Source: a candidate division Zixibacteria bacterium SM23_73_3 (GTDB taxonomy: Bacteria > Zixibacteria > MSB-5A5 > SM1-73). Taken from it: a stretch of 43,419 nt of DNA. The notes beneath the pieces were generated by a model, which searched no databases, had not been told where the DNA came from, and saw only the letters and a list, made by a program, of their open reading frames with translations. A program made the translations under genes and the position numbers. Positions 1-43,419 of this stretch are shown here, one piece after another. The stretch covers positions 1 through 43,419 of the forward strand of contig LJUX01000005.1 in assembly GCA_001304155.1 (NCBI GenBank), in the 5' to 3' direction. Position 1 is the first letter of the stretch. Each line of letters opens with the position of its first letter.

Positions 1-20
1 GCCCAAAAGGGCTACCCGAC

Positions 21-218
21 AATCTCCTGACACACAGAATCCCAACAGGGAGGAAGGTTGAAAAAAAATAAAAATGAACTCCAGAACGCCCAGAAAGCCC
101 AGAACCGCCAGTATCGTAGTTTGTAACCTGCTGACGCACAGAATAATAGCAGGCAAGAAGGGTGTGAAAGAAAAAATGAAAATGAGCTCCAGAAAGCCCA
201 GAAACGCCAGTATCGCAG
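21..218. repeat. Diverged tandem duplication of about 100 bp
   Basis: Two imperfect copies lie head to tail at 21-119 and 125-218. Each runs from CTGACxCACAGAAT through an A-rich stretch to CTCCAGAA, GCCCAGAAA and CGCCAGTATCG. A third, very partial echo (GGAGGAAGGCTG) follows at about 226-237. A short plus-strand frame through both copies is lysine- and arginine-rich with no recognisable domain, so I treat the stretch as non-coding. It sits just downstream of the minus-strand regulator that ends at 260. Confidence 0.6.
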
Positions 219-259
219 GTCGAAGGAGGAAGGCTGTGGCAGCGCAAGAAAATCAGGCG

Positions 260-1648
260 CTACTCCCCGATCTGGTATTCTTTTATCTTATAGAGAAGTG
301 AGCGGTAGCTTATCTCCAAAAGCTGGGCGGCTTTTCTCCTGTTCCAGTTGGTCTTGTCGAGCGCCTGGGTGATTAAGGCTTTTTCCTCTGCCGCCACGGC
401 TGTGCCAACTCTTTTTTTTAAGGAAAAACTCTTCAAATCAGAGGCTGAATTAACAGATAAAGAGGGGGAAGTTAATTCACCAGAGTGACGTTTGATAGTA
501 TCTAAAGCGACATTTTCGTCTTCCCGGACCACGATCTGCTTGATTATATTTTCCAACTGTCGCACGTTTCCGGGCCAGTCGAAATTCTGTAAAAGCTCCA
601 CGGTAGCAGATGAAGGTGGACGATACTTTTTATTGTATAGAGTGTAATACTTTTGCAGGAAATGCTCGACCAACAGAGGTATATCCTCTCTTCTTTCCCT
701 CAAGTGTGGCAAATTCAAGGTGACCTCGTTCAGACGATAGAACAGGTCCTCTCTTATGGTTCTATCTTTTAAAGCCTTTTCCAAATCTCTATTGGTGGCG
801 CAAACGATTCTGGTGTCCACTTTGATGGTCTTTATTCCCCCCACCCGCATGAACTCGTATTGTTCTAAAACCTGAAGCAACTTAGATTGTAATTCCAGAG
901 GCATGTCACCGATCTCATCTAAAAAGATGGTCCCTTTATTTGCCATCTCAAACCTTCCTGGCTTGGTCTTATGCGCGCCGGTGAAAGCTCCTTTTTCGTA
1001 GCCAAAAAGCTCTGCCTCCAGAAGTTCCCGGGGGATGGCGGCACAATTTACTTTAATGAAAGGTCCGCTTTTGCGGGCCGAAAGAGAATGGAGCATTCTT
1101 GCCACTATCTCTTTGCCGGTGCCCGACTCGCCCCGGATCAAAACGGTCAGTTCACTGTCTGCCACCTGCTCAATCACCGCTTTGATTTGAAGCATGCCAG
1201 GACTATCTCCGATCAGCTCCTCATAGTAAGATTTTGTCTTCAGCTCCGATCTTAGATAATCCAGTTCTTGTTTCAGGCGATTCTTTTCCAGAACACCCTG
1301 AATGTGGATCTCCACCTCCTTGACGTCGAAGGGCTTGTTGATGAACTCAGAAGCCCCCCTTTTGATCGACTCCACCACGTTTTTGGTCTCTCCATGTCCG
1401 GAGAGCATGATCACCTCAGTGGGGCGATCCATAGACTTGATTTTGTCCAAAACCTCCAGTCCTTCCATTCCGGGCATTTTTATGTCCAGAAGAACCAGAT
1501 TGGGACGGGTTTTGGAGACCATCTGTAATCCTTCCAGTCCGTCCTTGGCGGAGAGGATATCATAGGTATCTCCCAAACCCTCGTTCAAAATCCAGGAAAC
1601 TTTGGGGTCATCATCGATGATCAGTATCTTTACTTTTTCTCTCTCCAT
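260..1648 (-). CDS. NtrC-family sigma54-dependent response regulator
   Basis: A 462-residue activator of sigma54 RNA polymerase. Residues 5-120 are a receiver domain with the acidic pair D12/D13, phosphoacceptor D55 and the conserved Lys in FINKPF. Residues 145-375 are an AAA+ module with Walker A GESGTGKE, an intact GAFTGA sigma54-contact loop and Walker B GTIFLDE. The C-terminus is a Fis-type helix-turn-helix (NWNRRKAAQLLEISYRSLL). It is the last gene of a signalling block; 124 bp separate it from the hybrid kinase upstream, a plausible partner. The targets are not visible here, and no -24/-12 promoter was found nearby by eye. Confidence 0.93.
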   Translation of the reverse strand: MEREKVKILIIDDDPKVSWILNEGLGDTYDILSAKDGLEGLQMVSKTRPNLVLLDIKMPGMEGLEVLDKIKSMDRPTEVIMLSGHGETKNVVESIKRGASEFINKPFDVKEVEIHIQGVLEKNRLKQELDYLRSELKTKSYYEELIGDSPGMLQIKAVIEQVADSELTVLIRGESGTGKEIVARMLHSLSARKSGPFIKVNCAAIPRELLEAELFGYEKGAFTGAHKTKPGRFEMANKGTIFLDEIGDMPLELQSKLLQVLEQYEFMRVGGIKTIKVDTRIVCATNRDLEKALKDRTIREDLFYRLNEVTLNLPHLRERREDIPLLVEHFLQKYYTLYNKKYRPPSSATVELLQNFDWPGNVRQLENIIKQIVVREDENVALDTIKRHSGELTSPSLSVNSASDLKSFSLKKRVGTAVAAEEKALITQALDKTNWNRRKAAQLLEISYRSLLYKIKEYQIGE

Positions 1649-1772
1649 GTTTTTTACTGAAGAATAGATTTTTCAAGTTCTATCTATTTTTATGCCAGCC
1701 GCTTTTTTTTATTATCGGCAGTAATTAACGTTTATACAGAAATTCATCCCTTACTTTGTCTTTTCCAAAACT

Positions 1773-3857
1773 TCAGATGGCGGGTATATCCACAAAGAAG
1801 GTAGTCCCTTTCTTGAATTTACTTTGGACTGAGATTCGACCTGCATGAGCTTTCACTATCCGTTCCACCGCTGCCAGACCCAAACCGGTTCCCTCTTTTT
1901 TGGTGGTAAAATAGCGATCAAATATGCGGGGTAGATTCTTAGGAGGGATTCCGCATCCAGTATCCGCTATGCCAACTCGAACAAACTCCACTCTTCTCTT
2001 AGGATCTCTATATCTGGTAATGCATACCCTCAATTCTCCGCCGTCAGACATAGCCTCAATAGAATTGAGTATCATGTTTAAGAAAACCTCCATCATCTGA
2101 TTCTTATCAACCAAAACCATATATCCTTCGCTATACTCCTTTTTTAGGGTTATATTTCTATTGGTTAAATCTCGTCCCACCAGCTTCAATGCTCGATTTA
2201 GGACCGTACCAATGTCCCTTTTCTCCAGCTCGTACTTGTAAGGATTAGAGAAACTAAGGATCTCTTTTACCAGTCCATCCAGACGGAAGATCTCCTCTTC
2301 CACCAAGTTAAAATACTTCTCTTTGTCTTTGCCTTCTGACCATTTTTCCCTCAGAAGCTGTAAGGTTCCCTTGATATTAGTTAGCGGTTTTTTCAAGTCG
2401 TGGGTGATCTCCGAAACCAAATTACCCATGGTCACAAGACGGGTAGCATTGAGCAAAGACTTCTGCTTCTCGTAGACGGAGGCAGATTGTGAGATGATTA
2501 TAGAGATCAAACGGATCTGTTCGTTGGAGCAACTTTTTTGCTGGTAGTTTCCCACCGAAAGCACCCCGTGGACGCTCCTTTCGGCAATTATCGGAAAAGA
2601 GGTTATTGAATCCACATGCAGTGATAAATCTGGGTCATCTTCTAAGCTTTTCCTGATCTTTTGGTTCACCTTCTCTGGATTGTAGATATCATCCTTAGCC
2701 AGGGGAATCATAAGATTTCGCTTATTATTTTCACATCCTTGGAGCCGGTTCAAGATCAACTCATTTGCTTTCTCGTTCCAGTCAAACCACAGGGCAAATT
2801 CAACCGGCATGATTGCTCTTACCTTCTCAAAGACAAAATCACAGACCGCCTGGAAATCTTCCACAGAGGAAAGCTGAGTGGCAATATCATACAGGACCTC
2901 CAGCTCCTCGATTTTTTTCAGATTCTGGTTGAAGTGTTCTGTATCGTCTATGGCAATGGCGGCTTGGGAGGCAAAAGTGGTCAAGAGCCTCAGATCGTTT
3001 TGGGTAAAGGGATCGTCGGTCTTCTTGTCACTTAAGTTGATTACTCCCAATATGTTATCTTTAACCCTTAAAGGAACACATAAAAGCGATCTGGTGGCAT
3101 AATGCTTCTTGCTCAAATGACTGAATCGACGGTCCTTTTTGATATCTCTCACTATCAAAGGAGTTCCCTTTTGAGCCACGTAGCCGGCGATGCTTGATCC
3201 CAATTCCAATCTGGTGTGCTTCACTATATGAGGACTCAAGCCGATGGCGGCTTCAATAGCCAACACGTTCTCCGGTTTTTGAATAAGCATAATTGACCCG
3301 GATTTTGCTTCGATAACCCTGGTGGCTAAGGAAACGATCTTGTTGAGAAGAGCCTTCAAATCCTCGGTGGTACTCAAGGACATTCCCGCCTTATATAAAG
3401 CATCCAGCTCCGCCAACTTCTTCTTCAACTCCAGATTTTTCTTTTTCAGTTCGGTCAAAAGCTTGATCTTATCTTCTTCTGCCCTCCGTTTCTCCAAAGC
3501 CCTCTGTATGGTGAGCTTGAGTTCAGGAAACTCTATTGGCTTCATCAGATAATCATAAGCACCCTGATTGATGGCGCTGATGGCTGATTCCAAGGAGGCG
3601 TATCCGGTCATCAAGATAACCAAGGCATCCTCATCCTTTTTCCGTGCCGCCTTCAGAATATCCAATCCATCCACCCGGGGCATTTTTATGTCCGTGATCA
3701 CCAGATCGAAGTTATCTTTTTGAATCTTCCTGAGAGCTTCCTCGCCTTCCTCCACCGTGGTGACCTCATACCCTACCTTGGAAAGCAATGTCTGAAGGCT
3801 GTCACACATTCCCTTTTCATCATCTACCACCAGTATCCTTGTAGAATCCTGTTGCAT
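1773..3857 (-). CDS. Receiver-GAF-GAF histidine kinase
   Basis: A 694-residue cytoplasmic sensor kinase with no membrane segment. Residues 7-120 are a receiver (D12/D13, phosphoacceptor D56, Lys in LMKPIEF), followed by a coiled coil, two GAF-like domains (about 150-310 and 320-465), a HisKA dimerisation helix with H486 in EITHDLKKP, and a HATPase domain with an N-box (NMILNSIEAM), DTGCGIPP and GTGLGL. A receiver at the N-terminus of a kinase suggests it takes a phosphate from another kinase or modulates its own activity. The start is supported by AAGGGA upstream of ATG. It begins 15 bp after the stop of the kinase at 3873-5270, so the two are probably co-translated. Confidence 0.92.
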   Translation of the reverse strand: MQQDSTRILVVDDEKGMCDSLQTLLSKVGYEVTTVEEGEEALRKIQKDNFDLVITDIKMPRVDGLDILKAARKKDEDALVILMTGYASLESAISAINQGAYDYLMKPIEFPELKLTIQRALEKRRAEEDKIKLLTELKKKNLELKKKLAELDALYKAGMSLSTTEDLKALLNKIVSLATRVIEAKSGSIMLIQKPENVLAIEAAIGLSPHIVKHTRLELGSSIAGYVAQKGTPLIVRDIKKDRRFSHLSKKHYATRSLLCVPLRVKDNILGVINLSDKKTDDPFTQNDLRLLTTFASQAAIAIDDTEHFNQNLKKIEELEVLYDIATQLSSVEDFQAVCDFVFEKVRAIMPVEFALWFDWNEKANELILNRLQGCENNKRNLMIPLAKDDIYNPEKVNQKIRKSLEDDPDLSLHVDSITSFPIIAERSVHGVLSVGNYQQKSCSNEQIRLISIIISQSASVYEKQKSLLNATRLVTMGNLVSEITHDLKKPLTNIKGTLQLLREKWSEGKDKEKYFNLVEEEIFRLDGLVKEILSFSNPYKYELEKRDIGTVLNRALKLVGRDLTNRNITLKKEYSEGYMVLVDKNQMMEVFLNMILNSIEAMSDGGELRVCITRYRDPKRRVEFVRVGIADTGCGIPPKNLPRIFDRYFTTKKEGTGLGLAAVERIVKAHAGRISVQSKFKKGTTFFVDIPAI

Positions 3858-3872
3858 AGATATCCCTTCTTA

Positions 3873-5270
3873 TCAGAAACCAGCTATCTCATTTAGTCTG
3901 ACGCTTTTTGGCAAAGTGAGAAGAAAACTTGTCCCTTTCTCTTGCCTTATGGCTTGAATGGTGCCCCCATGTCTTTGCATTATCCCGTAGCATATCCACA
4001 GACCCAGGCCGGTCCCTCGTCCCTCCTGTTTGGTGGTGAAAAATGGTTCAAATATCCTGGAGAGATTCTTCTCCGGTATTCCACATCCTGTATCGGAAAA
4101 TTCGATTTCCACCCTCATCTCCGAATTCCGTGCACTTAGTCTGATCTCTCCTCCTTGAGGCATAAAATCCCTGGAGTTGACCAGAAGGTTAAGAAATACC
4201 TGTTTGAGTTGATCTTCAGATCCCATCACAAAAAACAGATTCTCCGGCAGCTTTTTTTTAATCTTGATGTTTCTGCTAAGAAATTCCTTCTCTAAAAGAG
4301 AGATGGTTTGCTTCAAAATGGTGGAAAGATCTAAAAGGGTCATTTTGGTTTTCTCCGGGCGAGAGAAATCCAAAAGACTTTTGACAATACGTGCGATGCG
4401 GTCCACCTCCTCCTTAATCATTTCAAGATTATACCGGTTGGAATCGCCCTCATCAATGCTCTCAGAGGAAATCAGAAGGTAGTTTTTGATGATCCCCAGA
4501 GGATTGTTAATCTCATGAGCAAGAGAAGCTGAAAGTTGTCCCAAGGCAGCCAGTTTTTCAGTCTGGATAAGCTGTCTTTGGGTCTTTCTCAACTCTGCGT
4601 TTATGCACTTTTGATTTTCATAAAGTATTGCATTTTCCACCGCTACGGTGAGATGATCTGCCAGCACAAAAATGAACTCCAGGTCACTGTCTGTAAACCG
4701 CAAATTCTTATTTTTGGAACCTAAGCTTAAAATTCCAACAAGTTCATCTCTGCTTATTAAGGGGACACATAGTTTACAGTCTAATTTTTTTAAAATTTCC
4801 ATCTCCGGATTATCATCTCTTAGAAATGCTTGAATCTCTTCTATAAACAAAGACTCTTTCTCTGTGAGAAACAATCTGTAAAGCTCTCCTTTCAAGCTGA
4901 TCTCCCAATGCTTTGTCTCAGCAGATGATTTGAGGGGAATTCCCTTTAGCTTAATGAAAGACAGTTTATCTTGTTTTGGATCCCGGCGGAGGAATATGGC
5001 TATGTTTTTAATGCCTAACTGATCCACAAGGGTGGAAAGCATCTGACTCAGTAAAGCCTCCAGATCAAGCACTGAATTGAGTTTCCGGGAGAGTTCGAAG
5101 ATGGTATAGAGGTCAAATATCTTCTGCTTCAGTCGTCTGTTAGCCTGAGTGAGGCGATTGATCTTATCCTCTATTACGTTTTTAAAAAGACTGACCGACT
5201 CTATGATCCTTTTTTTCATCTGGATGTCAGATGGGTCAGGATGATTGGGCAAACTCTGCAAATCAGACAT
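3873..5270 (-). CDS. GAF-domain histidine kinase
   Basis: A 465-residue soluble sensor kinase. An N-terminal coiled coil (about 20-60) precedes a GAF-like domain (about 70-220), a HisKA helix with H252 in [11 protein letters not shown], and a HATPase domain with [18 protein letters not shown] and GTGLGLW. The N-box has a substitution (NSRDFM where NAxxAM is usual) but the Asn is kept. No transmembrane helix is present, so the signal is probably cytoplasmic or comes through a partner. It lies directly upstream of the hybrid kinase and likely shares its mRNA. No strong Shine-Dalgarno precedes the ATG. Confidence 0.92.
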
Positions 5271-5761
5271 AAGTTCAATTGAATTGTTGGAGGTTAATTC
5301 TCCTCTTCTTTGTTTGTCCTGGGGACGTCATTTAAATCCACACTCCAGACAGCCTTCAAATGACGGAAGTGGAGATCTATAAAATAATTTTCTTGGGACG
5401 AAAAATTTTCATCTCTGTTCTCAAAAATGGTCTTTCCCATAACGAGCGACGTTTAGCCCGGATACAAAAGTTGACCCCAAGGTAGATTCCAATAACCTGC
5501 AAGCATGAATCAACTTGTATCATTTTCATTATTTTTATGATCGGCAGGAAAGAAAGCAAATTAATCAAAATCTGCAAACTTTTGCAGGCATAGCTTTGTC
5601 AGTCCGAGCCTCAGGAAGGGAATAAGCTCGGGAATTACATATTTAACGAAGATACCGAATTGACGATCGATCACCGCCCGGAACCAGAAGCGCATATTGG
5701 ACCGACACAACACCTCAAATCCACCTCTTCACCTTTCATTGAATTTGCTACCTGGGGTTAT

Positions 5762-5802
5762 AAAAAGGGCCAGCGCCTGACTTGATTAGGTGCTGGCTTT
5801 TC
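5762..5802 (-). terminator. Bidirectional intrinsic terminator
   Basis: Arms CCAGCGCCT (5770-5778) and AGGTGCTGG (5788-5796) form a 9-bp stem with one G-U pair and a 9-nt loop. On the minus strand it is followed by CCCTTTTTA, and on the plus strand by CTTTT. It would end minus-strand transcripts coming from the NtrC gene or from the small ORF at 5914-6138. Confidence 0.6.
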
Positions 5803-5913
5803 ATGTTTAAATGTAGGATTAATCTTCAAAGTTGCACTATGGAGGGCTCAAATTCTGCCACATGTATTTATTTTTGTATGGAAAGCTCAAAAGGCAAGGT
5901 TTATCATAACACC

Positions 5914-6138
5914 TCATTCATTTGCTGTAGATTTATTTTTTTTCCATTCATGAAATATGCACCTCCCCAGTTCTGGTGCATATTCATAACATCTTTTATA
6001 GCTTCCGAAAGGGACTTTTCCATCTAGGGAAAAACAGTCTAAATCCATATCCTTACAGGGAATTTCTTTAAAATTCACCAGCATTCTTTCCTCTTTGGGG
6101 AGATTGGATATGAGTTTATTTGTCCATTTAGTTCTCAT
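5914..6138 (-). CDS. Possible small four-cysteine protein
   Basis: I do not recognise this 74-residue reading frame. It looks protein-like: charged, with K/E/D spread evenly, and four cysteines (positions 28, 35, 51 and 59) within PCKD, DCFS, RCYEY and RCIFH, which could bind metal or form disulphides. An intrinsic terminator lies about 110 bp downstream. Against it, there is no Shine-Dalgarno before the ATG, and the stretch between the two regulators is otherwise non-coding. It could equally be a remnant. Confidence 0.33.
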   Translation of the reverse strand: MRTKWTNKLISNLPKEERMLVNFKEIPCKDMDLDCFSLDGKVPFGSYKRCYEYAPELGRCIFHEWKKNKSTANE

Positions 6139-6191
6139 AACATATGAATGGTAAACTGAGATTAAATTCAGGTTAGGTTGGCCACACTCAA

Positions 6192-7565
6192 TCAGTCCTG
6201 ATCAACCATTTCGTCCTTCAAACCATATTCATGTAATTTGTTGCGTAAGGTGCGAGTCGAAATCCCTAAAATTTCTGCGGCTTTGGTTCGATTCCCCCCC
6301 TGTGCCCTCAACGTCCTTAAGATTAACTTTCGTTCAGCCTCATGAATAGTGGCGCCCACCTCAATCTCTTCTGGTGGCAGTTTTATCTTGCCAAAGGCCA
6401 GTTCCTTGGGAAAATCACGAGGAGTGAGAATCCTGCTCTTGGCGATCACCACTGCTCTCTCGATGTAGTTTTCCAGCTCTCTCACATTCCCAAGCCAGGA
6501 ATAATTCAAGAACATCTCATACACCTTCTGCGAGATTCCCTCTATCTGCCGATTGTTTTCCAGATTATATTTCCTTAAGAAATGCTGGGCTAAAGCGGGA
6601 ATATCTTCCTTCCTCTCTCTCAACGGAGATATATGAATTGGAACCACGTTGAGCCGGTAAAAGAGATCCTCTCTGAATTTCCCTTGCTCTATAAGTCTCT
6701 TTAGGTTACGGTTTGAGGTGGCGATAATTCGGACATCCACCTGAATGGAGATTCCCGAGCCCACCCTTTCAAATTCCCTCTCCTGCAAAACCCGCAAAAG
6801 CTTTCCTTGCAGGTGGAGAGATATCTCACTTATCTCATCCAGGAGCAAAGTCCCCCTATCCGCCAGCTCAAATCTTCCTCGAGATTGCCTTATAGCTCCG
6901 CTAAAAGAACCTTTTTCATGTCCGAAAAGCTCGCTTTCCACTAAACCTTCAGGAAGCGCGGCACAATTTATCCGAATGAAGGGTCCCTCCCGACGAGAGC
7001 TATTGTAGTGAATGGCTTTTGCGATCAGCTCTTTTCCGGTCCCCGACTCCCCGGTGAGCAAAACCGTCGCTTTCGTATCTGCCACCGTCTCCACCAGCGC
7101 AAAGACCTCCTGCATCTGGGGACTTTTGCCCACGATGTTGTCAAATCGGTATTTTCCTATAACTTCTGACCTTAAAAGTTTGTTTTCCAACAAAAGTTGT
7201 TTATGCTCAAGCGCTCTTTTTAAAATCAACTCGATCTCATCTATGGAAAAGGGTTTCATCACGTAGTGGAAGGCTCCCAATTTCATAGCCTCCACCGCAT
7301 TCTGCACGGTGCCATAAGCGGTCATTATCACCACCTTGGCGTCCGGGAGAAAATCTCGGGTGGTCTTGAGAAGTTCCATCCCATCCATGCTGGGCATGCG
7401 AACATCAGAGAGAATTATGTCGTATTCCTCCTCTCTGATCTTCTCCAAAGCCTCTTCTCCGGTGGAAGCTAAATCCACCCCATACCCGGAGCGATTCAAA
7501 GTTTCACTTAAGAAATCTCTTAAAAGGGGATCATCATCCACCACTAAAATCTTCTTTTCCATCAT
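6192..7565 (-). CDS. NtrC-family sigma54-dependent response regulator with variant GAFTGA loop
   Basis: A 457-residue regulator built as receiver (D10/D11, phosphoacceptor D54, Lys in VMKPFS), AAA+ module (Walker A GESGTGKE, Walker B GTLLLDE) and a Fis-type HTH (GGNRTKAAEILGISTRTL). The loop that contacts sigma54 reads GSFSGA rather than GAFTGA. The arrangement fits a sigma54 activator paired with the PAS kinase 98 bp upstream (7664-8932), in the manner of AtoC/AtoS or ZraR/ZraS. GGGGAAG lies about 9 bp before the ATG. The target promoters are not in the window. Confidence 0.92.
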   Translation of the reverse strand: MMEKKILVVDDDPLLRDFLSETLNRSGYGVDLASTGEEALEKIREEEYDIILSDVRMPSMDGMELLKTTRDFLPDAKVVIMTAYGTVQNAVEAMKLGAFHYVMKPFSIDEIELILKRALEHKQLLLENKLLRSEVIGKYRFDNIVGKSPQMQEVFALVETVADTKATVLLTGESGTGKELIAKAIHYNSSRREGPFIRINCAALPEGLVESELFGHEKGSFSGAIRQSRGRFELADRGTLLLDEISEISLHLQGKLLRVLQEREFERVGSGISIQVDVRIIATSNRNLKRLIEQGKFREDLFYRLNVVPIHISPLRERKEDIPALAQHFLRKYNLENNRQIEGISQKVYEMFLNYSWLGNVRELENYIERAVVIAKSRILTPRDFPKELAFGKIKLPPEEIEVGATIHEAERKLILRTLRAQGGNRTKAAEILGISTRTLRNKLHEYGLKDEMVDQD

Positions 7566-7663
7566 CTGTTTACTTCCCCACTTTTCTGCAATAAGCTAAA
7601 CCCAAAGTTTTAACTTTCTTTTGTTTGCAAAACAAAGTGAACCCAAAGGTGATTGATATTTCT

Positions 7664-8932
7664 TTATAAAATCATGGGTAATCTCACCATTACCATTGTC
7701 CCTTTTCCCGGCTCGCTTTCCACCTTTATATCGCCTCGGTGTGCCTCCACAATTTTCTTAACCGTGGACATGCCCAGGCCGGTGCCACCCTCTTTGGTGG
7801 TGAAAAATGGGGTGAAAAGTTTTCTTAAGGTCTCCTGGCTCATTCCTGTTCCGGTATCTGAAATCTTTAAGATAACTTCTTTATCCTTTATCTTGTGGGA
7901 AATACTTGGCGTATCAACATCCTGATTCAACTCAATCGTTATTTTGCCACTCTGGGGCATAGCTTGGACCGCATTATGCAAAAGGTTTAAAAGAATTTGG
8001 CGAAACTGCTCCGTATCCAGATGACAGAAAAGCTCATCCTTGGGATAATTTTTGACCATACGGATTTCTGTCTTCTTTTGTGAGGTATCCATTTCAAAGA
8101 AATCGATGGCCTCATCCAGAAATTTGACCATCTCAACCCTCCGAGGGTTCAGCCTGATCGGTTTTGTATAGTCAAGCAGGCTTTTGACGATCCGGTCCAG
8201 GGTCTCTACCCCTTCTATGATTTTCTTGACCAATCTTTTTCGGGAATCCCCCTCTAAGTCTCTTTCCAGAAGCTCTGCGAAACCTCGTATGCCGCCTAAA
8301 GGGTTTTTTACCTCATGTGTTACCACCGCTGCCATCTCTCCCAAAGCGGCTAATGTCTTCACTCGCCTCATCTCCTCTTCTGTCTGTTTCAGCTTGGTTA
8401 GGTCGAAGAATACCTCCACCGCTCCTAAAATCTCGCCTTCTTTATCCTTAAGAAGCGAGGTGGAAAAACTTACCGGAATCCTTTTTCCGGTTTTGGACCG
8501 AACCTGCTTCTCTTCGTTCAAACACAGTTGTTGGTGTTTTAACACAAACGGAAGGGTGAACTTCTCCTCCACTTCCCCTCCTAATATTTCCATGTAGGGT
8601 TTTCCTAATACCTCTTCTGCTCGATAATCCAAAATGCTTTCGGCTGCCCGATTGATCAGGATTATTTTGCCATCCAGATCAATGGCTAATACTCCAGAGA
8701 TTAAACTCTCCAGAATGTTATTCAGATAGCTGGATATCTTCTCCTTCTCCGCCAAGCTTTCTCTCAGCTCCAAATTGGTCCGCTCCAGTTTGAGATTTAA
8801 GTCTTCAAATTTCTTCTCTATATCCTTGTAAGCGGAGTGTAGTTTGCGGGTGATTTGGTTGAACGTGGAAAAGGAAGTGACAAAATCCTCCAGTTCCTTC
8901 TGGGAAACATTCTGACGCTGTTTTTCCTTCAT
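7664..8932 (-). CDS. PAS-domain histidine kinase
   Basis: A 422-residue kinase. An N-terminal coiled coil (about 10-65) leads into a PAS domain (about 68-185, IDLDGKIILINRAAE and the KTGKRIPVS segment), then HisKA with H206 in AAVVTHEVKNPLGGI and a HATPase domain with NLLHNAVQAM, DTGTGMS and GTGLGM. The H-box resembles nitrogen- and zinc-type kinases (NtrB/AtoS/ZraS) that pair with NtrC-like regulators, which agrees with the NtrC gene directly downstream. No membrane segment is present, so the input is cytosolic. AGGGGATAAG precedes the ATG. Confidence 0.92.
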   Translation of the reverse strand: MKEKQRQNVSQKELEDFVTSFSTFNQITRKLHSAYKDIEKKFEDLNLKLERTNLELRESLAEKEKISSYLNNILESLISGVLAIDLDGKIILINRAAESILDYRAEEVLGKPYMEILGGEVEEKFTLPFVLKHQQLCLNEEKQVRSKTGKRIPVSFSTSLLKDKEGEILGAVEVFFDLTKLKQTEEEMRRVKTLAALGEMAAVVTHEVKNPLGGIRGFAELLERDLEGDSRKRLVKKIIEGVETLDRIVKSLLDYTKPIRLNPRRVEMVKFLDEAIDFFEMDTSQKKTEIRMVKNYPKDELFCHLDTEQFRQILLNLLHNAVQAMPQSGKITIELNQDVDTPSISHKIKDKEVILKISDTGTGMSQETLRKLFTPFFTTKEGGTGLGMSTVKKIVEAHRGDIKVESEPGKGTMVMVRLPMIL

Positions 8933-9229
8933 CTTATCCCCTACCCGGATGGACCAAATGGTTCACCACTCTGTTAGAAGGAAACCTTATAAATCTCGTC
9001 AACTATTTAATTTAATCCACCTACCAACTTATGGCAAGACTTTTTTAACCTGCCAGCCATTATTTAAGAAGGGATGATTTTGAAAAGTTGACAAATTGCG
9101 TTCCCACCACCAAGATGAAATTCTGACGTTCTCAAAACTACATTCACTTTGGGAAGGTAGGGTCGCAGCTCTCTTTGCCCTGAACGCAGGTGGAGGGTGT
9201 GTTACGGTTCCCGTCTTTTAAATGTGATT

Positions 9230-9556
9230 TTACCTGGGATCTTTCTGCTGGAGGAGGTTTTGTATCTTATCTTCAACTTCCTGAACAAGTTTTGCTTTTT
9301 CGGTGATTTGATTTAAAAAATCTTTCACTTCAGCCAGTGAGCTTAAATTGGAGTCAGAGTAGCTTTTTATCTCACTTGAGGCTATCTTTTTGGTTAAGTG
9401 AGTAATGGTCTCTCCCACCTTTCTTTTTTTCCCCAGAAGAGAAATAATATCTTTTTCTTCTCCTTCATTTTTCAACTCCGCCAATATCATCTTCGACAGA
9501 TTCAAAACCTTATCATATTCCATCAAGAGCTTTTTATATTGTTCTAACAGACACAT
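9230..9556 (-). CDS. Small coiled-coil protein, FlgN-like in shape
   Basis: I cannot assign a family. The product is about 108 residues, nearly all predicted helix, with heptad-like hydrophobic spacing from LLEQYKKLLMEYDKVL to the end. Size and pattern resemble export chaperones such as FlgN/FliT, or a helical adaptor, but no diagnostic motif is visible. The start at 9556 is chosen because GGAGAG lies 4-5 bp before this ATG; an in-frame TTG at 9574 has no such site. It sits between a receiver gene and a PAS kinase, so a role as a partner in that signalling block is possible. Confidence 0.65.
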   Translation of the reverse strand: MCLLEQYKKLLMEYDKVLNLSKMILAELKNEGEEKDIISLLGKKRKVGETITHLTKKIASSEIKSYSDSNLSSLAEVKDFLNQITEKAKLVQEVEDKIQNLLQQKDPR

Positions 9557-9773
9557 GGCTCTCTCCGATCCCAAGATCCTACGAGCTATCAGTTCAAGGG
9601 GTCTTTGTCAAGATAAAAAACAATATATTCGTCATCTGGGAGAAGGCTGCAAAACGGATTAATTTTTCTTCGAAAGGTAATCATAACTAAGTTCTGCCTT
9701 AAAGAAAAGTGAATAATTCTTAATTCCAAATATGGGCTGGAGATACAGGCCGGGTTGAACAAACAGGACGAAT

Positions 9774-10232
9774 TTAGGTTTTGTTTTGAAGGGTTGAGAA
9801 TTTTTCCAATTCCGCCTCTAATTGTGCAATTCGATCCTTAAGCTGGCTTATCTCAATTTTCAGTTTACGTTCCTGCAGTGCTTTTTCAATAGAGGATTTT
9901 AGATCATTCAATTTAAAAGGTTTTACCACGTAATCACAAGCATCACTTCGCAGTGCTTCAATGGAGCTTTCGATGGTGGGATATCCGGTCATGACGATAG
10001 CCAGGGCGTGGGGAGCTATTTTTTTAATTTGCTTCAAGGTCTCAATTCCGTCGATGCCCGGCATCTTCAGATCCACTAAAACCACGTCCGCCGGGTGAAT
10101 CTGCATCAGCTCCACTGCCTTCTCTCCCGAATCGGCCAGTGACACCTCATAGCCCTGAGTGCTCAAAAACTCTAAAAGCAGCTCTCTGACAAACAGCTCA
10201 TCGTCAACCACCAAAATTCTATCAGGGGACAT
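9774..10232 (-). CDS. Stand-alone response-regulator receiver with coiled-coil tail
   Basis: About 152 residues. The receiver has D10/D11, phosphoacceptor D54 in LVDLKMPG, the Thr of IVMTGYP and Lys in VVKPFK. Instead of an output domain, the last 35 residues form a coiled coil (LKIEISQLKDRIAQLEAELEKF cut here at its ends). Such proteins act by protein-protein contact or as phosphate shuttles. The ATG at 10232 gives the usual N-terminus MSPDRILVVDDE; an upstream TTG at 10244 is less likely. The gene lies between lon and the coiled-coil gene. A natural partner would be the kinase with its own receiver at 1773-3857, but that is inference. Confidence 0.88.
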   Translation of the reverse strand: MSPDRILVVDDELFVRELLLEFLSTQGYEVSLADSGEKAVELMQIHPADVVLVDLKMPGIDGIETLKQIKKIAPHALAIVMTGYPTIESSIEALRSDACDYVVKPFKLNDLKSSIEKALQERKLKIEISQLKDRIAQLEAELEKFSTLQNKT

Positions 10233-10507
10233 AAGTTCAATCAATTTCTGTGTTTGGATTATCTATGTCTTTGCTCGGATGCCAATCCACCTTAACAGTC
10301 GGTCAAAAACTCAAAGCGTCTATTATCAATTATCGCCAACACCTCAGCTATCCTTGAATCCTTACCCTGAGAAGTTAAAAAACTAAGCAGTTAGAAATTG
10401 GCTATGCTCTTCTCTTCTTCCTTCGGGGCAAATAATCAGACCGGGTCTTAGTTCACCGTCTGAGAAAATGAAATTTCCATCCGGAGAGAGACTACCACCT
10501 TTCTTAT

Positions 10508-12973
10508 CTAACGTTTCTTAGCCACCTTCTTTTTAACTTTTTTATTTTTGCCTACCTTTCTTTTTTGGGTCTTCACCATCTTGCCTATCTCTTTTCTCAA
10601 AATCTCCTCGATACCTCTCTGTGTTTCGTCATGTTCCAAAAGAGCATGTTTGAACACTTCTTCGATCCTCTCCACGAAAATGAAATCGGTCTCTTTTTTG
10701 ATCTTTTCCGGCAGAATCAAAAGATTTTTTTCATTTCCTTTGGGTAGGATCACATGACGGATTCCCACGCGGTGTGCAGCAGACACCTTTTCCCGTATCC
10801 CCGCCACCGGAATCACCCTCCCCCTCAAAGATACTTCTCCCGACATGGCCATATCATTTCTTATGGGTTTGTCGCTCATCACCGAGGCTATGGCCAGGGA
10901 GACCGTGATGCCTGCCGAGGGCCCATCCTTTGGAATGGAACCGGAGGGAAAGTGGATGTGAATATCATAGTTAGTGAAATCATCGTAGTTTATTCCCAAT
11001 ATCTCCGCCTTGGAACGAACATAGCTATGGGCGGCTTGAATGGACTCCTTCATCACCTCGCCTAACTGCCCGGTAAAGATCACCTGCCCACTCCCTTTCA
11101 TCTTCAAGGCTTCAATCAACATCAGATCTCCCCCTGCCTCGGTCCAAGCAAGGCCGATAGCAACGCCGATCTCCGGGTTTTTGGGGACTATGTCCGGAAT
11201 GTAAACCGGTGTACCTAAATACTCCACCAGATTGTCAGTGGTGACTGTACATGGCGAAAAACTTTGCGAGGCTTTAGTCCGGGCGCATTTGCGACAGATA
11301 TTCTCCATCTCCCTTTGCAGGCTCCTTATTCCCGCCTCCACCGTGTATTGCCTTATTATTTTTTTTAAAGCTTCATCTGTGAACTGAATATCTTGCTCTG
11401 ACAGGCCATGTTTGTTAAGTAACATGGGCAGGATAAACTTCTTGGCAATCTCCAACTTCTCCTCATCTATGAATCCAGAGAATTCAATCATCTCCATCAG
11501 GTCAAAAAGACTACCCGGAATCTCATCGGGTACCAGGGCAGTGGTTACAAATATCACATCCGAAAGATCGAAAGGAACTCCCAGATAGTTATCCAGAAAA
11601 CTAAAATTCTTATCCGGGTCTAAAGCTTCAACTAACGCGGCGGCCGGATCTCCTTTGAGGTTCTCTTTTGCCATCTTGTCCACCGGCTCTATCATTATCA
11701 CAGGATTGGAGCAGTTTGCCTCTTTTATGGCACCCAGAATCTTTCCGGGAAATGCCTCGGTATAGGTTGAGCGGCTCCCCTTGATTTCAGCTTCATCCCT
11801 CACCCCGGCTACGCTTACTCTCACAAATTTTCTCCCCAGGGCTTTGGCAATTGCTTGAGCTAAGGAGGTTTTCCCTGTTCCAGCCGGACCCACAAAGCAT
11901 AAAACTATCCCTTTGAAGTCCTTTTTTAGTTTTCGAACGCTGAATAACTGCAGGATGTTCTCCTTAACCTTCCTTTGTCCGAAATGTTCGGAAGTTAAGA
12001 TTCTCTCCAATCTCTCTATATCTACTTCCCCACAACTCTCTTTTGTCCAGGGTAAAGACAGAAGCCAATCTATATGTATCCTAACCATGCCATACTCAGC
12101 AGAAGCGGTGGAGATCAATCGCAACCTCTCCACCTCCAGCAAAGCTTGCTTTTCCGCATAAGGAGGAAGAGAGGAGGCTTTGATCTTCTCCTTCAGTTCC
12201 ACAACTTCCTTTTCCTGAAGCTCGGCTTCTCCCAATTCCTCTCTTATGGTCTTTAGCTCTTCTCCTAGAATATGCTCTCTCACCTTTCTCTCCAAATCCT
12301 TACGTACATCCGATGTTAAACTTTTTGCAAGTTTAGCCTTTTTGATCTGGGCATGTAACAGCTCAATTAATCTTCCCAGCCTCTGCCCCACATTCAACTC
12401 TTCTAAAATCACCTGTTTGGTCACAAGATCGAAATGAAATGTCGAAGCTACCATATCCGCAAGCTTACCGGGAGTGTCAGCATTCATGCTAAAGATATGA
12501 TAAAGCTCTTCAGGACAAGTTGGATCAACTTTCGCCAGCTGTTTGATCAGGTTCATAATTCGATTTACCAGTTGCCTCTCTTCTTCCAGATTTCCTCTTT
12601 TCTCTTCCGCACATTCAACTTCTGCTACAAAGTAAGGTTGCATCTGCGTAAATTCTTTTAACCGGATTCTTTTCAATCCCTCCACGGTCAACTGCTTTCC
12701 CCCTTCACCCAATTCTTCAATTTTTATTATCTTTACCATCACCCCGATAGTGGACACCTGCTCTGTGGTAAGCTGGCTCATGTTGGTAGTCCGAACAAAA
12801 GTCAAGGCAATAAATTCGCCAGTCTTTCCCCGATCCTGAATCAGCCTCAGATTTCTCTCATATCCCACCTGAATGGTAGAGATGCCTAAAGGAAAAAGAA
12901 CCGTGCTCATCAAGGGGAGTACCGGCAAAACTTCCGGCATGCGTTCTTTTGATACCTTATCTTTTAGTGCCAT
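10508..12973 (-). CDS. lon: Lon protease with degenerate AAA+ motifs
   Basis: An 821-residue protein with full Lon architecture: N-terminal substrate domain (about 12-210), helical linker, AAA+ module (about 350-590) and S16 protease domain (about 600-790). The proteolytic dyad is present: S686 in PKDGPSAG and K729, 43 residues later as in E. coli S679/K722. Walker A is intact (GPAGTGKTS, K368) and the sensor 2 Arg is kept (R550). Walker B, however, reads IMIEPVDKM, so the usual D-E pair is E429-P430. The sensor 1 Asn is Leu (TTAL480), the arginine finger in LLDRME is Leu (FDLME, L492), and GHRRTY is GSRSTY. ATP may bind but hydrolysis should be crippled. A basic tail (about 797-821) is rich in lysine. 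A sigma70-like promoter lies upstream. Family assignment is certain; loss of ATPase activity is inference. Confidence 0.93.
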   Translation of the reverse strand: MALKDKVSKERMPEVLPVLPLMSTVLFPLGISTIQVGYERNLRLIQDRGKTGEFIALTFVRTTNMSQLTTEQVSTIGVMVKIIKIEELGEGGKQLTVEGLKRIRLKEFTQMQPYFVAEVECAEEKRGNLEEERQLVNRIMNLIKQLAKVDPTCPEELYHIFSMNADTPGKLADMVASTFHFDLVTKQVILEELNVGQRLGRLIELLHAQIKKAKLAKSLTSDVRKDLERKVREHILGEELKTIREELGEAELQEKEVVELKEKIKASSLPPYAEKQALLEVERLRLISTASAEYGMVRIHIDWLLSLPWTKESCGEVDIERLERILTSEHFGQRKVKENILQLFSVRKLKKDFKGIVLCFVGPAGTGKTSLAQAIAKALGRKFVRVSVAGVRDEAEIKGSRSTYTEAFPGKILGAIKEANCSNPVIMIEPVDKMAKENLKGDPAAALVEALDPDKNFSFLDNYLGVPFDLSDVIFVTTALVPDEIPGSLFDLMEMIEFSGFIDEEKLEIAKKFILPMLLNKHGLSEQDIQFTDEALKKIIRQYTVEAGIRSLQREMENICRKCARTKASQSFSPCTVTTDNLVEYLGTPVYIPDIVPKNPEIGVAIGLAWTEAGGDLMLIEALKMKGSGQVIFTGQLGEVMKESIQAAHSYVRSKAEILGINYDDFTNYDIHIHFPSGSIPKDGPSAGITVSLAIASVMSDKPIRNDMAMSGEVSLRGRVIPVAGIREKVSAAHRVGIRHVILPKGNEKNLLILPEKIKKETDFIFVERIEEVFKHALLEHDETQRGIEEILRKEIGKMVKTQKRKVGKNKKVKKKVAKKR

Positions 12974-13019
12974 ATATTTGGATATTCAAAGTCCTGTAAA
13001 AGACCAACTATCAATAAAT

Positions 13020-13049
13020 AGAATAATTGATCTTTCCATTTAGTGTCAA
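13020..13049 (-). promoter_or_regulatory. Sigma70-type promoter for lon
   Basis: On the minus strand, TTGACA (13044-13049) is followed after 18 bp by TATTCT (13020-13025), about 45 bp upstream of the lon ATG. The -35 is a perfect match and the -10 matches 4 of 6. No heat-shock operator was recognised. Confidence 0.55.
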
Positions 13050-13473
13050 GTTTTATTTTTGAAACCATTAAGAAATACAGAAATTCTGCCGGGCAAAAGT
13101 ACCCTTTGGCTTTGTGCCACCTCCTAAAAGTCCACTTGCATCTGTCTCCAACAAACTAACTTTTAATGTCTAAACTACACTTTAGAATTCATTCTAGAGA
13201 TTTAAAAGTTGCCACTACCGTTTATCCGCGAAAAGGAATTTGTTCAAAAAAGCAAGAGGCATATTTTCTTATCGGTCAGTTAAGGACAAACTTCAAACCA
13301 TCCAGACGGAGGCGGTTAAAACAGTTAACTTAATATGAAAAATTTAAAGGAATGAAAAAGAGCAGCCTTCGTTGCTAGGGACAGCTTGATTAGATCTTTA
13401 GGTGAAAAACCAAACAGAGGTGTGTCTTTAACGAAAAAATTAGGGTTTTGTTTTAATCCCTTCCCAAGAAGTA
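13050..13473. other. Intergenic stretch upstream of lon
   Basis: Above the lon promoter this stretch is AT-rich and has no convincing ORF. Near 13095-13120 the plus strand holds GTACCCTTTGGCTTTGT, which resembles part of the minus strand of the hairpin at 32115-32166 (GTACCCTTCGGCTTGGT). I see nothing else. Confidence 0.4.
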
Positions 13474-13908
13474 TTACCCTTGAGGACCATCATCCTCTGT
13501 AGGTTGAATTATGGCGTATCCCTGTTCCACTGAACTGCCTGTGGTATCAAATACTCTGATAAGATATGTTCCAGCAGAAAGATCATAGATGATGGTGGTG
13601 ACGTCAGAATAACACATACCATCGCAACTTTTTCCCTCATCTTTCTCAAAGAGATCGAATCCATATTTAGATTTCACCACATCCACCTTTATCTTGGCAC
13701 AGGTATTATAATGGGCATTAAAATGCGCCACCCGGATGGTGTCGGTGGAGGAGCTGATGTCAACCCTCTCCGTTCCTGACGGTTCCTTGCAATCGCTATG
13801 AGAGGACTCAAAACGAATGGTGGGATTACTCTGTGTTGGATTACTTTTTTTCCCACAGGCGACAAGTCCTAAAAACAGAATCAAAATCAAACCAACCTTA
13901 TATCTCAT
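13474..13908 (-). CDS. Cysteine-containing lipoprotein, copy 1 of a paralogous pair
   Basis: A 144-residue lipoprotein of unknown function. The signal peptide MRYKVGLILILFLGLVAC ends in the lipobox LVAC. The start at 13908 is chosen because AAAGGA sits 9 bp before this ATG and a strong promoter lies upstream; the longer frame to 13959 lacks a ribosome site. The mature part shares a cysteine pattern with the lipoprotein at 16726-17187: DC, then HFNAHYNTC, VDVV, GFDLFEKD, SCDGMC, TTIIYDLSAGTYLIRVFD. The layout suggests a small beta-sandwich with one or two disulphides, outside the cytoplasm. No known domain recognised. Confidence 0.8.
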   Translation of the reverse strand: MRYKVGLILILFLGLVACGKKSNPTQSNPTIRFESSHSDCKEPSGTERVDISSSTDTIRVAHFNAHYNTCAKIKVDVVKSKYGFDLFEKDEGKSCDGMCYSDVTTIIYDLSAGTYLIRVFDTTGSSVEQGYAIIQPTEDDGPQG

Positions 13909-13972
13909 CGCAACTTTTCCTTTCAGGCCAAGAGCCCATCCGGATTGGGCAAACGTCAATATATCCTATTTT

Positions 13973-14000
13973 AATATAATCCCAATTATCATTCTGTCAA
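13973..14000 (-). promoter_or_regulatory. Strong sigma70-type promoter for the 13.5-kb lipoprotein
   Basis: On the minus strand, TTGACA (13995-14000) is followed after 16 bp by TATATT (13973-13978). Transcription would begin near 13966, about 58 bp before the chosen ATG at 13908. Confidence 0.65.
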
Positions 14001-14117
14001 CAAAAAACATTTTTCCTCTTGATCTGGAATTTATATGGAATTTAAAAAGAAACATCAGAGACCATCTACTGAACCCGAAATTCTCTAAAGTCAAGCGCGA
14101 GATAATGAATAAAGGAT

Positions 14118-15545
14118 TTAATGATCTGCAAGATTGCAAGGGGGAGGGCCCGACTTGTATATATAATTGGCTAAAAAGAGTACATCAGTCATGTCTATAG
14201 TTGCATCACAGTTAACGTTCGCATTTTCCAAAGGTCGTGGTTGAGGACCGCCTTTATAAAGATAGTTAATCAAATACATGAGATCTGACACGTCAATAAT
14301 TCCGTCCCCAGTAATGTCACGGTGTTCGACCATAGGCGCCTCAGGAGCAGCCATTTGCATGTATAGGTTGACAGTGGAGCCTGATTGAATGGACCAGAAA
14401 AAAAGCACCGCAAATATTGATGCTCCCCAGAACAACAACTTAGTTCTTCGTCGGGCAACACCTTTACAAACAGCAATGACAACAAAAAACATTAAAACTA
14501 TGATAAATGGATAGAGGGGAGAACACAATCTAGATTCTATGAAGTTGCCATACCGAACTGTGCTGACATATGCAATGAATAGACTATAACATGCTACATA
14601 AATAATAGGCACAACTTGGTCTTTAATTGTTTTCTTAAACAATCTTAGCAAGAAATACATTACACTTAAAATGAGAAAGATTAACCCTGCCACCTTGCCT
14701 AAGAGAAGTATCGGGACACCTGATTGCTGACTTACCACATGACCTTGGAAGCGCAAATCGAAAGTCAGAGAATCATGATAAATTGTGCTGAAAAACAAAT
14801 TGAAACTCTGCCATAGCGTGGTTACAACTTTGTTTGCGGATGGCACAAACTTACCTTTATAATATAAACAGCCAATCAAGTACAGGGTTATGGGTGTGCA
14901 TGTGATTACACTAAAAAGGACTAAGTTCTTGATCTTATCAACGGTCAGTTTAATTCCCCTCTTAAACCCAACAACCAAAAACCCAGCTAAAAACAAAGCT
15001 ACGCCGGCGTAACGAGTAAGAAAAGCAAGTCCAACAAAGATAGCACCCCATATCAAGTATCTTTTACTCATTACATCAGTTGATTTATAAAACTTGTTTA
15101 AGGTTAGCAACGAAATGGCTGAAAGGGTAATGTATACTGTCTCTGACCAGCAGAAACTATAGACAAAAAGAAGTGGCGCGAAAAATAACATCGAAATAGA
15201 AGTCAGATGTGCGACCAATCTTCCGGCAGTGGCTTTGGCAAATAGAAACATCACTATCACCAATGCAGAATAGGAAATCACTGAAATGATCCGGGCGGAT
15301 TCTGCTCCTTCAAATCCGAAAAAAGTGATTAAGGCAATTGATATTGGATAGAGGGGAGGCCAGGTGAGCACGAATGCTTTGGTCCATTGACCTATCCTAA
15401 AAATCTGCACGATGGAGATGTAATTCACAGAATCAGGACTCAAACTAATTCCTCCCCTCGTCAAAAAGAACATGTTTACGGCAGAAAGTACTCCGTAGAT
15501 CAGGCAACACAAAAAATTCAGGTGGAGCTTTCCAAGGATTTTCAT
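14118..15545 (-). CDS. GT-C membrane glycosyltransferase with C-terminal dockerin domain
   Basis: About 475 residues. Roughly the first 390 form a polytopic membrane protein of the PMT/ArnT-like GT-C kind. After the first helix comes LSPDSVNYISI, the loop that carries the catalytic acid in this superfamily, then the WPPLYPISIAL stretch, followed by about ten more hydrophobic helices. These enzymes move sugars from polyprenyl-phosphate carriers outside the cytoplasm. The last 70 residues are a type I dockerin: Ca-loop DITGDGIIDVSD with LMYLINYLYKGG, then a second repeat NCDATIDMTD with LFLANYIYKSG. Placing a dockerin on an integral membrane enzyme is unusual. The start at 15545 is backed by GAGAGG 5 bp upstream; a GTG at 15659 in frame lacks one. 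Confidence 0.85.
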   Translation of the reverse strand: MKILGKLHLNFLCCLIYGVLSAVNMFFLTRGGISLSPDSVNYISIVQIFRIGQWTKAFVLTWPPLYPISIALITFFGFEGAESARIISVISYSALVIVMFLFAKATAGRLVAHLTSISMLFFAPLLFVYSFCWSETVYITLSAISLLTLNKFYKSTDVMSKRYLIWGAIFVGLAFLTRYAGVALFLAGFLVVGFKRGIKLTVDKIKNLVLFSVITCTPITLYLIGCLYYKGKFVPSANKVVTTLWQSFNLFFSTIYHDSLTFDLRFQGHVVSQQSGVPILLLGKVAGLIFLILSVMYFLLRLFKKTIKDQVVPIIYVACYSLFIAYVSTVRYGNFIESRLCSPLYPFIIVLMFFVVIAVCKGVARRRTKLLFWGASIFAVLFFWSIQSGSTVNLYMQMAAPEAPMVEHRDITGDGIIDVSDLMYLINYLYKGGPQPRPLENANVNCDATIDMTDVLFLANYIYKSGPPPCNLADH

Positions 15546-15718
15546 GCACGCCTCTCGATCTATTTTTTGGTCGTCTGTCAAGAAAAGCCTGCTATAAGGC
15601 TCGGCATATTGGAATTCAAATTTTTGCAGATACAGGAAATGCCGATGCCTTTCGTTCACGAGCTTCGGGAATTCCTATTCTCCAAGCATCAGAAACGTAA
15701 ATATTAACCCTCCGTGTT

Positions 15719-15749
15719 ACAATAATTGACCCTTCCAGACAATTGTCAA
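15719..15749 (-). promoter_or_regulatory. Possible promoter for the dockerin glycosyltransferase
   Basis: On the minus strand, TTGACA (15744-15749) and TATTGT (15719-15724) are 19 bp apart, which is longer than ideal. A second TTGACA lies 19 bp further upstream (about 15763-15768). If used, the leader would be about 165 nt long. Confidence 0.35.
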
Positions 15750-15769
15750 GCTAAATTTTGACTGTCAAA

Positions 15770-16356
15770 CCGAAGGACCATAATTGGTGGAAAAAGCCCC
15801 ACCGGTGATCTCATTTTCAGTATCGGCAGGAGCGCCCGATGTCCGAATCAAAAACCGAACCCCGGTTGGCTTGATAACCGCGGGAAACCAGGTAAGCTTT
15901 CAGCTGGTGGAGCCGACTGCAGGAAGACCATTATGAGAAAGGAAAGTGAGGGTTGATGCCAGGACAAAAAAGTAACCCCTGGCATTTGTCCTAACGCGCA
16001 GGCTATTACGGCGCCCCTGGACCGCCGGGTTCGTCCGGCCGAACTATGCCGTGACCCCGGTCACCAGGTTCCCTCACGGATGAACCGGGATTCAATCCCT
16101 ATGACCTCATAAATCACCCTCACCCCCGCTTCTGGTGGGATTTTCAACCTGACCCTCTCGCATTCCGCATATAGCGGAACGGAAGGGAATAAAAGGGAGG
16201 CTGAAAAGAATCATTGGTTCTACATCACTTCGAGATGTTGGATACGCCTATCGGCCCATGGCTGGCAGGCATATCCAACCTGCAGCTGACACAAGGGGAA
16301 TATAGCGTCGGGGTTTTGAGTAGCTAAAGCTTTTTGTAGCAGGAAAAAGTGAGGTA
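15770..16356. pseudogene. Decayed, GC-richer gene remnants
   Basis: No intact gene is present, but broken protein-like frames occur on the minus strand. One reads ERVRLKIPPEAGVRVIYEV through SRFIREGTW and then stops (about 16060-16160). Another reads through NPAVQGRR, NARGYFFVLAS and, after a TGA at 15900-15902, LTWFPAVIKPTGVRFLIRT to a stop near 15778. The plus strand of the same stretch is also open in places (APPVISFSVSAGAPDVRIKN). The base composition is richer in G+C than the flanking AT-rich gene. I read this as the worn remains of one or more transferred genes; no family can be named. Confidence 0.45.
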
Positions 16357-16760
16357 ATGGAGGTGGCCTTCTGCTGGGTAAGGGATATACCCGGCTTGGC
16401 AAACAGAGCGGGCCAGCCAGCCGTCGATGGCTCCGGCAATGTCTACTTGACGGGATCTAGTAATGCCAGCGGCACAGGCCCGGACTACGCTACCATAAAG
16501 TATTGTCCAAATGGAGATACTGCCTGGGTGAAGAGATACAGCGGACCTGGAAACAGCACGGATCGTGCTCACGCCGTAACTGTCGATGGTTCTGGCAATG
16601 TCTATATGACGGGATACGGTCGGTTCACCGACACAGGTCAGGAATACGTCACCATAAAGTATTATCCGAATGGCGACACCGCCTGGATGAGAAGACACAA
16701 TGGACCGTCAAACCTCGATGATTGGCTAGAAGACATAGCCGTAGACAGTGACAACCGCAG
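16357..16760 (+). pseudogene. SBBP beta-propeller repeat gene fragment
   Basis: The plus-strand frame contains two to three SBBP-type repeats: VDGSGNVYLTG, DYATIKYCPNGDTAWVKRYSG, then VDGSGNVYMTG, YVTIKYYPNGDTAWMRRHNG, then the beginning of a third (LEDIAVDS). The family is normally a long secreted protein with a signal peptide. Here there is no signal peptide, no upstream coding sequence in frame (stops lie just before 16357), and homology ends near 16750, where the frame runs into the antisense of the lipoprotein gene ending at 16726. This is an internal fragment truncated at both ends, on the opposite strand to its neighbours. Confidence 0.65.
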
Positions 16761-17187
16761 AATCCACAATGTTGCCATATATATCGAAGAGTCTGACGAC
16801 ATATTCGCCTTCAGAAACCCCTGAGATGATGGCGGTGATGTCAAAATCGCACATGCAGTAACAAGCTTCTTCACTGGTATCGCGCTCAAATAGATCGAAC
16901 CCTTCCGTAGTCTGCACCACGTCAATTGCGATCTCCGAACAGCAATTGTAAAACGCATCCTGGTGGGTCACGAAGATCGTGTCGCCATGGGCGCTGAAGA
17001 TTACCGTGTCGCCCTTGGCGGCTTCGGCCATCGTGTCGGTTGAGTCCTCTCCGCAGCTACTTTGCAAAGACTTGAACTTGAAACCTGTCGGGTCTTCACC
17101 CGAACTTGTCACCGGGTTTTTCGTCTTGCTGCACATCAAGAGAATAAGCGCAAGACCAAGGATCGCGGCAGTTCTGTATTTTTTCAT
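16726..17187 (-). CDS. Cysteine-containing lipoprotein, copy 2 of a paralogous pair
   Basis: About 153 residues, with a signal peptide ending in the lipobox LLMC. Its mature part parallels the lipoprotein at 13474-13908: SSCGEDSTD, GDTIFVTHQDAFYNCCSEI, VDVV, GFDLFERD, CYCMC, ITAIISGVSEGEYVVRLFD. GGAG touches the first ATG at 17196, which is too close, while the second ATG at 17187 has a 9-bp spacing, so 17187 is chosen. The last residues (TVYGYVF) differ from the paralogue and lie at the junction with the SBBP remnant, so the original 3' end may have been replaced. Function unknown; exported. Confidence 0.8.
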   Translation of the reverse strand: MKKYRTAAILGLALILLMCSKTKNPVTSSGEDPTGFKFKSLQSSCGEDSTDTMAEAAKGDTVIFSAHGDTIFVTHQDAFYNCCSEIAIDVVQTTEGFDLFERDTSEEACYCMCDFDITAIISGVSEGEYVVRLFDIYGNIVDSAVVTVYGYVF

Positions 17188-17478
17188 CTTTTTCATCTCC
17201 TTTCACCGGAGATTTCCTTAAAGATGGGATTCTCTTTCCCTATTTGTGCAAAAATCATGCCATATAGCGACCCTGATCGAACAGTACCTAACTCGTTCTA
17301 AATCTTGGACTTCTTCTACCCCCCTGTGTTCCCTATTTCATGATGCGTGGATTCTTGCGAGGCTGGCGGCACAAATGTGCCAACTGGTGACTCCACCTCT
17401 CACAATCCTATAGAGTTAGATGGTCTCGCCAGGAATGACGATAGGTCACAGCTCTGCGCCCAGGACCGCGCTTATAAT

Positions 17479-19176
17479 CTACATCCTTTCCGGTGCCCTT
17501 ATGCCCAGAAGGGAAAGCCCGCTTTTCAGGGTGAGTTGAATCGCCTTGATCAGAAGCATACGAGCTTTGGTAGACTTTTCATCTTCGGTTATGATTCTTT
17601 GTTTCTGATAGAAGCGATTGAAAATGGAGCAAAGATTAACTAAAAAAGAACAGATAAAAGCAGGCTCGTAGCTTTCTGCCGATGCTTTCACCTTTCGAGG
17701 GAAATCTTCCAGCAATTTGATAATGGTGCTCTCTTCGCCAGTTGACAATACGCCAAAGTCAATTTCTTGGTGGATCGACTTTCCGTATTTTCGCAAAAGG
17801 CTACACAGACGGGCGTGAGTGTATTGCGCGTAGGGAGCGGTCTCCCCTTCGAAGGAAAGCACCTGATCCCAGTCAAAATCTATGTCTTTGTTTCGCCGAG
17901 TGGACAGGTCAGCAAATAAGACCGCGCCGATTCCCACATCCTTAGCCACCTCTTCTTTATTCTCCAACTTCGGGTTTTTCTCCTCTATGATTTTCCCGGC
18001 CAGTTGGATGGACTTGTTCAAAACGTCTTCCAGGAGAATTATGTTTCCCTTTCGCGTGGACATCATCTCCTGCCTGAGTTTGATCCAGCCAAAGTCGACG
18101 TGGACGCAGTCTTTTGCCCATTTGTATCTCATGAGCTCCAGCACACCGAAGACCTGCTGAAAATGAAGCTTTTGGGCACTCCCCACCACGTAAAGCGACT
18201 TGTGAAAATGATAGGTATTATATCTATAGATAGCGGCAGCAATGTCCCGGGTAGCATATAAAGTTGCCTCGTCCTTTTTCTTCAAAAGGCATGGCGGAAG
18301 GTCGTATTTCTCTAACTTAACGATCAAAGCATCCTGACTCATTTCTGCTAAACCTTTAGCTTTGATCTCCTCAATGGTCTGATCCATGAATTGGTTGTAA
18401 AGGCTTTCCCCAGCGTAGGAATCGAATTCTATCCCCAGCATCTGGTATACTCGATTGAACTCCTCCAGGCTGTAGTCTCTGAATTTTTTCCACAACTCGG
18501 TCGCCTCTTTATCACCCTCCTCCAATCTTTTGAACCACGCGCGGGCTTCTTCCTCCAGTTGGGGCTTCTTTTCCACCTCTTGATGAAATCTAACATAAAG
18601 GTCATACAGGGTGGATAGGGGATCTTTTAATAACTCATTCTCATCTCCCCACATCTTGTAGGCTAAGATCACTTTTCCGAATTGCGTGCCCCAATCCCCC
18701 AGATGATTGATGCGAACGACATTAAATCCCAGTTTTTTGAAAATGTGATATAGGCTGTTTCCGATCACGGTCGTTCTTAGGTGTCCAATGCCAAAAGGCT
18801 TGGCGATGTTAGGCGAGGAGAAATCGACAACTATGGTCTTACCTTTCCCCGCATTATCAGAACCATAATTGTCTTTCTGATCGAATATCTGACTGAGCAC
18901 AAATTCAGCCAGTTTGTTTTTATCTACTTTAAAATTGACATAGGGACCGATAGAGTAAATCTCCTGAATCAATCCAGTGACTTTCATCCGGAGGGCAAGT
19001 TCACCCGCGATCTGGTTCGGAGATTTCTTCAACCTTTTGCCTAATACAAAACACGGAAAGGCATAGTCTCCTAACTTCTGGTCAGGTGGAATCTCCACCA
19101 AAGCTTTTATCTCTTCTTTGGGGAGATCAATTTCCCTGGATATGATTTTGACGATCTCTTCGATAAATTTGTTCAT
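17479..19176 (-). CDS. argS: Arginyl-tRNA synthetase
   Basis: A 565-residue class I synthetase that charges tRNA-Arg. The N-terminal Add-1 domain (about 1-105) is followed by the HIGH-type signature SPNIAKPFGIGHLRTT, the KMSKS-equivalent loop MSTRKGNII, and the C-terminal anticodon domain (DALBR type) ending LLGIRAPERM, the usual ArgS terminus. Length is normal for the family. No Shine-Dalgarno precedes the ATG. It stands alone between the lipoprotein patch and another lipoprotein gene, and probably has its own promoter in the 326-bp gap upstream. Confidence 0.97.
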   Translation of the reverse strand: MNKFIEEIVKIISREIDLPKEEIKALVEIPPDQKLGDYAFPCFVLGKRLKKSPNQIAGELALRMKVTGLIQEIYSIGPYVNFKVDKNKLAEFVLSQIFDQKDNYGSDNAGKGKTIVVDFSSPNIAKPFGIGHLRTTVIGNSLYHIFKKLGFNVVRINHLGDWGTQFGKVILAYKMWGDENELLKDPLSTLYDLYVRFHQEVEKKPQLEEEARAWFKRLEEGDKEATELWKKFRDYSLEEFNRVYQMLGIEFDSYAGESLYNQFMDQTIEEIKAKGLAEMSQDALIVKLEKYDLPPCLLKKKDEATLYATRDIAAAIYRYNTYHFHKSLYVVGSAQKLHFQQVFGVLELMRYKWAKDCVHVDFGWIKLRQEMMSTRKGNIILLEDVLNKSIQLAGKIIEEKNPKLENKEEVAKDVGIGAVLFADLSTRRNKDIDFDWDQVLSFEGETAPYAQYTHARLCSLLRKYGKSIHQEIDFGVLSTGEESTIIKLLEDFPRKVKASAESYEPAFICSFLVNLCSIFNRFYQKQRIITEDEKSTKARMLLIKAIQLTLKSGLSLLGIRAPERM

Positions 19177-19502
19177 GCCGCTAAAAAGTTACAAACAAAA
19201 AACCAACTTTGCAACCGAAAAATTTGTGGCCATCATGGTCGGATATTTGTAGCTTCTTGTGGATACTATCACCCACTTGTTAGGGCGGGGGTTCAACCCC
19301 CGCCCTAACAAGAAAATCGAAATTCTCGACCGAAAGTTACTACTGGCTGGTAAAGTTATCCATCCCCCATCAATCTCAAGAAACAGGACTTGTGCTTTGC
19401 TCGTGGATGAGGATATCCACCGGGAGCTTTGGAAGGATTGCCTTCAGATTATGTGCACCACTTGCAGTCTTCCTTTCTACGCATTTCCCTGTAATCTGGT
19501 TC
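19177..19502. other. Intergenic region with long palindrome, upstream of argS
   Basis: The 326-bp gap between argS and the lipoprotein gene holds a perfect 37-bp palindrome (listed separately) and no convincing ORF; a plus-strand frame across it has no ribosome site or recognisable motif. I did not find a clear argS promoter. Confidence 0.5.
19276..19312. repeat. Perfect 37-bp palindrome
   Basis: The arms CTTGTTAGGGCGGGGGTT and AACCCCCGCCCTAACAAG are exact reverse complements around a single C. As RNA it would form a very stable hairpin from either strand. It stands between argS and a lipoprotein gene on the same strand, so it could end the lipoprotein transcript, although no T-run follows on the minus strand. 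A weaker relative (GGGATTCAACCGCTGCCCCAACA) lies near 21929-21952, which suggests a dispersed repeat. Confidence 0.7.
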
Positions 19503-20330
19503 TCATGAGGTTTCAAAATCCACGCGTATGGCATTCCCTGGAATTTCAAGCTCAATTTTTTTTGGAGGGATGGGTAAATTAAATTTTCTCTCTAAGAATC
19601 TAATCCGAGCAGAATCCTTCGCCCGGGATTTTATCTCTATGACTTTGGGAATCTCCACCTGCTTATGTGTGGCGTCTACCAAAAAAATCCAGAAAGTGGT
19701 AAAACTCTTATATTCTATCTGGTAAAACTCTTTTCCTTTTTTTTGCCTCCAAACGCTTTTGGTCAATCTGCATCTCCGGGAGTCGATCCAGTATTCCTTT
19801 ATCCAATTATCATCTTCAAATTTGTATAAAAACAGGTTCTTTGTGCTTTCTGCAAATCTGGCATTTTCCTCTGTTAATTCGCCTTTTCCTAAGATTAAAT
19901 CCAGAAGTATATCCAGAGAGATATCCCAGTTCCACCATCCGGCTTTTTCAAAATCAGCAAAGCTCCCGCGATAGAACTCATTTTGTTTGGGGAAATAAAT
20001 GGTCAAGCTATCAGCTTCTCCTCTGACTTTAAACATGTTCACTCCAAAGAATGTCCGGGGATAGAAGAAAAAGGTATCTGGATGTTTGTAAAAGAATTCG
20101 ACTGTTCCCGAAAACTTCGCCTCCTCTCCCTTAAGCTTCAAATCCAAAAGACAGGCCAGGGTCTCAAATTCGATCTGATCTTTTTGTGCACATCTTAAGA
20201 CGTTCTGGGGCGTTCTATTTTCAGGAGTAAGCTTTGGCTTGGGACCACAGCCGAAAACAAGAAATCCAGCCAAAGGAAGAAATGCTAGTATAAATCCAGA
20301 GAGGAGGGTTTTAATCCGAAGAATATGCAA
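19503..20330 (-). CDS. Lipoprotein of LolA/LolB-like fold (DUF4292-like)
   Basis: A 275-residue exported lipoprotein. The signal peptide ends in LVFGC, a slightly atypical lipobox. The mature part has the rhythm of LolA/LolB/DUF4292 proteins: a KLKGEEAKFSGTVEFFYKHPDTFFF strand pair shortened here, RGEADSLTIYFPKQNEFYRG, then a helical insert and YQIEYKSFTTF, with PKVIEIKS and NLPIPPKKIELEIP near the end. Such proteins bind lipids or act in outer-membrane assembly. The TTG start at 20330 is supported by AAGGA 6 bp upstream. Assignment to the fold is from pattern only. Confidence 0.7.
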   Translation of the reverse strand: MHILRIKTLLSGFILAFLPLAGFLVFGCGPKPKLTPENRTPQNVLRCAQKDQIEFETLACLLDLKLKGEEAKFSGTVEFFYKHPDTFFFYPRTFFGVNMFKVRGEADSLTIYFPKQNEFYRGSFADFEKAGWWNWDISLDILLDLILGKGELTEENARFAESTKNLFLYKFEDDNWIKEYWIDSRRCRLTKSVWRQKKGKEFYQIEYKSFTTFWIFLVDATHKQVEIPKVIEIKSRAKDSARIRFLERKFNLPIPPKKIELEIPGNAIRVDFETS

Positions 20331-20368
20331 ATATGATCCTTCCGTCTGGTTGATCTCTTTAATTCGCT

Positions 20369-20392
20369 GGTATGAATCGTATGGTTCATACC
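20369..20392. promoter_or_regulatory. Operator-like inverted repeat
   Basis: GGTATGAA and TTCATACC are exact inverted 8-bp arms with 8 bp between them. The site lies 39 bp upstream of the TTG start of the lipoprotein at 20330 and just past the stop of the M50 gene. It could be a repressor site or a hairpin; no regulator is identified. Confidence 0.35.
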
Positions 20393-20411
20393 GTTGACCG
20401 TTTTATCTTGT

Positions 20412-21071
20412 TTAAAAAAATCTGGAGAAATCCACTCCGGCAAAAAGAAAGGAAAAGAAACTGATAAATGGATGAAGAATCATCCACAATATAGGCACAC
20501 TGGCAAGGCTGCCGATAACGATAATTCCGATAAGCAAAAATGGACCTATCCTTTCTAACTGCATCATCTGATATTCATATTCAGCCGGCAGAAGCCCCAT
20601 CAAAATCTTGGAACCATCTAATGGAGGTAGGGGAATCAGATTAAAAAAAGCTAAAACCAGATTTATCACCATGCCATACACTATCATCAGAACCAGTATG
20701 CCAAAAGCAGACGAACTCATATCAAAGTTTCCGGACAAGGGATTTATCAGTCGAATTATCAAACCGCATGCAAAGGCAGTTAAAAAGTTTGCCCCAGGAC
20801 CAGCTAAAGAGATCCACATCATGTCCTTTTTGGGATAGCGAAGATTATATGGATTGACCGGCACCGGCTTTGCCCACCCCAGATGAACGATAAAAAGCAT
20901 CAAGGTTCCGATGGGATCAAGATGCGAAAGCGGATTCAAAGTCAATCTTCCCGCATCTTTAGCCGTAGGATCGCCAAATTTCAACGCCATCCAGCCGTGA
21001 GCATACTCATGAACGGTCAAGGCAAAAAGAATAGGTGGCGCGATTATTAAAAGTCCAATGATTCTATCCAA
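20412..21071 (-). CDS. Site-2-type zinc metalloprotease (M50 family)
   Basis: A 219-residue membrane protease of the compact M50B class. The zinc site HEYAHGW lies in the first helix (residues 21-25), and the third ligand Asp sits in NLIPLPPLDGSKIL. The intervening FGDPTAKDAGRLTLNPLSHLDPIG stretch, shortened here, is typical of this group. Five to six hydrophobic segments are visible. Enzymes of this size cleave within the membrane, often releasing regulators, but the substrate is unknown. The start is TTG at 21071, supported by AAGGA 7 bp upstream. Confidence 0.9.
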   Translation of the reverse strand: MDRIIGLLIIAPPILFALTVHEYAHGWMALKFGDPTAKDAGRLTLNPLSHLDPIGTLMLFIVHLGWAKPVPVNPYNLRYPKKDMMWISLAGPGANFLTAFACGLIIRLINPLSGNFDMSSSAFGILVLMIVYGMVINLVLAFFNLIPLPPLDGSKILMGLLPAEYEYQMMQLERIGPFLLIGIIVIGSLASVPILWMILHPFISFFSFLFAGVDFSRFF

Positions 21072-21220
21072 GACAAAATCCTTGTGCGTCTGAGATTTTT
21101 GTTATTTCAGGATCGTATCTTCAAGTCCACCTGAAAATATACGTGTATTCGACATTAATGTTAAGGAACGTTATATAAAACAAAGGAAGCAGAACTAAAA
21201 TAGTATGGTTTAAGTTTCGA

Positions 21221-21814
21221 TTATCTGGAAACAAATTCGCTGTTTTTTATATAGAATCTCCATCTCTTTTCTTTCCCCTCCTTTATACCAATTCGAGAAG
21301 AAGACGCAATTTTTTGCACTTCATCTCCCCGATCTTCTACATAGATAACGTCAGAGTACAGGTCCGCTCCATTCACTTTTCTATCGACATTCAGAGCCTG
21401 ACACAACTTTGCCGGGCCGCTGGTGAGGTCTTTTAAACTCTGGCGTTCCCTTCTTTTCATCATCAATCCTATTCCATCAGTGGGATCTAATGCTCTGATC
21501 AATACTGCAGCAGGATAACCTTTTTTCTCCGTGACCAAATTCAAACAGTGATGTATTCCATAAGTGATATAAACATATGCATAACCCGGGTCACCAAACA
21601 TTACCATATTTCTGGGGGTCATGCCCCGGTAGGCATGGCTGGCAGGATCTTTAAAGCCAATATAAGCCTCAGTCTCCACGATCTTACCTGAAAGATTGTA
21701 TCCATCCTTTTGCACCACCAGATATTTTCCCAAAAGCTCCTTTGCCACCTGCACGGTGGGACGGTTATAGAATTTTCTGTTGAGCTTTTTGCTTATGGGT
21801 TTCCCCTTTTTCAT
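21221..21814 (-). CDS. mpg: 3-methyladenine DNA glycosylase (AAG/MPG family)
   Basis: A 197-residue base-excision enzyme that removes alkylated purines such as 3-methyladenine and hypoxanthine. Family signatures are present: LLGKYLVV, VETEAYIGFKDPASHAYRG with the catalytic Glu, RNMVMFGDPGYAYVYITYG with the intercalating Tyr region, HHCLNLV, and LTSGPAKLCQAL near the C-terminus. Length is normal. It stands alone, about 150 bp from neighbours on either side; a palindromic repeat lies upstream at 21880-21897. Confidence 0.94.
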   Translation of the reverse strand: MKKGKPISKKLNRKFYNRPTVQVAKELLGKYLVVQKDGYNLSGKIVETEAYIGFKDPASHAYRGMTPRNMVMFGDPGYAYVYITYGIHHCLNLVTEKKGYPAAVLIRALDPTDGIGLMMKRRERQSLKDLTSGPAKLCQALNVDRKVNGADLYSDVIYVEDRGDEVQKIASSSRIGIKEGKEKRWRFYIKNSEFVSR

Positions 21815-21879
21815 GTATTATCGTCCAGGACAGAAGGTTTTTCGGAAGGTTTTTTCAAAATTGGAAACCGCTTCTTTGG

Positions 21880-21897
21880 CGCAGCCTAAAGGCTGCG
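21880..21897. repeat. 18-nt palindromic repeat, CTAAAG-centred
   Basis: CGCAGCCT-AA-AGGCTGCG followed by ACTTCC. It has the same geometry (8-bp arms, two-base centre, AC..CC after it) as the elements at 30127, 30241 and 33728, with different arm bases. Confidence 0.6.
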
Positions 21898-21961
21898 ACT
21901 TCCGTTTAACTGCCTCTTCTTATTGGAACAGGGATTCAACCGCTGCCCCAACACAATGTTT

Positions 21962-22894
21962 TCAATCCTTCTTTTCCAAACATTGATCAATCTTGCTCAT
22001 GACAAAAGGGTGCGTCTCCACCTTTTTCATTTTTTTGATGGCCAGAATCCCTCTTTGGTCGCCGATCTCAGCTAAAGCCTCCACGGCAAAAGCCCTGGTA
22101 GCCCAGTCTTCATCTTTCAACTTTTCCAAAAGAGGGGGTACCGTTTTTTTGTCCTTAAGTCTTCCCAACGACTCAATGGCTAAATGCAAGGTTGGCGGGG
22201 CGGAATGGTCTAAAAGGAAGAGTAAAGGTTTAACCGCTGGTTCGCTAATTTCGAGCAAGGAGTTTGCTGAACTCATACGAACACTGAAATGATGATCGGA
22301 CAAGCCACGAACTAAAAAAGGAATCCCTCGGACGTCCTTCATGTTTCCTAAAGCCACCGCCGCACTTTTCCTGACCACCTCCACTGAATCCTCCATGCGT
22401 GAGCTTACATCGTTAAACGCGGTTGTATCCCCGATCTTCCCCAATGACTCACAAGCGTGGCTTCTGATATTATAGTCTTCTTTGTTTAGAAACCGGATCA
22501 GAGGTTCCACCGCCCGGTTGTCTTTGATTTCGCCCAGGATTCGTATGGCAAGCTTGGTCTCATCTTTGTCCTCGCTGTCTAAGCGCCCTATCACAGGAAT
22601 GGCAGCCGATTCTCCAATCTTTCCAAAGATTCGAATCAAGGTCCATTTCTCCCTGGCGCTCTGGGTGGTTAGTTTTTCCAGAAGATAGGGAACCGCTTTC
22701 TCTCCCATCTCAACCAACATACTTTCTGCCGGCTGGGCTTGATCTCTGTATTTTTCCAACCCCCCACATGCCAACACAAAAAGGCTGTCTACTTTTTTCT
22801 TCAAGTCATCTTTCTCGCTTAAGCTCCCACAATATCCGCTTTCTGCTAAAAAGACGCCAAAAAGGCAGATGATGAATAATTTAGCTCTGCTCAT
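21962..22894 (-). CDS. Exported HEAT-repeat protein
   Basis: A 310-residue protein with a cleavable signal peptide (MSRAKLFIICLFGVFLAESG) and about eight HEAT/PBS-lyase-like repeats of about 30 residues: LIRIFGKIGESAAIPVIGRL, AIRILGEIKDNRAVEPLIRF, ACESLGKIGDTTAFNDV, AVALGNMKDVRGIPFLVRGL and so on to AVEALAEIGDQRGI. HEAT arrays form a curved helical scaffold for protein contacts. A Cys lies in SGYCG, but without the usual Leu at -3, so it is probably not a lipoprotein. It begins 30 bp after the GDDxY-repeat gene and likely shares its mRNA with tatC. Function unknown. Confidence 0.85.
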   Translation of the reverse strand: MSRAKLFIICLFGVFLAESGYCGSLSEKDDLKKKVDSLFVLACGGLEKYRDQAQPAESMLVEMGEKAVPYLLEKLTTQSAREKWTLIRIFGKIGESAAIPVIGRLDSEDKDETKLAIRILGEIKDNRAVEPLIRFLNKEDYNIRSHACESLGKIGDTTAFNDVSSRMEDSVEVVRKSAAVALGNMKDVRGIPFLVRGLSDHHFSVRMSSANSLLEISEPAVKPLLFLLDHSAPPTLHLAIESLGRLKDKKTVPPLLEKLKDEDWATRAFAVEALAEIGDQRGILAIKKMKKVETHPFVMSKIDQCLEKKD

Positions 22895-22924
22895 GAGTTA
22901 GGCCTTTCTTCTTGTGGACTTTTA

Positions 22925-24892
22925 TCATCTATCTATCCCCACTCCCCACTTTGATGGAGTGGTCCACCAGGTGCTATCTTTTCCATTTCCGATGTACCGA
23001 TCTTTGCCCGAAAGATCCAGAAGCATTCCCACAGAGCCATAGTCTCTTCTGGGATTGCCATAACCCTGGGTATTGTCCTTTATGCTTACGTAGTACCCAT
23101 CGTCGCCACCCTCATCCACCAGAATTCCAAATCCGTTGGCACTTCCTGCCCCCTGAGATAGACTCTGGGCGACGTAGTTGTCATCACCGGACTTATCCCA
23201 CAACATTCCCAATGCCAGATCGTGCCCACAGCCCTGAGAGACACCGTGGGAGATATACACGTCATCTCCGCTTCCATCCTCCAGGATGCCCAGGCACAGG
23301 TGTGTTCCTGCTCCCTGAGCATATTGGAAGGAAACGTACTTGTCATTACCCTCCGCGTCCATCAAAGTTCCCAGACTAAACCAGTAGCTGGATCCCTGAC
23401 CGAATATATCTGAGGTATAAACGTCGTTGCCGGATAGATCAAACAGCATTCCAATCCCGCCGGACATCATCGGTCTCAATCCGTAGGCGAAACCCTGCGA
23501 AAGGCTGATATAGTGATCTTTGTATCTCAAAATGTCTTTGTATCTGCCGCCGGCAAAATAGTTGTCATTTCCCGAGGAATCAATCAGCGCGCCCAGCCCG
23601 GAAACAAATCCGAAACCCTGGACGAAGAGAGCACCCGAGTATTGGTCAGCTCCTTCCATGTCTACAAGGAATCCCATCCCGAAGCTCCCCGCACCCTGGC
23701 CGAAGGTATCGCCGAAGTATTTATCATTACCCTGTTCATCGACGAGCACTCCGACGCCGAAAAGACCGGAACCCAACGAGAAATTGTTCGTTAGATAAGT
23801 GTCGTCTCCCAAAAGATCAACCAGAATCCCGTGTCCGAAGAACCCCGATCCATAAACGAAGTCACCGTCAGCATGGTACACATCATCTCCCTCCAGATCA
23901 ATGATTACTGAGGAAGCAAATTCCTTCGTTGAGTCAACTGAGATGCAGTATTCATCATCTCCGCCCAGATCGATCACTATGGCAGGACTTCCGCTGTACT
24001 TGGAGGAGCCAAATCCCCCTATGATCAGCTCCCCACGAGACGTCTGGAGTCTGAGGATCAGATCATTCGCCTTGTCCTTCTTGTCCTTCACCAGTGGCTT
24101 TGGCTCAGGCTGGCAAGCCAGGTATTGCCTCAGACGAGGCATGCATAGCTGAGTGGCAAATGACAGTCTATCGCCGGCATAGATGATTTTTGCCACATCT
24201 GTCTTGGCGAGATACGGCATCATCTCCTCGGCCAGTTGTTCTTCATAGTCGCCCAACTCTTCCAACTCCTCCGGCGTTTTGAATTCATCCTCTACGTCCT
24301 CCAGGAGAATAACGGGGAGGTTCTCTCTGACAAACATCCTCTCCTCATCACTCAACTGATCGAAAGCCCGTGCAGTTCTGATTTGTGAGTGAACTATGTC
24401 TTCGAAAAGTTCAGTAACACAGCGCCGCAAGGGTTCGGGCAGTTTTTTTAACACCTTACCGTGCTCCTGCAGCAACCGCTCATTTTCCGAATTCAGTTTT
24501 CTCAGGACAGACGTATCCTCGAATTTCAAAGTCTCTTCTTTCCTCCGCATCTTAAGATAATCGGCGCACATCCTGGGGAGAGAAAACCTTCTTTGCTCTG
24601 GGGTTGCGCCTTTCCAGTCGGAAAGCCATTGCCGGTTGAAGGATTTAGTCGCCATTGGCGTTCGCATAAAGTGGTCGACCAATTCCAGTCTGAATGAATC
24701 GACATCAACGTAATCGTCTCTGAATACCAGATCCCCCGGGGTCATCTTAATGCATCTTAGGGCATCGGTTAATACCTCTTCAAAACCTGATCCAGATGCG
24801 TAAAGAGAATCTGAGGCCTCCTCTGAGCAGACCCGAGGAGTGGAGGCTAACAAAAGATATAGAATGAAAACGACTAAGAACGGGTCTCTCAT
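22925..24892 (-). CDS. Exported protein with twelve GDDxY repeats
   Basis: A 655-residue protein that I cannot place in a named family. A Sec-type signal peptide (residues 1-22, MRDPFLVVFILYLLLAST) without twin arginines leads into a mostly helical region (about 30-280). From about 295 to the end there are twelve tandem units of about 26 residues, with consensus hydrophobic-D-x-x-G-[DN]-D-x-Y, then six variable residues, QGxGxxxGxGxL. Examples are LEGDDVY, LLGDDTY, EQGNDKY, GSGDDVY, KSGDDNY. Regular Asp/Asn and Gly suggest a beta-solenoid that may bind calcium. Its ATG overlaps the tatC stop (ATGA), with GAGGTGGGAAA before it, so translation is coupled to tatC. Confidence 0.82.
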   Translation of the reverse strand: MRDPFLVVFILYLLLASTPRVCSEEASDSLYASGSGFEEVLTDALRCIKMTPGDLVFRDDYVDVDSFRLELVDHFMRTPMATKSFNRQWLSDWKGATPEQRRFSLPRMCADYLKMRRKEETLKFEDTSVLRKLNSENERLLQEHGKVLKKLPEPLRRCVTELFEDIVHSQIRTARAFDQLSDEERMFVRENLPVILLEDVEDEFKTPEELEELGDYEEQLAEEMMPYLAKTDVAKIIYAGDRLSFATQLCMPRLRQYLACQPEPKPLVKDKKDKANDLILRLQTSRGELIIGGFGSSKYSGSPAIVIDLGGDDEYCISVDSTKEFASSVIIDLEGDDVYHADGDFVYGSGFFGHGILVDLLGDDTYLTNNFSLGSGLFGVGVLVDEQGNDKYFGDTFGQGAGSFGMGFLVDMEGADQYSGALFVQGFGFVSGLGALIDSSGNDNYFAGGRYKDILRYKDHYISLSQGFAYGLRPMMSGGIGMLFDLSGNDVYTSDIFGQGSSYWFSLGTLMDAEGNDKYVSFQYAQGAGTHLCLGILEDGSGDDVYISHGVSQGCGHDLALGMLWDKSGDDNYVAQSLSQGAGSANGFGILVDEGGDDGYYVSIKDNTQGYGNPRRDYGSVGMLLDLSGKDRYIGNGKDSTWWTTPSKWGVGIDR

Positions 24893-25626
24893 TTTCCCAC
24901 CTCAGCATTTTTCTCAGGAGTGTGTTTTTTCCTCTGGATGATCTTCACCACCACGATGCTGACCTCATATAGAAAATACAAAGGACCTGCCAGCATAAAT
25001 TGTGAAAAAATATCCGGAGGGGTGATAATGGCGGCCAGTATCAAAATGGCTGTAACAGCGAATCTTCGACCCTTTATTAAAGTCCTCGCAGTTATTATTC
25101 CCATCTTTCCCAGAAAATAAGATATTACCGGAAGTTCGAAAACTGCGCCGAAGGCTAATATCATATAACTCACAAAGCTTATGTAATCTTTGATCTTGAT
25201 CATGGGCTTTAGCTTCTCAGTCCCAAAGCCCAAAAGAAACTTCATGCTCAAAGGTAACACAAATAAAAAGCAGAAGACCGCACCTATCAAAAAGAAGATG
25301 GTGGAGGCAAGCACTGCCGGGATTATCATCTTTATCTCTTTTTCGAAAAGTCCCGGAACTATAAATTTCCAAAGGTGGTAGAATAGCACTGGCACGCTGA
25401 CGATGATACCAGCGATCAAGGAGATCTTTATGCGGGTGGAGAAAGCCTCGGTGGGCGCCATGAAGTAAACTTCCGGGATGGGACGGGTGACAAGTTCTAT
25501 CAATCTTTCGGAAAAAACATAAGCCCCAATGGAGAAGAGGATGATACAGATCAGGGACTTGATTATTCTCCCTCGTAATTCTTCCAGATGATCTAAAAAG
25601 CCCATCCTGTTTTCTTCTTTGCCCAT
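24889..25626 (-). CDS. tatC: Twin-arginine translocase subunit TatC
   Basis: A 245-residue inner-membrane protein with six hydrophobic segments, the core receptor of the Tat system that recognises RR signal peptides of folded proteins. Visible family marks are FLDHLEELRGRI at the N-terminus, FYHLWKFIVPGLFEKE after the first periplasmic loop, and AAIITPPDIFSQFMLAGPLYFLYE before the last helix. No tatA is adjacent. The stop overlaps the start of the GDDxY-repeat gene. Confidence 0.96.
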   Translation of the reverse strand: MGKEENRMGFLDHLEELRGRIIKSLICIILFSIGAYVFSERLIELVTRPIPEVYFMAPTEAFSTRIKISLIAGIIVSVPVLFYHLWKFIVPGLFEKEIKMIIPAVLASTIFFLIGAVFCFLFVLPLSMKFLLGFGTEKLKPMIKIKDYISFVSYMILAFGAVFELPVISYFLGKMGIITARTLIKGRRFAVTAILILAAIITPPDIFSQFMLAGPLYFLYEVSIVVVKIIQRKKHTPEKNAEVGK

Positions 25627-25757
25627 TTTTTTCTTTGTTTGTTAATTTAATTGAAGCTTACACAGAGCTTTGGTTATCATTGCGAGTGGATCTGAAGTTC
25701 TAAGACCAAAGCAAAGAATTTGGTCGTGAGACAGTAGCCGTAACCAGATACAATCCG

Positions 25758-27569
25758 TTATACACTATGCTTTCCTTCTATTATCATGTTAAGCAGTTCT
25801 TCTACGATTTCTTTAAGCTCGTGATGTTCAGTACCTTTGTCTTCATATTTATCCATTTCTAAAATCTCGTCTACCGCCATATCATCAATAACTTTGATAA
25901 CATTTTTCCCGAATAACTTCTTCATATCTGTAAAGTCGGTATATTGTTGTAAGGTCTTGCCAGATTTTTGGATAGCCATTGGATGAAGATAATTTTCTAT
26001 CTCGCTTTTTCGAAGAATGAGGAAAATGCCTCCTTCGTTTTCACATTGTTTTTGCCAATTAAGTTTCCTTTGAGGAATGGTATCGGTTTGACTCTTTCGA
26101 TCGCTATCTACAATGGTAGCAAATCGCCGATTCAACCGTTTCATTGCTCTAATATCCATCCAACACTTAAGATTACTTCCCCCAACTGGAATAAATCCAA
26201 TTTTTTTGTCTTCAAAATTGGAACCAATATAGCCACCTTCTTTCAGTTTAGATGCTACTGTTTTCCAAAACATAATATCATCTTGGCCTTCAACGAAAAC
26301 ACACGCGTTATAGCCCGTTATCTGATCTGCCGGTTCAACACCGAGTTCCTCAGCAATTTCACTATTATCGAGTTCTGGGTGTTGAATTGCTCTGGCTATG
26401 CCTCCTTTTCGTATAATTAATGTTAAATCTTCTATCGGAGAAGCTCCAGCGAAAACAGGAGAATGAGAAGTGATAATGATCTGATATCCCAAATCTGCAA
26501 GTTGTCGAAAGGATTGAGTAAGTTCTCGTTGCAGACCAGGGTGCAAATCATTCTCTGGTTCTTCAATTCCAAAAATAAAATTAGCCGCTTTTTCTTCTTC
26601 TTTTTCAGCTAAATATTCAAAGAAAGCGACCATCAAGAGACGCCTTATTCCACTACCTCTTTTTTCAATTGGTTTATCAATACCATCATGATCTTTTCCA
26701 TAGATTTGGAGGGTTACAGCTTTATCCCATAAAAAAACAGGCTTGACTGTAAGAGCATCGATGTCATCAGTATGTCTTTTGAGTCTTTCAAATATTTTAT
26801 CAACTTCTCCTTGAAGTGATCTTTCTATAGCCCCAGCAAACTTACTCCTAGCATCGGTAACATCTGGCTGGTCTGCTGCGGTTTTGATTATTGGACGGAA
26901 TGGACTTTGGAAGGATGTTTCACTTACATCAGTTTTAGTCTCGGATTCAAATAGATCAAAATCTGGAAGAAGCGATTCAACACCTTTCCATAACTCATCC
27001 TTTGAAGAGAGTTTCAACTCATATTCCCCAATTTCTATTCCTCTTTCTTTAGCTTTTGCCCTTAAAGCCACCCGTTTACTTTTATTTGTTATTCCACGTC
27101 CGGCCTTTGCAACATCAATCTCCACCTTTTCACATCTCTTATTAAGTTCGGTTTCCTTCAGGTTTGCCAAACCCGCAAAGGTGTCATCTTGAAAGTCCTG
27201 TATAATGAGAGATATTCCAAAATTTGAAAGTTTATCATGGAGACACGTTTTCCGTATTCTTAGATGTCCATTCTGGTCAAGTAACATTTCATCTTTGAAT
27301 GTTGTTTCAATGCCTTCTTCTATCTCAATCTTTTCCGGAAACGATGTAAAGGCAATTTCAATTATCATATCTTCATTTGACGCTGCACTGTCATGAACAT
27401 CGCTTGGGTCAATTTTGGGTTTCTTTTCAAAGAATAATTGAATGGCTCGAAGAATGCTAGATTTACCGGTGTCATTTTTTCCAACTATTGTTGCTAATTG
27501 ACCGAGTCTTACATCTTCTAGCACCTTGAACGGACGATAATTTTTGACAGTAATACCATGTATTCTCAT
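25758..27569 (-). CDS. OLD-family AAA ATPase/TOPRIM nuclease
   Basis: A 603-residue overcoming-lysogenization-defect type nuclease. The N-terminal ABC-type ATPase has GKNDTGKSS (Walker A, about residue 31), a GSGIRRLL signature, IFGIEEPENDLHPG (Walker B) and TSHSPVF (H-loop). From about 425 a TOPRIM domain follows with FVEGQDDIMFW (catalytic Glu) and ATIVDSDRK (DxD). Such proteins nick or cut DNA and many act in anti-phage defence. No UvrD-like helicase adjoins it, so it matches stand-alone (class 1) OLD rather than Gabija. It is more AT-rich than neighbouring nrdR, suggesting acquisition by transfer. Its ATG overlaps the stop of a 33-codon ORF that begins on the nrdR stop. Confidence 0.92.
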   Translation of the reverse strand: MRIHGITVKNYRPFKVLEDVRLGQLATIVGKNDTGKSSILRAIQLFFEKKPKIDPSDVHDSAASNEDMIIEIAFTSFPEKIEIEEGIETTFKDEMLLDQNGHLRIRKTCLHDKLSNFGISLIIQDFQDDTFAGLANLKETELNKRCEKVEIDVAKAGRGITNKSKRVALRAKAKERGIEIGEYELKLSSKDELWKGVESLLPDFDLFESETKTDVSETSFQSPFRPIIKTAADQPDVTDARSKFAGAIERSLQGEVDKIFERLKRHTDDIDALTVKPVFLWDKAVTLQIYGKDHDGIDKPIEKRGSGIRRLLMVAFFEYLAEKEEEKAANFIFGIEEPENDLHPGLQRELTQSFRQLADLGYQIIITSHSPVFAGASPIEDLTLIIRKGGIARAIQHPELDNSEIAEELGVEPADQITGYNACVFVEGQDDIMFWKTVASKLKEGGYIGSNFEDKKIGFIPVGGSNLKCWMDIRAMKRLNRRFATIVDSDRKSQTDTIPQRKLNWQKQCENEGGIFLILRKSEIENYLHPMAIQKSGKTLQQYTDFTDMKKLFGKNVIKVIDDMAVDEILEMDKYEDKGTEHHELKEIVEELLNMIIEGKHSV

Positions 27570-27667
27570 CTTTTCTTCTTCTTCATTAAGTCGTTAACAC
27601 TATCATCAAAAACTCCAAACAACAATGTGGTGCAATACCATTCTTTATAATTGTTGTCTAATTTCAC
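27566..27667 (-). CDS. 33-residue ORF chaining nrdR to the OLD gene
   Basis: This short ORF starts with GTG on the nrdR stop (GTGA overlap) and ends with TGA on the OLD start (ATGA overlap). Its product contains NNYKEWYCTTLLFGVF, then DDSVNDLMKKKKR. The two exact 4-bp overlaps make a continuous chain of translation from nrdR to the nuclease. It may be a small accessory protein, a coupling leader, or the surviving C-terminus of a gene brought in with OLD. No homologue recognised. Confidence 0.5.
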   Translation of the reverse strand: MKLDNNYKEWYCTTLLFGVFDDSVNDLMKKKKR

Positions 27668-28113
27668 TTTAAAAGACCTTTCAGCTCATCCATAAATTCA
27701 TTTATGTCTTTGAACTTATGATATACCGAGGCGAATCGCACGTAAGCCACCTCATCCAGCTCCTTTAGCCTTCGCATTACCTCCTTACCCACTTCCTTAC
27801 TGGTTATCTCGGGCTTGGAGAGATTCTGCATTGTTTCCTCTATCTCATCCACAACAGAGGCGATCTTTTTGGAGCTGATGGGACGTTTTTTGCAAGCCAG
27901 CTCAATTCCTCTCTGAAGCTTCTGTCGGTCGAACGGCTCCCTTCTGCCATCGTTTTTAATTATGGTCAGGGAGACGTCCTCTACGTACTCATAGGTGGTA
28001 AAGCGCTTCTTACAGGATTCGCATTCCCTTCTTCTTCTGACCGATCTTCCATTTTGCGAGGTGCGCGAATCCACCACCCGATCTTTCTCGTGTCCACAAA
28101 AAGGGCATCTCAT
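27664..28113 (-). CDS. nrdR: Transcriptional repressor NrdR
   Basis: A 149-residue repressor of ribonucleotide reductase genes. It has an N-terminal zinc ribbon ([17 protein letters not shown] to [12 protein letters not shown]) and an ATP-cone domain (about 48-135) that senses ATP/dATP. Length and order are standard. Its ATG overlaps the stop of the dCMP deaminase gene by 4 bp, which fits a shared role in controlling deoxynucleotide supply. No clear NrdR-box pair was found in the window, so its targets probably lie elsewhere. Confidence 0.97.
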
Positions 28114-28634
28114 CTTGTTTTGCTTCTTCCTTTCACTTTGGATATTTTATCATCTTTATATATTTGTATTTTGATTTTCGCCTCTTTTAACATCTGGCTC
28201 GACATCTTGTCCGGATAGTTATTCTTGATCACAATCTTCCGTATTCCAGCGTTGATGATCAGTTTGGAGCACAAAATACACGGCTGAGTGGTGGAATACA
28301 TGGTGCTATCTTTGATGCTCACCCCGAACAGAGCTGCCTGAACAATGGCATTTTGCTCTGCATGCGTGGCTCGGCACAGCTCGTGCCTTTCTCCGGATGG
28401 AATCCTAAGCTTTTCCCTTAAGCAACCAATATCCAGACAATGCTTGAGTCCGGAGGGAGCACCATTGTAACCGGTTGCCAGAATCTTTTTGTCCTTGACA
28501 ATCACCGCCCCCACCTGTCTTCTCAGGCAGGTGGAGCGGGTTGCCGCCAACTCGGCAATGCCCATAAAGTATTCATCCCAGGAGGGGCGAACTTTTCTCC
28601 TTGTTGTATCTTTTTTCTTTTTTCGCAAGGTCAC
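28110..28634 (-). CDS. dCMP deaminase (ComEB type)
   Basis: A 174-residue zinc cytidine/deoxycytidylate deaminase that makes dUMP from dCMP for thymidylate synthesis. The zinc site is [11 protein letters not shown] with [14 protein letters not shown]. The extended segment with [24 protein letters not shown], shortened here, is typical of dCMP deaminases. The start is GTG at 28634 and the first dozen residues are lysine-rich. It is followed by nrdR with a 4-bp overlap and preceded by the SAM hydrolase gene by 15 bp. Confidence 0.93.
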
Positions 28635-28649
28635 ACTTTTTGCTTTACT

Positions 28650-29429
28650 CTAAAATATTATTCTTACCGTAGTGCCGATCTTTGATTTCAAAATCTTTTG
28701 AGCGCTTCCTCGATTTGCAGCAATCTCCAAGAATCCCGAACTCCCCACCAAAGCACCCACTTCTTTCTTCGGGATGTCAAAGTATGATTTAGCTATTCTT
28801 TTTATCTCTCTTTTTCCCACAGAGATCCTAACAACTCCTTTACCCTGCAGAAGCTCTGCACGGATATTGGTAATTAAATTTTCAAAATCATCTATATGAA
28901 TGATTTCTCCGGCCAAGCCTCTCTTTGATGATTTGGGCTCTGGAATGATCAACTTGTAGCATTCTTTTGCCGTTCGACCAAACTCCTTCGGGTTCACACC
29001 CAGGGAAAGATAAGCCGCCACCGGAGCAAAGATGTCTCTGGCATGAAAGGTTCTGGATAGCTGGGCTAAAAAATATTTCTTGTTGGAAAGAAGTATTATT
29101 TCTGCCATTCTTTCATTTTCATACACAAAGCTGAAGACCCCATTGTCAGGACCCACGAACAAGAAGTCTTCTGATTTTATCAGAAGTGGCTGACGCTGAC
29201 TTCCCACACCCGGATCGACGACTACCATGTGTACCGTATCCTTGGGAAAGAATCTATAAAAATTGTTCAAAGCAAACGCCCCGCCCAAAACGTTGAACGG
29301 TTCTATCTGGTGGGTGATATCTACTATCTCTACATCCGGGTTGATCCTTTTAATCACCCCTTTGACTGCTCCCGCATATCCGTCTTTTGTGCCAAAATCA
29401 GTAGTAAGTGTAATTATTGCTTTTTCCAT
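28650..29429 (-). CDS. SAM hydroxide adenosyltransferase (DUF62 family)
   Basis: A 259-residue member of the family that includes fluorinase and chlorinase, but of the common type that splits S-adenosylmethionine to adenosine and methionine using water. Marks are ITLTTDFGTKDGYAGAVKGVI cut at its ends, VDITHQIEPFNVLGGAFAL, VVVDPGVGSQRQPL and FVGPDNGVFS. It is the first gene of the run leading to dCMP deaminase, nrdR and OLD. Its physiological role is poorly understood. Confidence 0.92.
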   Translation of the reverse strand: MEKAIITLTTDFGTKDGYAGAVKGVIKRINPDVEIVDITHQIEPFNVLGGAFALNNFYRFFPKDTVHMVVVDPGVGSQRQPLLIKSEDFLFVGPDNGVFSFVYENERMAEIILLSNKKYFLAQLSRTFHARDIFAPVAAYLSLGVNPKEFGRTAKECYKLIIPEPKSSKRGLAGEIIHIDDFENLITNIRAELLQGKGVVRISVGKREIKRIAKSYFDIPKKEVGALVGSSGFLEIAANRGSAQKILKSKIGTTVRIIF

Positions 29430-29559
29430 TTACAAAAGTGTGAAAATCCCAAATAAACTAATGAATTGATGTTTTGCCTTCGACCAGTTAGCTCAATCCT
29501 CAGACATTACCAGAGCATGCACAATATTAAAAGCTTATGAAGAAATGGCAAGGATTTTC

Positions 29560-29982
29560 TTATGATAGGTCCAGCAAATTCAATCCGGTTTCCGGATCAG
29601 TTTTTCTTTCGATTTTTGTATCTGAGGGTATGATAAAAAATTCTCCCGTGGCAGAAACGGTAGCAGAAAAAAGGTGACCGAAATAAACTGTGCTAATGTT
29701 TGGTCCTCCAGCCGTAGCATGGACATGAACAAAAGGCTTTCCTTTTGAGTATGATATGGACCCGGTAACACTAAACTCTAAATCATCCGGAAAAGTTCTC
29801 TTTATATATTTTTTGTTGTCGGAGTCGAAATAACCTAAGGTTGCATCCTTAAAAGCACCCAGACCAAAGATAAAACCTCCCGAAATTTTTTGCTTCTCCA
29901 CAAAAGAAGATAATGAACTTATCACCTCTTCTCCTTTTACCAACCTCAACATAAAGCCATTTTGAATTTTCTTAAACTGCAT
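29560..29982 (-). CDS. PPC/DUF296-domain protein
   Basis: A 140-residue protein consisting of a single PPC (PD1-like) domain. It begins FMLRLVKGEEVISSLSSF, has the family segment SGGFIFGLGAFKDATLGYFD and ends after the metal-type motif PFVHVHATAGG and GEFFI. Plant homologues carry AT-hooks and bind DNA; bacterial stand-alone forms lack them and their function is unknown. It is monocistronic, flanked by about 130 bp downstream and 315 bp of repeat-rich DNA upstream. Confidence 0.88.
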   Translation of the reverse strand: MQFKKIQNGFMLRLVKGEEVISSLSSFVEKQKISGGFIFGLGAFKDATLGYFDSDNKKYIKRTFPDDLEFSVTGSISYSKGKPFVHVHATAGGPNISTVYFGHLFSATVSATGEFFIIPSDTKIERKTDPETGLNLLDLS

Positions 29983-30126
29983 CCATTCTCTCTAATGTAA
30001 ACACGTTTTCCATTAGCTGTCTGCTTAAAGTTCGGGAAGGTTTTCTGTTAGAAAGACCATACTGAGGGGACTATAAAAGCAAAATTTGAATGGGCAAATC
30101 GAGACTTCAAAACCTCAAAAGTTTTA

Positions 30127-30144
30127 GTTTGCCTGAAGGCAAAC
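30127..30144. repeat. 18-nt palindromic repeat
   Basis: GTTTGCCT-GA-AGGCAAAC followed by ACTCC and preceded by AGTTTTA. It is a member of the family at 30241, 33728 and 21880. Confidence 0.6.
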
Positions 30145-30240
30145 ACTCCAAACTGCACTTTGATCTGAAGTGTCAAGTCTCAAGATCCCGCGGACTTTAG
30201 CTTGCCCTTAAATTTTCTAAAAGACAACAGACTTTAACCT

Positions 30241-30258
30241 GTTCCCCTAAAGGGGAAC
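30241..30258. repeat. 18-nt palindromic repeat
   Basis: GTTCCCCT-AA-AGGGGAAC followed by ACTCC and preceded by ACTTTAACCT. The arm changes relative to the other copies are matched on both sides. Confidence 0.65.
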
Positions 30259-30297
30259 ACTCCCCATTACCATCTCCACGCATTTTTTCAAAAAGTC

Positions 30298-30615
30298 TCA
30301 TGCCGTCTCTTTTTCTATCCAGCTTAAGTATTTTTCAAATCCGGCTAAAATAGGTAAAGCTAAGATTTCCGGCACCTCATAACTGTGGAGTTCTGTAACT
30401 CTCTTTTTCAACCTTTCAAAACGCACATCCTTTGTCTTGGCGATGAGGAGAATTTCCTTCTCTGTGGAAACCTGACCTTTCCACCTAAAGGTTGACTTCA
30501 TTCCCCCGATCAGATTAACACAAGCCGCCAATCTCTCCTTTATCAGAGCGGAGGCAATCTTCTCCCCCTCTTTCTCCGATGAAGCGGTGATGAAAACTAA
30601 GATATAATCTGTCAC
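30298..30615 (-). CDS. cutA: CutA-family protein
   Basis: A 105-residue trimeric CutA1 protein, historically linked to divalent-cation tolerance. Conserved stretches are LAACVNLIGGMKSTFRWKG (end trimmed), TEKEILLIAKT, LHSYEVPEILALPI and YLSWI. It starts with GTG on the stop of the upstream gene (GTGA overlap), so the pair is co-translated. The real biochemical role of the family remains open. Confidence 0.95.
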   Translation of the reverse strand: MTDYILVFITASSEKEGEKIASALIKERLAACVNLIGGMKSTFRWKGQVSTEKEILLIAKTKDVRFERLKKRVTELHSYEVPEILALPILAGFEKYLSWIEKETA

Positions 30616-30917
30616 CTGTTGATTTTCCTTTTCAAGACTTTCTCAATTCGATTCACTTTGCCGGTCAACCTACTTTTAGCTCTCTTTCGATCATCGATGG
30701 TAATTACCATATATACCCGGTTACTCTCCTTCACCATATTGTCGCGGCATTTTTTAATTACTTTGAACACCCGATCCCAACTTCCTTCCACCACTGTGCT
30801 CATGGCGGAGGTACGATAGGGCAAACCACTTTTGTCCACAATGTCAATGGTCTTAGCTACATACTTGCTCACCGATTCTCCTTTATCTGTGGGAAAAATG
30901 CTGAAGGAAACTAACAT
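30612..30917 (-). CDS. Thiamine-binding-type protein (MTH1187/YkoF, DUF77)
   Basis: A 101-residue protein of the MTH1187/YqgV family, small ferredoxin-like-fold proteins shown in some members to bind thiamine. Marks are FPTDKGESVSKYVAKTIDIV, GLPYRTSAMSTVVEGSWD and FKVIKKC. AAGGAGG sits close before the ATG. It is co-translated with cutA; both encode small oligomeric proteins of uncertain physiological role. Confidence 0.88.
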   Translation of the reverse strand: MLVSFSIFPTDKGESVSKYVAKTIDIVDKSGLPYRTSAMSTVVEGSWDRVFKVIKKCRDNMVKESNRVYMVITIDDRKRAKSRLTGKVNRIEKVLKRKINR

Positions 30918-31020
30918 AAAATCCTCCTTTGTCTGCCTATATTTTTATTCCCAACAGAAGACCCAACAGATGAAACAGATGATTAAAACCACTATCTTTT
31001 CACGGCAAATCATTCCAGAC

Positions 31021-31042
31021 GAATCCGTTTGATCCGTTGATT
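31021..31042. repeat. CCGTTGA-type intergenic repeat
   Basis: GAATCCGTTTGATCCGTTGA: two short CCGTT units in tandem, upstream of the 30.9-kb gene and past the metE stop. It is related to the arrays at 20391, 33827 and 39721. Confidence 0.45.
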
Positions 31043-31067
31043 CCTCTTTTAAATCTGTTAGGATTTT

Positions 31068-32033
31068 TTATTCGATTCCCAGCTCCTCTTTTATCTCTAT
31101 GACTGCTTCCACCATAACTTTCAACTTTTCTTCTGCCTCCTCCGGCGTTCTGGTCTTAAGACCACAGTCTGGATCAATGTAAACCTTCTGGACGGGGAAA
31201 GCCCTTAAAGCTTTTCTTATATTCTCTTTCACCTCATCTTTCTTCTCGATAATGTGACTATGCACATCCAGAACTCCAACTGCTATCTCCTTGGTAAATT
31301 TTGGATGCTTGAATATCTCCAGATTAGAAAAATCACTGTTGGCGAATTCTAAATCCAGTTGATCCACTGCCAGATCAAGGATCCGGGGATACATAATCCT
31401 GAAATCACCATAGCAGATGTGAGAAATGGTTTTTGCACCTATTCCATCGGTGACGATCTTCATAGCCTCGATAGCCAGCTCGATTTCATCCGGGCGGGTG
31501 GAGATGGCGGGCTCATCAATTTGAATATACTCAGCGCCTGCTTTTTCCAAATCCACCACCTCCTTGTGTATCTCCTTTGCTAAAGCCAAAACCAGTTCTC
31601 TGCGATCAGGATAGTATTCGTTGAATGACCAATCACACATAGTGTAAGATCCAGTCAGCATTCCTTTAACTGGTTTTTCAGTCAAGCTCTGCGCATATTG
31701 AAACGTCTTCACCGTTATAGGCTTCTCTCTTTTCACTTCTCCTCTGACCACTGGCTTTCGATAGAATCTATTCCCATAAGATCGCACCAGACCGCTTATC
31801 CCAAATCCTTTCATCCTCTCTGCGAAGTAGGTGACCATATCTCCACGTTCCATCTCCCCATGAACCAGAATATCCAGCCCCACCCTCTCCTGAAGACGGA
31901 TACATTCCTCAGTTGCTTTCTTCTCCAATTGGGAAAGCTTTTCCTCTGAGATCTTACCTGAAGCAAACTCATTCCTGGCTTTAACCAAATAAGCCGGCTT
32001 GGGAAAACTTCCCACTGTGGTGGTTTGCAACAT
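31068..32033 (-). CDS. Core-type cobalamin-independent methionine synthase
   Basis: A 321-residue protein matching only the catalytic C-terminal half of MetE, as in archaeal-type enzymes. It transfers a methyl group to homocysteine. The zinc ligands are visible: SHICYGDF (H, C), the E in LDLEFANS, and DPDCGLKTR (C). QIDEPAIS and TTTVGSFPKP at the N-terminus are also typical. Core-type enzymes often use methylcobalamin proteins rather than folates as donor. It follows gcvPB after 174 bp that include a two-helix hairpin. No ribosome site is seen before the ATG. Confidence 0.9.
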   Translation of the reverse strand: MLQTTTVGSFPKPAYLVKARNEFASGKISEEKLSQLEKKATEECIRLQERVGLDILVHGEMERGDMVTYFAERMKGFGISGLVRSYGNRFYRKPVVRGEVKREKPITVKTFQYAQSLTEKPVKGMLTGSYTMCDWSFNEYYPDRRELVLALAKEIHKEVVDLEKAGAEYIQIDEPAISTRPDEIELAIEAMKIVTDGIGAKTISHICYGDFRIMYPRILDLAVDQLDLEFANSDFSNLEIFKHPKFTKEIAVGVLDVHSHIIEKKDEVKENIRKALRAFPVQKVYIDPDCGLKTRTPEEAEEKLKVMVEAVIEIKEELGIE

Positions 32034-32114
32034 TTCGGAACCAAGAGTTTTAAGGTTTAACTTCTATAGCAAAGGATCACGTTCGAGCGCCATTATCTTA
32101 TATATACGTGACAG

Positions 32115-32166
32115 GTTGCGGGCTAAGGGCTTGTTCTGAGGACCAAGCCGAAGGGTACCCCGCAAC
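32115..32166. repeat. Two-helix inverted repeat between gcvPB and metE
   Basis: Outer arms GTTGCGGG (32115-32122) and CCCGCAAC (32159-32166) enclose inner arms GGCTTG (32128-32133) and CAAGCC (32144-32149). It may be a terminator for gcvPB (no T-run), a regulatory hairpin in the metE leader, or a dispersed repeat; a short look-alike occurs near 13100. Confidence 0.5.
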
Positions 32167-32207
32167 AACGGCCAGATCAGAGGTACAGCTGCAGTACAGG
32201 GAAACAA

Positions 32208-33674
32208 CTACTCCTGTCTTTTCCATCTCACGTTCAATTCCCTCGCCGCTTTTCCGTCATCCAGACGGGTAACCGGGGTATTCTGCGGAGCAGACTTCAC
32301 AACCTCCGGATTTTCCTCCACCTCTTTGGCTATCTGAATCATAGCCTTTATGAACTCGTCCAAGCTCTCTTTACTTTCCGTCTCTGTGGGTTCTATCATC
32401 AAAGCTTCGGGAACGATCAAAGGAAAATAGACTGTGGGTGCATGCAGTCCAAAGTCTAAAAGCCTTTTGGCGATATCCAGAGTTTTCACCCCTTTTTCTC
32501 TTTGCTTCACCCCGGACAGGACGAACTCATGCTGGCAAACATCATCATAGGGAAGATTATAATAGTCTTTTAAGTTTTCTTTTAAATAATTAGCGTTGAT
32601 TATCGCATTTTCACTAACTTCCCTTAAGCCTTTTGCTCCAATCTGGCGAATGTAGGCGTAGGCTTTGACCATCACCCCGAAGTTTCCGTAGAAGCCATGC
32701 ATTCGTCCGATCGACAGAGGACGTTTGTAATCTAAATAGTATTCCGCCAAACTTTTTCTATTGATTCGTTTTGCCACCATAGGAACAGGCAAAAAGGGAG
32801 CTAAATTTTCCTTCACTCCTAACGGACCGGAACCGGGTCCTCCCCCCCCGTGAGGGGTGGAAAAAGTCTTGTGTAAATTGAAATGAACCACATCAAACCC
32901 CATATCTCCTGGTCTTGCTATCCCCATCATAGCATTAAGGTTAGCCCCATCCATATAAAGTAATGCTCCAGCATCACGCACCACTTTGGATATCTCCAAA
33001 ATTTGAGATTCAAACAGTCCCAAAGTATTGGGATTGGTGAGCATCAAAGCTGCCACCTCTTCACTCATCACTCTTTTTAATTCCTCCACATCCACCAGAC
33101 CCTTTTGGTTGGACTTAACCTGAATGGTAGAGAAACCGGCGGTGACCACAGAGGCGGGGTTGGTGCCGTGAGCGGAATCAGGTATTATCACCTTTGATCG
33201 GGGTTTTTTATTCCTCCTATGAAATGCATTGATCATCAAAAGACCGGTCAACTCACCGTGTGCACCTGCGGCTGGCTGTAGGGTGATTTGATCCATTCCA
33301 GCAATTTCCTTCAGATATTCCCCCAACTCGAACATCAAATTGAGAGCTCCCTGAAGGGTGTCTTCTGGTTGATAAGGATGAAGATTCAAGAATCTAGGGA
33401 GACGAGACAGGGTCTCGTTTATCTTGGGATTATATTTCATGGTGCATGAACCCAGAGGATAACACCCCTTATCCACGTGATGATTCAAAATGGAAAGCCT
33501 GATAAAGTGCCGGGCAACATCCACCTCACTCACTTCTGGCAGTGCCGGTGGATTCTCCCTCAATAATTTTTTAGGAATCAATTCCTCAACATCCCTTGCA
33601 GGCACATCCGCCAAAGGAAGTGAAAAACCTTTTCTTCCCGGCGAAGACAGTTCAAACAGCAATTTTTCGATCAT
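32208..33674 (-). CDS. gcvPB: Glycine dehydrogenase (decarboxylating) subunit 2
   Basis: A 488-residue PLP-dependent half of the two-subunit P-protein. It decarboxylates glycine and passes the aminomethyl group to lipoyl-GcvH. The PLP lysine lies in [20 protein letters not shown], with [13 protein letters not shown] and [10 protein letters not shown] as further family marks. CAGGAG lies 9 bp before the ATG. Between it and subunit 1 lie a TGA-containing thioredoxin-like lipoprotein gene and a zinc-ribbon gene, an unusual interruption. Confidence 0.96.
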
Positions 33675-33727
33675 CTATCAAAACTCCTGGGGTGGAGGAA
33701 ACTTGACCAAACTTTAGCTTAACTAAA

Positions 33728-33745
33728 GTTCCGCTAAAGCGGAAC
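33728..33745. repeat. 18-nt palindromic repeat
   Basis: GTTCCGCT-AA-AGCGGAAC followed by ACTCC. Just upstream ACTTTAG and CTAAAGT make a second inverted pair. It lies between gcvPB and the thioredoxin-like gene. Confidence 0.65.
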
Positions 33746-33826
33746 ACTCCAATTAAAACAGATTATTAGCGCTTCTTCTCGCCCCCGCTTGAAAAATCAA
33801 TCTCCCCCCTTTACCGTATTCGTTCC

Positions 33827-33863
33827 ATCCGTTTGATCCGCTGACCGTTTAGTCCGTTGACCC
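33827..33863. repeat. CCGTT-type repeat array overlapping a gene end
   Basis: Units ATCCGTTTGATCCGCTGACC and TTTAGTCCGTTGACC run across the stop codon of the gene ending at 33849, so the repeat supplies its last residues (STD) and stop. Confidence 0.45.
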
Positions 33864-34700
33864 TTTAAGCCCTTTTATCTTATCTTTAACCCAAGTTGTA
33901 TCTGGCGAATCCGGATGCTGGATCAGAAACTTTTCATAAAGTTCTAAGGCTTTGGTAGTGTCCCCGTCTTTAGCGTAACAATAAGGAATATACGCCTCAG
34001 CATCAGTGGCCATTTCGCTTTTCGGGAACGTTCGCAAAAAGTGTTTGAAAGCATCCACTGCCTTCATATACTCCTTTTCTCTCACCCCGAGCCAGGCTAA
34101 GCTAAATGCCGCATCGTCGGAATTTCCCTTCTCGTCCTCCGGGTCCAGGTCCACTACCTTATTGTAATATGTACGAGCTTCCTCATACATCCGTCGCCCC
34201 TCGTACTTCTCTGCCAATTGAAAAGCCAGTTCCGCATCTTTGGGATCAGCTTCGAATCTCGTCTTGAGATCGTCTAAGGTGTTTTTGCCCTGCAGATAAT
34301 CCTGAATGGTCGTAATAAACTTCTCTGGCGGGAGATAACCGTAAATTCTATCTATTTCCTCACCAGAGCTGTTCAATAGTATTACCGTAGGGAAGCCTGC
34401 AATCTGATATCGTTCTCTGGTTATAGTGTCCTCTTTTGCTTCCGCTCTTACAAAGACCATATTTGTGGAGAGGTCAATAACCCTCTGATGGGTAAAGGTT
34501 GAATCCTCCAACCTCTTGCACCACTTTCACCCATCCGACCAGAACTCGGCAACAACAGGTTGATCTTTTTCTATTGCGAGGCTGAAGGCATCCTCGAGTG
34601 AGGAAGCCCACTTTATCTCGGGAGGAGCTTGCTGAGCACATGAATTCAAAAACACAAACCCCAGAAACAAAACTATCCCTCTCCAAACAACGTATTTCAT
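33849..34700 (-). CDS. Thioredoxin-fold/TPR lipoprotein, probable UxxC selenoprotein
   Basis: One continuous frame runs from the ATG at 34700 to 33849, interrupted only by a TGA at 34527-34529. Read through, it gives a 283-residue lipoprotein: signal peptide with lipobox LNSC, a thioredoxin-like domain (about 30-125; FWSDG-TGA-KWCKRLEDSTF, then FPTVILLNSSGEEIDRIYGY) and TPR repeats to the end (AELAFQLAEKYEGRR, YYNKVVDLDPEDEK, ALELYEKFLIQHP). The TGA, codon 58, falls on the first Cys of CxxC; relatives of this domain read WCxWCKRL there. An SECIS-like hairpin follows at 34494-34516. The second half keeps normal coding character, so decay is unlikely. GGAAG precedes the ATG at 34700. It should be a periplasmic thiol-disulphide protein. 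Alternatives: TGC-to-TGA mutation or base error. Confidence 0.8.
34494..34516 (-). promoter_or_regulatory. Bacterial SECIS-like hairpin
   Basis: On the mRNA, an 8-bp stem AGAGGUUG / CAACCUUU (one G-U pair) closes the 7-nt loop GAGGAUU. The GG of the loop lies 21-22 nt after the UGA, close to its place in the E. coli fdhF SECIS (19-20 nt). The element lies inside the coding sequence, as bacterial SECIS elements do. Confidence 0.72.
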
Positions 34701-34741
34701 TACTATCTTCCGCATTTTGTATTTAGTTGCCTAATTGGTGG

Positions 34742-35098
34742 TTAAAGGTCTCTCACGGTCTGTTCTTTTATGGCTAAACTCTCCTCATATTTCTCCATCG
34801 GGACATAGATTTTGTATCCCCCTTTTCTTTTTGCCACATATCCCAACCCTTCCTCAAAGAAACTCCCCGAAGATTTCATATAACAGGGTATGTTGCTATT
34901 CTCTAAGGTCTCTTTTAGAAATTCGGCGTAGACCTTATTTCGGGTGGTGTATAAAAGGACTAAACCCTCCGGCACCTCCTCATTCAGTTCTTCTAAGTCT
35001 GCATCCTCTGGAAGTTCCTCCACCAGATCGCATTCGCAATCCGGGCATCTCTTTGTCCCTGCGCCGTATTCTGCATGGCATAAAGGACAGAACGGCAT
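34742..35098 (-). CDS. Zinc-ribbon plus DUF2007 protein
   Basis: A 118-residue protein. An N-terminal zinc ribbon (FCPLCHAEYGAG, CPDCECD) is joined by an acidic linker (LPEDADLEELNEEVPEG) to a DUF2007-type domain (LLYTTRNKVYAEFLKETLENS trimmed, IPCYMK and YKIYVPMEKYEES). DUF2007 is a small ferredoxin-like fold thought to be a signal or binding module; the function is unknown. AAGGAG precedes the ATG. It lies between gcvPA and the selenoprotein candidate. Confidence 0.85.
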   Translation of the reverse strand: MPFCPLCHAEYGAGTKRCPDCECDLVEELPEDADLEELNEEVPEGLVLLYTTRNKVYAEFLKETLENSNIPCYMKSSGSFFEEGLGYVAKRKGGYKIYVPMEKYEESLAIKEQTVRDL

Positions 35099-35185
35099 AA
35101 ATCTCCTTCGAATTCATCTCATAATTTGTTTTCAAATTTTTTGAAAACGCTTTAATCGCCTGAATAGTCTGGCAAGTATTTCTGA

Positions 35186-36541
35186 TCAATATCCTTTGAA
35201 GCAGGTGAGTTTCCTCAGTTCATCTACCAGATGGTCAATCTCCTCTTTGGTCCTTTTCTCCGTGACGCACACCAGCAGATGATTTTTCAATTTTCGATCG
35301 AAACGGCTTAAATCTATTCCGGCAAAGATGTTTCTTTTCAAAAGTGATCTTACAATCCTCTTTGGAGAAAAAGGAGTCTCTATTACGAACTCTTTAAAGA
35401 AGGGAGCATCAAATCTTTTTTTGAAGCCATCAATCCGGCTTATCTGTTCTGTCGCATAATGGCTTTTTTGTAGACAAAATTTTGCTACTTTTCTTATTCC
35501 AGATTTTCCCATGAGGGAAAGATACACGCAGGCAGAAAGGGCACATAATGCTTGATTGGTGCAAATGTTGGAGGTAGCCTTCTCCCTTCTTATGTGCTGT
35601 TCTCTGGTTTGAAGGGTCATAACGAACCCCCTTTTCCCCCGGGTATCGGTTGTAGCCGCCACAATCCTCCCCGGCATCCTTCTGATCAAAGACCGCCTGC
35701 AGGCGAAATACCCCAAATACGGACCTCCAAGATTCAGGTTAGTGCCCAATGCCTGTCCTTCTCCTACTGCAATGTCCGCATTGAACTCCCCTGGTGTTTT
35801 CAAGATTCCCAAGGATATGGGATCGCAAACCAAAATTACAAGCGCTCCCACGGAATGAGCCAAGGGTTCTATCTCCCCGACGTTCTCTAACAATCCAAAG
35901 AAATTCGGGGTTTGAACGATGACACAGGAAACTTTATCGGATAGCTTCTTCTTGGTCTCTTCAACATCAACCAATCCTTCCACCAAAGGGAGCGATCTCA
36001 CCTTTATTTTAATTGATCCACAATAGGTATTTAAGACGTCTCTGTAATTAGGATTTAAAGACCCTGCTACTAAAACCTCATCTCTTCCGGTATGGGCGTG
36101 TGCCAACAGAGTCGCCTCCGCGGCGGCGGAAGCTCCATCATACATGGAGGCATTTGCCACGTCCATGCCGGTCAACTCACAGATTAGAGATTGAAACTCA
36201 TAGATGGTCTGAAGCGTTCCCTGGCTCACTTCAGCCTGATAAGGGGTATAAGCAGTGTAATACTCGGATCGGGAGATTATGTGGTCAACTATGGCAGGGA
36301 TGAAGTGATCGTATGCTCCTCCACCCAAAAAACAGATCATCTGACTGGCATCCTTACTCTGATTTGCCCTCTCCCCTAAAAGTTTAGTTAACTCCATCTC
36401 GGATAAAGACGGTGGAAGTTTTAATTCATCCCGCAGGCGGACAGAATCGGGAATTGCACCAATCAATTCAGAGAACTCCCTCACCCCGATTTTCTCCAGC
36501 ATCTCTTTTCGATTCTGCTCGGTATTGGGCACGTAGCTCAT
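35186..36541 (-). CDS. gcvPA: Glycine dehydrogenase (decarboxylating) subunit 1
   Basis: About 451 residues, the other half of the split P-protein. Marks are SYVPNTEQNRKEMLEKIGV at the N-terminus, FLGGGAYDHFIPAIVDHI, YTPYQAEVSQGTLQTIYEFQ trimmed, and GRIVAATTDTRGKRGFVMTLQTREQH in shortened form. It pairs with GcvPB to form the active enzyme. The ATG at 36541 gives the family N-terminus; an in-frame TTG lies four codons upstream. gcvH is immediately upstream; gcvT is absent from the window. Confidence 0.95.
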   Translation of the reverse strand: MSYVPNTEQNRKEMLEKIGVREFSELIGAIPDSVRLRDELKLPPSLSEMELTKLLGERANQSKDASQMICFLGGGAYDHFIPAIVDHIISRSEYYTAYTPYQAEVSQGTLQTIYEFQSLICELTGMDVANASMYDGASAAAEATLLAHAHTGRDEVLVAGSLNPNYRDVLNTYCGSIKIKVRSLPLVEGLVDVEETKKKLSDKVSCVIVQTPNFFGLLENVGEIEPLAHSVGALVILVCDPISLGILKTPGEFNADIAVGEGQALGTNLNLGGPYLGYFACRRSLIRRMPGRIVAATTDTRGKRGFVMTLQTREQHIRREKATSNICTNQALCALSACVYLSLMGKSGIRKVAKFCLQKSHYATEQISRIDGFKKRFDAPFFKEFVIETPFSPKRIVRSLLKRNIFAGIDLSRFDRKLKNHLLVCVTEKRTKEEIDHLVDELRKLTCFKGY

Positions 36542-36629
36542 AATGCCAAACAATTAAAGGTTTAAGTCAAAGTCTCCTGACTGTTCACTGCCTACTGCAG
36601 ACTGCCAGCTGGAAACTACTTTCTATTCT

Positions 36630-37028
36630 TTATGTTTGACTCTCCACCAACTTCCTGTAATCTGCTGGTGACAGAAGGGTATCCAATTCCTTTGGATCCT
36701 CGACCTTAATCTTAATGATCCAGCCTTCTCCATAGGGATCGGTGTTGATCAAATTCGACTGCGACTCAAGTTTGGAGTTTACCTCCCTCACCTCTCCGGT
36801 AATCGGAGAGAAAAGATCTGATACCGCCTTCACCGCTTCGATTACTCCGAACGGTTTCATTTGCTCCACCTGGGTTCCCACCTCAGGCAACTCTATAAAT
36901 ACCACATCTCCCAGTTGCCTCTGGGCATAATCGGTGATCCCCACTGTGGCAACGTCATCCTTCAATTTCACCCACTCGTGCTCTTTGGTATATTTTAGAT
37001 CATCTCTGATCTGGATACTTGCTTCCAC
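36630..37028 (-). CDS. gcvH: Glycine cleavage system H protein
   Basis: A 132-residue lipoyl carrier protein that shuttles the aminomethyl group between P, T and L proteins. The lipoylated lysine is K67 in IEAVKAVSDLFSPITGEV. Other family marks are YTKEHEWVKL and NTDPYGEGWIIKI. It starts with GTG at 37028, backed by AAGGAGG 4-5 bp upstream. Only 60 bp separate it from accC; no glycine riboswitch fits in this gap. Confidence 0.97.
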   Translation of the reverse strand: MEASIQIRDDLKYTKEHEWVKLKDDVATVGITDYAQRQLGDVVFIELPEVGTQVEQMKPFGVIEAVKAVSDLFSPITGEVREVNSKLESQSNLINTDPYGEGWIIKIKVEDPKELDTLLSPADYRKLVESQT

Positions 37029-37088
37029 GCTTCCTCCTTTCCTTCCTTACCAACCATGAATTGAGTCAGTTAAATATAAGCAGATTGA

Positions 37089-38468
37089 TCAAGCTTTTTC
37101 AACCTCCTGTAACTGCTCCTTGAGTATCTCTTCAATTAAAGACGTGGTGAATTCACCACTTATGAATCTTTTGTCCGCCAGAATTTTTTTGTGAAAATCG
37201 ATGGTGGTGGGTATCCCTTCAATGATAAACTCGTCTAACGCTCTTCTGGCTTTTAAAATCGCCTCCTCCCTGTTTTTTCCATGGGCTATCAATTTGGCGA
37301 TCATGGAATCATAGTAGGGGGGAATCACGTATTTGGCGTAAGCATGCGTATCCACCCTTATTCCATGACCTCCGGGAACATGGAAGCTTTCAATCGTTCC
37401 CGGAGAAGGAAGGAACCCCTTGTGGGGGTCTTCGGCGTTAATTCTGCATTCGATGGCGTGCCCTTTCAGACAAATGTCATCCTGGGAGAGAGCCAGCTTC
37501 TCACCACAGGCTAATCGGATCTGCTCTTTGATCAGATCTACATCCGTGACCTCCTCGGTGACCGGATGTTCCACCTGGATGCGGGTGTTCATCTCCATGA
37601 AATAAAAGTTTTTGTTCTGGTCTAAAAGAAACTCCACCGTTCCCGCGCTCTGATAGCTTACGCTCCTGGCTCCTGTTACTGCGGCATCTCCCATCTTCTC
37701 CCTCAATCCCTCACTCACCACAGGTGATGGGGACTCCTCCAAAAGCTTCTGATGCCGTCTTTGCAAAGAGCAATCCCTTTCTCCCAGATGAATTACATCT
37801 CCAAAGTTGTCTCCCAGAATCTGAATTTCGATGTGTCGGGGATTGGGGAGATATTTTTCGATATAGACCTCCGGGTTTCCGAAGGCGGCTTCCGCCTCTA
37901 ATTTCGCCATCTGGAATCCTTTCTTCAACTCCGCTTCGTTTGTGGCAATCCGTATCCCCTTGCCCCCACCCCCGAATGAAGCCTTGATAATCACCGGGAA
38001 CCCAATCTGATGGCACAGATTCAATGCCATCTCCTCTGATTTCACCACTCCATCACTTCCCGGTATCACTGGAACACCTGCCTTCCTCATGCTATCTTTA
38101 GCCAGGGCTTTATCCCCCATAAGCCGGATGGTCTCAGATGAAGGGCCGATAAATTTTATGTCGCACGATTCGCATATTTCAGCAAAATCGGGATTTTCCG
38201 CTAAAAATCCGTATCCCGGATGGATGGCGTCGGCGTTGGTGACTTCAGCTGCGCTGATTATCCTTTTGGGGTCTAAGTAGCTTTCCTGAGATTTGGCAGG
38301 ACCTATGCAGACGTCCTCGTCTGCGAAGCGAACGTGCAGGGATTGGGTATCTCCCTCGGAGAAGATCGCCACCGTGGCTATCCCCAGCTCCTTGCAAGCC
38401 CGGATGATACGTAAAGCGATCTCCCCCCGATTGGCAATCAGTACTTTCTGAAACAACAGCTCTCCCAA
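37089..38468 (-). CDS. accC: Acetyl-CoA carboxylase, biotin carboxylase subunit
   Basis: About 459 residues of ATP-grasp biotin carboxylase. It carboxylates the biotin of BCCP with bicarbonate and ATP, the first step of fatty acid synthesis. Marks are [52 protein letters not shown] and [16 protein letters not shown]. Two TTG codons can start it, 38468 and 38456; the second has GGGAG 5-6 bp upstream and gives the usual short N-terminus [10 protein letters not shown]. It is separated from accB by pilT, whereas the two genes are usually adjacent. Confidence 0.96.
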
Positions 38469-38532
38469 CTAATTCTTTCAATCACAGCTTTGGCCCAGAA
38501 GCTTTTAACAATACGGCCTCAAAAGAAACTTT

Positions 38533-39657
38533 TTATTCTTCCCTCCTATGGGTGACTTTTTCGAATTCATGCCATCCTCTGTCTGCGGCGCCGGTGATCC
38601 CTTTAACCCTGAGCTCAAAGTCATCCGGGTTGGTGGCTTGAGCTAAAGCCTCCTCATAGGCAATCATGCCTTGTTTGTAAAGATGCATGATGGACTGATC
38701 AAAAGACTGCATGCCATACTGGATAGCTCCACTTTCAATCAATTCGATGATCAACGGCGTTTTCAAAGGATCAATAACATACTCTCTGAATGCACCGGTG
38801 TTTACCAGCACCTCTACTGCAGGCACCCGTCCCGGGCCGTCACACCGGGGCAAAAGCCTCTGGCAAATTATTGCCTTTAAAGTCGCACATAAAAGAAGCC
38901 TGATCTGTTGATGCTGATGAGGCGGGAAGAATGAGATGATCCGGTTTATGGTCTCCACCGCATTCAGGGTGTGTAGAGTGGTCAGGACAAGATGTCCCGT
39001 GTCCGAGGCGGTTAAAGCTATGGACATTGTTTCCATATCTCTTATCTCTCCAACTAAAATAACGTCCGGATCCTGACGGAAAGCATGTCGTAATGCGGTA
39101 ACAAAGGATTCCGTATCTCCCCCCACCTCCCTCTGGCTGATTATGCTCTTCTTGTTGCGATGTATATACTCTATGGGATCCTCTATGGTTAAGATGTTTT
39201 CAGGGCGTGTGGAGTTGATATGATCTATCATAGTCGCCAGAGTGGTGGATTTTCCACTTCCAGTGGTGCCGGTTAAGATGATCAGCCCTCGTCGATTATC
39301 CGATAGTTTTTTCAACACTGGTGGAAGATTTAACTCCTCAAAGGAAGGTATTATCGTATTCACCGCTCGGAGGGCAATTCCTATGGTGCCTCTCTGGCGG
39401 TAGAAATTGATTCGAAACCGCCCCATCTTGGACACACTCAAGGCTAAGTCTAATTCGTTTCTTTGCAAGAATTCTTTCTTCTGTTCCTCGGTAAGAATCT
39501 GATCCATTACCTCTTCCATATTCTGGGGCGTTGTTGGCTCATCCGCGATGGAGCGGAGAACACCATCAATACGCAAGGTTGGTTTAACTCCAATCCGAAT
39601 ATGCAGGTCTGAAGCCTTGTTGGAAAGCATCTCCTCTAACATCTGCTTTAACGTCAT
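38533..39657 (-). CDS. pilT: Type IV pilus retraction ATPase PilT
   Basis: A 374-residue hexameric ATPase that powers pilus retraction and twitching motility. Marks are ASDLHIRIGVKPTLRIDG, Walker A GTTGSGKSTTLA, the Asp box EDPIEYIHRNK, Walker B VGEIRDMETM and the His box HLVLTTLHT. AAGGAGGGG precedes the ATG. No other pilus genes are nearby. Lying between accB and accC, it may be expressed with fatty acid synthesis genes. Confidence 0.95.
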   Translation of the reverse strand: MTLKQMLEEMLSNKASDLHIRIGVKPTLRIDGVLRSIADEPTTPQNMEEVMDQILTEEQKKEFLQRNELDLALSVSKMGRFRINFYRQRGTIGIALRAVNTIIPSFEELNLPPVLKKLSDNRRGLIILTGTTGSGKSTTLATMIDHINSTRPENILTIEDPIEYIHRNKKSIISQREVGGDTESFVTALRHAFRQDPDVILVGEIRDMETMSIALTASDTGHLVLTTLHTLNAVETINRIISFFPPHQHQQIRLLLCATLKAIICQRLLPRCDGPGRVPAVEVLVNTGAFREYVIDPLKTPLIIELIESGAIQYGMQSFDQSIMHLYKQGMIAYEEALAQATNPDDFELRVKGITGAADRGWHEFEKVTHRREE

Positions 39658-39720
39658 GATCGCCCCTCCTTTTCTTCAAAATCGATTTTTTTGAAAAATT
39701 TCCATGCTCTGATAACTGAT

Positions 39721-39781
39721 GTATCCGTTTTATATGCTTAATCCGTTGACCACTCATTCCGCTTAACCCGTTGACCGCTTT
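39721..39781. repeat. CCGTTGACC tandem repeat array
   Basis: Two 25-nt units (GCTTAATCCGTTGACCACTC and GCTTAACCCGTTGACCGCTT at their cores) follow a shorter TATCCGTTTTATAT. It lies upstream of pilT and past the accB stop. Confidence 0.55.
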
Positions 39782-39938
39782 CTAATCTTAACTTCGGCTG
39801 GAATCGAACCTTAATTAACTCCTATGGTTAAATATTATCACCTCTTCCTGCACGCTTTAAGTCTTGTCATTCATTTCCAACCGAGAAGTAACGGCCTTTA
39901 TCTATTTTAAACAAAAATCCTTTGTTCTCTTACAATGT

Positions 39939-40424
39939 TTAAGCTGGCTCGATCAAAAACAGAGTCTGTCCAAATTCAACGGGTTTGCCATTTTCTACCA
40001 GGATCTTAGCCACCCGACCCGCCATCTCCGATTCTATCTCATTCATCAACTTCATGGCTTCGATGATACACACCACCTGTCCCACCGCTATCTGTTGATT
40101 CAACTCTACATAAGGCTTGACATCTGGAGCCGGCGCCCGATAGAAAGTCCCCACCATGGGAGATTTTATGGGTACCAAATGGTCGGTATCCTCTATCACT
40201 GTCTTTGCTGGTTCTGGGGCAGTTGCCTGTGCTGGAGCAGGCGTGCTGGCTTCAGTCTTCGATTCTACTGTTATATTGGTCGATGGATTTTCCGAGGCTG
40301 GGGAGGTTAACTCTTTCGGTTTTTTGGATATCCTCACCCTCTGCCCCCAACCCGAAACCTCCAGTTCTCCAATATCTGATTCCTCCACCAACTTTATCAA
40401 TTTTCTGATTTTCGATACCCACAT
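39939..40424 (-). CDS. accB: Biotin carboxyl carrier protein of acetyl-CoA carboxylase
   Basis: A 161-residue BCCP. A short N-terminal helix region is joined by a Pro/Ala/Thr-rich linker (about 40-80) to the biotinyl domain, in which K125 of IIEAMKLMNEI is biotinylated. The thumb region VPIKSPMVGTFYRAPAP is present, as in bacterial AccB. AGGAGGGG lies 6 bp before the ATG. The M24 peptidase gene lies 128 bp upstream, an association seen in many genomes (pepP/pepQ with accB-accC). Confidence 0.97.
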   Translation of the reverse strand: MWVSKIRKLIKLVEESDIGELEVSGWGQRVRISKKPKELTSPASENPSTNITVESKTEASTPAPAQATAPEPAKTVIEDTDHLVPIKSPMVGTFYRAPAPDVKPYVELNQQIAVGQVVCIIEAMKLMNEIESEMAGRVAKILVENGKPVEFGQTLFLIEPA

Positions 40425-40552
40425 AACTGTCCCCTCCTCTTTGAGGGTTTAAGTATGTGATGCAAAATACAACTGCGAAATTTTTGTCTTGTCTGATATC
40501 ATTGTCGCAAATCACATTCAAAAAACAAATGAAGATTCCTTCAAATATATCA

Positions 40553-41623
40553 CTATAACTCAATTAATTCTCTCTCTGCTGTGGTTAAAACCTCACATCC
40601 TCTTTGGGTAATTAAAACATCATCCTCTATTCTTACTCCTCCCCAGTTGGGGATGTATATCCCAGGCTCGATGGTGATCACCATTCCGGGCTCCAAAAGT
40701 TGCTGGTTGGTTGGATTTACCGCTGGATTATCATGTATCAAAACCCCGATCCCATGTCCCAAACCGTGACCAAAATATTTATCGTATCCAGCTGTTTTGA
40801 TCACTTCTCGGGCTGTTCTGTCTAGATCACACGCTTTCATTTGGGGCTTGGCTCTGCTGATGGCACGTCTCTGCGCCTTGAGAACTATATTATACACCTT
40901 TTTTTGTTTTCTGTTTGCCTTTCCCACCACCACGGTTCTGGTCAGATCTGCGGTGTAGCCATCAAAGACTGCGCCGAAATCAAATGTGACAAACTCGTTC
41001 TTCTGGATTTTTTTACTGGATGCTACTCCATGTGGCTGTGCAGATCTTTTGCCTGAAGCCACGATGGTTTCAAAATATGGTGTGGAGGAGCCGTATCTTT
41101 TCATTCTGTATTCCATCTCCGCGGAGAGATCCAGCTCTTTTATCCCCGGCTTGATAAAATCCAGAATCTCAGAGAAAACCTGATCGGTTATCTCAATTGC
41201 TTTTTTTATCTTTTCCAACTCGCTTCTGTCTTTTTTTACAATAAGAGTTCCTATCAGATTCTCGGTAGGAACTAAAAGACAATTGGGCAAAAGTTTCTCC
41301 AGTCTCTGATAAGTCTTACAGTTTAAGTGCTCGGCCTCAAAGCCCATTTTTATTCTTTTGCCTTTGAGTTGGGGTAAATTCGAGAGTGAAGAGAAAAGAT
41401 CTCTTTCGGCTATCATTACCCTCACATTCTTGACCTGCTCTTTTACCTGCTGTTGGTAACGAAAGTCGGTTAGAAAAGCAGCGCCATCACAGAAGATAAG
41501 AATCAAACCGTTAGTACCGCTGTATCCGGAAAGATATCTGACGTGAGGCAGGAAGCTAATCAGCAAAAGGTCCAGATTTTCTTTTACTAAAATTCGTTGT
41601 AGCCTTTTGATTCGATTCATCAT
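40553..41623 (-). CDS. M24 family aminopeptidase (Xaa-Pro type)
   Basis: A 356-residue cytosolic peptidase with an N-terminal creatinase-like domain (about 1-125) and a pita-bread catalytic domain. The metal ligands are visible: D and D in TFDFGAVFDGYTADLTRT, H in GHGLGHGIGVLIHD, E in VITIEPGIY and E in VRIEDDVL. Length and sequence fit PepQ/PepP-type Xaa-Pro dipeptidases or aminopeptidases; the two cannot be told apart here. AGGAGG lies 8 bp before the ATG. Confidence 0.94.
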   Translation of the reverse strand: MMNRIKRLQRILVKENLDLLLISFLPHVRYLSGYSGTNGLILIFCDGAAFLTDFRYQQQVKEQVKNVRVMIAERDLFSSLSNLPQLKGKRIKMGFEAEHLNCKTYQRLEKLLPNCLLVPTENLIGTLIVKKDRSELEKIKKAIEITDQVFSEILDFIKPGIKELDLSAEMEYRMKRYGSSTPYFETIVASGKRSAQPHGVASSKKIQKNEFVTFDFGAVFDGYTADLTRTVVVGKANRKQKKVYNIVLKAQRRAISRAKPQMKACDLDRTAREVIKTAGYDKYFGHGLGHGIGVLIHDNPAVNPTNQQLLEPGMVITIEPGIYIPNWGGVRIEDDVLITQRGCEVLTTAERELIEL

Positions 41624-41644
41624 GATAGAAGCCTCCTAAGGATT

Positions 41645-41932
41645 CTATTCACCCTGCTCTTTGGATTTCACGCCTCTTCTTGTGGAAAGATGGCTCTCCC
41701 ACCCAGAAATCCTCTTTTCAATCTGCTGATCAGAGGGATTTCTCTTTTGTATTCTTTTGTAAATTTCTAAAGCCATCGAAATGTGTCCCTGGTTTGCATA
41801 AACCTCCGCCAGGCTTTTGGTCTCGAAGAAAATTTTCTTTTCCCTCCGCAACTCGTTTGAGCCAGAAGAAACTCTTTCCTTTTTCTCATCTTTGCTAAAG
41901 CCATTCTGATTTTCCACAGGTAGTGATTCCAA
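41645..41932 (-). CDS. Small TPR-like protein
   Basis: A 95-residue protein of unknown function. The first 35 residues are polar. Then KSLAEVYANQGHISMALEIYKRIQKRNPSD matches a tetratricopeptide motif in shortened form, followed by a charged helix. One TPR motif alone is likely to act as an adaptor. The start is TTG at 41932, set by GGAGGGAGG 6 bp upstream. It heads the run of genes to pepQ, accB, pilT and accC, with a strong promoter 38-66 bp above the start. Confidence 0.75.
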   Translation of the reverse strand: MESLPVENQNGFSKDEKKERVSSGSNELRREKKIFFETKSLAEVYANQGHISMALEIYKRIQKRNPSDQQIEKRISGWESHLSTRRGVKSKEQGE

Positions 41933-41969
41933 GAAGATCCTCCCTCCAAACGCCCCCTGATCTCAGAAA

Positions 41970-41998
41970 ACAATAATATCTCAATCTCTTTGTGTCAA
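41970..41998 (-). promoter_or_regulatory. Strong sigma70-type promoter
   Basis: On the minus strand, TTGACA (41993-41998) is followed after exactly 17 bp by TATTGT (41970-41975). Initiation near 41963 would give a 31-nt leader before the TTG start at 41932. It probably drives the TPR-like gene, the M24 peptidase, accB and perhaps further genes. Confidence 0.65.
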
Positions 41999-42006
41999 GG
42001 AAAAAT

Positions 42007-42022
42007 TTCCACACCTGTGGAA
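42007..42022. promoter_or_regulatory. Palindrome upstream of a -35 box
   Basis: TTCCACA-CC-TGTGGAA, a perfect 7-bp inverted repeat, lies 8 bp upstream of the -35 box at 41993-41998. This position suits an activator or other transcription-factor site. No cognate regulator is identified. Confidence 0.45.
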
Positions 42023-42317
42023 TGTGAGACTATATCAAAATATCAAGAAGTTATCTTTTGAAAAACTACACGAATTCGGCGGGCAAGCATCTTCCCTACC
42101 AGGCTACCATAGGTCGCACTCAATAGGCAAGGTGTTTCCTGAAGAACTTCCAGCTACGCACTATAAACGAAAAGGCCGAATTTCTTACGAAGTAATGACT
42201 TCTGTTAAGTATCAAAAAACTTCTTCGGCTGAAATGGAAAGTACCAAACATGATCAGATGATATTATTATCTATGAGAGATACAGGCAGATTTTTTAAAA
42301 AAAGACAAAGGAGACAC

Positions 42318-42806
42318 TCATGTATCGGCATAACGGCTGGTTATCTTTCTGACGATATTTCTGGTCGATCTCCCCGGAACCTGTTTTACTCTGATCACTT
42401 GCCCCCCAGAGGACTCCACTATTTCCTTTCCTACGATTTTGTCTTTTCTATAATCACCGCCTTTTACTAAAACATCGGGAACAAGACTGACGATGATTTT
42501 GTATGGTGTTTGTTCATTGAAGATCAGAACATAATCTACCATCTCCAGTGACGCTAAAATTTCAGCCCGATCATTTTGCGAAAGGATCGGTCTTTTTTCT
42601 CCCTTAATCTTTCGCACCGAAAGATCGCTATTAAGTCCTACAATCAATACGTCCCCAGAAGATTTAGCTTTTCTCAGACACTCAATATGCCCCCGATGAA
42701 GTATATCAAAGCATCCGTTGGTGAAAGCCACCTTCTTCCCCTCTTTTTTAAGTTGGCATCTTATTTTAACAAGCTGTTTTACGCTTTTGACTTTTCTATG
42801 TTTCAT
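42318..42806 (-). CDS. D-glycero-beta-D-manno-heptose 1-phosphate adenylyltransferase
   Basis: A 162-residue nucleotidyltransferase equal to the C-terminal domain of HldE (also called HldC/RfaE2). It makes ADP-heptose precursor for LPS inner core. The HxGH motif is in FTNGCFDILHRGHIECLRKA cut at its end, and GDYRKDKIVG and RSTRNIV close the active site. It lies 36 bp after the kinase gene, so the two activities joined in E. coli HldE are separate but adjacent here. Confidence 0.93.
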   Translation of the reverse strand: MKHRKVKSVKQLVKIRCQLKKEGKKVAFTNGCFDILHRGHIECLRKAKSSGDVLIVGLNSDLSVRKIKGEKRPILSQNDRAEILASLEMVDYVLIFNEQTPYKIIVSLVPDVLVKGGDYRKDKIVGKEIVESSGGQVIRVKQVPGRSTRNIVRKITSRYADT

Positions 42807-42842
42807 CGTAAGCTTAGTATGAGATTGATCATCACAATTTGT

Positions 42843-43419
42843 TTAATGAGCAGAGAAGGTTGAATTGATAAAATTTTCAAGTTCCTGCATCAACTCATCT
42901 TTTTTTACATGAGCGGCACCAATTTCGCCAACCACCAAACCTGCCGCGTGGTTGGAGATCAAAGTTGCTTCTTTATAGTTGGCTTTGGCTGCCACTGCAC
43001 AGACAAAAGCGGAGATCACCGTGTCCCCTGCGCCGGTTACATCGTAAACCTCTCTGGCTCGAGTGGGGAAGTGGGTCAGTGTTCTATCAGCCTCAAATAG
43101 GGACATCCCTTTCTCGCCCCGGGTGATCAGCAGAGCCTCCACCTTCAATTTCTCTAAAAGTCCCCAACCCACCTCCCTAAGGATGCTTTCATCTTTTATC
43201 CTCTTGCCGTAGACGAACCCGGCCTCATGGTGATTGGGTGTAATCACAGAGACATGCTTGTAATTCATAAAATGAGTATCCTTGGGATCCACCGCCAGAA
43301 AAACTCTATTCTGTTTGCACAATTCTATCAATTCCGACAAAAGTCCATGGGTGATTACCCCTTTGCCATAGTCGGAGATGATTATAGCGTGGATACCTGG
43401 TATTTTCTTTTTCACAAAA
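42843..43419 (-). CDS. Heptose-7-phosphate kinase, partial (cut by window edge)
   Basis: About 190 residues of the C-terminal part of a PfkB-family kinase most like the HldE N-terminal domain (HldA/RfaE1), which phosphorylates D-glycero-D-manno-heptose 7-phosphate. Visible marks are IISDYGKGV, VDPKDTHF, TPNHHEAG and the PfkB signature YDVTGAGDTVISAF with the catalytic Asp. The frame is open to the window edge, and the first 120-140 residues must lie beyond it, so the GTG at 43415 is not the real start. Confidence 0.9.
   Translation of the reverse strand, partial: FVKKKIPGIHAIIISDYGKGVITHGLLSELIELCKQNRVFLAVDPKDTHFMNYKHVSVITPNHHEAGFVYGKRIKDESILREVGWGLLEKLKVEALLITRGEKGMSLFEADRTLTHFPTRAREVYDVTGAGDTVISAFVCAVAAKANYKEATLISNHAAGLVVGEIGAAHVKKDELMQELENFINSTFSAH

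Follow-up and report, generated by a model that had tools for sequence, protein, structure and literature searches.

A candidate selenocysteine-containing thioredoxin-TPR family linked to glycine-cleavage genes in the Zixibacteria

The window analysed here covers positions 1 to 43,419 of contig LJUX01000005.1 of candidate division Zixibacteria bacterium SM23_73_3. On its minus strand lies a gene (33849..34700) in which the UGA at codon 58 very probably encodes selenocysteine (Sec), a comparison of homologous sequences pointing strongly to a genuine selenoprotein gene. The strongest evidence that this is more than a chance event is comparative: of 126 homologous loci, 69 have a TGA at this very codon. 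The predicted product is an exported thioredoxin-like protein with a C-terminal TPR region, and its gene stands between genes for the two glycine decarboxylase subunits. An automatic annotation would probably truncate a gene of this kind at the TGA.

The gene and its reading frame

Read from the ATG at 34700 to the TAA at 33849-33851 (minus strand), the coding sequence yields 283 amino acids with the in-frame TGA (34527..34529, minus strand) taken as Sec58. The first-pass annotation had proposed that a single TGA interrupts a frame that stays protein-like for a further 225 codons and that it falls on the first Cys of a redox motif. Reading through the minus strand confirmed both, with residues FWSDG-U-KWC-KRL around the site, Sec58 in the first position of a UxxC motif (UKWC) and Cys61, by sequence and alignment the presumed resolving Cys, at 34518..34520 (minus strand). 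TGA is not reassigned throughout, because 13 of the 30 minus-strand open reading frames (ORFs) of the window end in it. Scanning the whole window returned 17 places at which an in-frame TGA is followed by a long open frame, and among these only the Sec58 gene was examined further.

Distribution of the family and the codon at the Sec site

All 132 genomes of the phylum have a family match at E<=0.001, although a number of these matches are distant or partial; the best full-length or near-full-length matches were fetched as loci. The homologous codon, read at 126 loci of 119 genomes, is TGA in 69, TGC or TGT in 54 and a Ser codon in 3. This count leaves out L015 (a duplicate of L018) and three loci that do not cover the site (L167, L173 and L176); for 13 of the 132 genomes no fetched homologue covers it, weaker matches not having been fetched. 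Loci without the TGA most often have Cys at this position, the pattern that the first-pass annotation had said would favour Sec. The unrelated residues or extra stops that it had named as grounds against Sec amount to Ser at 3/126 loci, and early further stops are absent: the frame stays open for 222-267 codons past the TGA in 68 of the 69 TGA rows, while the remaining row leaves its contig. Seven genomes hold two family members, one with Sec and the other with Cys or Ser. The three Ser forms at the Sec/Cys position are L035 (in G010, which has a separate Sec copy), L083 (G114) and L117 (G117).

A second, longer thioredoxin-TPR family with open frames of approximately 395-445 amino acids was observed in the same phylum, and TGA stands at its first active-site Cys in 6/6 loci (L203-L208, from G043, G079, G095, G049, G069 and G111), a rate that is biased because the loci were picked for a flagged TGA. 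Outside the phylum, TGA also occurs at the aligned active-site Cys of the thioredoxin-TPR-like L198 (G323), L199 (G326) and L200 (G235), and Cys forms scoring more than 315 bits were found in G132, G209 and G267.

A SECIS-like hairpin downstream of the UGA

A bacterial-SECIS-like hairpin with a 10-bp stem and a GGA loop is predicted at 34494..34516 (minus strand), 11-33 nt 3' of the UGA, its loop starting after 20 nt and its GG lying at +21/+22. The first-pass annotation had described an 8-bp stem with loop GAGGAUU and GG at 21-22 nt; the hairpin and the position of its GG stand, but the stem and loop are revised as above, the earlier version being the same hairpin minus two closing pairs. According to the portion of PMC13188914 consulted, the published bacterial model asks for a G within the first two positions of the loop, a distance of 16-37 nt from the UGA and an energy of <= -7.5 kcal/mol. 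Scored with a purpose-written script after that model, not with bSECISearch, the window hairpin agrees with it at -8.9 kcal/mol. Its stem core is the same in L019 and L020, and its energy was equalled by 10 of 1500 synonymous recodings; the 62-nt stretch alone is not unusually stable (z -0.95, with 33/200 dinucleotide shuffles as good).

Across the family, hairpins were sought whose loop starts with a G at a distance of 16-37 nt from the codon; this comparison excluded L178 and the three Ser forms. At <= -5 kcal/mol such a hairpin occurs in 50/69 TGA genes versus 6/53 Cys genes (Mann-Whitney p 4e-12, only a guide because the sequences are related), and at <= -7.5 kcal/mol in only 15/69 and 2/53, respectively; six of the 69 TGA genes have none under the criteria used. 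The largest clade, f8, has seven stem pairs that are standard in every one of its 32 distinct TGA sequences (224/224 cells); in the 19 Cys sequences of this clade they are standard in 108/133 cells. At pair 18/33 of this stem, 22 of the distinct Sec sequences have G-C and the other 10 have C-G, figures that count sequences and not independent changes, and the switch couples the wobble base of one codon to whether Phe or Leu is encoded five codons later. Of the nine pairs counted, the outer two are unconserved in the f8 Sec forms (5/32 and 16/32). Clades other than f8 have different stems and loop positions, which may reflect independent origins or drift. Judging from these comparisons, the hairpin would direct decoding of the UGA as Sec by tRNA-Sec and SelB.

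Machinery for selenocysteine insertion

The bin that holds the window (1.88 Mb in 90 contigs, 82% complete) contains a tRNA-Sec at bases 15-108 of its contig, scoring 68.9 bits, above the Rfam cut-off, with anticodon TCA. A search of the same genome for the Sec machinery, suggested earlier as a check, was thus answered for the tRNA; a search for selA, selB and selD in the bin, 82% complete, found none of the three genes, and they are present in most relatives. In the close relatives G104 and G106, tRNA-Sec, selD, selA and selB follow in that order on one strand, and G105 has tRNA-Sec, selD and part of selA. By the order and direction seen in G104-G106, the side on which the sel genes would follow the tRNA-Sec runs off the bin's contig; this argument is drawn from that order and direction only, because no counterpart of the 459-codon ORF adjoining the bin's tRNA-Sec was found within the 12 kb surrounding the cluster in G106.

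Among the 132 genomes of the phylum, tRNA-Sec was detected in 105, selB above cut-off in 113, selA above cut-off in 116 and selD in 117. The corresponding numbers for the 69 genomes with a TGA form are 59 for tRNA-Sec, 63 for selA (counted at E<=1e-25), 62 for selB and 63 for selD, at least three of the four being present in 63; here selB was counted above cut-off or as fragments of 200-236 bits (four phylum genomes), and EF-Tu-like matches were removed by hand. Over 119 genomes, carrying the TGA form and having a tRNA-Sec detected are not significantly associated (Fisher p 0.16). Within f8, tRNA-Sec was not detected in 8/19 Cys genomes versus 3/32 Sec genomes, a difference that, as a post hoc hand count, is only suggestive. 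Four TGA-form genomes (G069, G095, G098 and G127, the last rated 100% complete) have no detected tRNA-Sec, selA or selB, and assembly gaps or a recent loss of Sec decoding are possible explanations for their TGA forms.

The selD genes of the phylum are of two kinds, namely frames mostly of 330-470 amino acids with one TGA and frames of approximately 734-902 amino acids without TGA; the longer ones look like fusions, and several genomes have both kinds. Error or decay is possible in a selA with one internal TGA (G059:C64:9741-11075) and in a selD with a TGA and a TAA (G058:C34:28860-29774).

Alternative readings of the TGA

Were the TGA a true stop, the locus would be either a pseudogene or a pair of separate ORFs, the real gene then being the downstream one, of 220 codons and with a TTG start. 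Such a TTG-started ORF does exist (33849-34511), and the copies in the four TGA-form genomes without detected tRNA-Sec, selA and selB could be dying. The recurrence of TGA at one codon in 69/126 loci, with the frame and flanking residues conserved on both sides, argues against this, as does a covarying hairpin found mainly in the TGA forms; moreover, a product started after the TGA would have no leader and only half an active site. We regard a true stop as very unlikely. An error of sequencing or assembly that turned TGC or TGT into TGA is scarcely conceivable: the same-genus G107 does carry TGT at the site, but TGA stands at 69 loci of 69 genomes, including the same-family G104 and G105 at 63% identity, which effectively excludes error for the family, and the hairpin evidence weighs against it as well.

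It is also highly improbable that an altered tRNA reads the UGA as Cys or another standard residue in place of Sec. Cys is indeed the commonest alternative at the site, and selA was not found in the bin that holds the window; against this stand the bin's own tRNA-Sec above the Rfam cut-off, selA in 63/69 and selB in 62/69 TGA-form genomes, and hairpins that fit SelB-dependent insertion. Pseudogene, sequencing error and code change were rejected as the main reading on the recurrent TGA, the hairpin, and the tRNA-Sec and sel genes, and we retain the insertion of Sec at codon 58 as the preferred one.

Exchange of selenocysteine and cysteine

With codon 58 read as Sec, Sec and Cys replace each other repeatedly at this site across the phylum. 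A tree of 123 proteins, built with the Sec column masked and without L178-L180, implies at least 18 changes between the Sec and non-Sec states; it is a quick tree, with 54 of 120 inner branches starred and 30 drawn open, and the direction of changes was not inferred from it. Close pairs differ in state, namely G000 (the window gene) and G107, G068 and G067, G053 and G054, and G011 and G012. All seven stem pairs are retained in six of the 19 f8 Cys genes, and in five of these six genomes tRNA-Sec was not detected. In G054 the hairpin is identical to that of its Sec sister G053, and tRNA-Sec, selA and selB were not detected in this genome. The simplest reading of an intact stem behind a Cys codon is a recent change from Sec to Cys.

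Remnants of this sort were reported earlier in other families, in the portion of PMC1794560 consulted, which counts 15 Sec-to-Cys events in four families and 33 Cys-to-Sec events in 17 families, and section 10 of PMC13188914 calls the Sec-to-Cys change rare in bacteria. Because sister pairs differ and complete stems persist behind Cys codons, the costs and benefits of Sec can be compared between close relatives. The family thus offers a natural series for the open question of Sec/Cys exchange.

Architecture, export and possible activity

The protein opens with a hydrophobic leader and a lipobox-like LNSC ending at Cys21 (34638..34700, minus strand), recognized in the sequence and in a comparison of leaders across homologues. 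A thioredoxin domain follows at approximately residues 36-134 (34299..34595, minus strand), where PF00085 and PF13098 both match the window protein over cut-off (Thioredoxin 38.7 bits, Thioredoxin_2 44.4 bits), and then a TPR region at approximately residues 149-272 (33885..34256, minus strand), with TPR_14, TPR_6, TPR_2, TPR_19 and YfiO above cut-off. The leader, thioredoxin domain and TPR tail proposed from the window alone are supported by these Pfam matches, by the alignment and by leader counts: a hydrophobic leader is found in 115/123 family members versus 7/175 neighbouring ORFs, and the product would accordingly be exported. The window protein is probably lipid-anchored at Cys21; lipid anchoring is not general in the family, because only 51/123 members have a lipobox-like motif. 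Positions C58, C61 and P104 are invariant in a 35-row alignment, P104 being what we take to be the cis-Pro of the thioredoxin fold, and over all 126 rows position 61 is Ser in six (L035, L038, L087, L092, L117 and L166). An AlphaFold model built from two sequences was poor (pLDDT 54.7).

Sec58 and Cys61 would together form a UxxC thioredoxin active site in which, by analogy with thioredoxins, Sec58 would be the attacking nucleophile and Cys61 would resolve the mixed selenide-sulfide. We give roughly an even chance to a reductase that acts on disulfides or on oxidised thiols, either in the periplasm or at the outer membrane, with clients or a partner docked by the TPR tail. Under the same reading of the codon, the family could instead consist of exported chaperedoxins, TPR holdases that carry a redox site like CnoX, and not of specific disulfide reductases. 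The order of thioredoxin and then TPR in the window protein fits this idea, as does the union of chaperone and redox functions in CnoX (PMC6282202, in the portion consulted); the export of the family, its glycine-cleavage neighbours and the absence of any CnoX/YbbN model or chain among the matches listed tell against it, and we consider it rather unlikely.

Genetic linkage to glycine cleavage

The gene order in the window is gcvH (36630..37028; PF01597, E 7.6e-48), gcvPA for glycine decarboxylase subunit 1 (35186..36553; PF02347, E 3.1e-133), a DUF2007-like neighbour immediately upstream (34742..35098; PF09413, 26.4 bits against a cut-off of 25.7), the selenoprotein gene and, downstream, gcvPB for subunit 2 (32208..33674; GcvP2_C and GDC-P), all on the minus strand. 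A gcvPB start lies within 300 nt downstream in 108 of the 120 loci with room, and both genes are present (gcvPA with its end no more than 1000 nt ahead of the Sec codon, gcvPB within 300 nt) in 68 of the 80 loci with room on both sides. The 12 exceptions comprise seven Sec copies whose genomes also hold a second family member, four loci with gcvPB only, where gcvPA is farther off or was not found, and one with neither. DUF2007-like matches occur upstream in 58/85 loci with room. Outside the phylum, L190 of G188 is a TGA form followed directly by a gcvPB that shares 72% identity with that of the window, and transfer or a wider ancestry of this gene pair is possible on sequence similarity.

The order gcvPA, DUF2007, selenoprotein, gcvPB points to co-expression with glycine cleavage. 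It does not imply direct contact, since the selenoprotein product would be exported. A bolder proposal, which we hold to be improbable, is that the family could be a dedicated extracytoplasmic Sec redox partner of glycine cleavage, anchored at the surface or in the periplasm, made in step with the decarboxylase and disposing of or sensing thiol electrons on glycine oxidation, with Sec or Cys used according to local selenium supply.

Comparison with known systems

A 2026 catalogue lists 119 prokaryotic selenoprotein families and subfamilies (PMC13188914, Table 1). UxxC thioredoxins and PF13098 proteins are among them and a TPR fusion is not, and the words 'TPR' and 'tetratricopeptide' have no occurrence in that paper. 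Its selenocysteine thioredoxin (PF00085) and Thiol:disulfide interchange protein (PF13098) share the fold and have Sec first in UxxC, as here, whereas the window family differs by its leader for export, its TPR tail and its linkage to gcvPA and gcvPB. UxxC thioredoxin selenoproteins are thus known, and the TPR-fused, exported, glycine-cleavage-linked family is absent from the 119 families as catalogued there. A thioredoxin-TPR selenoprotein is not described in the open-access titles and abstract openings searched, and the passages of PMC8318568 that mention Zixibacteria name it only as a reconstructed bin.

The window protein falls below the cut-off of each of the 25 NCBIfam models listed as matches. 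The best of them is TsoB (NF045694, rhodanese/DsbD-fusion-like), matched at its C-terminal positions 440-570 of 572 with 60.6 bits against a family cut-off of 805; the window protein is therefore not TsoB. It has a TPR tail, and the motif of TsoB is UxxxxU. The C-terminal thioredoxin domain of DsbD is matched with 48 bits (NF001419, positions 459-571), and DsbD chains are among the PDB profile matches; only this single domain is matched, and the window protein differs in its TPR tail and Sec. CnoX/YbbN shares the thioredoxin-TPR order and is cytoplasmic, whereas the window family is exported, by its leader counts, and often contains Sec. The Trx7/PDZ (seleno)protein NF041199, a listed selenoprotein family, also fuses a thioredoxin-like domain to a protein-binding domain, with CxxU and PDZ in contrast to the TPR here (14 bits against a cut-off of 300). 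Because no TPR fusion is catalogued and no listed NCBIfam model is reached, the window protein would be of the known UxxC kind with a new variation in architecture. The selenoprotein list would thereby gain a domain architecture, in a selenoprotein that is widespread and genetically linked within a phylum known here from metagenome bins.
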